Positions 1 to 64,000 of a stretch of DNA of 64,000 nucleotides are shown one piece after another (the first letter of the stretch is position 1; each line of letters begins with the position of its first letter). Source of the DNA: Stropharia rugosoannulata. Taxonomy: Eukaryota; Basidiomycota; Agaricomycetes; Agaricales; Strophariaceae. The stretch lies in assembly GCA_028532985.1 (NCBI GenBank), contig JANCIK010000007.1, positions 3,100,001 to 3,164,000 of the forward strand, read 5' to 3'. A program made the translations under genes and the position numbers. The notes below the pieces were generated by a model. The model had not been told where the DNA came from, searched no databases, and saw only the letters and a list, made by a program, of their open reading frames with translations.

Positions 1-1238
1 ATGCGCAGGCTATGGCCATGGACGTGTTCTAAACCTGCTGCTTTCCATATATCACTTGTGATCGATAGGAAAGTCTGTTTCAACATCTGCTTGAAGCCCG
101 ACTTGGTGCGATAAGCGAATAGTGAAGCTGTGCAAGGGAGTTTCTCGTTAACAACTAAGTGGTTTTTGAGGGCACGTATAGGGCATAACTCATCACGACG
201 GCCTGTTAAAATGACTGATGCACCATCTTCTCTGGTGGACTTTGTCCAAGGGATACGGAAATATGCTGACTCAGTGCCGTCCAAGGTTGTGCCAAAGACG
301 ATGTGAGTCGCCCGCGTGACATGGTAACGAGCATCGAAAGCTGCACCATTAGAAATGGTTGTTTCCCCTAAGCGACGGCATCCCCAGAATGTGCAAAGGG
401 CCACGGCCCATATCGCGGCGTGAAGGGGCGTAGTTATATCCAATGCCTTTCGTAGGCAGAGCAAATGTTCTACTGAGACGGGTGCTCGTATCGGGCGCTT
501 AAGGATGGCGCCTTCTTTCCTTGCGGTTGTACGTGCGAAATCGATCCAAGGATGGCCACTGCCGTCGCCGCACCAAGGCGCCAGGTTAACCAGATGCCAG
601 CATCGTATACCAGAGAGCCAATTTGCGATTGTGCTATAAGGGTGTTTGCCGCGGCATTCAGAAATGAAGGCAACCACTAACCCGAAGCTAGCGGGCATAC
701 GGTCCTCTTCGTTGATCTTTAATTTGTCACAAAATTGGGTCCAACGCAAAGGACCCGCAGCATAAGTACCTTTTGAATTGGGGGCCAAAGCGGAGCGTAC
801 TGTCATCAGTATGGGTTCAATAAGTTGCTCAGGGACCGCATCCCGCAATCCAGCCTTTTGACGGATGCCGAAAGGTGTGTCCCAGGAAAAGATGCGGTCT
901 TGTGCCGCGACGTGGGGTCTTAGAGGGTTGGGCTCAATCTCGCAACCAGCTTTGGGTTTACGTGCGCGAATTTGTCTGCCCGGGCCTCGTGGGAATGATA
1001 CAATGCTTGTATGTGTCGTTCCAGAATGTTGCTGGCTGGGAGGTATGTATGAAGAGGGGGGTCCAACATCTGCTTTCTTGTGTGTGGCGTGACTAGACTG
1101 TGGTGCGCGAGAAAGATGTTTATTTGGGTGTAAGGCTTTGCTACTGTAAGGAAAGGTAGGTACGGTGGGGGAAAGTTCAGCATAATTGGAAGTACGACGT
1201 GGGGCAAAGGGGTCGGGGAATGGTGAGATGCTAGACAT
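1..1238 (-). CDS. tyrosine recombinase (YR) of DIRS/Ngaro-like element, 3' end missing
   Basis: The frame is open from the ATG at 1238 down to base 1 (412 codons), with no stop seen. The ATG overlaps the RT-RNase H stop in the string ATGTCTAG, suggesting coupled or reinitiated translation. The first ~120 residues are Ser/Pro-rich and unconserved. Then comes a core-binding-like helical domain (STKGTYAAG-like start, here NSKGTYAAGPLRW around residue 150) and the catalytic domain. The box I arginine is in TFWGCRRLGE (about residue 280). The box II H-x-x-R is in HGHSLRI at the very edge. The nucleophilic tyrosine would lie about 30-40 residues further on, outside the window. By family knowledge this enzyme integrates the circular DNA copy of the retroelement. 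It could be intact or truncated; the window cannot tell. Confidence 0.8.
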   Translation of the reverse strand, partial: MSSISPFPDPFAPRRTSNYAELSPTVPTFPYSSKALHPNKHLSRAPQSSHATHKKADVGPPSSYIPPSQQHSGTTHTSIVSFPRGPGRQIRARKPKAGCEIEPNPLRPHVAAQDRIFSWDTPFGIRQKAGLRDAVPEQLIEPILMTVRSALAPNSKGTYAAGPLRWTQFCDKLKINEEDRMPASFGLVVAFISECRGKHPYSTIANWLSGIRCWHLVNLAPWCGDGSGHPWIDFARTTARKEGAILKRPIRAPVSVEHLLCLRKALDITTPLHAAIWAVALCTFWGCRRLGETTISNGAAFDARYHVTRATHIVFGTTLDGTESAYFRIPWTKSTREDGASVILTGRRDELCPIRALKNHLVVNEKLPCTASLFAYRTKSGFKQMLKQTFLSITSDIWKAAGLEHVHGHSLR

Positions 1239-3402
1239 AAGCGATGCAATTGCGTAGTTCGAAAGGTAAGACAAAGGAGGGGAAGTACTTATTCTCTGCG
1301 GGACCTAGTATACCTCGTGAAATGGGATCCGCAGGATTCTCAGCAGAAGGTATGTATTTGAATTCTGGAGTGATGAATAGAGGGAGTAAAACGGAGTACG
1401 TACGGCCTATAGAAGCATTGATATAGAAGTTGCGGCTACGACCTTTGTCCATGGACCCGATGGTGCCGTTGTTGTCAGAGTGTATGAGGATGCGGGTGTC
1501 GTGCATGTTCAATTCTTCTAGAATGTAGGCGAGGAGCTCTACGGCCACTGTCTCTAACCAGCATATGTCACGGCCCCAGACCTTCCATCCTTTGAGGAGG
1601 CGGAAAGCTGACCAACGACCGTCAAATAAGATGCCTATGCCCCACGAAGTGGAGGCATCAACGTATAAACCTATGTCTCGAGTGACGGTGCGTGGATGGA
1701 GGTGACGCATAACAGAGGGGCCAGATAAAGTATTACGCCACCATATGAGGTCCTCGATAACATTGTCTGGAGTGTGATGTGCTACATATTCTTTATCGGC
1801 TGGGAAGCCTGAAGCAAAGTTGGACAGGGATGCGAGATGAGAGCGGCCGTCCATGTGGACAAAGGAAATGTGGCATAGAGAGCCATGGATGCGCTGTACG
1901 TCGATAAGCTGGCATGGGTTCTTTGTGAATCTGTCGAGAAACTGTTGGACCCGTCCTAGGAATTTATTTTGTTTCTCGAGGGGAAGGGAGACTGTTTTTT
2001 CTGGTAGGTTCCATTCAAAGCCAATGAATTTCGTGATGAATACAAAGGTCTCATCGCCCTTCTCTTCATGCCAAGGTATGTCAAGAGGGGCAATACGGCG
2101 AAGAGCCTCTTGTCGATCATACTCATAACGGAAAGGGCCTTCGATGAAGGTACCTGTGGGGGAAGGGTAACGGAATATATCGATGTCGTCTTCGTACTTG
2201 CAGATAGGGCCGACTTTTTCAGCACGCCAGATGTCCATGGCACAATTGGCTATCATGCCTGCGTTGCTACTCGCGCAAGAGACGCCGAAAGGATGTGCGT
2301 GGTCGATGTAGAAGTCGCCAGGCGAGCCCTGGACTACCAGCCACGGCTTATGGTCTGGACGTACTGGACAAGTGCGGTGGAACTTAGCTATGTCGAGAGT
2401 ACAGGCCTGTGTCCCAGGTGGGGCGTGCGCAACCTGAGTGAAGGTATGTTAACCTCGAGGATAAAGGAAAGTGCGCCAAAGGCGAGGAAGAGAGGCCTGA
2501 GAAGGCAAGATGAATGTAGGGCCCCGAGGGCAATGGGTATGGGTACATGCCGACGTGGCAAGGAACACGAATGGTTCGGAGGCGGTAACGCAAGGTACAC
2601 GTCTCGAAGAGGTCGGCCCCCATGGCTCGTACCCTCAGAAGCCCTCATGGCAGTATGAAGAAGAGCCGAATGGCCAGAAGAGTGTACTCACGATGTCAGC
2701 TACCACTGAAGCTGTGTCTAAATGGGTAGGAAAGTATCTCTTCGAGATATGAGAATTAACCGATGGGCCCTCCTTCGAGTCCTTCGATAGATTACGGCAA
2801 ACTCTGACCTTGTCGGGGAGAGGCTCTGGCTGCGCTTGAGCGACGCCAACCAGGGGGGAAGAGATGAATGGGCCCCGAAGTGTTTTTTCTATTTGATCTC
2901 GTGTATAAGGGCCCGACATTCGATTGGCGGCCACTTCTTTCCGAATGTAGACCATAATGTCGTCTTTAAAGTCAATGAAGGAGCGGCTGTTAGGAATGAC
3001 AGAGGTCTTCGAAATTTCTGGCATTATGCCGAGAGGGAAGCCGTTTCTGAGGTTCTGAATGAGCAACGGGTACGAGTTTGATAAGTCATGTTTCTGCAAT
3101 AAGGCCTCGAAGGCGTCTGTGTTATACGGGTGGATTATTCTATCAAATAGTTCTGGTTTGTCATGCAAAGAGTGGTCGAAAGCAGGGCGAGGAACGATGG
3201 ATGCAGCGAAGTCGGGGTAAGCAAGTGAAGGGGGCTTAACCGAAGACAGGAAGTCTTCAAAGGTTTGATGTACCAGTTGGTCGGGTCCTGCAAGCCCATG
3301 AGAAAGCGAAATGTCCGGGCTTGCCACAGAAGGAGCACACGTGGATGCGGTCGTCTCGATGGGAGCAGCCGGCTTTGTCGCCTCGGATGTTGAAGTTGAC
3401 AC
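1231..3402 (-). CDS. reverse transcriptase-RNase H of DIRS/Ngaro-like element, two exons
   Basis: Exon 1 runs 3402-2692 and exon 2 runs 2433-1231, separated by a 258-nt intron (GTGAGT donor, CTCAG acceptor, phase 0). Reading through the intron meets a stop at 2635. The join restores the conserved run DIVAHAPPGTQACTLDIAKF, the motif A region. Exon 2 carries the RT palm with KYEDD (motif C, YxDD-like) and then RNase H. The RNase H acidic residues are seen in YVDAS, ETVAVE, HSDNNG and NPADPISRG. Homologous proteins are common in agaric genomes. The start overlaps the end of gag by 146 nt in another frame, so translation may use reinitiation, frameshift or a separate ATG; the ATG at 3402 is the first in this frame after the overlap begins. 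An intron inside a retroelement is unusual, because passage through spliced RNA would remove it. Confidence 0.8.
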
Positions 3403-4726
3403 ACACGTCTTTCCCTGATTTTGTGAGGATCCTTCTATCCGAGTCGACTTTGCATGCCAGAGGCGCGCCTCCTGCGAACGTGGTTGGGAGTGAGTTGTCA
3501 GAGCAGTGCGCGAAGACTGTATGCCCTGGTTCGGCGCATAAGATACAGATGTGATTTTTGTTGTTGCCCTTTGCGCCTTCCCGAAAGGACTGGCCCGAAG
3601 AAGAGGACGCGCGAGAATAATTGTTCTTCCCCTGACGCGATGAGAACGAGTTATTAATAGAACTGCCAGCGGATTTCGACAAAGCCGCTATCCTCGCGTC
3701 GAATTCTGTGTTAAACTCCAGGAGAGCTTTCTTGCGCGTGATGGCGTGGTCGTATCTGGCCTGATAATATGCTGCGTCGAACTCAATCCTTTCAGCATAA
3801 AAATTCTGGCGCAGTTCGAGTTCTTCGTGTTTCCAATATTCATAAGTGTCGACTTTATTGCGCAGTGTATGGAAGAACTTGAAATGTTGGCGCCAGAATT
3901 CTGCGTACGGTCCTGATGGGCCGTCCTCGTCAATCTGTGAGTGGAATTCATACATCTGTCGAGCTGCGGATTCCCAATCACTACAAGAAAGCGAGAGCTC
4001 GGGACAATTCAGGTGAGCGACCAGTTTCTCGACTTCGATAATGCTATGACCTTTTGCGACGCCATCAACCAAGCTAGATTTCTTGGTGAGCACTTTGCCG
4101 CCTAAATTGGCACTGATGAATCTTATGTGCTTCGGCAAGAATAGTTCTAGGGGTAGGGGAACGCAAACTGCTGTCAGAAACATCAGGTCAGGGAAGATGA
4201 AAGTCTCGAGTTCGCAGACAGTGCGTGGGGCAATGTCACGCCCACTGATCAAACGGCGTTTAGCAGCGGGCTTCTCAATAGATCCTTGAAGTCCTCGTTT
4301 ATTGTTGACAGCGGGTATGTCGAGTTTAGAGCGTTTAAGGCCGGCGATCCATTCAAGAACGGCGTAGCTCATAACGTCCTTATATTGGTCACGGACGCTG
4401 TCGTCCAACAAGACGGCGGCTTCCTCGTCTTCTATGGTGACAATGGACTCTTCATCAGAAACGGGCTCCTCGAGGTCAGCTCCGTTAATTTTCGCGTCGA
4501 TCACTTTTTGGCGCCTAGCCAAGTTCCTGGTTTCGATCTCTTTGTTTAGTTTTAACTTATGGAAGAGTGCGAGATCGCTTAAGAATTTCGAATGTTCAGT
4601 CGACTTATGGGTGCGGCCGAATTGGGGAGGGGCGAGGGAAAGGGCCCTTTCACCGCGGTTGGCATTCTCGTGATTGTCAACATCGATAACAATATTCTCA
4701 TCGATAACGTTTTCAATTTGAGCCAT
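3257..4726 (-). CDS. gag-like protein with zinc knuckles
   Basis: A 489-aa single-exon ORF from the ATG at 4726. The N-terminal third is acidic and charged. The middle is helical and capsid-like, with aromatic-rich segments (FWRQHFKFFHTLRN) and a long charged helix. After a Ser/Gly-rich linker come two cysteine-histidine clusters near the C-terminus, CILCAEPGHTVFAHC and CSFCGKPGHFAFSWAC (C-x2-C-x4-H spacing), typical of nucleic-acid-binding gag tails. It is the first gene of the minus-strand retroelement and overlaps the RT gene. Assignment as gag rests on the zinc knuckles and the position; the capsid part is inferred. Confidence 0.75.
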   Translation of the reverse strand: MAQIENVIDENIVIDVDNHENANRGERALSLAPPQFGRTHKSTEHSKFLSDLALFHKLKLNKEIETRNLARRQKVIDAKINGADLEEPVSDEESIVTIEDEEAAVLLDDSVRDQYKDVMSYAVLEWIAGLKRSKLDIPAVNNKRGLQGSIEKPAAKRRLISGRDIAPRTVCELETFIFPDLMFLTAVCVPLPLELFLPKHIRFISANLGGKVLTKKSSLVDGVAKGHSIIEVEKLVAHLNCPELSLSCSDWESAARQMYEFHSQIDEDGPSGPYAEFWRQHFKFFHTLRNKVDTYEYWKHEELELRQNFYAERIEFDAAYYQARYDHAITRKKALLEFNTEFDARIAALSKSAGSSINNSFSSRQGKNNYSRASSSSGQSFREGAKGNNKNHICILCAEPGHTVFAHCSDNSLPTTFAGGAPLACKVDSDRRILTKSGKDVCVNFNIRGDKAGCSHRDDRIHVCSFCGKPGHFAFSWACRTRPTGTSNL

Positions 4727-4740
4727 GGAGAAAGAAACTC

Positions 4741-5200
4741 AAAAATTCACTTGAGCACGAGCGAGCGGTGAGAGATGGTGGCCAGGAAGACGAGGAATGA
4801 GGAAAGGGGTTCATCCTCGTCTTGCGCACCATACTCGAATTTTTGGCATCTTGACGTGGCGTGAATGGATCATAAATGATCCTAGTCAACCCGCTCCCTT
4901 GACGCTTATCTTATCCGAAGATGAGAGCGTTGCTCTCATCACGGACTTACATACCAATCACTGACAGCACCGGCCCTGCTGTACCCGGTTGACTATGACC
5001 TAGCCCATGCCCTTGTTATACGTATCATCCAAGTGCGTAGACCCTGGACCCCAAAGAAGCCTACCTTTTCGTTGTCTACTGCCTCTCTGGTTGTATACAC
5101 GTGTTTTTAAGCTTCGCACTAGCACACCTGATTGGATTGTACAAACTGCAACATATATTCAAGATGCCCTCGATGACAAGAGGTAATACCAACATCTGTT
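4741..5200. other. intergenic, no gene seen
   Basis: Lies between the gag start and the HET gene. It may hold the 5' terminal repeat and promoter of the retroelement, but I saw no convincing repeat or coding signal. Confidence 0.5.
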
Positions 5201-7058
5201 TCATAAATATAACATAACACGACGTAGACCGTGAGACTTCAACGCATTCTCGGGCACCCTGATCCTGGTGTTTTTTCCTGCAGGATCCTTTGAAGATTGC
5301 AATGTAAAAACTGGAGGAGACGGAGTTTTTTTGTCAATATGTCCAGCATGGAACGGTTCGGTAAAAGTCAGAGGACTTGAAAAAGATGATTCATATGACC
5401 AAATGACTGGTCTGGATTGGAGTTGTAGCGGAATTGAAAGGCAGGGATTTTGGATCATTACTTCGCCATTTGTCAGAGAGAAGTTGAAAACGCCGAAATG
5501 CAGCGCGCGACCATTGCTCCCAGTCTCAGTTATGAATGTTTTGTCCAATAAGAGATAGTCGCCAACTTCGCCGTATAAATCTCCTAACGGTTGATATCTA
5601 CGTGGCGACAGTGGACCGAAGCAGGTTTTGTGCAGGCTGGAGACAAGAAGAAGGTGTACACGCAGCCCTACGTGCGTGAGAAGGAGCGGTTCAATAGGGA
5701 GTACATCATCCAGTATGGAATGACCCTTGCCATGTATATCAACGTAATCAAAAGCATCTGAGCGATGTTCATAGGCATCCACAGTACTGGGGATGATATC
5801 GCTATTCTCTAACGAGTAGCCACGGTTAAAAATATCCATGACGTTCTTGGTTGAACTGATGACTTCGCGCATCAGGCGAGAGAAGGCGCGCTGGGAACCT
5901 TCACCATACGCTATCGGAATGCTGACATCAAGAAGACCCATTAGAGAGTAGGCTGTGTCCTCTTCGCGTGTCACCTGCCTCCCACACGCCATTTGCAACC
6001 GCCGGGATATTGGGATCTGATTTTGCTGTCCATCATTAAAGTTGCGAATTTCGGGTCGTTGTATTCCGGCAGCAGCTGCTATTGCTACCTGGCTGATAGG
6101 CAACATAGTCCAGCTGTTGCTGTATACTGCCATGTATGAGGGTGCCACAAGCTCTTGCAATGTCCATCCCCTGGTGAACCATGAGTCCTGTGCCATATCA
6201 TCCTGGGAGCTTGTCTCTGAGAGGTAAACGAGGCAGATAGCGGCCTTTTGGTACCACTTATACATGGACCTAATTGCCTCGTCTAGCTCTGCACTACTCT
6301 CCTTACTGATGCAGCAGGTATCGATCCACCCTAGATAGATGTCATGATCACGAGCAGATGCTTCGCAAAAATTTCTTATCTTTGCATATCCACTAGGATT
6401 CAGTTCTCTTGTAGGCCAGTCCTGGTAAGAAATCTCGCCAGAAGTGTCCTTTGTCCATGTGTGAGAGAGTATTGTGTATCGGGCATATTTCCTGATGAAA
6501 TTATATAGGTTTCTAACTGGACCATCGGCATAGAAAGGCGACCTATGCAAAAATTGGCCAGTATGATCATTTTCGAAATAAATTTCTAGAACAGACAGGA
6601 AACCAGGGGTACGGTCGTCCATGTCCGAGAATATTTTTTCAGCTAAAAATAGGAATATTTCGCGGTGGCCGACAAGGCGAATTTGCGATCCAACTGAATC
6701 AAACGCCAATAGTCGCATTGGCATAGAGGATACACATTGACGGAGCGTCTTCAAAACATGATCTTTGAACACTTGTCGAACTAGAATGTATCAGTCCACT
6801 GGAATAATCTATTTTGAGAAACGTATACCGTGCTGGTATAACATCCGGTCTGTTGATATCCTCAATTACGTTGAGAGGTACACGAACAAGAGTAGTTGAA
6901 GATGAAGTATCTGTGAGATTTGGACTGGATATTGGAGCTGATTCAGTCGTACGGCATTCTTCAACAGTCTCCGCAATGAATTCCTTCAGACAGTGAAGAA
7001 ATTGAAGCTCAGGAGGTTGTCCATCAGAGCTGCGGCCTTTCTCAATGTCAAGTAGCAA
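5201..7058 (-). CDS. HET-domain protein (heterokaryon-incompatibility family)
   Basis: The main exon is 6772-5201, about 520 residues. It shows the HET-domain signature in order: YTILSHTW, then DTCCISK, EAIRSMYKWYQKAAICLVYL, RGWTLQELVAP, and the basidiomycete extension EEDTAYSLMGLLDVSIPIAYGEG. The rest is a divergent C-terminal region. HET proteins take part in non-self recognition and programmed cell death in ascomycetes. In basidiomycetes they are a large family of mostly untested role. The long exon opens with a GTG in an already open frame, so the true start is upstream. An ORF with a plausible ATG at 7058 (to about 6830) is the likely 5' exon, but I could not fix a splice junction that keeps frame with good consensus. 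The model between 6772 and 6890 is therefore uncertain. Confidence 0.8.
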
Positions 7059-9150
7059 ATTGGGTCAATATATTCAAGGACACTCACTAGCGTGTGCGGC
7101 AGGTTGTTTACACCGATTATCTAAGATCGATTGCGGTTCAACTTAATTTAAATAACATACAGTATTCAAGGACGTACCCGAAGACATGCACTCATACACC
7201 ATGGGCTTGACCAAATGTGCTAGCGCTGCAAGTAGTCCTCGAGCCTTTGGGCTCTCCAAACTTATTGATGCAGGAGTGTACGCATTCGACATCATTAGCT
7301 AATGTACTTGTCGTTGGAAAATGTGTTGTGCTGCGCACAATAAGGTGTCCGGTGAGCAATGCGTCGTGCAGCAAGTACGAAGTGCTTACATTGTGGCTCA
7401 GTCAGTTCGTAGGTGGGAAAGGAAGAAAGAATGGCAAGACTCAGCGTCGAATCACATTGATCAAGAAGGTGTCAAACCGCGGTTGGTTGTCTATTTTCAG
7501 GCCGGCTATCCCTCACAGTTATTTTTATCAAGTCTATTATTATAATATAGGCAAAGGGATAATCCGTCAGCAGATGCACACTAGCTGTACTGGTTATGCT
7601 CTCAGCCTGAGTGCTTGGTAACGCTCCGTACTCAGCAATGGTCTATGAAGCAGTTTAATATAGATCAACTGACATGACAGATCCGAGACCGCCGAGATCT
7701 TCACGATTTCTTCGCGCAAATCTCTTGCCTTTCATTTACCCACTGCTCGCTGCTTACTCCCAGCTCATTGCATAATTTGGGACTTGACAGACCGTCAAAG
7801 ATCTGCCCAAGTTCTGGACAAATCAAGGTACCAACACAGACTAACACTGTCTCGATTAGTAATAGAAATCCGTGCAATATTCCGTAAAGTGTACCTTTAA
7901 AGATCATCACAATACCGTTATTTTGATCGTGATCATTTTTTGATGAACTTACAGTGGCCCGGGGACGAAGGACATACTCTGGAGATCTGCATTGACGAGA
8001 GAGCTCGATGTGCCTTACGAAACTTGTACAATTGACTGACATGTTCCCGCTCTATTACTAATGCGAACTTGTTCGCAGGGGAACAGTCGTTCATATTTAT
8101 CCTTTTACTCAGTACAGTACTTTTACGTGCACTGCCAGTCTCCTCTTCCGCTACAGCCTGCCTTATTAGACTCACGTTAACAATTGGCTGGTACTTTGGT
8201 GCCACATTCGCTCCTCCATGCGACTCCAGTCCATTTAATTTTGCAGAGACAGGAAATAATCTCCTCAGCAATGCGTTATGTCTGTAAAGTTGAATACGAA
8301 AGGATACTTTGTCAGTGATGCAGTATATCCTACTCACGGGCACGAAAGGCAGTTAAGGAGTAAATATTGCACGTCGTATTTGAATTTTGTGACCATGATG
8401 AGCGGCCCAATATTTTTGTTTTGCCTTGTAAGAAATAACTAACTACACTGGCGTATAGGCCGGTGGTACACCAACTGTGAATCTCCGCCTGTTCAATGGA
8501 TTATAATTGTGTGACACGGCGCACTGTCTGCTTACCGTAGACCTAGCAACGGAAATGCATATCACAGTTCAGCAAGACACGCAACAGTGAATTTGAGGGT
8601 GTCCCTCGGTTCAGTCAGAAACACGAACGAACACGATCATTGACATGGGAGCAGTTTAGATGATGTGTAGAGTATCCCTTTAGTAATACACCGCATTTTA
8701 AAATATTATTTCAACTGTTTGCATGGTACTGCGCCTTCATCGAGACAATTATAACGTGAATAAATGTACGAATGAATCAACACACGCAGACCTATTATTG
8801 GTAATTACTATATTATCCCCTGCCGATGATGTTATTGGTCCATATATTAAGAGCCCTATTTCGCCTTCAGGGAGTGCTGTGCGCTTACACGTTCAGTGAT
8901 TTCGTTCTAGAATAAAAAGCGGCCTGTGCTGCGGTGCTTGTATGCGCAGTTCATACCCTGAACAGCGTTGCAGGAACATTGCCTTCAACCTTCATGGTTC
9001 CCAGATTGGTGTTATCTCCAATGCAAGCGCGTCATGTGTGAGCTGCGCGGACTTGACTCATAAACATGTTTTTGCTATTTTTAGTGAGTGCTGCGCGACA
9101 CGGGCGCTTAAAAGTAATTATATCTAACTTCGCGAGAATTGTCCTCGCCG
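7059..9150. other. intergenic, apart from the weak minus-strand candidate
   Basis: Apart from the low-confidence model at 7.7-8.4 kb I see no gene, repeat or RNA in this stretch. It separates the divergent HET gene and the RT-RNase H gene. Confidence 0.5.
7701..8400 (-). CDS. possible spliced hypothetical gene or relic
   Basis: Two overlapping minus-strand ORFs (8343-7933 and 8042-7701) and several good splice signals suggest a spliced gene: GTGAGTAGG donor near 8340, TTTACAG acceptor near 8286, GTGAGTC donor near 8183, GTAAGTTC donor near 7951. Conceptual pieces include a stretch with NALLRRLFPVSAKLNG and a C-terminal piece rich in Leu/Cys. I recognise no family, and the total coding length would be small. 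It could equally be a decayed gene; treat the boundaries as approximate. Confidence 0.25.
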
Positions 9151-9155
9151 CTTGC

Positions 9156-9161
9156 TATAAA
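9156..9161 (+). promoter_or_regulatory. TATA box of the solitary RT-RNase H gene
   Basis: TATAAA sits about 40 bases before the ATG at 9199 and is followed by a pyrimidine-rich leader, a typical fungal core promoter arrangement. Confidence 0.5.
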
Positions 9162-9198
9162 CCCCAACCCCCATATACACTCAGCCGTACACCGCTAA

Positions 9199-11481
9199 AT
9201 GGACTTTCGAGACCTTATCGATGGGTTCATGCACATCACTGAACTTAGAAGGCAACAACGTGCTACACAGTATCGCAGGGATGCCTTGGGAGAACTGTTT
9301 TCCCAGATATTCGACCTACACGACGACGGTGGTCAATATTCTCGGCCTGGGTCTGGGGCTGGAGGGGGAAGCTCGGCGAGAGCAGAGACACCGTCGCCGT
9401 CTGACGGAAACTACACCGCGACCACCAGTATGGCTAGGGACTTTGGACAGTCTACTACTAGCCGTGGGTCTGGAGTTGGAAGCTACAGCGCAGTGAGAGC
9501 ACCGGCACCGGCACCGTCCCACGGAAACTACACCGCAACCTCCGATGACGCTAGCCGATTTGGACAGTCTACTAGCCGTGTGTCTGTGGTTAGCAGCGGC
9601 AGCGCAGCAATTACGTACCAGGGAAATGACACAGAGGAGATCAGGGAGGTCCGGCGTATTGTTGAGCGCAGAAAGCAACAGCCTGTTACGCCATTCAACG
9701 CAGATGAATGGGAGCGACTGCTTCGACAATTGCGGTTATCCGACAAATATCCCACTCTCGTCCAGTCCTTTCGTCGGGGATTTGATGTTGGAATACGCCC
9801 CATAACGAAGACCGTGATGCCACCAAACTCGAAAACCATTGTTGACAATCCAGATGCGTACGACGGAATTATGGGCAAGGAGTTCTCGACGGGCCGCTAC
9901 CTAGGTCCGTACACGGCAAATGTCGTACAGGCTGTCCTCGGTCCCTTCCAATCATCCCCTCTTTCCTTGATCCCGAAGTCGACACGTGGAAAATTCCGTG
10001 CAATACACAACTTCTCGTATCCATACGGTATCCGAAGGACCCATCCATCCATTAATCAAAACATCGATCCTGATCAGTACCCATGCACGTATGGTACCTT
10101 CGATATAATATGTTATATTATCTTCCATCTCCCACCCGGCTCCGAGGCGTCCACTCGTGATATCGCAGAGGCGTATCGCACCATTCCCGTCATCCCATCG
10201 CAATGGCCCGGGCTCGTCGTGCGGCTGAAAGGAATCGATTCCTTCGCAATCAATACAAACAATAACTTTGGGCTCAGTTCAGCCGGTGGAGTCTTCGGGC
10301 AAGTTGCTGACGCCGCTGCGGATATCTTTCGCGCATCTGGTATCGGTCCTGTATCCAAATGGGTTGACGACTACATTTTCTTTCGCATCCCTCGCGAACG
10401 CATTGATTCGTACAATATTCGGCGAAGGGAATGGCGTGGGGAGATTCAGAGAAACGACGGACAGGCTCGTCAGAATGGCCGTCTTTATTTTAGGGGAGAC
10501 ACCATGCCTAACGACCAAGTGCCCGAGTTCGACGAGGACATGGCGTTTTCAATGCGAGACTGCTCCAGGCAGTCACCTCGATCACCTCACGATTCCCTCT
10601 TCTCATATAGTGATGAAGATATCGATCAGATCTCCGAGCTGCTTGGTATCCCATGGGAGCACACAAAGACGACTCATTTCCGTCCGATAGTGAAGTATAT
10701 TGGCTTTATGTGGGACCTCAACTCGCGGACAGTTTCTCTCCCTGAGGAAAAGGTTCAGGAGCTTGTGCGGGAGATTTGTGAATTTCAAGAGATCTTGGAA
10801 ACTTGCTCGTTAGAGGACCTACAGAAACTTCACGGCAAACTAAACTGGGCAACCGCCGTCATCCAAGTCGGACATGCATACATGAGAGGCATGGAGACCA
10901 TGATATCAGCGCTTTCTGCAGACCCTGTCACTTCACGTGGACCAGTGGAGGAAGTGGCTGAGGAGCTTGAATGGTGGCTGAGCTCACTTTTCCAGGGGAT
11001 TGAAAGAGAGATTTTCGACCCCTACAATGTGGTTGACATGGAAGCCTATTCCGATGCTAGCTCAGAGGTTGGAATCGGCATTACAATTGGACGTTATTGG
11101 CGGGCATGGAGGCTTCTTCCTGGGTGGAATGCTGACCAACGTGATATTGGATGGGCAGAGGCGGTCGGGTTTGAATTCCTCGTGCGCTCTCTTTGCACGA
11201 TGTTCACCCCCGGAATGCACGTCATAATTCACGGGGATAATCAAGGAGTTTTAGGCGGCTGGCGCAATGGAAAGAGCAGGAACAAGCCCACCAATGTTGT
11301 CTTCCGACGCATTCACGACATCGTGACCGCTCATCGATGCGCTTTTGTGATGCGCTACGTACCAAGCAAGCAAAATCCGGCTGATGGACCTTCTCGAGGA
11401 GTATACCCGCCCATTGAGTATTTACTTCCTCGAATTCCAATTCCACGCGAGCTGCGGAACTTAGTTGTTGATAGCCATTAG
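9199..11481 (+). CDS. solitary reverse transcriptase-RNase H protein (DIRS/Ngaro-type)
   Basis: A single 760-aa open frame. Residues ~45-140 are low complexity and hold two imperfect copies of a ~45-residue unit (each with DGNYTAT or HGNYTAT, then RFGQST-like). Residues ~170-260 resemble the N-terminal helical region of DIRS-type RTs. The palm has TRDIAEAYR (motif A aspartate), NNFGLSSAGGVFGQVADA and KWVDDYIFFR (motif C VDD). RNase H acidic positions appear in YSDASSE, GWAEAVGFE, HGDNQG and NPADGPSRG. A charged insert of roughly 80 residues separates RT from the thumb region. No gag or tyrosine recombinase lies within several kb on either side. It has its own TATA box. It may be the remnant of an element whose other genes are gone, or a host-retained RT gene; the intact frame favours recent activity or selection. 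Confidence 0.8.
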   Translation: MDFRDLIDGFMHITELRRQQRATQYRRDALGELFSQIFDLHDDGGQYSRPGSGAGGGSSARAETPSPSDGNYTATTSMARDFGQSTTSRGSGVGSYSAVRAPAPAPSHGNYTATSDDASRFGQSTSRVSVVSSGSAAITYQGNDTEEIREVRRIVERRKQQPVTPFNADEWERLLRQLRLSDKYPTLVQSFRRGFDVGIRPITKTVMPPNSKTIVDNPDAYDGIMGKEFSTGRYLGPYTANVVQAVLGPFQSSPLSLIPKSTRGKFRAIHNFSYPYGIRRTHPSINQNIDPDQYPCTYGTFDIICYIIFHLPPGSEASTRDIAEAYRTIPVIPSQWPGLVVRLKGIDSFAINTNNNFGLSSAGGVFGQVADAAADIFRASGIGPVSKWVDDYIFFRIPRERIDSYNIRRREWRGEIQRNDGQARQNGRLYFRGDTMPNDQVPEFDEDMAFSMRDCSRQSPRSPHDSLFSYSDEDIDQISELLGIPWEHTKTTHFRPIVKYIGFMWDLNSRTVSLPEEKVQELVREICEFQEILETCSLEDLQKLHGKLNWATAVIQVGHAYMRGMETMISALSADPVTSRGPVEEVAEELEWWLSSLFQGIEREIFDPYNVVDMEAYSDASSEVGIGITIGRYWRAWRLLPGWNADQRDIGWAEAVGFEFLVRSLCTMFTPGMHVIIHGDNQGVLGGWRNGKSRNKPTNVVFRRIHDIVTAHRCAFVMRYVPSKQNPADGPSRGVYPPIEYLLPRIPIPRELRNLVVDSH

Positions 11482-12160
11482 GATGGATGTGAATCTTTGA
11501 ACTTGAGTCTTGACTGTAGTTGATCACCATTGAATGTAGCTTCTTGAACATAGGTACAGCCTGTGGTGTAGGATGCATAGTCATTGACATTGTAATTGTG
11601 GTAAATGCCGGGGAAAGTGTCCAGTAGTCGTTCTATCCAGTCTTGTCATACGGTAGACTTTTGACCCATTTTAAACAGTCCCAAAATATTCACTTAGGAA
11701 TCCATGTAAAGTTGGCGTTACGCCCAATGCTCAGACAAATATAGTACTGGGGCTGGAGACGTATGTAGTAAAGGCTGCTAACAAAGCTTTTGAATGCGAG
11801 CAGTTAATTACGGACAACTTAAATCTCCCGTTTTACAGCAGAGGCGAAGGACTTCTGTTGCTGCAATGGAAAGGGCGCGCATAGACTGGATAGAACTGGC
11901 TGAATATTTAAGTTTCCTAGATATTTGCACCGCAGTTCAATCATTGGTAACTTGGTAAGCTGGGTGATATGGTTGACTGCAGTATATCAGCACCGTACCG
12001 ATGCAGCACAGGGAGGCTGTGGGGTAAGACGTGTGCGTGAACTTCTTTACCTCTCCCACAACATCCAAATTATTGAACCAGACATGCCGCTGATCACGAC
12101 ATGTGAGTCTCTAGTGCGTCAACTCTCGGTATGGAGTCCATCACTCTTGACACTTTTTGT
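11482..12160. other. intergenic, no gene seen
   Basis: No coding signal or element terminus recognised downstream of the RT gene. Confidence 0.5.
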
Positions 12161-12745
12161 TTGCAGTGCGATGACGATATGTTCATCGGCTCATTTGACA
12201 TGTATAGCATGGAGCTTCCTGCCTTGAAAAACGTCTACTCTTCCAAAGCCGGTACTGAGGTAAATTACGAGGATCTATACAACGATATGTAGGCATAAAA
12301 ATACGGCGGAGGAGAAATTACTGCACATCTCGCGATCCCTACCAGTGGCTACGGTAATCAAGAGGAGGGCTCGATATATTGCTCAACGCTCCTCAAGTAT
12401 ACTGGTATCAAAGAAGCGTCCTGTGAAATTCACACATACAAAGAAATTAACCAGTTAACTTATACGTCTAACTATGCGCGACCAGGAGGGGCATGGGGTG
12501 GATCATCCCTTGTCGTAACATTTGTGACGGAGAACACCCTCTGTTCCGGTTCAGTTTCAATTCAGCCCCTTTGGAAGTAAATCGATACTAAAAGACATGA
12601 ATGGATACAACTTTTCAAAGGTGTTCTCACTTTCCAGGACCATAGCCCTAAGCCTTCGAAGAACAAGAAGAATCGAAGGAAAAGAAAGCGTCGAGCAGGA
12701 AATCTCACCATACCTTTTTTGGCTATAAAGGTAGACGACGAGTAA
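12161..12745 (+). pseudogene. decayed paralogue of the 13.2 and 17.7 kb genes
   Basis: Conceptual translation follows the C-terminal domain of the two intact paralogues downstream. MFIGSFDMYSMELP aligns with TIFCGKFDLYGMELP, LTYTSNYARPGGAWGG with LVYTSKYGRPNDAWSG, and SVSIQPLWK then QLFKGVLTF with IKMQPLWK and ELFEGVVTF. It is interrupted by an in-frame stop after NDM, a frame change near 12,300, a stop right after QPLWK, and a Lys/Arg-rich run where the intact copies read MYHRKGFG. An acceptor (TTTGCAG) precedes the homology at 12,160; upstream exons were not confidently found. Confidence 0.75.
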
Positions 12746-13161
12746 CTACTATTAATGTTAGATAGTGATTGGATATCCTTCGTACAAATTAAAATGTACA
12801 AGTGTTCCTTAATCCTTACCCGTTGGATGCCTCTTTACATAAGCTGCCTTGCTGTAGTCTTGCATGGTGGACACGTGTCTATAAAGCCGCTATCACATTT
12901 CGTGGAGGACTCCGAATCTGTTCAGCGTATTTATTTGTGGTTGATTGCCTCTGATTTTCAACGTGCTTTAAAAGTGGCGTTTTGGGCATCTTGTACCTTG
13001 ACCACATTCATCTCACATCCTGCATAACTGGCAGAACAGAACACTGTATACTTACGGTATTCCACGCTCTCCCTACTCTCAGTAACCACTCTTCTGACAT
13101 GGTAGCAATATTTCGAGCTAATTAGACGCGTAACCTCAAGCCCTGAGATCTTGAGACTCCA

Positions 13162-14240
13162 ATGCCTCCGGTACGTGAAATCTTCATAGCCAAACTCCAG
13201 TAAGATAGCACCTCACTGTTTACAGAAGAACGCTGGGCAAAATTTGACCGGAACTAAACGGGCACGGTCCCCAGACGCGAAAGCAGACAAGGTCGCAGCT
13301 ACTGAAAAAATGTCCGGCACGCCTAATGGAGCCGCGGCAGCCCCTGCACCGGCTGCAAAGCGCGTAAAGTCATCCAACTCTCTGGCGACGCGTACGTGTC
13401 CCATTCATCTGTTCATCGTCTCTTTTGAAATTAAATTATATCTTGCATCTGTTCTTCCCATCAGCCATTAGTCAAACGAAAGCGTCCGCGTCCGCGCCTG
13501 CACCTGAGGCTGCCGCGGCAGCTATTGAAGAAAATATCAAAGATGCTAAAGATACCGATGCTGTAAATAGTGATGAAAGGAATGAGGGCAAAATGAAGCC
13601 TACATCTGTCGTATGTTGACTGATCGCCATGCTGCGTCCAATAGCTCACTTATAATTTGCGTTATATTCACAGAAACCGGAGACCATATTCTGTGGCAAG
13701 TTTGACCTGTACGGAATGGAGCTCCCCTTCATCAAATGTGAATATACCTCGAAGCCAGGAGAGGTCAACCCCGAGGCCCTGTACAGGACTATCCTGAAAT
13801 ACCAGGCGCAGAACGACAGAACAATCAAAATCACCATCCCGGACGACTACAAGACCCAAGGCGAAGGCAACCTACACTCCGGTGTTTTCTGTGAGCCTTT
13901 CGGAGACGAACCATATGAGATTTCCCTATCTCGTTTTCAAAATCGGGATGAATTGGTTTACACATCCAAGTACGGCCGACCTAATGATGCGTGGAGTGGG
14001 CTATCCTTGCAAGGCGCCCTGCGTGTCACGGATGGGGGCTGCGGTATCTCCTCGTCATCTGGTCAAATCAAAATGCAACCTCTCTGGAAACGACTGGATG
14101 ATAAGGGCAGTCTTATGGAGCTATTCGAAGGTGTTGTTACATTCAACGTTTCGTATGGCGCTATGTACCACAGGAAGGGTTTTGGAAATGGCGAGAATCA
14201 CATCATCCCATTTTGGGCGGTGAGAGCCGTTTCCAAATGA
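13162..14240 (+). CDS. unrecognised basidiomycete protein, paralogue A (4 exons, 295 aa)
   Basis: CDS join 13162-13170, 13226-13391, 13465-13610, 13674-14240. All three introns have GTACGT or GTATGT donors and CAG acceptors, and phase is kept throughout. The first exon encodes only MPP. Residues ~4-105 are low complexity, rich in Ala, Lys and Ser, with two basic clusters (TKRARSP, AKRVKSS) that could be nuclear localisation signals. Residues ~106-295 form a compact domain with FCGKFDLYGMELPF at its start, then ITIPDDYK, VFCEPFGDEPYEIS, YTSKYGRPNDAWSG, QPLWKRLDD and FWAVRA near the end. No signal peptide or membrane segment is seen. I do not recognise the family. Paralogue B downstream has the same exon layout, and a decayed copy lies upstream, so this is a local tandem family. 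Confidence 0.85.
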
Positions 14241-15853
14241 GGCCGTGTAACCGTCCCCATAAATGTACCGGTCTGGCTTTCCTATGTATTTGATGTATCT
14301 ATATAATAGTAGGTTAATCCGGACGATCACATTGGTGATCTTGATCTATGTGATATTGAGACTTATTTCTTCTCGTTTACGGAGCCCATTAATTTACCGG
14401 CCTGAATTCCTTGAAACTGCTAAAAAATCTTCTATATAGCCCTGTTTGTGCGTTGTACATAGCTTTTCCTATCATCCAACTTGTACCGTATCTTCATCGG
14501 GACAAGAATACCGTTTGGTAGTAGCTTCTTTATTTTTCACTCATAAAAACGGTCCTGTAGGATTAAGTCTTAACCACGCAGAATACTTCCAGTTTACGGT
14601 ATCCTGCAGAGACAATTCGTCTAGAAATCCAGTCTTGGTACGTAATTTCTACAGGTACATCGAGAGAGGAGTATTAATTGGATCCATATGTGCGAGAGAA
14701 TAGCATAGCACATATGTTCGAGATCACTGAATTGGAATGCGGGGAGTTTGCTGATTGGAATTGACTTCAGCTGCGCCTCCAATTTATCGCGTAAAGTACT
14801 CGAGATTTGGGTCGAGTAATGATTAATGAGCTTAATATCTGTACCATCCTCTTTGAAAGAATAGGTAGTTGATTGAACATGTAGTGGCGCACTTCAGCCA
14901 TTATTCTTTCTATTACTTCCTAACGACGTATCTTGCGTGCTGATTTTCGGAAACCAATCCTTTTAGTTAGTAAATTCTAATTGGAAATTAACCAATCATT
15001 TTAGTAAATGTTAATTCCATTTGAAATGTATGTCTACTTCCTATGGACAATGGGTCAACACAATTGAATGGGGATATATGCTCAGGTGACAATATCTTGT
15101 ATTTATTCAAAGGTTAAATTCTCAGCAACTATAAAGACACTGGGCTGTGTCTGTACTAATGTATCGTGCGTGTGTATTGAAGTGGCCTTGTGGGGGAGCG
15201 ACGCAAGTAGAGACAACCTGACGGAATGTTCTTATAACATGAGAAGGGACATTCTATTTCGGATCGATGAATGACGTGAACAAATGATTCTACGGCTCTT
15301 TTCTGTGTTGTGCCCGAACTCGAAATGTCACATTAATTTACGTGCTATATATGATACGGAACCATATAGCACACAGTTAATATTTTTTACTTGGTAGAAG
15401 TGGCAGACCCCCGCGGCGTCTGGATCGGCTCATATGTCGCCAATGGATCGAATTTGGGCACTGTTTTACACTGCCTCCATTCACACTATATCTGTCAAGC
15501 GGTTGAAATGTCAGGAGTCAGTCACTACAGCTTCAAGTTTAGACCTGTCATTTCCGGCCAGGTGATTTTGCCACGCCTGCTGCGCGTAGTGCCGTGTATG
15601 CACCGCAAGCTAAAAATATTATGTTTAGGAGTTGAAATTATCTCGGTCATGTAGAATATACTACTCTATGTCATCTTTGTACACATTTTCTGCTGAATAG
15701 GCGAGGGAAATATAGCGTGGCAGCATTTGGCCACATACCTCGCGGTAAAACTGTGAATTCAGTCCCCGCTGCGCACGATAAATAGCATCTGAACAAGTTC
15801 ACAATGCATATATGCAAGGTCTACAGTAAATGAACCCAGATGAACCAGTATTA
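14241..15853. other. intergenic, no gene seen
   Basis: AT-rich spacer between paralogue A and the minus-strand secreted-protein gene. No ORF with coding character, RNA gene or repeat was recognised. Confidence 0.5.
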
Positions 15854-16452
15854 CTACCTATGCCTCTGTTCAGCTGCATCTTTAGAGGCAACTGCACGAC
15901 TTTGCGACTTGTGTGCCTTATCCATTGAGGCCTTCGCTCTTTCTGTCATCGCATGGGCGCTAGCCATCCTCTCACTCTGCTCTTCGCTGTTCTCGAATTG
16001 CACCCCACTGCCTCCCAACTTCGCTACTTTTTTGTGCACCTTCTGCATATCTTTGTAGTGTTCGGACTTTGTGTCATGAGATTTTGCTTTGTCTTCATGA
16101 TACTTTGCCTCTTCTGCATTCCCGTTTCTCAGGTGGGCGACAGCAGCTTGTGTGTGCGCTACGGCAGCTTGATAATGCGCGTGATGAGCGTCACCACTGG
16201 CTTGCGCTGCAGCTTCGTGCGCTGCTTGTATAGCCTGACCTCCCGTTACTAGTCCTGACCTCCGCTAGTGAAAAATCAATAGGCGTACGTTGCATAAGTT
16301 CTAGATATACATACACTGAGCGTAGATTCATAATCATTGACAGCAGCTAGACCTCTGCTGTCCAGTTCGTTAAACGACAGAGATAGAGGTACTGCCAGGA
16401 TACTCGTCCAGAGCAGGCCAAACATAAGAAGCTTAGATGCGAAAAAGACCAT
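15854..16452 (-). CDS. small secreted Ala/His-rich protein (2 exons, 182 aa)
   Basis: Exon 1 is 16452-16315 and exon 2 is 16264-15854, separated by a 50-nt intron (GTATGT donor, CACTAG acceptor, phase 0). Residues 1-26 are a classical signal peptide (MVFFASKLL then a Leu/Ile/Trp core, ending LAVPLS). The mature part is one long helical, repetitive region rich in Ala, His, Gln, Lys and Glu. Spaced motifs such as HEAAAQ, HYQAAVAHTQAAVAHL and KYHEDKAKSHDTKSEHY recur at roughly 11-14 residues. No cysteine-rich pattern is seen. Similar Ala/His-rich secreted helical proteins are common in agaricomycete genomes and have no settled function. The tract could bind metal through histidine or act at the hyphal surface, but that is speculation. 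Confidence 0.75.
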
Positions 16453-17740
16453 AATTAGGGCAAGGTTAAGGCACAGTTGAGGTATCGGCCAGCGAAAACC
16501 AAGTGGAGTGGAGTGAGCTCAGCTGAAGAATGGTGCTCAGTATATTCGTGCTTTTAAAGGGGGGTATTTTCCCAGCTTCGGCTATTCGGAGTATATGAAA
16601 CGCACCGACGCAATTCGGACATGACGGCGTCTCGAGGGTTGAACGTTGATGTAACAGGCAGATCAAAACCAGACTTTGATTGGAGCGTGATGAGGCCTGA
16701 GGCCTGAGGCCCGGAATCTATATACAAATGCTATTGCAAATATCAAAATTTGCCCCTTCCCCGCCGTACTCATTTATGCCCACTTTGAGAGTCTACTGAG
16801 CTGTTGTTCTATGTCTTTTTAAGGCCATCATGGGCCAGTATCAAACATACGGTATTTTATCTAACTGGGCTTTCAACTTGATTTAAACACGTAAATAACT
16901 GGGACTGGGAGGATGCTGACATACCTATTGATTGAGGAACCACTTCTTCATATTAGTAGTTCTGTGTCCGATTTTTTGTTGTCATATTTTGATCATCACC
17001 GGCACCGTAGTAAATCAATTGTTGATCACAGATGCTCGTTCATACTATGTACTGGCCCGCTTCCTTAACCCACGCGTCAGTCTCATCCACGTTGTCAGAT
17101 CCGCCAGAGGGCATGAACATACCGCTACATAACGAATTTTATCTCAGGGTCGTGAGATTTGTATAACGCTGTGCAGTGCGTGCACCTACTATCCTAATGA
17201 TTCGGATTAATGAAGAGCGCCATGATAAGTCAAATATGTCACATTGCACCTATATCTAAGTAGCTATCTAACTCGGGAACTTATGGAAAGGATTGAAGGA
17301 ATATGCGTTGTCGAAAACAAGACCTCACCGTCAACTCACCGTATCCTTATCGGCTGTAAAATTAGAGTAGGTTAGATCGTAGAATTGTCTGCGTTGTGTA
17401 GAAGTCAGGTCTGGGAATCTAGGCATTAGCTGTATTTTTGAAGTAATTATCTTTGTTGCGCAGTTTGTAGGAAAGGCTGGGCAGTCACGTTGACGAAAAT
17501 TCATTTGGTAGACTTATTTTTAGTTGATTGCGTCTCAAGCTGTAAATGTAATATATCGTACTTCCTGTACATTAACCACGTTCATCCCACATCCTGTGGG
17601 TACGACATAACTTGGACATAGTGACGTTTCCACCAACGGTACGCACTGCTCTACCAACTCTCAGTCACCGCTGTTCTTACACAGCAGCAATACGTCGCGA
17701 TAACTAGTCGTATAACCGAAAGCACTGACACTAATAATAT
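16453..17740. other. intergenic; carries a relic of another family copy and a duplicated promoter region
   Basis: Bases ~17,280-17,380 resemble the 3' end of the decayed paralogue at 12,650-12,745 (CTCACC, then a pyrimidine run, GGCTRTAAA, then TAGA). Bases ~17,520-17,740 resemble 12,940-13,160 just upstream of paralogue A (TTGATTGC, then ACCACRTTCATC-CACATCCTG). Both imply tandem duplication of a unit holding the promoter and gene. The rest shows no gene. Confidence 0.45.
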
Positions 17741-18774
17741 ATGCCTCCCGTACGTAAAATTTTCTTCGCCGAATTCGGGTATGATGTCTTGACCTTGAGC
17801 TCCTTGTCTATAGAAAAACATTGGACGGAAGGCGACCGGGACTAAACGGGCACGCTCCCCAGACGCGAAAGCAGACGAGGTTGCAGTTACTTCGAACATA
17901 TCTGGCACGCCCGCTGCGATAGCGCCTGAACCAACCGCGAAGCGCGCAAAGTCAACCAAATCCCCGGCGACGCGTACGTGTTCCATTCCTATTCATCGTT
18001 TCTTCTTGTATTTGAAGTTCAGCTGTCCGTTCTTGTCAGCTGCTACCCCAAGTATAGCTGCGACGGTGGCTGAGGCTGCTCCGGCTGATGTTGGAAAGAG
18101 CAAAGACATTAACAAGGGGAAGGAGATCAACGAGGCGCTCGCATTTGTTGTACGTGTACATGCCAGCACCCAGGTGTCTATCTCTAATCTTGTTTCTGTC
18201 ATAGGATCCAGAGACCATGTTCCTCGGCAAGTTTGACCTGTACGGGATGGACCTGCCCTTCCTCAACAGCGAATACACCGCGAAGCCAGGAGGAAAGGTC
18301 AATCCAGAGGCGCTGTACCGAACCATCCTCAAATACCAGGCAAAGGACGACAGAACGATCGAAATTACAATTCCAGACGACTACAAGACCAACGGCGAAG
18401 GCGACCTGAGCTCTGCTGTTTTCTGCGAGCCATTGGACGACGAACCATACGAGATTTCCATCTCTCTTATCCGGAACCACGAAGAGCTAATTTATACATC
18501 CAAGTACGGCCGCCCTGATGATGCATGGAGTGGGCCATCCATACAAGGCGCATTGTCCATCACAAACGAGGGTTGCGGCATTTCCTCGTCCTCTGGTAAA
18601 ATCAAGATGCAACCTCTCTGGAAGAAACTCGACGATGAGGGCCATCTCATGGAGCTGTTTGAAGGGATTGTTTCATTCAGCGTTGCGTACGGGGCCATGT
18701 ACCGCAGAAAGGGGTTTGGAAGTGGCGAGAATCATTCCATCTCATTCTGGGCGGTGAGAGCCGGTGACGAATGA
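17741..18774 (+). CDS. unrecognised basidiomycete protein, paralogue B (4 exons, 282 aa)
   Basis: CDS join 17741-17749, 17814-17973, 18040-18149, 18205-18774. Exon number, intron phases (0, 1, 0) and the nine-base first exon (MPP) are the same as in paralogue A. The N-terminal ~90 residues are Ala/Lys/Ser-rich with TKRARSP and AKRAKST basic clusters. The C-terminal ~190-residue domain starts at FLGKFDLYGMDLPF and includes EITIPDDYK, VFCEPLDDEPYEIS, YTSKYGRPDDAWSG, QPLWKKLDD and FWAVRA. The C-terminal domain is far better conserved between A and B than the linker, which suggests selection on the domain. No known family is recognised, and no secretion or membrane signal is seen. Confidence 0.85.
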
Positions 18775-19732
18775 GATTATTACAATGTTCGATTAGTTTC
18801 GATATAGAATGTAGCTGTCGACCTCCAGCAAGATCCACGTGAACGTGGATCTTCGGGGTGGGGTCTGTAATGTTTGCTGACTTCACTCTGTAAACTTACA
18901 CTTCATGTAATACCTGCGGCGGCGGCGAGGGAACCATTGACATTGCCCATTTCTGCTGAACCAAGGACGTACGGTGTTTCGTAAAAGATATGTACAAGGA
19001 CCTCCTTTAGTACTGACCAGCAGACCCTGTTCATACTTCACAACCTAGAGAAAAGTAATCAGAATATGCATTGAAACGGGAAGTAAGACTGGTGAAATAC
19101 GACTATGACTACAATTGCATTTGCACCTATGTTGCAACTAAATATCGTCATTACTTAACGCGGGATGTATGATAGTGAGTGAGTGTTGACGCGAACGTCG
19201 AGAGTACTGAATCGTTATTAAATATTGTGCGGGGTTTGTGGATGAGCGCCGAGGCACAGCATAGAAAGCAAATAATTAAGTGAATTAGTAACCAGGGGAC
19301 AGAGCAAAGAAAGACGCGAAAAGGAAAAGGAAGCAGCAAAAGGCGCATATCCGAATCCTACCAGAGACACATCATCGAACTAACATCGACATGACAAAGA
19401 AATAGCAGCATAGAAATCAATCGGCGGAATCATTACAATCGTCGTAAATGATCAGGAACGAGAATAACGTTAAACAACAAGAAGAGTGATTACATCAAGT
19501 GCATGAAGCTTGGAAATGACGAGGCGCAATTGAAATAATAAAAAAACTTGAAAGAAGAGAAAAGATATTAGGGAGCAAGGGTACAAGTGTACCGAAGCCG
19601 CGCGCAGGAATAGGAGCGAGAAAGAGAAGTGTAAAGAAGGACAGCGATTGGACGGTATGTATATAGGTATTTGTGACAAAGAATTCATCATGACTATTTT
19701 TTGAGGTGGCCAGAAAGCGTGGTCCAAGGGAC
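18775..19732. other. intergenic; 11-bp perfect hairpin just after paralogue B
   Basis: Bases 18830-18840 (AAGATCCACGT) and 18843-18853 (ACGTGGATCTT) form a perfect inverted repeat with a 2-nt loop, 56 bases after the stop codon. The rest is AT/GA-rich, with no gene seen; part is likely the 3' UTR of the FHA gene. Confidence 0.5.
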
Positions 19733-22700
19733 CTACTCGGGTTTCACCTTCCAAAACACGGCGGCAGCGGCGACACTTAGCAGGAGAACGCCAATCGCGG
19801 CTTGCACATTGATAGCTGTTTGTCCTGGGCCAGCGGCGTTCCCAAGCTTGGCATTGGCAGCAGCCTTCAACCGCTCTTCCGTGCGAGCTTCAAGATCTTT
19901 CTCCGCGTTCGCGAGTATCGCTTCGAGGGAGCCTTCCACCGAGTCCTGTATCCAGATACGAAGTCGTAAAGAAATATTGATGTACGCAACCGCGAAAGAT
20001 AGGAGGGAAAAGGAAAACGAGAAGATTAGTAAAATCGTCCAGCAAAGCGAGACCGCAACAAGGGGGAGACTTGCCACTTCTGATATCGAACTAGAGTTTG
20101 CACGCGTCGTGGGCGCCGTGAGGACTCCATTCACCGTCTTCGATGAACTCGACTGTTCAATAGTTAAGCCGTCGATGTCCTTGACTGGGGAATCGTCGAC
20201 GGGTGCCTCGGTAGTCTGCGCGCCGTACACCGAACTTGCAGGAGTAGCCAGGCTACCAAACCCAACGCTGGTAGCAGTAGCAGCCACAACACCCAACGCA
20301 CGAGCAATGCCATGACTACCCTCACCAGCCTCTTCACCATCTTCCCCATCGCTTTCCCCACTCCCGTCTTTCGACCCATCGGCGCGTCGCCTCGACCCAC
20401 TCGACCTTCTTCTCCGTCGTCGATACCGCGAGCTGTCACTGCTTTGGCTCCGTGGACTCGGAGGCGTCACCAATCCCCCATTTAACCTCTTCACCGCATC
20501 GCCGTTCGCACTGCCCCAATGCACCGCAGCGGCAGCCCGAGCTGCTTCCGAGGCTGTTACATGTGTCTGGAACGCCGTAATGTGCGCGTCGAGTCGTCCT
20601 CCCTGTTCGCGTACCGCCTCACGGACCCGATCCTGCGCTGCAAGGAGATTGGCCACAGCACTCTGTACGCCGTCAACCTTGCCCAGGCCGCTGTCAACCC
20701 GTACAAGGGTACTTTCAACCTTGGTTAGTCCACTATCGAGTCGACTGAGACCAGAATCGAGTCGTGACAGGCCGGTATCGATAGCGGAGAGGCCGCTGTC
20801 TAGACGGTGTGTATGTGACTCCCATTCTTCCCGGGCCTTGGAGAGTGCAATGCGTTCCCGCGTCCATTCAGCTTGAATTGATGTCCATTGACCAGCGACT
20901 GTACGAGCCCAGGCAGTGAGCGACTTAGGCCGGTCCCCGTCAATCATCTCCTCGTCACCGGCATTAGGTGCTGGGACATCGGACACGTCATTCTCATCGC
21001 CGCCATCGACCTTCTCCTCAGATACGCCATTGGGCCCAGTGTCGACAGTCGCCTCAGACAACACAGGAACCGTCCGCGAAACCGGCTCCCCCGTCTCCCG
21101 TCGACCTTTCTCCAGTAGTCCCTCTAGATTCTGGACCTTCAGTTCTAGCTCCCGTATCGTATCCTGTGCGTTGGCATGCTGCTTTTCCAAAGTCGAAGTC
21201 AGCGCGAGTACGGCGCCCACCTGCGCAGACAGTCGCTCAACCTGAGCGTGGACATCCTCCGTCGTAACGCCTGATGACGGTCGAGAAACAGGAGAGTGGG
21301 CTGACATGTGGGCTTTTGAGGGAGTCGGACTGGGGGCACCCCGTTCGCCCTTAATATCCTTGCTAGAACTGGAAGTGGCTAATGGACTCCGTCGCTCCCG
21401 CTCGCGGATGAGTAGTAGAGATGGCTCTGGAGTTCGTGGGCGGCCAACGCCGAGGTCCTCAGCCCGTCTCCGTTCCTGCTCTTCGATCTCCTGCTGCGTT
21501 TCTTCATGATCGTCATCACCCCCGCGGGGGTCACGTTCACCGTCCCGATCATCGTCGTCATGGTCAAACGCACTTTGTTCATGGTCTTCCATGTCCCCAT
21601 TCGTGGTGGGTACGGAAGGTCGGAAGTGGTCACGATCTTGGTCCTGCTCCTGTTCTCTCCGAGCCGCATCGGCGTTTTCCTCTGCAGCAAGAGCATCCTC
21701 ATCCTCCTCGTCCACCCGCTCGAGCTCGTGAGCCATGATTGTGCCGATGCTGCGACTGTCGTCCTCGTCGTCATCAGCTTCCTCGTCCTCGTCTTCCTCG
21801 AGAACATCCTCCAGCCCGATGTTGGCAAGCGACTCATCTTCGTCGCGGGGATCTCGCTCAAGGAGTGTAAGCTCCTCCACTTCGTAGCTGGTGTCGTTCG
21901 TCTTGCCCTGCTGCACCTTTGATTCATCATTCAAGGAAGTGCTGGATGATTCATCAAGATGGTGACTATCCCCGTCAGCGGCGCTTCCGTCGGGTCTGCG
22001 GCCTTCCACGAGTCCGCGCAGCATTCCCACTTCGCGCTTAATCGTTTCTTGCTCCTTCAGGACCCCCTCTAGAGCACGCACGCGTTCCAAGTGAGCGGAA
22101 AGGTTAGCTTGCGTTTCAGCAAGCTGGGCCTGGAGCACCGAAACCGTTGCTTGCGACAAAGCATCTGCTGACGAGGCAGCAGCAGGTACGGCTTTTACGG
22201 ACTCAGCCGCTGAAGCGGCATCAGACGTCGATGTTGAGGCAGGAGGGGCGGACTGTTCATTAGGAGGTGACGAAGAAGTAGCAAGTGGAGCGCCAGGGGG
22301 GGGTGGTACGGGGCCCGATGGCGGAGGTTGAGGGGCCGCCTCGGCGGGTGGTCGGACTGGAGGCAGGTGGGTGGGGAATGACTGAAGATTCGGAGGCTAG
22401 AAAAGCAATGAATTAGAATGGAACGGAAGGCCTGCCATATATGCTTACTCCACGTCCTCCGAGAACATTTTCAACGTCACCCATTAGCCCTGCAAGGCCG
22501 CCCAGCTCGGCGCCGGTTTCGCGGCTTTTTTGAACCTCACCCTGCAGCCGGCTGAGGATAACATCGAAAGTCAGCCCACTCCCACTTTTCCCGGGCGCTC
22601 GAGTGAGCGACGGCGGGCCGCCCATACCCCCTAGTCCTGCGTGGCCTAGAGGGCGTCGCTGGGGAGCCGCTGAAGGACCAGCACCCCCTAGGACGCATCA

Positions 22701-23566
22701 GCCCCAATACACTGAGGACTGGAAAAATAAAACGTACCCGGACCGCCTGCACCGCCGATGCCCAACCCATTCGGACCATTCAAGTACCCGTGATGGACAC
22801 CTGCTGGCGGAATGCCAACCAGGCCGCCCTGGTGTAGTTGTTGTTGCTGTTGATGGTGTAGGTGTTGTTGTTGCTGTTGGTGGGAATTTAGGTTCATGTG
22901 TTGTTGCTGCTGTTGAGCATGTTGAGCGGCGGCGGCGGCCTGGTGCTGCTCTGCCCGTGCGGCAACAGCTGCGTCCTGCTCTGAGAATACACAAACGACA
23001 CGGGCGGCAACTTTATGGTGAATGATTGTTTTGTTGTCTTCGCCGACAATATCAATACCAAATTCCTAATAAAAGAAAACATAGTAGCCCCAAGAGCGGA
23101 GTCACGAAGAGTAATAGTGAGTGATGGTGGTACGGAAAGGGGAACCTTGGACATACGACTATGTCATCACTCTTCAGCTCGAAAGGCTCGCTCTCATGGC
23201 CCTCACTACTTAGGCGCTCGCCGTTGATGAACGTCCCATTACTACTTTTCACATCCTTGATGAATATCTGGGTGCAAAAACAACAGTGAGCGCCGATGGC
23301 CAGGGATGCACGTAAAAGACAAGGCGCACCTTTCCTCCTTCCTCCCACACCTCTGCGTGCTGTCTACTAAGAACTTTAGAGTCGAAAAAACCATTGCGCT
23401 CCCCGGGGGCCGTTTTTGAGCTGGTCTGGCGACCGATCTTGGTATGGGCGGACGTCAGGGCAATATGCTTCGGCGCCCATGTGTCATTGAGGGGGTAAAG
23501 GTAGAGAGCGGGGAACAGCGCATTGTGCGCAGGGGTAGCAGCGGGAAAGGGCGGGGCGATTGGCAT
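19733..23566 (-). CDS. FHA-domain, coiled-coil, tail-anchored protein (SLMAP/PRO45/HAM-4-like STRIPAK subunit)
   Basis: CDS exons: 23566-23330, 23267-23157, 23065-22738, 22687-22449, 22396-19733 (1,192 aa); all junctions keep phase. The FHA domain covers residues ~25-135, with [17 protein letters not shown], and [12 protein letters not shown] across the exon 1/2 join. Then follow a Gln/His-rich tract (~180-215), a proline-rich linker and a coiled coil ([21 protein letters not shown]). Next are strongly acidic runs, a second coiled coil, a heptad-like tandem of SRLDSGL units, and a basic Arg/Ser segment. The C-terminus ends in a hydrophobic anchor ([22 protein letters not shown]). FHA plus coiled coil plus tail anchor is the architecture of SLMAP, yeast Far9/Far10 and Sordaria PRO45, which tether STRIPAK to the nuclear envelope or ER. 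A second hydrophobic stretch about 110 residues before the end could be a membrane segment or an unspliced in-frame intron. Confidence 0.85.
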
Positions 23567-23569
23567 GAC

Positions 23570-24180
23570 GGGAGGTGAATATATGCGCTAGTTATATGGG
23601 GGATAGAAGCGGGGCAGGGCGGAGATAGGTGGAGGGCGAGGACGACGGCGGAATGAAGTGGTTCGTGAGTGCCCAGACCTCGTTGTCCGTTGTGGCCGTC
23701 GTTGGAGAGAGGGCGTTGTGGATGGAAGCGGCAGTGGGGCGGGGGTGGTGGTGGGTGGGAGAGAGCTGTCACGCAGTCATTGCTGGGGGTCGCTCGAGCC
23801 ACTCCAACCTTAACCCCACCTCACACGTGGCCCACGCTTGGTCAGCCGTTTATTCTTCCCACAAGCACGCTCTTTCCTCGGATGCGCCAATGCTGTGCGA
23901 TAAGCCCATGCGCGCAAGCGCCCTTGTCCTCTTTGTGGTAGAAAAAGGAACACCGTGCTCGTAAAGCACATGAGTGTCTGCCAATTCACAAGCATTGCAT
24001 GACTATAACCCTCAAAATCATATTTAGCCCACCCAATGCAAGCTTCAAGGGCGCAGTAAGAAATGGCGCTTTCAAGGCGGTTTGTCAAGTGGGAAAAAAG
24101 GCTTCAAAATAATCCCATACTGAGATCCATGCCCTCTCCTTGACGAGTTCCCCGTCTTTTACCCAACTCTTACCTCACCG
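23570..24180. repeat. diverged segmental duplication, copy 1 (upstream of FHA gene)
   Basis: Bases 23,576-23,740 match 30,526-30,670 (ATATATGC-CTAGTTATAT, GATAGAAGCGGGGCAGGGCGGAG, AGTGGTTCGTG, GTGCCCAG-CCTCGTT). Bases 24,118-24,170 match 30,987-31,040 (TACTGAGATCCAT-CCCT, CTTACCCAA-like end). The order and orientation are the same, with indels between. This includes the FHA promoter region. Confidence 0.6.
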
Positions 24181-24677
24181 CCTTCATGGAACGGATGCTG
24201 CATGGGTGAGCTATAATTAGATGGGCCATTTTCACGTCAAAACAATGTACTGCAAAGGCTAGAGCTCCGTATAGAAGCATTCATCCCTTGAAGCCTCGCA
24301 CTCTCAGAGCCATAGGTGCTGTTAATAGTCCCGCAAATCGGATTGTCGAAGAGGCGGAAGACAATCAGCATGTAAGGTCTATTCTTTATATACCTCCACG
24401 CGCTTTTCATATCCGTCCTAGTCTCATTGATAACATCTCGCACCGTAAAGTCGGGCTTGGATTTCTTTAAACTAATATAATTTCCTTGGCACTTGTAACA
24501 GGATTGACCCCGTGGACTTCCCTCGATGCACTGACAAAACAAGACAGCAACTCATTTGGATGGACAATCAACTAATCCGTCGTTTCCTTTCTCCAGGCCG
24601 CATTTGGAAGTACACGGTTACATACATCACTATGATAATAATACATCCAAAATATATATTAAGAGATCATTGAGAAA
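24181..24677. other. intergenic, no confident gene
   Basis: A 101-codon minus-strand frame at 24,237-24,542 has no recognisable motif or splice support, so I do not call it. Confidence 0.4.
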
Positions 24678-27600
24678 TCAGTAAATATTTTGACAATGTT
24701 TAAACCAGTATGCGCTGCCTGGTATCCTGGAGGGTAGTATGATATTAGTATGAGCGGTGTTTCAGTGATGCTGTATAGCTTTACTTACAACATTATTATA
24801 ACAGGCACTAAAGACGAGGCGCTGCCAGCATCCGGATTTCGCACCCATCCTTTCACTAGAATACTGTTAGTCAAGATAGCGAGCATTGCAATAATCCAAA
24901 AAAACGCACGATATAGTGTGAAATAGTTCATCGTACGTTTGAACAAGCTTCTCCTCTGATTGTCGCTTTGTATTAGTCAATTCGGAAGGTGTCAATTATC
25001 ACTCACTCAGTGCATCAATAAAAATCTAATATCAAAGCGCATTGTGTAAGCCATAAAAGTATATACTACGCTCTGTATTATCTTACATTGGTCAAAGAGC
25101 CTGTCCGTGGAGTACTAAACCCCGCGTCCGGTTTTTCGTCTTTATCTTGCCGAGCAGAAAATATAACCTAGGCCCTCTGTTAATAATAGCCTCACAGAGT
25201 CAATTCTAGAAGGACGTACAACGTCGGCCTTAGCTCCTTCATTCATCCATTTCTTGCTGACGTGCACGCCAGAGTCATCATTTTTGAGATTTCTTGAGGC
25301 CTAAAAGTTTATAATATCAGTAAATTATTACAGCTCTGATTCTGGAGTTAAATGCTACTAACTTTGTACGGAAGATCTGCATTATTAGCTACAGATCAGA
25401 TGCTGTGATGATCACAAAACACGGAAGAAACCAAACCTAGTACTATCCCGGAATGACATGTCTAGTCGAGGAGTGAGAGTATGTTAACAAGGTCCTTATG
25501 ACCACTTACATCGATCAGCGCCTATAACATACATGTAAGTGCGTGTCTCATACAAAATCAAGATTACGTACAGTCAAATGGCAGCCTTTAGGAAGAGGTT
25601 TAACCAGGATGTCTTGTAGTTCCTAAAGAAAAATGAGGAAATTTACAGTGTATTTAAGTTCATACCCACATCGTCAACTATGGGTCCACTTGTCAAGTAG
25701 TCCACCGGACAAATAACTGAAGAATGTAAAGTATTAGCAAGCTGTATCCCTCGGATAATTGGTCGTTTGTCCGACTAAGACTTACACTCATTCATCCCGT
25801 TCTCCTCGTCGAGTTGTACATCTAGAGCTCCTCCATGACCAGAGACTAGAGAAAAAAGCATCTAACGCCGGTACATAAAAGAAACAGAAAGTAGACTGAC
25901 AGTGAAACAAAAGGCTATCACCCGACTCGGCTCCTTGCATAAGTTTTTTCATCTCATGAAGAATATTCTTGCGTGTGGGCATCAGGGTTTCACACCCATC
26001 ATCAGCAAGCACAACTATGTCTTCTTCCATATAGCCCATGGACTCTATAAAATATTGATCAATTTTTCTGTGAACAAGATCATTTGATAGAAGGTAAGAA
26101 CCTTTTAAGAAATCTTTCATCCTACAGGCGTCGTTGATGGGCCCTCGGAGTTGACGGCTTGTCCCAGCATAACTGATTCCAATCTGTACAGGAGAGTGTA
26201 GAGGTTCATTCGTCAGCTGTGGCACTTCAGCATAAAATGAGATGTACCAGAAGAGCTTTTTTCCTCCCTTCAAGAACCGCTTCATATGGCCGAAATTCTG
26301 TATTATTCCTTTGCTCTGGGATTTTTTTTGTACTGTTATACTCATTAGAAAGTCGGCTACTAGGAACGTCTATTTGGTCTTTTATTTAGCTCACGGACAT
26401 TTTAATAATTATATTATACCTTACCTGGTGTTTCTCCGCGTGAAGATGATGCAAGGTGTAAAAGAGAAACAGCATTTCTAACCGGGGAAAGAAGTTTGTC
26501 GATATCCATATTCTGTATTAAAGAGTTGCATTCAACAAGCCGGTCGTAATCATGGGGTTGCTTGGAGAGTCGATATCTGGCTGCAAGGGAAATCGAGAGG
26601 TTACTTAGTACCTCTAGATATTGGTAAGTTTGCTCATCCGTCACAGTCAGGGCATGTTCGAAGAGCCATATCGCTTCGTCGAGATCCTCCTGTTGCGAAA
26701 ACCCGGTAAATCGAAGAAGTAATGACTCGGCAAGACTTCTTATAATCTGTGCATCGGCATTCGGAACCAGGTTGCGCTCTTCTCTCAACTTGCGTCGGAG
26801 GTCGGTAATAGATTGACGGGGGGCCAAGGGCATAGAAGCGCGCTTATCAAAGCTCCTCGAGCAAAAATCCATGATCTGGTCAAGAGACACTGGTCGAGGT
26901 GTATATCTTTGGGAGCCCGAAGTGTCAAATTGATTCAGTGACGACAAGGAACCAGTGCCAGTACTGCTGTACAACATTGGGTCAAGGTAACGCCTCCCGA
27001 GGGGACCAAAAAGGTATTTTTCAACATCGAACTCGCCAGTACTTATTGGTTGGATGATGCGCTTGATATCTTCTTGAGGTGGTTGATATTCTTTGGGTTC
27101 AAAAAAGACTATGCCTAGTTATATTTATTACCACTAGCATTAAATAGACATCTTTTACAATTTTACATACCATCTTCTTCCCGAACTGAATTTAATGCAG
27201 AGACGTTGTCAATGAGTGTACGTGGATCCTCCTAAGTATTCAATTAGTGATCGGAGTGTACTGTTATTGCGAAAAACAGGTACATACAGAGAGCATGCAA
27301 CCAGCCAGATCTCTATCGCTGGCTATGGCCAATGCGGCATTAGGCGCCTGAAGGAAGTAAGTTTCTCTCGCATTCGACAGATTACTATTTACATACCACT
27401 CTCAATAGATGCTCTGTTAAAACCTCTGATGGGCAAGTCGGATACTACAAAGTGTCAATGATAATAAGAGTTATAATAGTGGATAAAACTCGCCACAGAA
27501 GGTAACTCTTGCTCGATAATCACTTCGTTGTCATATTCGTCAAAGCTGTCTTCCATGCCTTGTGGTTCATTGGCGTCGTGAGGTGTAGAGTAAATATACG

Positions 27601-29380
27601 TGTTATTTCCTCGTGGAAGATTACTGGAGCGCTCTTGCTCTTCTACAGGCCCGCCCAGAGTGCCAGAGCCAGACGCCGAAGTTTGCGAATTGACGGAAGA
27701 TGACGCGGACGGCTGATATGAAGTACTGGAGCTGTCGTTTTCACTAACCCTCTGTGATAAAGAGCCTTTATGTTGACGTCTGTTACGAGGCCTATTACCG
27801 AGTCGAATGCTAAGCGTGCTAGCGAAGAGGCACTGGTTTTTGGGTCGGACACCATTCTCAGCCCCGCCCAAGTCTTCATTATCTTCCGCATCCGGACCTG
27901 CCTTGACGTTGGCTGTGCCACGCTTCATGGTATAATTCCAAGACAAGGTGCCGTTGCCTTCGGCTCTCTGATCAGGCAGAAACTCCAGCCGGAGGTTGGA
28001 AGTGTCAGTAAACGTGGCAATGCCCCATGAAGTCGTTTTGCGGCACCCGTAGACGATATGGAGCTGCCCGTTCTTAATAGCGCGACCCCGCACATTCCTC
28101 GCAAAGTCGTAGAAGTTATGGGCGTTGTCCTTGATGTACTTGTGGAATATAGGGAGATTCGAGAGCTCTTCCGCTGATGCACCGTCTGGCATAATAAGGA
28201 TTGCCCCATTGGCAACAGATGACTGGAACACCGTTCCTCTACGTTCAGCATGAGTGAGAGCCTGTACCGCAAAGACGAAGAATATGTACAACGTACGAAT
28301 CGGTTGACGTTCCAGCTTTAACCGGGGAGACATTGGGGCTTACGAGATGACTTCCGCTCGAGAACTCTTTGAATTTTCGTACGTCGACGGGCTTTAAGGG
28401 AGGGGATAACGGTGAGAAATCTAGCGGAAGGACCTCAGGATTTGCTTTATCCGATGCCGGGAGGAGTATGTTAAACAAGAAGTCAAAACCTCCCTCCGGT
28501 GTAAACACGCCTACGTCCCCAATACTAACCCCTTTCGCGCGATATTCTTTGGGTAACTGTGAATAAGGCTGGGGAGTATGTAGGGCTTTCCCTCGAGCTT
28601 TAGGTTCGTTGATAAGCTCTTGATATACCTCTGCATCGGTCTTACGTATAGGCCGTCGAGTAGAACTGTCAGATTGTGGATGGGTGCTGCTGGACTCATC
28701 CTAAATGCACCAAACAATGAATGAAGGAAACATTAGATATAGAGTCATAAGATGTCCATACGTATTCTGGTTGATCTGTTGGAGTACTTTCTTTATCCGA
28801 TTTCGAAGGTGACAGAGACTAGACATATAAGAGTAGATTTTAGACTCCAATTAAGCTTATTCCATGTGCTTGATATATGAACTTACTGCTTTGTCTGGAC
28901 TGTCCTCCAAATTTTGACTAGACTCCTCTGAGTAAACATATTATTACTTTGGCTTTCCATAAAGGAGAAAATTGCATACTGTGTACGTGGACGGTTTGTT
29001 GATTGGTAAAAGTTGCATGCGATACTACAATATTGCGTGCGGATTGGAACATGCTATAGTCCGGATTGTTGCGTTTCCTATTAGGCCTATGCCATGGCCG
29101 ATTTGTAGTCAGCGAATACATTTATAAACCTAGATAGCTTATACACACCGTCGCCTCGGAGAGCAATTTGAGGACCTCGGGATCCGTCTTCTCTCGCCGT
29201 TGTTGCCGTGCGTGTTTGTTGGAGAACCGGTATGACCGCGCCCCCGACTAGCTACATTTAGGGGTCCAAAGGGAGTCTGCAGCACGAGCAAATATTTAAT
29301 GAATAGCTGTCTACCTTGATTATGGCCGCAACACTCACATCAATCGCATGCTCCAATAACTTTGACTCTTGGGAAGACAT
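24678..29380 (-). CDS. multi-exon fusion: basidiomycete N-terminal region + helical TPR-like region + metacaspase (~1,050 aa)
   Basis: About 24 exons with ~50-60-nt introns, phase-consistent at nearly every join. The N-terminus starts at 29380 (MSSQESKLLEHAID) and continues at 29247 with YRFSNKHARQQRREK. A short exon near 29,060 gives MFQSARNIVVSHATF, resembling a motif seen before NTPase domains in basidiomycete STAND proteins. A conserved block follows (28700-28344 and 28261-27497) with GVSIGDVGVFTPEGGFDFLF, PDGASAEELSNLP and KTTSWGIATF. Three small exons (27444-27397, 27347-27288, 27231-27171) carry CPSEVLTEHLL and NAALAIASDRDL. Exon 27108-26425 is helical and TPR-like. The C14 peptidase follows: KKALLIGISYAGTSRQLRGP, EDIVVLADDG, FHFSGHGG (catalytic His), CPVDYLTSGPIVDD, then LTALIDTCHSGIV (catalytic Cys), VIFSARQD and GSLTN. 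The end is at 24678 via a GTAAGT intron. We could alternatively see two genes: an ORF stop at 27455 lies in a proposed 52-nt intron whose donor (GTGGCG) is weak. Confidence 0.7.
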
Positions 29381-30230
29381 TGTATAGATATAACGCTGTA
29401 GGTCAGTTAGACAAGACTGCTACGGCGAAGGAGAATGCAAGATATGTGCCAGGCAACTACCAGATTATATATGCAAAATAAAAATGAGGCTGTGAGGTGG
29501 ACCTAGTGCTCAGGACTTATTTCCTACCACCAAATACGACATTCATTTAGATCAAACATCAGACGCGCCTTTGGCATTTCATTTGAAAAATTCAGCTCCC
29601 AGTTACCTGCCAGTTACACAGCTCGAGTATGTACGTGACTTGGGACAGAGCTTTGTGGCATGAATACAGTTACGCGACTCACAGCCTTTGCTACTCGTCT
29701 GGAAAGACCTGTGATGACCACATGGTCAAGTTAATGGCTTCGATAGCTTGATGCCATTGTCCAAATGTAGAATTAAAAGTCAGAGACGTGTTCAAAACGT
29801 GTTAGTAGTTTATGATGGGCACAGGAAAAAGGCAGTGAGTCCAGTGACTAGTGAGGTACCGAAAGGCTGTGAGTGTCAGTGCATCATTAGCAAGGTCAGT
29901 GACAGTGTACCGCCAGTGCCAGTGAGGTCAGCGCAAGTTTAGTGAGCCGTCATTGAGATCCAACTTGTGACATCAGTTGACAGTGACTTTGCAGTGACTT
30001 GCATTCTTTTTGTCCTGCCTTCCACACGCTTTACCGCCAGCTTCTGGCACATTAGTTCGAGGCAATTGAGGCTTCCGAAGGCAGTGCAAGTGAGCACGAT
30101 TAACCCATCGGGCTGACCAGCTAAGCGAACGCAGACGTCGTGATCAACTTGTAGTCCCGGATAGACGACCATGGTTCTGTGACGGTTGTGTGACCGTCGG
30201 CCCAGAGCGTACCTGACTGGCAGCAGCCGC
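29381..30230. other. intergenic with a CAGTG-rich stretch (29,835-30,000)
   Basis: Between 29,835 and 30,000 the pentamers CAGTG and AGTGA recur about a dozen times (CAGTGACTAGTGAGG, GTCAGTGACAGTGTACCGCCAGTG, CAGTGACTTTGCAGTGACTTG), as in a degenerate short tandem repeat. No gene is seen. Confidence 0.5.
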
Positions 30231-30234
30231 ACGA

Positions 30235-30480
30235 CGAGCACGGTGAAAGTGATCATCAACAGCACGCAGGGATTTCGACGTGGCGCCCGACCACGGAGTA
30301 CTTCTACAACGAGGCGACCGTCCCGGCCGGCAGGACAATGTAGGCGCGTACTTCACCGTCGCAGGGTTCAACGGCGGGTACGCGAGCATGCAGGTTAAGT
30401 CCGCGACAGAGCGCTGGATCATCTTTGTGTGGGATGCAGGTAAAGGGCAGAAGACGACACTGGAGAACACAACGGCTTCT
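30235..30480 (+). pseudogene. fragment of a DUF3472-like gene, frameshifted
   Basis: Translation gives TTEYFYNEATVPAG in one frame, then DNVGAYFTVAGFNGGYASM and SATERWIIF-VWDAGKG in another. This recalls the fungal DUF3472 pattern in which a tyrosine-rich start leads into GFNGGYxxMQVxSxxERxxxFSVWD. A one-base shift separates the halves, one residue is missing before VWDAG, and no start, signal peptide or downstream domain is present. The family call is from memory of the motif. Confidence 0.45.
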
Positions 30481-30524
30481 AGGCCGACGGCACCGGTGGC
30501 CAATCTTCAGCGCCAACGGGCGAA

Positions 30525-31040
30525 TATATGCTCTAGTTATATTAAGGATAGAAGCGGGGCAGGGCGGAGCGGCGGAATCGAGTGGTTCGTGCGCGTGAGT
30601 GCCCAGGCCTCGTTTTTCGTCGTGGTCGTCACTGGAGGTTGGGCATTGGAGATGGAGGTGGCAGTGCGTCGGCCGTTTATTATGTAAAGGGCTTTGACAG
30701 ACAAGAAGGGTACAACGGTCGGAGTGGCGGAGTTTCAACGGAACATGATGCATAAAATGTTGCAGGGTCTCGAGCCTTCGCCAAAAATGGGCACATTTTT
30801 CGTCTAGGATGGCATCTGAATTGGAATCTGAAAATCCAGATTAAAGTTTGGAATTGGGTCTCTGAAGTTCATCAACGCTAACCTCTTCCGGCTCACGGTA
30901 TTCCGGCACGTCTCACTTATGTAACATGGTTTAGAAATAATCTAGAATTCGAAATCCTATGGAAAGTCATCCAGTCAACCACTAAGTACTGAGATCCATA
31001 CCCTTGCCTCGACAAGTTCCCTGTCTCTTACCCAAATGTT
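30525..31040. repeat. diverged segmental duplication, copy 2 (beside G-alpha gene)
   Basis: Matches 23,570-24,180 in two blocks (30,526-30,670 and 30,987-31,040) in the same orientation. It lies downstream of the G-alpha gene rather than upstream of an FHA gene, so a promoter segment was copied without its gene, or the gene was lost. Confidence 0.6.
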
Positions 31041-31284
31041 TGAGGGTGTCTTCCGGAAGGTCAAAAAACAGTCTCTCATTCCACGCCCGTGCTCCAAAAC
31101 GCGTTGGTCGCCGCCCTTAAGACTATGCAGAGTCCAGACCACAGAAACACCACCAGATAACCAAACGAAGGGAGCTAGAAAGATCCTCAAAACAGTCTAC
31201 CCAATTCGCTCTATACACATAATTCTTCATAGTTCTTCTGCGCTGATTTTATATAAATACAAACATCCAATTGTCCAAACCCAA

Positions 31285-32794
31285 TCACATCATCCCCAGA
31301 GCACTGAACGCGTTCGTAAGGATGCACTCCCTGATCGCCAAAAACACAGTACGGAAGGTATCATCATGCAACAGCGGTACCATGCTACCGTCACTATAAG
31401 CACAAAACCTACATCATACGCTTATCAGAAAGGACTCACAACGGATACACAGAGAAAGGCCTCCTCGGGGGCCTTTTCACCATCCTAAACTTGTCCAGGA
31501 TGTATTGTGCTGCCTTGTTTGGGTCCGTGCCACCCGTATATTCTGGGAAGTAGGCGTCCATGGGGCTCTTCATGAGCTTCTTCGTGAACAGGTCGACTTT
31601 AGTGAATAGGATAACTATCGAACTGCCCTGGAACCACGGCGAGTTGATGACGGCCTCGTACATTTCTACCGACTCCTGCAAGCGGGTCTAAAATTATGTG
31701 GCACAGAAATGTCAGTGCATGCCGTTGGATAGAAAGCCATCAGCGGTGCGAGGTTCACCTTCTTTTTGTCCCCTTCCAGTACATCATCATACGCAGTCAA
31801 GTCGGCACAGAAGATTACACTATGGACATAGTTGAATGGCGGAGCCCACGCTTCACTTCTGACCAATTCGCTGCCGATCTTGTATATACCCAGTCTGTGT
31901 GGAATCGTGCTATAAAAATTCCAAAACCTATTACAGAAACATATGTTAATGTCCAACTGAGAACATTACAGAACAAAAAGAAAGTCGTTGACTTACTTTT
32001 TTTTCCCGTGTGTAAGGATACTAATGTACTGGTAATCGTCGTTTGTGTGCTCTTGTCTTGCCAATACGGCATCCATCTCATTTGGGATATACCCAGGCGC
32101 AGAGATCCGTTCAATATGGGTAAAAAAGCTGTAAAAAACACTCTCAGCAAGCGTACTAAGATTAGATACGAAGCGAAAAAGATATACTCACTACGGTGCC
32201 GAACTCACAGAATAGAGGTCTACCGGATATTCCTCAACAATCCTGGCGAAAACAGGGTCTTTCGCAAGTCGACACATGATCTCCACGATCACCTCCGGGA
32301 GCGACTCAAGCTGTACTGTCGAGTCGTGGTCCAACGGACACTCCATGACCTGTCGAGCCACATCCTGGCATCACAAATAATCGACTCAGCATCTGAATCC
32401 GCAGAAAGTATAACCGTAGACATTGACTCACGACATTCTCTGGCTTAGCGCATTGCAGGCCAAACTCCTTCATGTACTTCCCGACATGGTACGCCGATTC
32501 CAGCACACTTTGATACACTGCAGGACGATACGCCGCGAGCTCCGCCTCGCACATGGGTCCAGCCATGTCTTTCATCTTTAGCATCTTCAGCATCGCCGTT
32601 TTTCCGGCACCGGCGTCACCTATCCACGTCCATATGAGCAATCAATGATATAAACTTATAGAATAAGGTCAAGGTGACTGACCTAGAAGGAGGACCTGCG
32701 ATTCCATTGGCCGCGCGCTCATGCAGTCATACTGATCGATATTCTTTTCACTTTCTAGAAGGGAATAGTCGTGTTTCGAAGCGCATACACCCAT
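31285..32794 (-). CDS. divergent heterotrimeric G-protein alpha subunit
   Basis: The ATG at 32794 gives MGVCASKHDYS, with Gly2 and Cys4 as expected for N-myristoylation and palmitoylation. After an intron the P-loop reads LLLGDAGAGKTAMLKMLKM (canonical GAGESGKS). The helical domain follows. Switch I is RISAPGYIPNEMDAVLARQEHT (Arg and Thr kept). The switch II position reads KIGSELVRSEAW, so the DVGGQ motif is lost and the catalytic glutamine is replaced. The guanine-specificity loop is FTKVDLF, not NKxD. After a 46-nt intron the C-terminus is FRTVFLAIRECILTNAFSALGMM, matching G-alpha ends. The gene has several small exons, e.g. a 3' splice before TRLQESVEMYEAV near 31,690. The normal receptor/effector role may not hold, given the switch changes. 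It could be a pseudogenising member of the expanded agaric G-alpha set, though the frame looks open. Confidence 0.8.
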
Positions 32795-33404
32795 TATAAC
32801 TAGTAGTATTTCGGTGGGATAAGAATGACTGAAGGAAGGTAGTTAGGTGGTGCGTAACACAATGCAAATGATAACTAGTAAAGACGGCGGCTTATATTCG
32901 TCATGTCGCGAACCTGCCGGCCTGCCCGCATTGTGCCTCGAATGGTATCTTCAATCATTCAACAACTCGTGGACCCCGACGTAAAGTTTGAGCAGATTTA
33001 AGTGGTAACCGTGGCTATGACATCAGCAAGACTGCACATTCTCGGGGTACATTGGGGCACTTGCAAGTGCTTGGGGCCGGTTGGGAAGGACTGGCGAGCG
33101 CCCAACCTTTCCCAATTAATTTAACTTGTACAATTCTCGCAGCCACACCCAATACGTACACAATATGCCACAAGTTAGTGATATCATCCCAAGCAATTAC
33201 CAAGTCCGTCCCAAGCGCCTCCCAAGCGCTGGCACAGCCACTCTCTCACTTCTCCTTCAACATGTACGGCGCCAGCGGAGAATGGCTAGTACTGTCTAGT
33301 AGTTCTTCGGCATGCTGCGAAAACTTTAAGATCATTTTTTTCTGTCTCTGTTGTTCCTCACCACTCACAGCAGCAGAGGGTACATTCCGAAGAGTCTCTT
33401 ACTT
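32795..33404. other. intergenic, divergent promoter region
   Basis: Separates the minus-strand G-alpha gene and the plus-strand coiled-coil gene. No other feature is seen. Confidence 0.5.
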
Positions 33405-34131
33405 ATGCCTGTGACTACGAGGTATTGTTCTACTATTTGTGCCACTACTAGTACTAATTCTACTCTCACCAAGATCCCAAACTCGCGACCACGAGAGAAG
33501 TTCAGAGGACCCTCGACTTCCACCGTCACCGTTCTCATTGGTCAGAACCCCAGTCTCCCAGGTTGATCAGCCCCCGCCCAAGCGTAGACGCAAGAGCATG
33601 ATGTCAACCGGCGGCAAAGCCATGAGACTCGCGCCTCCTGCCGGACCCTCAATACCAACCGCCATGGGCCGCAATTTGCCAAAAACACCAAGGCCGCAAA
33701 ATAAGGCCGGGCCAAAGGATGGTGTTGGGCTCGAGAATGATGAAGTAGAAGTTGTGGGTTTCAGGACAGTCAGACCATGTAAGTGTTGCATTTTTACTGA
33801 TCCAAGTCGAGCATCACTTACAAACGAAATCTATCCAGTCCCCATGCAACTCACTCCACGCTATAGCGCTGATATCATGATGGAGATGGATTTCATGATA
33901 GCCGTGCTCAAGAGGGACTGTCACGAGCATCCGGATTTGCAGGAACGTTGCGAGGTGCTGCAGGCGGAGTTCTATCGTTTGGAGGCTGCGCGGGCGCGTG
34001 AGTATCAAGACCTTGATGATATACAAGCCGAGGGGAAAAAGGCACTGCACCGGATGGAAGAAGCCAGCCGAGGGTTCATGCGGCTCATGAACAACATTGA
34101 CTGGTTCCAAAACACTTACAATCCCCAGTAG
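33405..34131 (+). CDS. hypothetical coiled-coil protein (3 exons, 204 aa)
   Basis: CDS join 33405-33421, 33474-33778, 33839-34131; introns of 52 and 60 nt, phase kept. The N-terminus MPVTTRSQTR is followed by a basic cluster (PPPKRRRK) and a disordered Pro/Lys-rich stretch. The last ~95 residues are a long charged helix (DIMMEMDFMIAVLKRD, then EVLQAEFYRLEAARAREYQDL), probably a coiled coil. No family is recognised. It converges on another short coiled-coil gene with 41 bases between the stops, next to the 3' end of the Plavaka transposase, so it could be an accessory gene of that transposon. Confidence 0.65.
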
Positions 34132-34172
34132 ATATCTTAGTTTCTAATGGAATTCAATGTGTCAAGATCAAT

Positions 34173-34837
34173 TTATTTAGTAGTAAAATGCTTTTTAATA
34201 TCAGCCAACCGTTCTCGAAGTCTATCTAATTTTTTGAAGGGACCAGGAATACCTAAAGCAATTGTCTGTAACTGTTCACGCATTTCCATAAGAATCTCCT
34301 CGACGCCTTCGCATATCCCTTTAAGTTCATATAACTTAACTTGAAGCTCCCGCCCTAATAGGTATCCATCATATTGCATGTGCGTGAGATTGCGAGCAAG
34401 ACCTTGAATACGCGTGACCAAGGCGGGCAGTTGAGGCGCGCTGGATCCAGCATGTTGGGTGTCGGAAGGCAGCGTGACACTCTGGATGATTGCGAGCGAG
34501 TGCGGGGGTGCCTGTGCAGTGTCCGGCTGGTCTTCATGCACCCGGGGTTTCGGAATCCATCCTCCGCCCGTTGGAGTGTCAGGATGAGTTTCCAGTGGAA
34601 CATATAGTTCGTCTTCATGCTGGGAATCAGGCACGGGACTGAGAATAAATGAGGGAGGCTATTAAAAAAAAAGTAAAAAGGCTGCACTCACCGTTGGCTA
34701 TCATTGATTGAACCCATGGCTGATTGGGTTTCACTCATTGTTGGTGAACTGTCAAATAATGACTCGGAGTGATTTGTGCGGGCTCGCTTGGGAGGTGTCA
34801 TGGGTAGGTCATCAGAGCCCATGCGACGCGTGAGCAT
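34173..34837 (-). CDS. hypothetical coiled-coil protein (2 exons, 203 aa)
   Basis: Exon 1 is 34837-34692 and exon 2 is 34638-34173 (GTGAGT donor, CTCAG acceptor). The N-terminus contains PPKRARTNHSES, then a disordered Pro/Gln-rich segment. The last ~90 residues are helical (ALVTRIQGLARNL, LYELKGICEGVEEILMEMREQL, KKLDRLRERLADIKKH), a likely coiled coil. Its size and layout (basic PPKRxR cluster, disordered middle, coiled-coil end) mirror its convergent neighbour, but I see no clear residue-level homology. The function is unknown. Confidence 0.65.
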
Positions 34838-35054
34838 CACCGAAGGTCCGGAGTTGTGCAGATAAAGGGAAGAGCCAGAGTCAGGTCGAACAAAAGCAAG
34901 TTAAAAAAATAGACCGGATCTGCTGACATAAGTATGACCTCACGCAAGTCAACCTCTAACTGTCCACTGCAATTGCTCATTCTATACTCATTGCTGTCAG
35001 TTCTGGGCAAATTCAAGATGCTCGTGAACGTTGACTAGTTTACTGACCCAATTT

Positions 35055-36502
35055 TTAAAAAATTATTTCATGTGCATGGTGATCTATGTACTTATTTACA
35101 AAGTAAGCCTGGTAAATGTCTAAACTATTACGGTAATCAATCTCGCGCGGAAGAAAGGCCTCTCCAAAGACCGGTATTAAATGAGTACCTCGTAAGATAG
35201 ACTTCACATGAATAACACTGATTAAACGATCCGCATTACGTCCATTACCCCACATATGCGGCCGAACACGCCACAAACCTGTATCTTTGTCGCATTGAGC
35301 ACCGTAAGTCTTGAACCACTCAACAAGGGCGCATGGGAAGACAACGTCATTGTGTTCGAACGAATACAATAATTTGATGCGTACGGGGCACATCCCCTTC
35401 ATTCCTGGTTTATTTTCATCTTCGACAACCAAAGCACAGTCACGACGGGGACCTTTGTTCTTCCAGTTTGGACAACAGCGTATTCGTTCACGCTTCATCC
35501 CACGAATGCCACACTCGTCACTGGGGGCATAGAAAGTCGCCTCAGCAGAGTGATAAACGGATATTTTCGTTGCATTTGTCAGCTGCGGACATTCTTCAAG
35601 TGGCACTTCGTTCGCAGAATTTGAGTTCGGGTGTAGCTGGTCATGCAGAAATCGGCACGTGAGGCTGGTCAAATCTGGCTGGTCAACGAGCACGGCCAGG
35701 CTATCGATATCTCGAGGGTAATTTCGTGCTACAAAATAAAATGTTAGCTTACTCTGAACAACATGAGTTGATAATCACTCACCTCGGGTACGAGCCAGCA
35801 CTACATTCGCCATTACAACATCATCTACAGGCATTACGTCCTCAGAATTGTCTTCGGTGGGTAAGAGAGGCTTTGGCGGGGGATCATGGAATGCGGGTAG
35901 CAGGGACCGAGCTACAAAGTCACTCCTGGCAGCAGCAAGCTTCTCCAGGCGCTGATTTATGACGAGCATCTGTCCTAGGGCTTCAAAGCGGTTAGAGCGG
36001 CGGTAAGGCTCTTTAACCACTGTGATATGTCGAGACTCTGTTATGGAAGAGCAGACGCCTCCAGGAGCACCAAATTCCGTGATTAGATATGCATAATGAG
36101 TGAGTGAATGTTGACGGGGCAGTGCAAAGTTTGATCGCACACCGGTCTCTCTGAAAATTTCCCGCAGATCATGAAAACGAGAGACGGCGCTCTCCAGAGC
36201 TTCGATACTGCTTTCATCGAAGTCATCACGTCTTGCAAGGTAGCATGCATCTATAAAGGAGGCAATAGCCTGGACCATCTTTGAAGGGAGATGCCCGGCA
36301 ATAGCTGGAAGGAAAACCTTCATTAAAGCCTTGGAATCGGTGCCCGTCCATTGTTTAAAGCGCCTTCCTTGTGGGAAACGTCGCAGACCAGGGTAGCTTG
36401 GCACTGCAGCAATTCTATCAATTTGTAAGTTAGTTTAGATTAAGAAAATCGGCTTAGAGAACACGGCTTACCTCGCATCTATATCATCCATCACTGCTGC
36501 GG
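35055..36502 (-). CDS. Plavaka transposase, 3' part
   Basis: The frame enters from the break at 36,502 with AAAVMDDIDAR, crosses a GTAAGC intron, and continues IAAVPSYPGLRRFPQGRRFKQWTG. Next come KALMKVFLPAIAGHLP, REIFRETGVRSNFALPRQHSLTHY, FGAPGGVCSSITESRHI and VKEPYRRSNRFEALGQML, all hallmarks of Plavaka transposases of agarics. A further exon (35693-35055) carries the C-terminal region to the stop at 35055, with CGIRGMKRERIRCCPNWKNKG and LVEWFKTYG. The 5' part lies 17 kb away at 53.8-55.5 kb on the same strand. Read across the insertion, the two halves join in frame if one CG copy is removed. The gene is broken by the insertion and so is presumably inactive here. Confidence 0.85.
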
Positions 36503-36934
36503 CGCATCAGAAATCACTGGTTTTGCTACAGCCACCTACACAGCACTCTATAGCCGTGTAGCACTGTAGCAAATCCCCCCCTCTTGACAGCACACCCGAG
36601 AAGCTACATAGGGCAATGTGTTTGCTACATATTACTATATAGCACAACTGATATAGCTATGTAGCGCTACAGAGAAAGTTGTGGAAATTATACATTGCAC
36701 CTAAAAACTAGCCTTATATGATTGTGTCTTCAGTTAACGTCACACTTTATGTACTTCAGAAAACAATTTATATTGCATGGTTATACATATGTACTATAAG
36801 CGATAATGATGCTCTACTACCTACGAACAGACAGGCAACTGCAAGGGCCCACATACCTTCCTCCGACATTTTTGAGTTAGGCTGGGATCAGTCATGCACA
36901 TGGATGCGCGGGCGCGGGTAGCTGTGACAGGCGT

Positions 36935-38328
36935 TGAGAGGTCTGCCGCGGGGCTAGACTCGAATCACAAGAAACACAACACACACAACCCCAGCGGAGC
37001 GAGATCCTATCCCCTAGATCGAGCGACGCTCTTCAGCTAAGCGGAATATAGATGTCTACGCTTTTCCTGGTCCTCTCCGCTGAGCGACTGTGATGTTTAA
37101 GAGTTTCGTAAGTTCAGTCCAGATGTCCGCTGTACAGTGCCTGCAAGTTCGTTTTTTAAGGAGGGGTTTAATTCTAGAAGTCTCAGATTAATGTCTGGGC
37201 GACCTCCGCTGAGCGCAGGGTATCGATAGTAATGTATAGTTTTGATGGTGGCTCCGCGGGGCTTATTCCGCTGAGTGGGTTTGAGGTCCGGTGACCGATG
37301 CAGATGCTCACACAAGCTGGTATTCCCAATTGTGCCTCGCTCCGCTGACTATCCACAGTCCTATTCCGCTGAGGCTATCCAGAACCTCGTTCACCCGGTG
37401 GTGCAGTCTCAAATCTCAAAACACTACAGCGCGAGTTTTCGTACACGGTTGCACTGACTCCCCGCTGAGCTCTCCAAATGACCCGGTGGCCAGAAGCTAT
37501 CCAAAACTTCTATAATTCACAATACACTTCACAGTTAAAACCCTAACAAAAGCTAGACACAGCCCGCTGACGGTCTGGGACGGAGCCCAACACACAGATC
37601 TAGTGGGTAGACAATTGCTTAATTTCCGTAGTTACAATTACAAGTTTATATAGACGCGCGCTGTGTACTAATTTAGGTGGAGAGTAAATACTAGCAACGC
37701 CGGACCAAAGGTCCGCTGAGCGCATGTGCCTCCGCTGGGCGTTTTTTTGATGACTACTCCGCTGAGCGCGACCTGATCCCGTTGCGCCGCCAGCCTCCGC
37801 CGAGAGACGCCGTTTAACCCCGCTGGGCGGTTCCTTCTTGGTCATCGAGGCCTGGTTACCGCTGCCAAAGTTCCCCAGCGGAGTCCGTGCTGTGTGCATT
37901 ATTCATTCCCTCGGGCATCACACGCTCCAGCGCGCACGCCACGGTCACCTGACGAGTGGACTTAGGCAAATTTCGCCTTCGTGATGTGTTCCGCTGAGCC
38001 CTTTTTGGGACGCCGTCTACACACAGTCCTGCTCGTCGCCTTTGATATTTTCCGCTCAGCTGTACTCCTGCCTTCCGCTGGGACGACAGTAACCGTTATG
38101 TGCTCCGCTGACAGCTATTCCAGGTAATCCAACTGTGTACTTATGACCCGTACAGTCCGCTGAACCCCACACAACCGCCCGCTGAGCACACGCGTGATGA
38201 TTTGTGATGCACGCGCTGAGCGCTGAGACGACTGATCAGGCTAATCACCGCTCCGCTGTACCCCTGCACTCCAGCCCAAACCGCTCGCTGTGGCCACTTA
38301 CAGCCTTGGTATAAACGCAGGCCTGTCA
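36935..38328 (-). repeat. LTR, 3' copy in element orientation
   Basis: 1,394 bp, TG...CA ends. Contains about twenty CCGCTG/CAGCGG copies by eye. Holds a TATATAA box on the minus strand at ~37,645. The ORFs in it (e.g. 37,097-37,315) repeat in both LTRs and have no coding character. Confidence 0.92.
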
Positions 38329-38366
38329 TCTCCCCCTCACTAAAAATTTTGACTGTCCTCAGTCAA
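38329..38366 (-). promoter_or_regulatory. polypurine tract plus hairpin next to 3' LTR
   Basis: On the minus strand AGTGAGGGGGAGA directly abuts the LTR TG, the expected place for plus-strand priming. It is preceded by a hairpin, TTGACTG-TCCT-CAGTCAA (38349-38366). A near copy of the whole unit sits at 41,130-41,167. Confidence 0.75.
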
Positions 38367-38665
38367 GATCCGCCTGTATTTTTAGACTCAGTACTGTCCC
38401 CGCGTCTACTTTTAGCGCCCCATTTTCTATTTTCAGCTTTCCCCAGCGCCTATTTGCCTATCTTTAGCTTCTCGGTCGTCTCCGATGTCCACTTTCATTG
38501 TTATCCGTTTCTCTCTCTGTTTAAGGATATTCTTTCCCTTTTTCAGCCTTGTGCCGCTGCTTCTAAACCCCCGCTCTCTATGTAGGTCGCCTGAAAGTTT
38601 ATGTGACGCCGCCACCCCGTACTTTTATCTTCCAGAAAATTCTCCCGCTGGGCGAGCCTTTGTCT

Positions 38666-38671
38666 TATAAA
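38666..38671 (+). promoter_or_regulatory. TATA box of cargo gene 1
   Basis: TATAAA about 95 bases before the ATG at 38763, followed by a C/T-rich leader. Confidence 0.45.
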
Positions 38672-38762
38672 CGTCGGATACTGCTCTCTGGCCCTTCTCA
38701 TCCTTTCTTTCCCCTCTCCTCCTGCAGACCCCCTGCATACTTTCTTCTCTAGTCTACCGAAC

Positions 38763-40769
38763 ATGGCTTTTCGCAATTTCGACCGCCGCCAGCGCGAGAA
38801 AGAGCGCGCTGAGGCCCTTTTAGACGCTCAAGACCGCTTCCGCCGCCTCCGCCCCGCGCTCATGGTTTATCAAGAGTTCGAAACGTTGGCTGGTGCCGAC
38901 AACTTGCCTGACGACGGAATGGCGCGGTTAGACGAGCTTCGGGTGGTCATCGACAACGCTGTCGAGGACCACCTGAGCTTTCATTGCTCTGACGGCCTCT
39001 ACCACAACGGGGTCCGCGAATTTTGCATCCTCCTCTCCGCTGTGGCCAACATGCTTATCGCCAACGACCCCTCCCTGGCCCCGACGCTGCAAGCGCGTCG
39101 CTGGTTCACGAGTGGTCACCAGCCCCTGTCCTCCTACGTTCATTTCTTTGCTACCGCCTTCCCTACTCAGTGGGATGGCTCTTCCGCCCCAGGCCCTCGC
39201 CCCCTCTCCACCTCCGCTCCGCTCGTCTCTCCTGCCCCTCCTCCCATCCAGGCCGCTCCCGCTGCGGAGGATATTATCATGGTTTCAGACGACGAAGTTC
39301 CACGGCCCCCTTCGCCTTCGCCCGCGGTTCGTAAGGACAAACGCAAGCGTCTTCCTACCCCTCCTGTCGTCTTCGTTCCTCCCGCGCCGCCCCCAAAGCT
39401 AATTAAACGCCAGCGCCCCGCTGCGCTCGCGGCCAGCGCTGCTATCGCTGGTAAGTTTTTCTTTTAGATTTCTTTATTCCTCTATCCTGATCCTTCCCAG
39501 CCCAAGCCGATCTCGAGTCCCCAGCGGTAGTTTCCGTCGTCCGCTCCGCTGGCGGTCCTACCTTGGCCCTGACCGACAGCGGAATTGAAGAGATCACCAA
39601 TACCCGCCCTGATAGCAACAAAATCGCGTACAAGTCTACCTATCCCATTCTCGACGTCTTGCCCCCTGTGTTCTCCGCTAAACTCGCCCTGGCTGGCGCT
39701 CCTCTGCCCGACGCGATTGACATGAGCATGCTCCCCTCTGAGGCCCGCCTCGAAGGCGCTATTATTGTGCGTGTCTTATCTGCCCGCTGGGCGCCCCTTT
39801 CTATTTTTACTAACTGGTTTTCCACTTCTCACAGAAGGGAATGGTGTGCAATCACTGCGCTCGTCCTTTCAATGCTCGCATAAATGAAGGCCTTCACCAG
39901 TGCATCTGCCGCGGGTGGGCGCGGAATTGCTGTACTTGCAGTACCCAGCAAAAAGGAAAATGCCTCTTTTGTTGTGAGCCCGCGGAGGTCGACAAGACTA
40001 TCGAGGACTCCTCCCTGTGGCATCGCACTTCCTTGACCAGTGAGTCTATTTCCCATCTCTTTTCTCTTATTCTGACTTGTAATTTTCTTTCTTTCTAGGC
40101 CTTCTGTCTGGCTTCGCTCGCCTCAGCGCCTATACAGAGCAAGCTCGCGTGGCTGAAGAGCAGCGCCGCTCCGCGGAGCGCATGTTCTTTGGTCAACTCA
40201 TTGAACTTTCCCAGCTGGCGCGCGCCATGGCGCTCACCCTTCCCACTGGGATCATTGTTGGCCCGCGCTTCCGTGATTGCGAAACCTTCGACGCTCTCCG
40301 CTGCCTCGACCTCGATCGACTCCACGAGGCCTACGCCTCTCTTTGTGCCCCCGCTGTCGTGGAAGACCCCCTTATCGTTGCCCCCGCCGCCTCTTTCTAC
40401 GATCCAAAGCATCCGCGCTTCAATCCTACCACCTTCATCCCTGCCCCCCAGCCTGACCAGGCCATCACTCTAGAGGCCTTCAATGCGGCCGAATCTCAAG
40501 CTTTCGAGGACGCGGCCCTCCGCCAAGCTGAAGAGGCCGACGCTATCATCGCAGCGGAGAAGGTCAAACGCTCGCGCGATCGTTCGTCCAAGAGAGGGAC
40601 TCCCGCGGACGGCTCTCTTCCCGCCACTCCCTCCGCCAGTACTTCGCGCCTCGAGCCCTTAACCACCACTTCCAAGGGCAAGGCCCCCGCTGTGGCTCGC
40701 ACTTTCCTGACTCCTTCGCGCGTCCCTAGCGAGGTAGACGCCGCCGAGGTTCCCGCGGAGGGGGATTGA
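38763..40769 (+). CDS. retroelement cargo gene 1: Cys-rich, coiled-coil protein (4 exons, 609 aa)
   Basis: CDS join 38763-39450, 39501-39766, 39835-40039, 40099-40769. Donors are GTAAGT, GTGCGT and GTGAGT, acceptors all YAG, phases 1-0-1. Residues 1-140 are helical, with NFDRRQREKERAEALLDA at the start. Residues ~140-230 are Pro-rich, with basic clusters (RKDKRKR, KLIKRQRP) that may be nuclear signals. Exon 3 encodes a cysteine-rich segment, CNHCARPF, CICRGWARNCCTC, CLFCCEP, likely binding zinc. Exon 4 is a long charged helix and a Ser/Pro tail. No family is recognised. It lies antisense to the retroelement genes, just inside the 3' LTR, with its own TATA box. The open frame contrasts with the frameshifted gag/pol. 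A role in DNA or RNA binding is only suggested by the Cys cluster. Confidence 0.75.
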
Positions 40770-41129
40770 GGGATGTCGCGCGCTCCGCTGGTTGTCAGGC
40801 CTTGGGGCCTTTATTTCTCTTTTCTACATTTCTTGTTCTCCTGCTCTGTATTACTTTATCTGGCATATGTAAAGTAAATTAGATCTTGCTATAATCAAAT
40901 ATGCCTCCTTTGCTCTGTCTTCTTTTGTGTGACTTTGCAACTTCTCAAGTCCTTAGCCATAGACTCCGCCCCGCTGAGCAACCTGCAGACCTCTGAGGAG
41001 GTGTCCTAGCTGTTGGCCGGGTTCTCCTCCTACAGCTGACCTCTCTTCTGCTATCTTTCTCTTTTCTTAGGTCCGCTCAGCGGACTTCTTTTCCCCACAC
41101 GTGCTCCGCGGCCATATTTTTGCGGGCTC

Positions 41130-41167
41130 TCTCCCCCTCACTATAAAATCAACTGTCCTCAGTTGAT
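41130..41167 (-). promoter_or_regulatory. internal second copy of polypurine tract plus hairpin
   Basis: Minus strand GTGAGGGGGAGA preceded by the hairpin ATCAACTG-TCCT-CAGTTGAT (41148-41167). It matches the terminal unit in length and loop. The stem differs at two pairs with both strands changed, so pairing is kept. It may act as a central polypurine tract. On the plus strand the same unit contains the TATAAAA of cargo gene 2. Confidence 0.55.
41142..41148 (+). promoter_or_regulatory. TATA box of cargo gene 2
   Basis: TATAAAA 53 bases before the ATG at 41201, followed by a T/C-rich leader. Confidence 0.5.
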
Positions 41168-41200
41168 AGGCTCTTTATTCTTCTTCTTCTTCCTTTAGTC

Positions 41201-41669
41201 ATGCAACGCTACCAGCGCACCAATGTCGCCCGCCAGTTCACCTCCATCCTCAAGCAGCTGGCTGTCCATGTTGAGCTCACAGAAGACTCCGCTGAGACCA
41301 CGCTCCATTTGTCGTTGCAGTCCGCGCAGGCTGTTGTCCGTGCTCTGGTAAGGCCTACTTCTATAAATTCTACTCCGCTGACTATTTCCACAGGATCGTA
41401 TTACCCTCCCGCTGAGATTCGTTGACTTTAATCGCCAATTTCAGGCGTTCCTCATGACCATCGTGTTTTACGAGGCCCGCGCTCAGCGGACATTCAGCGA
41501 TGATCACTTCGACCCGCGCTACTCAGTAACGCCTTTACGCGTTCTCGACCGATACAGTCATCTGGGCATGCCATTCCATCTGTTGCCTTCTTCTGAACGA
41601 ATTGCAGCCGATGTTCAAGAAGTGGACCCTGATGCCGCGCTCATCGTAGACGATGTGTGCTCTGATTAG
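41201..41669 (+). CDS. retroelement cargo gene 2: small helical protein (2 exons, 140 aa)
   Basis: CDS join 41201-41347 and 41394-41669; 46-nt intron with GTAAGG donor, a CTGAC branch-like site inside the CCGCTG motif, and CACAG acceptor. Starts MQRYQRTNVARQFTSILKQL and ends with the acidic tail LIVDDVCSD. It appears helical throughout and has no recognised domain, signal peptide or membrane segment. It follows cargo gene 1 on the same strand with its own TATA box. The short length alone would be weak evidence, but the intron, phase and promoter all agree. Confidence 0.65.
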
Positions 41670-41694
41670 GTAGTCGCTGCGCTGACCATCTACG

Positions 41695-41706
41695 TATATA
41701 ATATAA
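41695..41706 (+). promoter_or_regulatory. TATA box of cargo gene 3
   Basis: TATATAATATAA, 30-41 bases before the ATG at 41736. Confidence 0.5.
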
Positions 41707-41735
41707 CTCCTCTGTCTGTATTCCTATACGCCAAC

Positions 41736-42280
41736 ATGCCCTCCTTGTCCGCTGAGAGTAATCTCTTATTACGTGCCCATTCCGATCCTCGCATCCTTCG
41801 TCTCGATGCTTTGTCCCGTCGTCCGCTAAGCGACATTCCTCCTCACGATGTAGCCCGAGTATGCCGAATCTATATAACTGCCCTTCACTATATTCTGGAC
41901 TCCGCTGCAGAGGAACAGCTACCCATGAGTGTCTGCCTCCCGCTGCTTAACCGAGTTCAAGATCATGCTGTAAGCCCCTTCTCCACGGTCCATGCACTCC
42001 CACTGAGTAGTCCGCGCAGCGCGGCCTAGAGCTGACCGAGTCCACCTGTCATTCACCGCTTCTTTCTCATCTCTGCGCTCAGCTGTATTACACCGAACTT
42101 GTGCTTCGTCTGTGTGGTACCAACGACGCTGAGCGCTACGGCGTTCTTAATCACACCGAACACTTTCAACGCCTCCATTACGCCGCCCAGCATTTCTACC
42201 AGGAGGACTTCTTCCCCGTCTGTCCCCTTTTCTCTTCCTTCCCCGCTGCGCTGAGACCAAGATTATGTCAGGATGTTTGA
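41736..42280 (+). CDS. retroelement cargo gene 3: small helical protein (2 exons, 143 aa)
   Basis: CDS join 41736-41969 and 42083-42280; GTAAGC donor, GCTCAG acceptor, phase 0. The protein reads MPSLSAESNLLLRAHSD at the start, continues helical (DVARVCRIYITALHYILDSA), then exon 2 gives YYTELVLRLCGTNDAERYG and YAAQHFYQEDFFP. No known family. Its size and two-exon layout recall cargo gene 2, but I see no clear residue similarity. The intron is 113 nt, longer than most in this window. The following 450 bases before gene 4 hold only CCGCTG motifs and a TATA box. Confidence 0.6.
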
Positions 42281-42689
42281 GGTATTGCGCCCCTTCCTTG
42301 GTTTACTCCGTAGGGTACCCTTGTTACAGTAACCAGAGTAAATGGCTATTACATGTGGTGCCTCCTTTGCTATTTGAAATGACAAGTATCTAGTTAGGCA
42401 CTATGTATTGTCGGTGCCAATACCTGATTCGGACATAATTTTTCCATATGCGGTAATCACACGATCAGCCTCCGCTGAGCGCTTTCAGCTAGGCGCGCCT
42501 CTCCGCTGGATCTCATTTCGTCTATCAACTGCTCCCGCTCTGCACCCCGTTTTATGCGAGCGTGCATGTGGTGGTCTGTCTCTACCTCCAGCGTTCATAC
42601 CATAACTCCGCTGGGAGTCTGGTCCGCTGGGATGCCACATTCCTCGTCGCTGGCCGCCCCTCATTAGGTCCTCTGCGCTCCGCTGAGCC

Positions 42690-42698
42690 TATATATAT
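42690..42698 (+). promoter_or_regulatory. TATA box of cargo gene 4
   Basis: TATATATA about 40 bases before the ATG at 42734, directly after a CCGCTGAGC motif. Confidence 0.5.
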
Positions 42699-42733
42699 GC
42701 CCTACTCTCCTACTTTGAATCACTCAGCTACTA

Positions 42734-44047
42734 ATGTCCAACGCACCCGCTCCGCTGTACAACTTTAGTAATGTCAAGCACCAGCTGGCATTAATCCAAG
42801 ATATCAGAGGCTTGGCTTCCGCCATGCCTTCCAACTATACCGGGAGCCTCGAGCTTCTGGCTATTGACTTAGTACGCACAGCACTTAGCTGGTCTGCTGG
42901 GTCTTTTACTCCGCTGACCACTCGAACTTTTTAGAACCGCTGGCGTGATCCCCACGGCGGCATTACTCGTATCATTAATAACAGCGAGGCTGTTGATATT
43001 CTCAACGAGACGCGTGCCATCTACACCTCCTTAGAGGCGGATCACCACTTCCGCACTTTCTCTCCCGCTGCCAACGCTTTTATCACTCTGCATGAGCAAG
43101 TTTTAAAAGCGAAAGCCGCTGCTTCGCGCCAGCGCATGCATACTCCCACTGGACCAGTACGCTGTGTGCTTGCTGCCTTTCTTTATCTTTTTAATCGTCC
43201 GCTCAGCGCAACGTTCGCCTCCTCTCGCGCTCCGCTGCCGATCCTGAGACGGTCTCTGCCCCCGGAGGTACCTCCTCCCCCGATTCTGATGACGACAAGG
43301 TGTGACTGACTTCCTCACCCTTTTAGATATTACTAACATGCAGCTGTACCTCCTCCTTAAAAAGATGGCCCTCGATGACAAGATCGAGGCTGCCACTGAG
43401 GGCGGAGTACCTAGCCGCCAGAATACCCCAGAGCCTAGTCCTTCGAAGAAGCGCTCAGCGCCTCCTCCCGACACTCCTCGTCAGGTTCGTTCTGTTGCGT
43501 TTTCCCTCCCTCGTTACTTTCTCACTTCTATGTCAGCGAGAGCGTACTGAGGCCAGCGGACATCGCACTCGCGTGCTTGGCCGCGGCATGACACTCCGCT
43601 CTTCTGACAACCGGCGCCCTCTGCACGACACACCTTTCCACGACGCTTCCTCTAAGAAGGCTCGTCTCGGCGCTGACGGCGTTCCTACTTTCGCCGATTC
43701 TCCTTTCATTGTGCAGGGTGCGCTATTTGCCCTTATTCTTCTCTGTCGCGTCCGCTGAACTCTTTCATCTTCTTTTAGGTACCAATCTCACTCTCTCGAA
43801 CGACAAGGTCAATGCCTGTCTCGACGCTGCTACCAACCTCATTAAGGAACCGCTGAACACCGGGAACCCCTCCGAGCTCGTCACTCGCCGTCTCATCGGA
43901 GATTTGCAGGCTGAGATCATCTGTGACTTGCACAAGATTGACTTCATCCTGAAGCGCCGCGCTCTGCTCGTTAACGAGTTAGAGACTTTACAGCGCAGCT
44001 TGGATTTGACTGGGACCAGCCCCGCTGAGGAGCCCGCGCCGCAGTGA
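42734..44047 (+). CDS. retroelement cargo gene 4: multi-exon hypothetical protein (6 exons, 347 aa)
   Basis: CDS join 42734-42871, 42935-43156, 43207-43299, 43344-43484, 43537-43717, 43779-44047; five short introns, all GT-AG and phase-consistent. The N-terminal ~120 residues are helical (NVKHQLALIQDIRGLASAM, then NRWRDPHGGITRIINNSEAV). The middle is disordered, with PSPSKKRSAPPPDTPRQ and many Ser/Arg/Pro. The C-terminal ~90 residues are helical again (NACLDAATNLIKE, DLQAEIICDLHKIDFILKRR) and end in a Pro/Glu tail. No family is recognised. It runs tail-to-tail with the integrase gene, 120 bases apart. Five intact introns in a 1.3 kb gene inside a young retroelement are explained by its antisense orientation: the genomic RNA carries the complement, which is not spliced. 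Confidence 0.75.
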
Positions 44048-44167
44048 CGGCCCTCTTAATTACTCCGCTGAGCGCCTCAAAGTGGTCCTTAGCTAGTTTC
44101 TTTTGTACCTTTCTCCTTTAGTTTACCCAATATATTCTATTGTGGTCTCCTTTTCTACTTTGTGCCT

Positions 44168-46290
44168 CTAAGCATCGGGCTCCGCCCACCCATCCTCATC
44201 ATCATCTTCTTCGTCCGCTGAGACTTGGCCGCTGCCTGAAACCACTCCTGGTTCATCAAAGATATAGTCTTTAGGTATGGCCGGCTCGTAGTCTGGCGCT
44301 GACATCATCTTGTTGAGGTTCTCCCGCGTTTGATCAATGATATCGTCTAAGTCCGCTGGCAGCTTCAGCTGACGCCTGGCAAAGTAGGGTATTAAACGGA
44401 ATGCTGCGACTTTGTCTTTCAGCACCGACCCATCCAGCTCAGCGACTAGATAAGCGCCTCCTTCCTTCCGCGCGATGACGATGTATGGTCCATTCCAGCG
44501 CGCCAACATTTTGCGATTTAAGCTGGACTCAATGCCAGAGTTACGCATCAGTACGACATCGCCAGGTTTGAACGCATAGTCTCTGATCTTAGCGGAGTGT
44601 TTCCGCTCGAACTCTCTGATAGCATCCCGCTTTATCTTTGACACCCGCTGACGCATCTCCTCCACTGTGTCCCTATGTTTGGCCAGCGCACGCGCACGAT
44701 ACCCTACTAACTCCTCTGTGGTAAGTACCCGATCTGGTAACTTGACCAGCCACGTCGCTTCAGCGATGTCCAGCGGTAGTATCGGGTGCGCGCCAGTGAC
44801 CATGAAGAAGGGTGAACACCCAAATCCGCGGCGCACTGTAACGCGGTCTGCCCACAGCACATGGTAGAAGAACTTGCTCCAGCGCTTATGTGCGCCCTCG
44901 GTACCTCCACACGCTTTCCACAACATTTGTCTGATGTCCCAATGGGGCCGCTCTATCTTTCCGTTCGCCTGAGAGTTGTACGCTGAGATGGTAATCCCTG
45001 TAATACCATACTTCTTTTCTAAGTACTTGAGCGCTGCGCGGAACGGTCCACCGTTATCTGTGATTATCTCTCTAAGACATCCCCAGCGGCAGATAATATC
45101 CTCAAACATCCACTGCGCTATCGCCCTTGCATTCTCTTTCTTCAGCGGACGACCTTCCACCCATGAGCTCAGCGCACACCGTCCGTGCACTATGTAGTTA
45201 TACCCATTTGAGGCAGGCGACATGTGCATAGTGTCCGCGTGTAGCTGCTGGAAGATGGAAGGCGTATGTGTCTCCGTCCGCGGAATCTGGATGATCGTCT
45301 TTTGCCTCAGCTGACACACATGGCATGTCTTGACATACCAGTAGACGTCCCGCTCCAGCTCTGGCCACCAGAAGCGCTCCATCAGCAGTTTGCGCGTGGC
45401 GTATGCGCCTCTGTGCCCCAGACTATCATGCGCGGCACGCAACATACGCGTCCGCTGAGCGGGATCAACTACTAGTTTATGTGCCTCGTCCACTGAGCGC
45501 CGGTACATCCGCCCATCCTTGTCTAAGAAGAAGTTTCGTGCGTTACGGATGAAATTCTGATACTCCCGCTCGCTCATATCCTTGGGTCTTGTACTGGGAT
45601 TTTGCAGCCAATACCTTATCATTGGCAGCTTATCATCCATGTCCTTCCCCGCTGACGCTCGGTTCCGCTCATCGTACTCTTCGTCTTCCAACTCATCTAT
45701 CTTTGATTCTGGAATTACATGTGCCAGAACAAATTTCTCTAAGTACGCCCGCTGAGCGGCGACACCTCCTCTGTCTGTAGGAAGTTACGCACTGTCCGCT
45801 GTTCTTCTCTCGTCTCTTTTCTCGCCCGCTCCAGTTCTAACTGGAAACAGTCAACCGAATGTGCCTCCGTTCTAGCTGGCTCAGCGGGACCATCAAACAA
45901 CTCGTTGAGGAATCCAGCTTGTAGATATCCTCCGCGGTCGTCAATCTGGTCCTTGAACTCTTCTAAACTCAGCGGGTCGGGATCCTCTTCATACACTTTC
46001 TCGTACTCCAGCGGACCTACTTCTTGGTCATCATCCTCCGCCGAGTGCTCATACTCTTCATCTCCTGGTTGTCCTTCTCGTCGCGACAGGCCGTCCGCGC
46101 CAAACGTTTTGCCTGCTACATGCTTCAGCTGAAAGTGGTACATAAGGATCTTGTCTATCCAGCGGTTAATGGTAGCGTTAGGTCCCATGCCCGGATTATC
46201 CAACATCCCTTTGAGATATTTGGCATCCGTCTCCACTACCAACTTCCGCGCTCCGATGAGCCAGTAATAGCACGCCTGCAGCGCTCGCAA
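44168..46290 (-). pseudogene. Gypsy RNase H C-terminal part and integrase, one frameshift
   Basis: The upstream ORF (46290-45739) continues RNase H: LYGLLRALQACYYWLIGARKLVVETDAKYLKGML, then GADGLSRREGQ. The downstream ORF (45691-44168) is integrase. Its H-H-C-C zinc site is in HDSLGHRGAYATRKLL...CHVCQ, the DDE core has LHADTMHM, ITDNGGPF and NGKIERPHW, and a chromodomain-like or GPY-type tail follows (LARWNGPYIVIARKEGG). The frame changes between 45,740 and 45,700, at the string CCGCTCAGCGGGCG. There the reading SPLSGRT-stop must shift to AYLEKFVLAHVIPE. The DDE residues are intact. Either a frameshift signal or a disabling indel could explain the break. Confidence 0.85.
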
Positions 46291-46335
46291 TAGCCCATAT
46301 AGCTCTCTCTTTGGTTGTGAGAACCGCTGTTCCTC

Positions 46336-48258
46336 TCAGTTAACAGAATTGACCCAAAGCGGGCGTACACGCTTCTTCGCGTTCAGCGGATCTTGCTGGT
46401 AGATATAAAATCCTACAGCGCGCCAAGACGTATCTACTGCCAACGTGATTGGTCCTGGCAGTGTATAGTCCAGCGGCTTAACACAGTGTGCGTTCCGCGC
46501 TCCATCCTTCAGCGCATCCATACTGGCTTGCTGCGCTGGCCCCCACTCGAAGGGTTCTTTCCCACGCAACAATCTCTGTATGTGCTCCGCTCGCTTAGCG
46601 TAGTCTGAGATGTAAATACGCAGGAGTCCCATTGTACCCATGAAGGCGCGCACATCGCTGACATTCTTACACGGTCCCCAGTTGAGGATGGCGTGCACTT
46701 TATCTGGCGCTGGCTTTCGACCTTCGTAGGTACATAAGTGTCCCACCACTACAATCTCCGCTGCACACAATATGGATTTCTTTCCGCTGAAAGTCCCTCC
46801 TGAGTACTTCATCCGCTGAACTATCCTATTCACATTCTGCATGTGTTCCCACACGAAACGCCTGATTCCGCTGTTCTCCGGAATCGTCTCGTACCCTCCA
46901 TCCTCTAATTCGTACCGTGTCTTTGGTCCGCGGATAGGCACATCGTCAATGTACGGCTCCGTGACGTCTGGTATTTCATCGCGGAGAATATAAGTTACAT
47001 CTTCATGAAAGATGGGTACAGAATTGGTCCAGCCCATTGGCAAGGTCACTAAGCGGAGCGCACCAAACGGTGTCTGGAATGTTGTTAAGTCCCGAGACGA
47101 CTCCGCTAAGAGCCGCTCGTCGTAGCCTACATACAAATCCAGTATTCCGCCACACGCACGCCCAGCGAAGTGTTCTGCCAAACTCTCCGCTGCCGGTGGC
47201 AATCCTGAGTGCGCGATGGTAACAGCGTTCAGCGGCTCTAAGCTATGTACTATTCTAAAGGACACCCCGTCTTTCTTTGTTACTGTGAACCAGCGCGACC
47301 GGTATGATGAACTGGATGGTTCATAAGTCCCAGCGCGGATCTTAGTAGCGATGAACTCGCACACCCGCTCGTACATGCCTGGCGGAATGGGTATATTTTT
47401 CAGTACCCACGGCGTATGTTCTACCGTTGGAATATCTACCGGCGGGAAGAAGTCTGTTCTAAACCTCCCCTTTTCCGTGTCATCCCACGCGAACGCCTCA
47501 TTCTGCTGCATGAACACCTGATGTACTAGCTTGCGCTCTTCTGGCCACAGGAAATCTCCTCCGTGCGCTTTATCTATTTCCTCCTTCCGCTCCGCTGTGT
47601 ACCTTCCCGTGGGTACGAACTCTGGTGGGTGTACCGTCAGCGGAGGCATTTCCTTCAGCGGATCTCCCTTTATCTCTCTCACTATTCTGAATTTCTCTGG
47701 CAGCTCTTGATAAACGGGCCTGACCTTGTCAGCGACTGGTTTATATTTCTTTCCTGCAAAGGCGGTTATGGTAGTGGCATTCTTACCAGTTAACCGCTTT
47801 CTAGTTACTCCTTTCCGCGCTGACTGGCCTTGCTCGGGGTCCGCTGAGCGGAATTGCCCCCTAGGCTCTCCTTTCACCGTCTCTTTTTCTCGCCATTCTT
47901 TTTGCTGAAAGTACTTATAAATTGATGCTTTCTCTTTATCCTCCATCTTAGCCTCGTGCACAGCTTGAGCCATGTACACATCTCTCAGCTCAGCGGAGCC
48001 AAATCTCCCTCCCTTCTTTGGCAACGCATACCCCGCTATCTCTATCTTTCCAGTCCTATCATCCCGCTCGAACATTAACGCGACCTCTCCTTGACGCATC
48101 AAATCATCGAGGACTGAAAATCCTGGTCGGCGTGCGGCTCCTCCGCGCTGGAGTCCTGCACATCTGGCTCCCGCTGAAGTATCTTCGCCCGCACCTCGAT
48201 TATACGTAGGTACCACTAGCTTCCGCTGAGTGTTTGGGTCCGTCAGCGTAAGTTCCAC
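46336..48258 (-). pseudogene. Gypsy reverse transcriptase-RNase H, frame breaks at both ends
   Basis: A 640-codon frame with the RT core: FRIVHSLEPLNAV, LDLYVGYDERLLAESSRDL (motif A), FQTPFGALRLVTLPMGWTNSVPIFH, YIDDVPIRGP (motif C, YxDD), and a typical GTFSGKKSILCA and RAFMGTMGLLRIYISDY. It then runs into RNase H (AVDTSWRAVGFYIYQQD). The frame ends WVNSVN-stop, whereas family members read FGSI-L-x-E-x-RFSQPKREL. Two successive frame changes near 46,320-46,350 are needed to reach the RFSQPKREL frame. Upstream, two indel-like shifts (near 48,262 and 48,300) separate it from protease. It belongs to the abundant agaric Ty3/Gypsy type. Confidence 0.85.
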
Positions 48259-48276
48259 TGTGCCATCCCCGCGTCT

Positions 48277-48840
48277 TCACATTGCTTTCAGTGAGAATCT
48301 CGAACGGCTTCCCAACAGAACCTCATAGGCGGCCGCGCTGATAACGTGCACTTGTAGGTACACTGTCAGTCCGCTGAACACAAAAGGTACATTCCGCGCT
48401 AAGCCCTTAGTCGACTCGACTTGTTTGTTAGCGCTCTGCATCCTAATGGTAAAGTCAGGATCCCAGCTTAAGCCTAGTCGCTCCGCGGTATCTTGCGCCA
48501 TGGACACTATTTGCGATCCGCTGTCGAGCAGAGTCTCTGCACGGCCTTTCCCATTGATCAGCGGAAATACCGCCTTGAGATGGTGCGATTCTCGTGCCAC
48601 AATTAATCCCTTTGGCTTTTCGCCGGGTTGTAGCGTCGAGATGTATTGCTCATAAGGATCCTCCATGATTATTGTGCCGGGTTGTAAGCCACCGCGCTCC
48701 TCCGCGCAAGTGAGGAATGTCGCCGCTGGGAGCTCGTCCATTCGCATGAACTCTTCTTCTTCATTCTCCTGCTTCAGCTGGGCGATGGCCTCGTCCATCT
48801 CCCACTCTTCTGCCTCATAATCCAGCTGCAAAACCCGCAT
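48277..48840 (-). CDS. Gypsy retropepsin-type protease segment
   Basis: A 187-codon frame. The aspartic protease active site is AETLLDSGSQIVSM (D-S-G), followed by NVPFVFSGLTVYLQVHVISAAAYEVLLG, the flap and second strand region. The C-terminal RSRFSLKAM replaces the expected PFEILTESNVKTRGDG, seen in an adjacent frame, so a one-base loss near 48,300 breaks its fusion to RT. Upstream of the ATG the frame stays open to ~48,900. Normally this is part of a Gag-Pol polyprotein. Confidence 0.7.
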   Translation of the reverse strand: MRVLQLDYEAEEWEMDEAIAQLKQENEEEEFMRMDELPAATFLTCAEERGGLQPGTIIMEDPYEQYISTLQPGEKPKGLIVARESHHLKAVFPLINGKGRAETLLDSGSQIVSMAQDTAERLGLSWDPDFTIRMQSANKQVESTKGLARNVPFVFSGLTVYLQVHVISAAAYEVLLGSRSRFSLKAM

Positions 48841-49353
48841 GGTATTTACATCCAGCGGAACCTTGCGCGGTATGATACGCTCGACAAACTTCCTCCTAAA
48901 CCCGCTGTAGAGATCCCCAATAATTGTCCTTGAGTGATCTCTATTTTCTGCTCTCTAAACGCTTAAGGACTTCGTCCGCTTGCGCTTCATCCTCAATGGC
49001 CGCGCAACTTATACGCTGGCTTCCTCTTCTCTATCACTGGCATCGGCGCCTCTCTTACAGGCGGCCGACTTTTCTGGTACGCGCAGCGGAGGAACCATTA
49101 CATACGGCACCTGCGCTGGCTTTTTATTCTCCCCAACTTTCTGCGCTGGCGCTGCAAAGCTTACTTTCTTTTTCTCCACTCCGCTGGGCGCCTGTCTACT
49201 GATCTCCTCTATGAACTCTTCCTCATCTCCGCTGTCGACCTCCTCGATAGTTGTCCTTGGTGTACTTCTTACTGGTAGCTTCTTATTTACGCCTTCCGGG
49301 TTCTTGGGTTTATCAGAGCCGCTACGCTGAACTCTGCCCGCGCTTCATCAGAC
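48841..49353 (-). other. polyprotein linker, frame-broken
   Basis: Pieces such as TTIEEVDSGDEEEFIEEIS and FVERIIPRKVPLDVNT are readable in different minus-strand frames. This suggests a former continuous linker between gag and protease interrupted by stops and shifts. Confidence 0.5.
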
Positions 49354-51395
49354 TCAATCGAAACCCTGGCTCAGCGCTGCATCCCGCTCCGCTTTCATGG
49401 TCGCGATCAGCTGCCGCTGTTCCTCTATCACCTCCTCTGGCGTCTTGACCGCTGAGCGCTCCTTTAAGAACGCCTTCCGACTGTCCAGCTCCTGTTGTAG
49501 TGTTCGAATTTGCTCCTCATAAGTCTCATCGAGAGAGCTGGCTGGTTGGTAGACCTGGGCATACACCATGCTCGGCGGAGTCCCCATGTACGCTGGGTGT
49601 ACCGGCGCCATGTAGGTCTGCTGCGCTGGCGGCCCATTCTTCTTATGCCACTCGTCTACACGTTCTTTGATAGCGCGCGAAGGGTCCCAAGGTAATGACG
49701 ATCCATCTGGCAGCTGGAGCCTTCCAGCTTCCGTGATGATTATCTTCCCAGCGGACAGATCCTGTTGCCTCACAATACACTCCGCTACGATGTGTCCCGT
49801 CTGTTTACAATAGAAGCACCTCGGTTCAGGTCGCTGTTGGTATTGAAACGACGCGGCGGCGCTCCGCTGAAACCTGGTCCTCCCATTGGCATCATAGGTA
49901 CCGCTGGCTGGACTGGCGCAGCGACAGGCGCTGCCCGCGACGACATTACATTGCGCAGAATATCTTCCAACTCCTTCTTATTGGTCTCCTTTGACTTCGA
50001 CACCGTCTTTTCTACCAGCGACAACGTATCTTTAAACGACGCTACAAAACCCTTCAAGTCCTCAATTTCCGCGCAGCGTATGCACCTCCGCTGACTCGGT
50101 CTTGATAGCAGGCACAGGCATGAGCCCGTCCGCTGAGTCCCGACTCAAGCTGAGTGAAGTGCTAGGATTCTTGGTGCGCGCCATCTGCTCTGCCATTTCC
50201 GCCACCTGTTTCAGCGGATACATGTCCTCAGTCCGCGCTTCCACCTGAATCCCCGCTGGCGCCGTAAAGGGTATATTGCGTTCCTTTAGGTACTTGTCAA
50301 ACGACGTTCTCGTAGTGTAGTCGATATCCAGCTTGTTAAACAACCTCTCCCTGAACCCCGCTGTGAGACTGTTGGTGAAGTAGGTCACCAGCGTATGATT
50401 AGCCAGCAAGGTAGGCGCCTTGGTCAACTTCGCTGCCTCCGCTAAGAATGCCCGCTTGAAGTTCAACAGCACCTGGAGGTCTTCCTCCGAGATGCGCTGG
50501 TTCTCCTTGCATAGCTTCTTTAGGCGCGCGATGGACCCCGTCTGAATACTGATCACCTCAGGATATTCATTGAGGATCATCTTCTTCAGCTCAGCGTAAC
50601 TCTTGGTGTCATAGCCTGGTAAATTCTTCCACTCCTCCGCTGTCTGCATGGGTACATATTTGATTACATAGCCTCTCCTCTCATCATCCTCCGTCACCTC
50701 AGCGCTTGAACCAGTCCTCTAAGTCCTCGAAGTAGCGTGGGAGTTCATCACGCTCAGCGGAGGGGTCGAAGCTTGCACCAGCGCTCCGCGCACAGGCATA
50801 GATGTTTCCTTAGGCATGGTGATAATTTCCGGGGGCGGTTCGTGTTTACTTGTGGAAAAGTCTGATAATTCCCCTTCAAATATATCTCTGGCCACGCGCT
50901 CGGCCTCGCTCTCACTATTATCTGTCGTCCGCTGAGCGGATCTCTTAGCAGTCTCGAATACTTCCGAAAACGGAGGAGGTGTGTCTTGAGTAGCTTGGCT
51001 ATCTGATGAGCCAAATGGTGCAGCTTCAAGCGTAATGTCTCCGTCCGCTGAGCGGTCGTCTGTTTCAATTCCAGAAGGCGGTCCCCAGAATCCGCTGGGC
51101 CCGTCCTCCCGCTCTGAGTCACTCTCTGTAAGCGCTCCTGGTACGCGCTGAGCAAGATCCTGCGTTTCTATCTGTAGCCACGCCTCTTCCCTTGCTTTCC
51201 TCTTCGCTTTCTATCTCGAGTAGGTGTAATCACCAATGGTTCCACAAGCTCGGCGTCTTTCTTGCTCCTAGTCGATCGCCCGCTCGGAGGTAGTATACCA
51301 AATGATGGTCTAGCCTCCGCTGGTTCTGCTAGCGACGACGGTGCAGGAAATTTGCCTCGCTTGTTACTCGTCCCCGTTGTATTTGAAATTTTTGA
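49354..51395 (-). pseudogene. Gypsy gag, several frameshifts
   Basis: The N-terminal disordered piece starts near 51,390 (KRGKFPAPSS, PSFGILPPSGRSTRSKK). A capsid-like core follows: LPRYFEDLEDWFKR, then after a one-base shift EVTEDDERRGYVIKYV (ORF 50697-50062) with LQVLLNFKRAFLAEAAKL and LVTYFTNSLTAGFRERL. A further shift leads to EIEDLKGFVASFKDTLSLVE. A third leads to the zinc knuckle CFYCKQTGHIVAEC and the C-terminal 49773-49354 frame. At least three shifts lie at or beside CGCTG/CAGCGG strings. Gag normally forms the particle and binds RNA; this copy would need rescue in trans unless the shifts are programmed or are assembly errors. Confidence 0.75.
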
Positions 51396-51458
51396 AATGT
51401 TTTGTAATAGGCGCTAAGCCGTGGTCCCCGAAACACTATATGAGATTTCTGAACCTAC

Positions 51459-51476
51459 CCCTCGCGGTGGGCTCCA
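51459..51476 (-). promoter_or_regulatory. primer binding site
   Basis: Two bases after the 5' LTR the minus strand reads TGGAGCCCACCGCGAGGG. It begins TGG as required to pair with a tRNA 3' CCA. The donor tRNA was not identified. Confidence 0.55.
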
Positions 51477-51478
51477 GA

Positions 51479-52874
51479 TGAGAGGTCTGCCGCGGGGCTA
51501 GACTCGAATCACAAGAAACACAACACACACAACCCCAGCGGAGCGAGATCCTATCCCCTAGATCGAGCGACGCTCTTCAGCTAAGCGGAATATAGATGTC
51601 TACGCTTTTCCTGGTCCTCTCCGCTGAGCGACTGTGATGTTTAAGAGTTTCGTAAGTTCAGTCCAGATGTCCGCTGTACAGTGCCTGCAAGTTCGTTTTT
51701 TAAGGAGGGGTTTAATTCTAGAAGTCTCAGATTAATGTCTGGGCGACCTCCGCTGAGCGCAGGGTATCGATAGTAATGTATAGTTTTGATGGTGGCTCCG
51801 CAGGGCTTATTCCGCTGAGTGGGTTTGAGGTCCGGTGACCGATGCAGATGCTCACACAAGCTGGTATTCCCAATTGTGCCTCGCTCCGCTGACTATCCAC
51901 AGTCCTATTCCGCTGAGGCTATCCAGAACCTCGTTCACCCGGTGGTGCAGTCTCAAATCTCAAAACACTACAGCGCGAGTTTTCGTACACGGTTGCACTG
52001 ACTCCCCGCTGAGCTCTCCAAATGACCCGGTGGCCAGAAGCTATCCAAAACTTCTATAATTCACAATACACTTCACAGTTAAAACCCTAACAAAAGCTAG
52101 ACACAGCCCGCTGACGGTCTGGGACGGAGCCCAACACACAGATCTAGTGGGTAGACAATTGCTTAATTTCCGTAGTTACAATTACAAGTTTATATAGACG
52201 CGCGCTGTGTACTAATTTAGGTGGAGAGTAAATACTAGCAACGCCGGACCAAAGGTCCGCTGAGCGCATGTGCCTCCGCTGGGCGTTTTTTTTTGATGAC
52301 TACTCCGCTGAGCGCGACCTGATCCCGTTGCGCCGCCAGCCTCCGCCGAGAGACGCCGTTTAACCCCGCTGGGCGGTTCCTTCTTGGTCATCGAGGCCTG
52401 GTTACCGCTGCCAAAGTTCCCCAGCGGAGTCCGTGCTGTGTGCATTATTCATTCCCTCGGGCATCACACGCTCCAGCGCGCACGCCACGGTCACCTGACG
52501 AGTGGACTTAGGCAAATTTCGCCTTCGTGATGTGTTCCGCTGAGCCCTTTTTGGGACGCCGTCTACACACAGTCCTGCTCGTCGCCTTTGATATTTTCCG
52601 CTCAGCTGTACTCCTGCCTTCCGCTGGGACGACAGTAACCGTTATGTGCTCCGCTGACAGCTATTCCAGGTAATCCAACTGTGTACTTATGACCCGTACA
52701 GTCCGCTGAACCCCACACAACCGCCCGCTGAGCACACGCGTGATGATTTGTGATGCACGCGCTGAGCGCTGAGACGACTGATCAGGCTAATCACCGCTCC
52801 GCTGTACCCCTGCACTCCAGCCCAAACCGCTCGCTGTGGCCACTTACAGCCTTGGTATAAACGCAGGCCTGTCA
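51479..52874 (-). repeat. LTR, 5' copy in element orientation
   Basis: 1,396 bp, near-identical to 36935-38328 (one substitution, two extra Ts in a poly-T run), TG...CA ends, next to the primer binding site. Confidence 0.92.
52189..52196 (-). promoter_or_regulatory. TATA box of the retroelement promoter
   Basis: Minus strand TATATAAA in the middle of the 5' LTR, the expected position for the U3 promoter driving the genomic RNA. Confidence 0.5.
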
Positions 52875-52878
52875 GCGT

Positions 52879-53787
52879 GATGCATGGATGCGTGCAATAG
52901 TACGGAATACGGATACAATAAGGCTACGCACTGACAGGCGGTGGGCGGGGGTATTAATCTGCACAAGTAAGCTAGCTTGGCCTGGTCTGGTCAGGCCATG
53001 TTGTGTTGATGATGGATGGTGATGATGGAGGAGATAACGTTAGGTGTATAGTGGAACGTCAGGATGCCTGGAGCATGTGGACATGGGAAGAGAGGGAGTG
53101 GGAGAGGGGTGGACAGGTCAAGCGAGGCGAGGGGAGCAGAGAAGGCGGATGGGGGTGGAGAAGATGGAGAGAGGCGAAGAAGGCAGGGCGGGGGTGACAG
53201 GGCATGGGTGCAAGCATCAGGGTGTCTGGGATAGGGGATGGTCAACAGGGAATTCAAACAACGACGGCTAGCACTCACTTTCATGCTGGCCACCTGTGTG
53301 CATCTAGATTCTACAGGTCATGCAACAGCACCCCTCCGTCATCCTTTCCATGGAGCACAATATCCATGCATGGGTTGGGTGTGGTGACTAACGAGCAGTG
53401 GAGGATAAAGTTGGGATGAAGGAAAGCTGCAAGCGGTGCCGTGATGTGGCGGCCATGAACATATCACGTGCTGCATTTAGGGCGGCTCTAGTGGACTTAA
53501 AACGAAGAAAATATGCTTGTGGCAAGTTTGAGCAGAACTTGCCACGAAATTGGTTCAGCTTGAACTTATTTCCCACGCATCATTAATTGGTTATAGCTGG
53601 TGTATGTATGGTATACATCTGTGTAGCAACCAAGTACAACTCTGTAGTACTGTATACTTATAAATAAATAATTTGTAGTGCTACGTAGTTTATGTCATAA
53701 CTATAGGTGCTAGTACGTGCTACAGTGCTACAACAGTCTTACCCTGCGACTATGATCAACTACACCAAAAATCCGGATTTTCTGATG
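52879..53787. other. right arm of the TIR element
   Basis: No gene is supported. It contains GA/GGA-rich sequence at 53,080-53,200 and subterminal GTGCTAC copies near the end. Confidence 0.5.
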
Positions 53788-55508
53788 CGTGTGACTCCGA
53801 GAACTTAAGCGACAGGTACTGGTGTGTCCAGTCGACCAAATGATCCTTGAAAGTGCCCTTAATGAGCTGGTGGAGCAGGTCCGGCATTAGCATCTCGTGA
53901 ATGTCTGCCTGCGGAAAGTTGTAAGTAAATGGCTGAAGAATTTTATCAGTATTGGGCAAGTGGCGTGATGACAATGACTAGTATTTACCGTAATGTCATC
54001 ATCAATTCCGTACTCATCCCATAGCGCCTGAGAATTGAGTACTTCACATAGACCAAGTGTATGGGTACGTGAACGGTTTGGTGAAGGCTGATCAAGGTTG
54101 TTGTGCACAGAAGTGCACCTTCAATTCCGTCAGTATCATGTCGTGAATAGTTACTGTAAACTGACCGTGCACACCATCCTGTAACAATTCCTGCCAGGAA
54201 AACCTGCTCTGGGTAATCGGCAATGTAAGCAGCGAGATCAAAAATAATGCGGCGAAAATAGCCGTCTGGGCATCGTAGGATCTCTGGGGAAGTCATTCCC
54301 GCACGGAGCGAGTCCAACATTATTGCCAAAGATGAATGAAATAATTGATGTTTGAAATTACGAAACTCTGGTGTACCATCTTCAGTCCGTTCACCTAAAT
54401 GAGTGAACACTGTAAGAAGGAACTATAAGATAGGTTAAATGGTGTACACGTACACTTAGGTATTGGTAAAAACCCCAATAACATAACGGAATTACGGTGC
54501 GCACGACGTACAGTGTTGTGCAGGTTGCCAAGCATGAGATACACTGGATGATACTCAACATGGCCGGTCATTACGGAGACTACTGTCTTGTCGCTTCCCA
54601 AAATGATAGGGCAGATCATCGAACCTTTTGTCGTTGGGTCATCCTTGAAAATCCTGGTCTGAATTTTTTTTAGGATGCATATAGTTCAAATAAAAGAATA
54701 AAGACATACACTATGCTGCCATGCATTATTTCCAGACATAAATTCACTCCATTGACGCTTACCCTTGTCATTCAAATGAACATATGCCGCATAGTCAAAT
54801 TCACCATCAAAGTCTTGGTTGTCAAGTAGTTGGGCGACGACAGACGAAGCAGGATGGAAATATGTGTCGTACTTAGCATGCATCCACGAGGGATCCGTCT
54901 TCTTCAGCGGCTGCCCATTGTCGAACTGCGCAGTGTAGCATTTCCATGGAAGCTCGCCTAGATCTATTGCGTCGATTGTCGAATATACGTCATCGTGATT
55001 CTTGAACGCATTACTTGAGGGCTCCTCACTAGCTGCCTCGCGTGAGAGTGCCCATATCTCCAAAAGTTCATCAATGTTCCCTGCAGACATCTGCTCTTTG
55101 CGATACAGAAAATCTGCCAGCCGAAATTGTGTCTCATCTTCAAAAGGAGCCCACCCTTCGCGCGGCTCACGGGGCGGCGGCGGGGTATTTGGTGGAAGAG
55201 CATTTCCTTGAGAATCACATCGCTCTCCTACACATTTCTTAAATATTAGCATTGGACAGATTATTAAGGAGTAACTTACCATTTAGGTATGGGTGAAATA
55301 TTTTTCGCGAAGGGCGAGCGGCTGCAGGAGGTCTGGGTGGTGGGGATGGCGAAGTTCCAGATTGTAAAGTTCCAATTTCATTCCGGTCGGTAGAATCAAG
55401 TATGTTATGGTTTTGGTGGAGTGATCGCACATGGTGAGTACGACCATTTTGGCTTTTGAATGTCCTCGGACATCCAGGAACAACACAAGGTAGTCGTCGA
55501 ATTGACAT
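53788..55508 (-). CDS. Plavaka transposase, 5' part
   Basis: The start at 55508 gives MSIRRLPCVVPGC with a C2H2 zinc finger (C-V-V-P-G-C, then H-H-V-R-S-L-H). Exon 1 ends at 55280 (GTAAGT) and exon 2 starts at 55227. Then come REPREGWAPFEDETQFRLAD, PWKCYTAQFDNG and FMSGNNAWQ. An intron follows, then IFKDDPTTKGSMICPIILGSDKTVVSV, EYHPVYLMLGNLHNTVRRAHRN, and EILRCPDGYFRRIIFDLAAYIADYPEQ. The last exon gives NFPQADIHEMLMPDLLHQLIKGTFKDHLVDW up to SESHA, where the TIR element interrupts. Plavaka enzymes are cut-and-paste transposases of agarics with a CACTA-related core. The rest of the protein is at 35.1-36.5 kb. Apart from the insertion I noticed no disabling mutation. Confidence 0.85.
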
Positions 55509-55710
55509 AAAGGGCGAGCGGCGAGTTTGAGAATCAAGATGAAAGAGTAGAGGAAATTGGGAGGAAATTGGGCTGTATTGTCCGATCAGCGTGATGAATT
55601 GGGGAGGATCGATTGGACAGATTGCAAAAAAAATGTAACACACCTCTGTGACAATCCCTCTTCTACCTTCTTACCACCGTCTACCACTGTGAACATCTCA
55701 GCTTGTTGTC
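55509..55710. promoter_or_regulatory. shared divergent promoter
   Basis: Only 202 bases separate the starts of the Plavaka transposase (minus) and the ten-exon gene (plus), so the two probably share control elements. Confidence 0.5.
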
Positions 55711-58115
55711 ATGCCTAGAGGACGTAAGTTGTGCCTATGTGCCTCTAGAATAATCACAATCAACTCACTCGTAAATAGGGAAAAAATTGACCGATCCAAA
55801 AGCACCAGTTCAGGCAGAAGCGTCTATTGTAGCTCAAGTTGATTCTCGACCAAAACGCGCAGCAGGTAAGTATCTCCCTGGCGAGTCCATCCTCGACACA
55901 CAGCCTCGTGTGCGTCGCACTGCTGCCCAGGTCCAGGAAGACAAAATTCAAGCAGCCAAAGCGGCTTCAATTGCTCATCAACAAGAACTGGCAAGACAAG
56001 ACGCCTTACGGGCAGCTGCAGTTGCAGTTGATGATGCTGCTCAAACGACGGACAAACAGCGCCGAGGAGTAATGGCCGTCAGACCAGACATTGAAGATTG
56101 TGTGATTGACCCGGTACGTGCATACTAACATCTTGTGATATATTATACTTATACAATACCTGCTTCTTTCGTTAGCAATTGCTGCAGCAGTCCGAGGTAC
56201 GTAGCATAACTTACCTGCGACAGCAGCATCCTCTAACTAGCATCCGGGTACTAGGTCCCTATGTTGCAAACTCATGGGGATTCAGATGCTGACAACCTTC
56301 CAGAGTCTTCGGATGACTTCTACCTGTCCGAGGCTAGTATTCCACCGCCTTCGAGTGATACTGGTACTAGTAGAAGCAGTATCCTGGGAAGTGTCAGCCA
56401 CGAATCCAGCCTCGAGTCCATCAGTGATGGCATTGATCCTCACGTAAGTCCGAGGACACTGGGTTCTGGGAAAGCTCCGGTCAGTTGTTCATTCTGACCA
56501 CCATGACCATGGCTAATACGAGGTATAGCGTGGTCATTTACGTGCTACCATTGGCGCACTGCGTACCGTCCCCTTCCACCATGGGATGATTCAAGCATTG
56601 AAAGTGCCTGCCAAGTGCAAGGCAGTTCACAACACTGAAGACGCCGGGGCGCAGGGAAACGATAGTAGCAACACATCCCAAAGGTATGGTCTCTCCTCCT
56701 AAACCTTAAAGCGTCTACTGACTTCTATTTTCTAGCAGCAAACGAGGGCCTAGCAAGAAAGAGGCCATCGGGGGTCTCATGCCGGGGTGGCAATCACGCT
56801 TAGCGGCATCACATTCTAAATCAGATACTTTGCATGCACAGACGCCCATAGCAATGAGTACCGATGCCGAGAGTAACCCAAATGCGGTCAGCGAATTTGC
56901 AATGGAGGAGCCCGTGGCAATGACTGTAGCCCTTCGAGCTTCCAAGAAGTCGATGGTGCGGATGGCAGGGGTAGGCGAACATGTGGGCAAGGCAAAGGTG
57001 AGTATATGCTACACTATTTTCAATGTCACGTATACATATATGAACACTTCTTACTAGGCAGCATTAGCAAAGACTGTCAAGATGGTTGAGCGACCACTTG
57101 GGGCAGTTACATCGGGTCAGCGTCCAAATTGGGTTGTGGCCCATCTTCAGTTGAAGACTGGCCCACATTACACCTTATGGCGCACTCAGTACCACCATAC
57201 CCTGCTCCGTTGGGCCGCTACAGCTCAGGACCCATATGGCACCAATAGTGCGCTCAATGGCGACATCGTGTTGACGATATGGCAAACGGTATTCACAGAC
57301 ATTGATATCCACCAGACTGTTCCGGGCGATGGCATGGCTGCGGATATGTTGATCTCATTGGTATGTGTATCGTCTCATTGATACCTTGTGACTTGTTTAA
57401 CATACATGACTTACAGAGTGGCGACATTCTGCTTGACTGGCGCTGTCAAACCGGCCGCCATGCCATGGAATTAGTGTCAAAATTCTTCCAGAAGTGTGAC
57501 ATGACACCCGAGGAGACAGTCGATTACATTAGCTGTGCTATCGATGGTCCGCCGCCTCGCAAGTTTGCTTTCGTATATCGAAACCCTGGGGCCGGCCCGG
57601 TAAGTCATTGTCCCAGACTGTCAGATTCACGCTTATGAAAATGTCGCTACTAGGGTGAGTCTCCTGGGGGACTTAAAGCTGAAGCAATCATACAGCTATT
57701 CGCGGTCAATATAAAGAAGATGACGCACTCCGTTTTTGAATATGGACACCCTGTGGGCGCTTTGGGGTTATGTATTGCCGCGGTAAGTTTGGTTATTGAT
57801 ATATATGTATAGCTGAAGAGGTTGACTTGGATACAGCTTGAACGGGCATTCACATTATGGCTTAAAGCCGGTGGTCAAGACCCTAACACAATCACGACAA
57901 CAAGCGGCAAGAAGAACGCTATCACGCCGTTTGGTGAGACTGAATGGGGTCCAACCACTCGATCATGGGTTCAAGCAGCGTCACGCCTGTCGGATGAAGA
58001 TTGGGACGAGATATACGAACTGGCCGAGAAGTACACGGGATCACAGGCAAGCGGCAATGACGATGAGGGCGGTAGCGGTGATGGGCATGATGACAGAGCT
58101 GTTATTGAGCTCTGA
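55711..58115 (+). CDS. hypothetical ten-exon gene head-to-head with Plavaka (622 aa)
   Basis: CDS join 55711-55723, 55779-56113, 56176-56196, 56255-56443, 56529-56683, 56736-56997, 57058-57360, 57417-57599, 57654-57782, 57837-58115; all junctions are GT-AG and in phase. The N-terminus MPRGRKKLTDPK resembles an AT-hook. Residues ~15-330 are mostly disordered, Ser/Ala/Glu-rich, with a basic stretch (SSKRGPSKKE). Residues ~350-600 form a folded domain: RPNWVVAHLQLKTGPHYTLW, LLDWRCQTGRHAMELVSKFF, FAFVYRNPGAGP, KMTHSVFEYGHPVGALGLCIAALERAF, TRSWVQAASRLSDEDWDEI. I do not recognise the domain; similar proteins seem to accompany transposases in agarics. The position suggests an accessory gene of the Plavaka element. 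A possible extra intron at 55,866 (GTAAGTATC) would change exon 2. Confidence 0.75.
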
Positions 58116-58128
58116 ACTTAGCGATTTA

Positions 58129-58932
58129 CAGCTGTTTGCAAAAAGGTTGGCACTCCGCGGCCGCGCGTGAAAGGGATAGCAACTCCGACGCGCGAACCCA
58201 ACGCTAGGGTTTCGGCCATTTGCCTACACTGTCTCTCCGTCCATGCTTTCTCCTAAGCTTATTTTCATTATAAATAATTTCTATCCCACTCTGTTCCTTT
58301 GTTAGCTCTTTCCTCCACCCCAAATTCACCTTTATTTGTGCTGATAATAGCAAAATAAACTGATTATACATAATCATTCTAGGAAATATGTTTATATTTA
58401 TTCTGCTTCCTGATAACTGCCTGTATCTGAGAATATATACACCTGAGATTGAACTGTACATTGTTTGTATGTATTTTTGGGTAAAGGAAGGATAAAGTAT
58501 TGGTGGGATTACTATTTACCAATGTTGTACTAATGTATACACAAAAACTCTTACTAGCTGTCGAGTTTGTTAGCACAGGGCACTTCCTCCAACCAATTAT
58601 ATCCAAGTACCAATTTTAAAAAATACATTTCATGCTAGTTGCAGAGCTTGATGCTCACAATATATATATTCACTGTGTAATCTCACATTTATCTGTATTA
58701 GCAATTATTTCTCAGTATCAGGAACAACGGGTCATTTCTGGTTATTAATATCTAAGCATAAGGAGCACACAATATATTTAAGACATTTTTTATTGCCAAA
58801 AGTCCTCAGAATATGCACAGAGTCAGCAAGGAACGGCCATTGGATAGCAAACCCTAATGTTAGGTTTGCTCTGCGGAGTTTCTATTTCTTTCACGCGCGG
58901 CCGCGGAGTGCCAACCTTTATGCAAACAGCTG
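58129..58932. mobile_element. MITE with ~75-bp terminal inverted repeats, TA target site
   Basis: The left arm from CAGCTGTTTGCAAAAAGGTT and the reversed right arm CAGCTGTTTGCATAAAGGTT continue as near copies through GGCACTCCGCGGCCGCGCGTGAAAG to CTAGGGTTT or ATTAGGGTTT. Each end is flanked by TA. The 804-bp element has an AT-rich, non-coding interior. It inserted 11 bases after the stop of the ten-exon gene. TA duplication fits Tc1/mariner-type mobilisation. Confidence 0.75.
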
Positions 58933-58934
58933 TA

Positions 58935-60326
58935 ACAAGATTTGAACATAAAAGTAGTATACAAAGATTTATTAGTACATTCGTCGTTTGTATAGCTGCA
59001 TAATTGATCATTAGTGGCTGGTTTCTACCAGCCAAAAAATTTATTTTGGTGATATCGACATCCCAAGTGTGAACAATTTATCAACAACTTATGACCAATT
59101 ATGTCTACAAGTATAGCACCAACTAAATGCCTATTAACCGTACAATCGTGTTATATAAATGGCCAATTAGGATCTCATCCATACAATTGAATTCGCAATT
59201 TCAGCCCAACTGGATGTACTTTGACACAACTAAGCTCACAACTTCGAAGGTAATCTTACAATCAATTATGAATTGGCTGGCTTGGAAACATAGGCGCTCC
59301 AATTGTACAGGACAACTTTTATTGTACTACTCTACGGAATTGGTGCGGTTGGGTTGCTTGGGGCGAGTTGGAGTCCTGTACAAGTTCCCCCAAGCAGGGT
59401 GTAGACTTGCTGATGGACTATGTAGTAACCGCTACCCCACAGAACCTGTCCCTGCAAATTCTATGGACTACAAATAATATCAAAGCCAGGTACGGATACT
59501 TACGTACAATGGTCAAGCGCCCAAGTCCTTCGTATCCGTTGCGTTTCCAATCAGGTCTGAGGAGCTACTTAAGAGGTCCTCCTGTCGACCAAGGCACCAG
59601 AGGTATCCTTGGTACGCACGTATACCGCCACTTCTTCAGTACCCGTGAGCGATAACAGATGCTCTGTGCATTAGCAGTAGTCCGGAGTGCTCACAAATTA
59701 TCTATTAGTAAACGCCCCACTGAAGGGAGCCAGCATATTAGTAAGTATGCGTGTCTTCCGTGCTATTTACCCTGCCCAGACACCAGTCAGGTCCACTTAT
59801 CATTGGGAGCCATGTGGCCAGCTGACTATGTATGTAAGAGCGGCAGACCCTAATCTGACAGCAGTAACCGTTTCATCTTGAAACCACAAATGTACCTTTC
59901 GTTTTATATGCATGTGTCTATATGACTCTACATGCACTGTGACCTCGCGTGCACAATAAAGATGGTACACGTAATGTTGACCACGGCATAAATACGTCGT
60001 ATGCGCCGAGTGCGCCCATGGCGCCAGTTGCACATTGCATGTCTGTGCTCGGGCGTAGGCACTCTTGTTCCCTACACTTTGTAACTCTATATACATCTTG
60101 AGGCCTTGAGGGTTTGGAGGTCGAACTTTGGTATATCCCCTACTAGTTATAGCATTGTTGTCACTGCATTTCCAGTTGGATGAAACTACACGTCGTACTA
60201 AAAAACATAGTAAATGTCTATCAATGATTTTTTTCCTCCGCCTTTACACCATCTGACTGTTCAAAGCAAATTCGCACGGTCATTCAAAGTTGACCGGTGA
60301 CCTGACCCCCTGGGGGGTATTCGGAA
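58935..60326. other. intergenic, weak ORFs only
   Basis: Two overlapping plus-strand frames at 59.1-59.7 kb (e.g. 59,368-59,655) have coding-like codons but no start, splice pattern or motif I can defend. They may be a gene fragment. Confidence 0.35.
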
Positions 60327-60571
60327 TCAAACTGGGAGTCCAGTTGCGACACAGCTCAGCGTACACATTTGCAAGAAATTGGCAGGGCTATAAAATAAAA
60401 TAAACTCAGCATGAAGGATGCGTTGCATAGTAAGCCATCATACCATGACGGATCGAGCTTGACCATGCATTCCTCGAGAAGTTCAGTGCACTGTTGTACG
60501 CAGGCAGGCTCTTGTGCCATAGCAAGTAGCATGCCGAGGTTCAGAGTGAGCAGAGAAATTGCGAAGCGCAT
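60327..60571 (-). CDS. small secreted cysteine-rich protein (2 exons, 62 aa)
   Basis: Exon 1 is 60571-60444 and exon 2 is 60387-60327; 56-nt intron with GTATGA donor, TTATAG acceptor, phase 2. Residues 1-20 are a signal peptide (MRFAISLLTLNLGMLLAMAQ). The mature ~42 residues carry six cysteines: ACVQQC, LEEC, then PSC, QMC, LSC after the splice. The spacing is reminiscent of small effector-like or CFEM-like proteins, but it is too short for a CFEM domain (8 Cys). Skipping the intron would give a Phe/Leu-rich tail with fewer cysteines, so the spliced form is preferred. The role is unknown. Confidence 0.65.
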
Positions 60572-63500
60572 ATTGTCTGTGATTGGAGAGTTGTAGGCGG
60601 TTGCTGCTACTATGTTGCTAGTAGTATACTGCAGTTGGTCTGGTAGTATATAATGGGTAGCTTATATACTGTTTAATTGAGCCTTGTCTGCGTGAATACG
60701 TAAATGGACGTTGTCAAGATTGATGTCGGAACTACGACGAAGCATGAACGCTAGTCGAAAAGTTCGTTGTTCATGTTGATGATTGCGCCTCACATCGCGG
60801 GAGAACAAGCTATAATAACTGCCTCACGATAGCTACATACTGCGCTAGCTACGTAGAAGCATTTCTCACTTAGGCGTAGACTTTACATATCTGAAAATTG
60901 GAAGTTACTGTAACTACATGGTTCAAAGAACTACATTCATTTGTGGTTGAGCACTTTCGGCTGGTGAGTTAACTACCACTAAAAGCTTATCTTCACTTTC
61001 CAAAGAGCGTTCGAACAACCCAGTGGAGTTTCCGAGGCTGGCGGAAGTGAATCTGTTTCATTACATCATAAACCTAAATTGTTTATCAACATGGACTTCT
61101 TTCTACTTATGGGACATCTGTATCTCTTTGCGACTTGTCCTTTGACTAGAGTAAGTCAATGTGAATCAACTGCTGACCATGGCTAGGTAATCCTTTAGTC
61201 ACTATCAGTGGCGTACTCCTTCTATTTACTTATCCTTGTGGTTCGCATGGTTATTTATGTATAGCCGATCTTATCTCTAACGTTCGTAGACATCTAATGA
61301 CTTACCCGGGCGTGAACTAATATAATACTTCGAGGAGAGACCTCGCCTGGTCCAACTTAACGATCTTGAGCTTTCAAAGCAATTTTAAGTCCATTTCAGT
61401 ATGGAATGAGTCCAGATTGCTCGCGCCGCTGATGGAGCAGAAGGTGCACATGACAAGTCATTGATAGGGGACGCGGAGATGGACTACATCAGTAAGTTGT
61501 CCATTTAGTTTCCTGTTTTGGTCGGTATTTCTGTTTCCGGAAACGCGGATAAGCATTAAACTCAAGAAGTACAATAGAAGCACAAGAAATTTCTATAGAA
61601 AAAGTTATATAATCCTTCCTTGGTTTCCGTATAAAGGAACATAGGTGTTCATGTGTCCTGTTTTGGTTGTTTTATTGGGTTTTATTCCGTTTTTGGGGTT
61701 GAGAAACGGCAAAAAACTAAACGGACAACTTCCTGATGCTACATCTGTTCCTTTATGTCCAGGCTGAGAGCAAATTTTGATTAACCCTCGACTAACCCAT
61801 TGTGCAGCACATCTGACACCCGGATATTAATAAGAATGGTGCTGCTGCACCAACTCTCACTGGCCAATCACAGTGTTTGTAGTTATCAGCCCAATGTCCA
61901 AGATAGCAAATACATCTTGAATCCCAAACATACATATGATCATACATGTCCCAGACTATACAGAAAGAGATAAATTTATGAGATATCCATTAAGTACATA
62001 CTATTCAAAGACATAATTTATATATACTTGACTCTGTAAACTAAGTAGTACACTAGACAAACTGTAATAGTACCATACATGATATCGTTGCATCTCCGAG
62101 TCCGAGTCCTGTCTCTGCGCAGAAAAATGCCTGCAGCACAGACTGCGCGGCGTCATGCGGGACGACAAAGGCCCACACCCAGGGTAGGCGTGATCGCGGT
62201 CGTCTTCCCCGGGCTCGAAGTAGCCTTCGCATTTGCGTTGCCCGAGTTTGAAGAGCTCGACGCCACTACAAAATAGGGTCTATGAGTAAAAATGCACCAA
62301 ACAAGCAGTGAGCTTCAAAAATACTCACATCACATCATTGGTCGCACTGTACCTGCCAAAAGCGAGTGTTATTACTCAGGATGGAATAAAAGAGAACAAA
62401 ACGCACGTGAAGGATGTCGATGACCGCCGCTGCTTACTCCTCGTTATTTAAGCTTGAGTCCAGGCTTCATCGATAAGCTGCTTCTTTGTCTTGTCCTCGA
62501 CCCCGACTCTCCACCAACCTATTTGCTCGACCTGGATACCACCTCTTCTGGCTGCTGCTGCTTCTGCGCCCATATAAAGCCATTTTGTCAGCCTACAACC
62601 ACACCATGGCCCGCATATGATGTGGGTGATGTCGATGTTGCTCCTGTTGCTGAGCATGCTGTTGGCGGCGCACCGTGCTTCAATATTAGAAGCGAGGGCG
62701 TGGCGGTGTTGAACAGGATGGGGAAACTTCCCGTCGCCCACTATGGGGACATGCCACACTCTGTGTAATAGATAGGTAAGACATCTGCACCTTGTAATGA
62801 AGAGATTGATGGGACTAACGGTCGGGTGATTAAGCAGCCTGGGGGCGTACTCACCAGGCCATCCAGCGGCCAAAAGACCCACTGGCGGCATCGAAACCAC
62901 CGTGGGTACTATGTAGATGAAAAGAGAACGCCGTTAGAAATGGTAATCATATTTACTCACTTCGACACTCACCTTCGCGCATCCGTCTGGCGGAGCATGT
63001 CTGATGGCTGTCCAGGAGACGGCCAGCGCTCCTGTTGATATAAGCAATGTCGGTACGTTTGACTAAATCATTCATAGCTTCAAAAATGCTTACTTGTCGT
63101 GCCTACTGCGTTTCTGCCGCTGTATGGCACCATGGATAATTTGCCCATCTAAGAAGAAAATGTAAGACACTCAGGCTGACCCAGCATAAACGAACGGAAA
63201 GAACTTACGACCATCTCGATTGCTGGACACGAATATGGGCTATTGGACATACATGTCGTGTTTTATTCAGTGGCGTCCATGTCTGGAGGACGTTATAGTG
63301 CAACATACCTTCGGCCAAGAAGACAGCACTCAGTAGATTAACTGAGCTGTGGGCGGGAGCTTCCGCGATGGTGGACATAAGCACCGCTATCCCGAGGTTT
63401 AAAAGTTGTATTGTTCGCTCTCTAAACGAGAGCAGCCGCTGAATGTGCAGGCATGCGCTATAATGCAATAAAGTCCCTGGTTAGACGATGTAGACCTTGA

Positions 63501-64000
63501 CACAGGTGTATGGTCTCACTGATCCATTCATATCATGTATCATTGTGCAAGCGTTGGCTCGCGCGAAGGTAGGGGTCTCGGTGTAGTCTCTGGTCTTTCA
63601 GTGGCAGTCTGATGTAATTACGATTAGCTAAGACGTGATTATAGACACAGAATGGGACGTACGAGCAAGTAAACCCCGGCAGAAGTACCGAGTGTGGTCT
63701 ACGGGACGGACTACGAACTAGCGGTATACAGAGAGCAACGGACTCAGGGAATACTCGCGTATGGGGGAAGAGGGCAGCGAAATATGTTCTGGCTATCGAT
63801 CCTCCTCACCGCCTTATATAGAAAATAAGAGCAAAGCAAGCGCATTCCAGAAGCGGCTAGTTGATTTTTTTTTTCAGTTGCTTTGCGTGCGAGGAACAGT
63901 GTGGGTGCAGCGCAGACAGTTTCCATATTAGAGAGGCTCATCTGATGCTGCGGTCTTCTATTTGGGTGCCACTCTGGACATACAGACCGCCTCATGGCCT
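60572..64000. other. no confident gene; possible coding fragments on minus strand
   Basis: Minus-strand frames at 62,079-62,280 (Ser/Ala/Thr-rich tail), 62,448-62,900 and 63,205-63,468 (hydrophobic N-terminal stretch) might be exons of a secreted or GPI-type Ser-rich protein. I could not link them into one phase-consistent model. Confidence 0.3.

What the first reader, a model, noticed from the sequence alone, without database searches (positions are those of the whole stretch)
38763..44047. A Ty3/Gypsy retrotransposon carries four intact intron-containing genes in antisense
Between integrase and the 3' LTR the element holds 5.3 kb of plus-strand genes (609, 140, 143 and 347 aa) with ten phase-consistent GT-AG introns and a TATA box before each ATG, while gag-pol runs on the minus strand. 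None of the four proteins is recognised. Antisense orientation would let introns survive passage through genomic RNA, since the complement is not spliced. Near-identical LTRs mean the cargo moved recently. This looks like a cargo-bearing or self-regulating retroelement: one protein has a cysteine cluster and basic signals, and two are short helical proteins. The cargo could be silencing suppressors, packaging aids or regulators; that is inference.
Basis: partly seen in the sequence, partly recalled or inferred. Interest (0 to 1): 0.88.

Follow-up and report, generated by a model that had tools for sequence, protein, structure and literature searches.

The report
Mushroom retrotransposon with self-address code
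A jumping gene in a fungal genome carries four spliced genes on its opposite strand and is saturated with a short DNA word that differs between its two families together with the zinc-finger-like part of one of those genes, which suggests that the element marks and recognises its own DNA.

Summary
Confirmed and extended. The window holds a 15.9-kb Ty3/Gypsy element with four antisense, intron-containing genes (609, 140, 143, 347 aa; ten GT-AG introns). They are a standing part of the family: antisense cargo lies beside 74 of 76 integrase ends examined in this genome. Frames are intact in 10-14 of 14 compared copies, introns drift in length by non-multiples of three, and dN/dS is 0.11-0.18.

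The new result is a motif. The element holds 138 CAGCGG/CCGCTG (dyad CGCTnAGCG 26 vs 0.6 in shuffles). This motif is the top six-mer of noncoding DNA, and ranks first of 2080 in gag-pol against protein-preserving codon shuffles (52 vs 9.4). A sister family with about 90% identical integrase lacks it and is saturated with TGCGCGCA instead. Gene 1's cysteine cluster is its most conserved part within the first family (85%) but 35% identical between families.

Best reading: gene 1 encodes a dimeric zinc-cluster protein that binds its own element's motif, most likely for self-specific anti-silencing or activation. It would work like plant VANC/VANDAL, but in a retroelement. Binding and anti-silencing are inferred. 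The family contrast is one evolutionary event, and no expression data were available.

The parts
36935..38328 (-). 3' LTR (gag-pol is on the minus strand); 21 CAGCGG/CCGCTG sites
38329..38341 (-). polypurine tract next to the 3' LTR
   Evidence: sequence
38763..40769 (+). gene 1, 609 aa; exons 38763-39450, 39501-39766, 39835-40039, 40099-40769
   Evidence: intact in 12 of 14 copies; dN/dS 0.108
39835..40039 (+). gene 1 exon 3: cysteine cluster C323-x2-C326-x12-H339-x-C341-x8-C350-x2-C353-x7-C361, the proposed DNA-reading part
   Evidence: these residues invariant in the 9 sequences; domain identities
40101..40250 (+). gene 1 start of exon 4: predicted long helix, proposed dimerisation helix
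   Evidence: single-sequence model; helix residues 2-46, block pLDDT 71-91 over the first 40 residues, 57 overall
41201..41669 (+). gene 2, 140 aa; intron 41348-41393
   Evidence: intact 14 of 14
41736..42280 (+). gene 3, 143 aa; intron 41970-42082
   Evidence: intact 14 of 14
42734..44047 (+). gene 4, 347 aa; introns 42872-42934, 43157-43206, 43300-43343, 43485-43536, 43718-43778
   Evidence: intact 10 of 14
44168..45784 (-). integrase frame
   Evidence: Pfam Integrase_H2C2 8.1e-19
45739..48276 (-). reverse transcriptase and RNase H frames, interrupted in this copy
48277..48954 (-). aspartic protease
49354..51210 (-). gag-like frames with a CCHC zinc knuckle at 49354-49977
51479..52874 (-). 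5' LTR; 21 motif sites
36935..52874 (.). motif A field: 138 CAGCGG/CCGCTG (109 CCGCTG and 29 CAGCGG on the + strand) through LTRs, introns, exons and gag-pol

Best explanation
The four antisense genes are an accessory operon-like block of the retroelement, each with its own TATA-type promoter and spliced from the strand opposite to gag-pol, so that their introns pass unspliced through genomic RNA. Gene 1 encodes a protein with a zinc-cluster-like cysteine domain followed by a helix that could dimerise it. It binds, as a dimer, dyad-symmetric sites (core CCGCTnAGCGG) that saturate the whole element. Coating its own DNA, it most likely keeps or makes the element's chromatin active (anti-silencing or activation), specifically for its own family. 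When a lineage's protein changes specificity, the element's sequence is rewritten with a new word (TGCGCGCA in the sister family). Shown: spliced conserved genes, motif saturation, family specificity, codon-level enrichment, joint change of motif and cysteine cluster.
For: Conserved cargo. Motif: CAGCGGA 91 in the element vs 3 in the other 48 kb; Markov z 29.5 against top z 4.4-4.5 in two control stretches; 10-mer CCGCTGAGCG 753 in the genome vs 66 for the reversed control. Blind test: the top noncoding six-mer ranks first of 2080 in gag-pol codon shuffles in family A (52 vs 9.4, z 14.3) and likewise in family B (CGCGCA, 29 vs 10.8, z 6.6); each motif is near expectation in the other family's coding DNA. 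Dyads: A CGCTnAGCG 26 vs 0.6; B TGCGCGCA 34 vs 0.8. Coupling: 21 of 21 loci with the A-type cysteine domain carry motif A (6.1-8.5/kb) and hardly B (at most 0.45/kb); 8 of 10 with the B-type carry motif B (2.7-6.1/kb) and little A (0.2-1.3/kb); the two exceptions, L032 and L035, hold 11 and 16 CpG-to-TpG-type variants of TGCGCGCA and low CpG. Gene 1 cysteine domain: A-A identity 0.85, the highest of five segments, A-B 0.35; coiled segment 0.75/0.55. Parallel: an unrelated mobile element (C) pairs a C-x2-C-x6-C-x18-C-x2-C-x7-C plus coiled-coil protein with a dense dyad ACCGnCGGT.
Against: Families A and B are two clades, so the coupling is one evolutionary contrast, not 31 independent ones. Genes 2-4 also differ between A and B (66, 66 and 78% identity for the pairs compared) and cannot be excluded as readers, because inside A they have been homogenised. 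Gene 1's linker and N-terminal part also differ strongly between A and B (0.26, 0.40), though they vary inside A too. The motif is orientation-biased (109:29 overall, 19:2 in an LTR), which dyad binding does not explain. A and B sites do not sit at homologous places beyond chance. No known DNA-binding family matches gene 1; its profile does not match the C protein convincingly (probability 4.5%). The model of the cysteine exon is useless (pLDDT 50). No expression, binding or methylation data.
Confidence: 0.5

Rival explanations
1. Gene 1 (or another cargo protein) reads the motif but represses: a self-encoded copy-number or superinfection-immunity factor that tells family A from family B.
For: Same binding evidence. 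Diverged gene 1 types sit on a young, homogenised backbone, a module-exchange pattern as expected if specificity types matter. Ty1 p22 is a precedent for self-restriction (PMC4599808, search listing only).
Against: A repressor needs few sites; saturation of coding DNA is excessive. The A family is abundant. dN/dS of gene 1 is 0.11, so it is constrained rather than diversifying. No functional data either way.
Confidence: 0.15
2. The motif works in RNA: sites in genomic RNA are bound by Gag or a cargo protein for packaging, export or protection.
For: Orientation bias 109:29 overall and 19:2 in the LTR. The zinc knuckle of gag could be a reader.
Against: Both orientations are enriched on the gag-pol coding strand (34 vs 7.1 and 18 vs 2.6); 13 of the 18 CCGCTG there lie in one frame. 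The motifs are dyads, including the perfect palindrome TGCGCGCA in B. gag and pol are similar between families while the motif differs, although gagA is only 60% identical.
Confidence: 0.12
3. The motif is read by host proteins (transcription or chromatin factors) and the cargo does something else, such as nuclear import or integration.
For: No direct link between gene 1 and the motif has been measured. Many LTRs use host factors (established knowledge).
Against: Two families in one genome use different words together with different gene 1 cysteine domains; a third element repeats the pairing of a cysteine-cluster protein with its own word.
Confidence: 0.13
4. Motif saturation is a by-product of a mutational or repeat-spreading process without function.
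For: Short words can spread by slippage or conversion. Within family A the sites are partly shared and partly turned over (5 of 14 and 3 of 14 window sites shared with L028 and L026).
Against: Strong excess inside coding DNA with the protein held fixed, from a motif chosen on noncoding DNA only, in both families. Unrelated Ty3 loci and window background show nothing similar.
Confidence: 0.06
5. The genes are passive passengers captured by one element.
For: No recognised domains.
Against: Present at 74 of 76 integrase ends, dN/dS 0.11-0.18, conserved in a diverged sister family.
Confidence: 0.02

Closest known systems
VANC proteins of Arabidopsis VANDAL transposons (sequence-specific anti-silencing)
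   Same: A TE-encoded accessory protein paired with a short family-specific motif repeated in its own family; related families carry different protein and motif (passages of PMC5735166 and PMC10398659).
   Different: VANDALs are not LTR retrotransposons. VANC motifs lie in tandem repeats in noncoding DNA; here the words are dispersed and also fill coding DNA. Binding and loss of methylation are measured for VANC, not here. Homology of gene 1 to VANC was not tested directly.
aORF-3R: antisense additional ORFs between pol and 3' LTR (maize Grande gene23, rice RIRE2, Silene Retand, PvRetro13, fungal Boty)
   Same: Same place and orientation, conserved in the family, proteins without known relatives, function unknown (PMC7264820, parts 1 and 2 of 3 read).
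   Different: Four genes with ten introns rather than the single antisense ORFs described there; dense motif with a proposed reader.
TnpA of maize Spm
   Same: A transposon-encoded protein that activates its own element together with demethylation (passage of PMC10398659). That TnpA binds a repeated short motif in the element ends is recalled.
   Different: DNA transposon; binding sites near the ends only (recalled).
Fungal Zn2Cys6 regulators (Pfam Zn_clus)
   Same: Cysteine cluster followed by a helix; dyad DNA sites. The C-element protein approaches the cysteine spacing and its word contains CCG-n-CGG.
   Different: Gene 1 has a 14-residue first loop and a conserved histidine; no Pfam match. 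The C protein reaches only E 4.1.
HTLV-1 HBZ (antisense spliced retroviral gene)
   Same: A spliced regulatory gene on the strand opposite to gag-pol (recalled; the review mentions the HTLV antisense promoter).
   Different: Single gene in an animal retrovirus, no saturating motif known to me.

Membership tests
Ty3/Gypsy LTR retrotransposon | two near-identical LTRs with TG...CA and a target-site repeat | tested here: met
   1 mismatch, 2 gap columns; 4-bp GCGT
Ty3/Gypsy LTR retrotransposon | order protease, RT, RNase H, integrase | tested here: met
   (RT itself weak in Pfam, E 0.071, below cut-off)
Ty3/Gypsy LTR retrotransposon | PBS matching a tRNA, and PPT | tested here: inconclusive
   PPT present; PBS-like TGG stretch but no tRNA matched
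aORF-3R antisense accessory ORF | antisense coding region between pol and 3' LTR, conserved in the copies of the family | tested here: met
VANC/VANDAL-type anti-silencing | family-specific short motif enriched in the element | tested here: met
VANC/VANDAL-type anti-silencing | motifs as tandem repeats in noncoding regions | tested here: not met
   sites dispersed, also in exons and gag-pol
VANC/VANDAL-type anti-silencing | carried by a VANDAL (Mutator-like) DNA transposon | tested here: not met
   LTR retrotransposon
VANC/VANDAL-type anti-silencing | protein binds the motif and removes methylation | not testable with these tools
   needs experiments
VANC/VANDAL-type anti-silencing | protein homologous to VANC | not tested
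   no direct comparison; gene 1 alignment has no convincing Pfam match
Zn2Cys6 (PF00172) | match to the family profile | tested here: not met
   (C-element stretch only E 4.1)
Zn2Cys6 (PF00172) | spacing C-x2-C-x6-C...C-x2-C-x6to8-C (recalled) | tested here: not met
   gene 1: x14 in place of x6; C protein fits except a longer middle loop

The most novel reading that the evidence does not exclude
A retroelement carries its own self-address code: a spliced antisense gene encodes a dimeric zinc-cluster protein, and its word is written about 140 times through LTRs, introns and, by synonymous choice, gag-pol. The protein's specificity and the whole element's wording were replaced together in the sister family, giving two orthogonal self-specific anti-silencing systems in one fungal genome. 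An unrelated mobile element uses the same design with a third word.
Probability: 0.4. Interest if true: 0.93.

Novelty: new variant of a known kind. Interest (0 to 1): 0.82.

Why it matters
Sequence-specific anti-silencing is known to me only from plant DNA transposons; my searches listed no fungal or LTR-retrotransposon case, within an open-access library and those terms. If true, a retroelement rewrites its own coding DNA as an address label, and two closely related families in one genome give natural orthogonal pairs of protein and word. That makes the long-open function of antisense accessory ORFs directly testable, and offers pairs for studying how protein and genome-wide site specificity change together.

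Tried and rejected
Large protein collection with gene 1 alone and with a nine-sequence alignment: no hit at E 0.001, with about 8000 candidates scored each time. The collection does hold Agaricales (integrase search, 465 hits, 120 listed), but gene 1 is split by introns, so absence from it is weak evidence; genes 2-4 were not searched there. PDB by profile: none for gene 1, only weak matches (E 0.33 or worse) for genes 2-4. AlphaFold on the cysteine exon: pLDDT 50, discarded. Homology of gene 1 with the C-element protein: not supported. Homologous positions of A and B sites: tested three ways, not beyond chance (gag-pol 6 vs 2.9, 116 of 2000 shifts; LTR 3 vs 2.2; cargo 1 vs 2.3). First idea that strand bias means RNA: kept as a rival. 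L030, first taken as a gene-1-only element inside 117-bp repeats, aligns as a rearranged B copy. L032's gene 1, first taken as a third type, is a decayed B fragment beside a C insertion.

Rows dropped before counts: gene 1 dN/dS without L012 and L018; gene 4 without L010, L016, L018 and L021 (broken frames); only pairs with dS 0.05-1 (30 of 66, 86 of 91, 82 of 91, 44 of 45). The integrase survey used 76 of 81 matches, those reaching the C-terminus, and the printed, capped gene 4 list; of the three without listed cargo, one was read and has it, two were not examined. The codon test for B left out the gagA piece, and its RT piece has 2 stops. One search examined 8 of the 10 B-type loci (not L034, L038). 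LTR pairs 14.4-14.7 kb apart, by eye: 7 of 7 hold cargo; one search scored 40 of 328 candidates.


Full report
What is there. The element spans 36935-52874 of the window, which is contig C7 3100001-3164000 of a 48-Mb genome in 20 contigs. The LTRs differ by 1 mismatch and 2 gap columns and are flanked by GCGT. gag-pol is on the minus strand. Between integrase and the 3' LTR lie four plus-strand genes with ten GT...[CT]AG introns and proteins of 609, 140, 143 and 347 aa.

The genes are real and kept. The window and 13 further copies were compared (L009-L021). Intact frames: gene 1 in 12, genes 2 and 3 in 14, gene 4 in 10 of 14. Splice sites are kept while intron lengths move out of register, for example 49 to 72 bases in gene 1 intron 2 and 44/45/46 in gene 4 intron 3. 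dN/dS by a Nei-Gojobori count is 0.108 (codon bootstrap 0.083-0.121), 0.178 (0.123-0.242), 0.153 (0.076-0.268) and 0.145 (0.113-0.212) for genes 1-4; very young pairs have higher ratios, 0.46-0.83 in gene 1, as expected of copies decaying after insertion. Of 76 integrase matches that reach the C-terminus, 73 have a cargo match on the opposite strand within 2.5 kb; one more was read (L042); two were not examined.

The cargo zone is mosaic. Against the window, genes 1-2 fall to 58-80% DNA identity in several copies, while the LTR end stays at 91-100% and gene 4/integrase at 92-100% (L017 is truncated at the LTR). Synonymous divergence of gene 1 reaches 2.4 while that of gene 4 in the same copies is near 0.1. 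Old gene 1 types are thus carried on a young backbone.

The motif. CAGCGGA occurs 91 times in the element and 3 times in the other 48 kb of the window; CCGCTGAG 41 and 0 times. The core CAGCGG/CCGCTG occurs 138 times: 21 per LTR, 4 in 606 bases of cargo introns, 25 in 3729 bases of cargo exons, 11 in 1504 bases of cargo spacers, the rest in gag-pol. Against a Markov expectation CAGCGGA has z 29.5; the strongest word in two control stretches of the window has 4.4 and 4.5. In eight unrelated Ty3 loci the commonest 7-mer occurs 5-7 times per 3.5 kb. In the whole genome CCGCTGAGCG occurs 753 times, its reversed control 66 times; the 100 places listed cluster in copies of this family, with scattered singles. 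As a dyad, CGCTnAGCG occurs 26 times against 0.6 in 20 dinucleotide shuffles.

The motif is written into coding DNA. I took the commonest six-mer of noncoding element DNA and asked how it ranks in gag-pol against 200 shuffles of synonymous codons that keep the protein. In family A it is CAGCGG, first of 2080 (52 vs 9.4, z 14.3). In family B it is CGCGCA, also first of 2080 (29 vs 10.8, z 6.6). Other common noncoding words of B rank low in coding DNA (ATGCGC 125th, CGCATC 111th). In one search motif A is near expectation in B coding DNA (8 vs 4.5, z 1.9) and motif B in A (3 vs 2.6). Both orientations are in excess in A (34 vs 7.1; 18 vs 2.6), but outside coding DNA the orientation is biased (19:2 in the LTR), which remains unexplained.

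The sister family. In the same genome a second group (L029, L031 and others) has about 90% identical integrase (84-91% for most such matches; 93% and 88% over two pieces), the same four genes in the same order and antisense orientation, gene 1 only 42 and 39% identical, and genes 2-4 at 66, 66 and 78% for the pairs aligned. It is saturated with TGCGCGCA (34 vs 0.8 in shuffles) and has little motif A. By locus, 21 of 21 with the A-type cysteine domain carry motif A at 6.1-8.5 per kb and GCGCGCA at no more than 0.45. Of 10 with the B type, 8 carry GCGCGCA at 2.7-6.1 per kb. The two exceptions are decayed: L032 and L035 contain 11 and 16 transition variants of TGCGCGCA, against 0-6 in six other B loci, with CpG observed/expected 0.63 and 0.71 against 0.89-1.02. 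This is one contrast between two clades.

Which protein reads it. In gene 1 (seven A and two B sequences) the cysteine segment has the highest identity inside A, 0.85, and falls to 0.35 between A and B; the following helix segment goes from 0.75 to 0.55, the middle from 0.77 to 0.55, the N-terminal part from 0.61 to 0.40, the linker from 0.52 to 0.26. L028, whose gene 1 is 53% identical to the window's, still has motif A and a 0.69 identical cysteine segment. Six cysteines and one histidine are invariant. A single-sequence model gives a 45-residue helix right after the cluster, suggestive of dimerisation and in keeping with dyad sites. Genes 2-4 cannot be excluded.

An independent parallel. 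Two B copies (L032, L034) are interrupted by another mobile element, C (94% identical between them; at least seven full-length protein copies at 93-100% in the genome). It encodes a 613-aa protein with C-x2-C-x6-C-x18-C-x2-C-x7-C and a coiled coil, and carries the dyad ACCGnCGGT (6-8 vs about 0 expected). A relative 59% identical in protein (L040) keeps the word; one 40% identical (L041) shows T-flanked forms 19 times and A-flanked forms 5 times, a smaller shift resting on one locus. C and gene 1 are not shown to be homologous.

Mechanism. The design works like VANC/VANDAL: a TE-encoded accessory protein and a family-specific word that differ together between families (PMC5735166 and PMC10398659, passages only). 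Membership fails: this is a retroelement, and the words are dispersed and fill coding DNA. All three words contain CpG, and decayed copies have lost CpG, which would fit CpG methylation as the silencing to be overcome; methylation was not measured. I put 0.5 on gene 1 reading its own element's word for anti-silencing or activation; repression, RNA function and host readers share most of the rest.

Print. The review of antisense ORFs (PMC7264820, parts 1-2 of 3 read) describes single antisense ORFs of unknown function. Ten searches of an open-access library listed no fungal retroelement of this kind; most papers of subscription journals are not in it.

Noticed in passing
window 41127-41165 and 38330-38368: A box CTCCCC[CT]TCACTA followed by a short dyad occurs beside the 3' LTR and again before gene 2; the dyad arms differ in sequence but both pair. 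It could be a second (central) polypurine tract or a shared promoter box.
   Followed up: partly
L032 138-4021, L034 1-3853, L040, L041: A separate mobile element (C) with its own dense dyad word and a cysteine-cluster coiled-coil protein; its type and ends were not determined.
   Followed up: partly
window 38330-41830: Gene 1-2 zone far more diverged than its flanks between copies, a module-exchange pattern.
   Followed up: partly
L032, L035: Old copies have lost CpG, including inside the words; a hint of CpG methylation in this host.
   Followed up: partly
L030 1604-5861: Rearranged sister-family copy in which gene 1 is followed directly by an LTR fragment.
   Followed up: partly
window 44168-48954: pol of the window copy is interrupted although its cargo is intact.
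   Followed up: no
window 58126-58935: Inverted repeat with 87-nt arms, 87% complementary, 636 nt apart.
   Followed up: no
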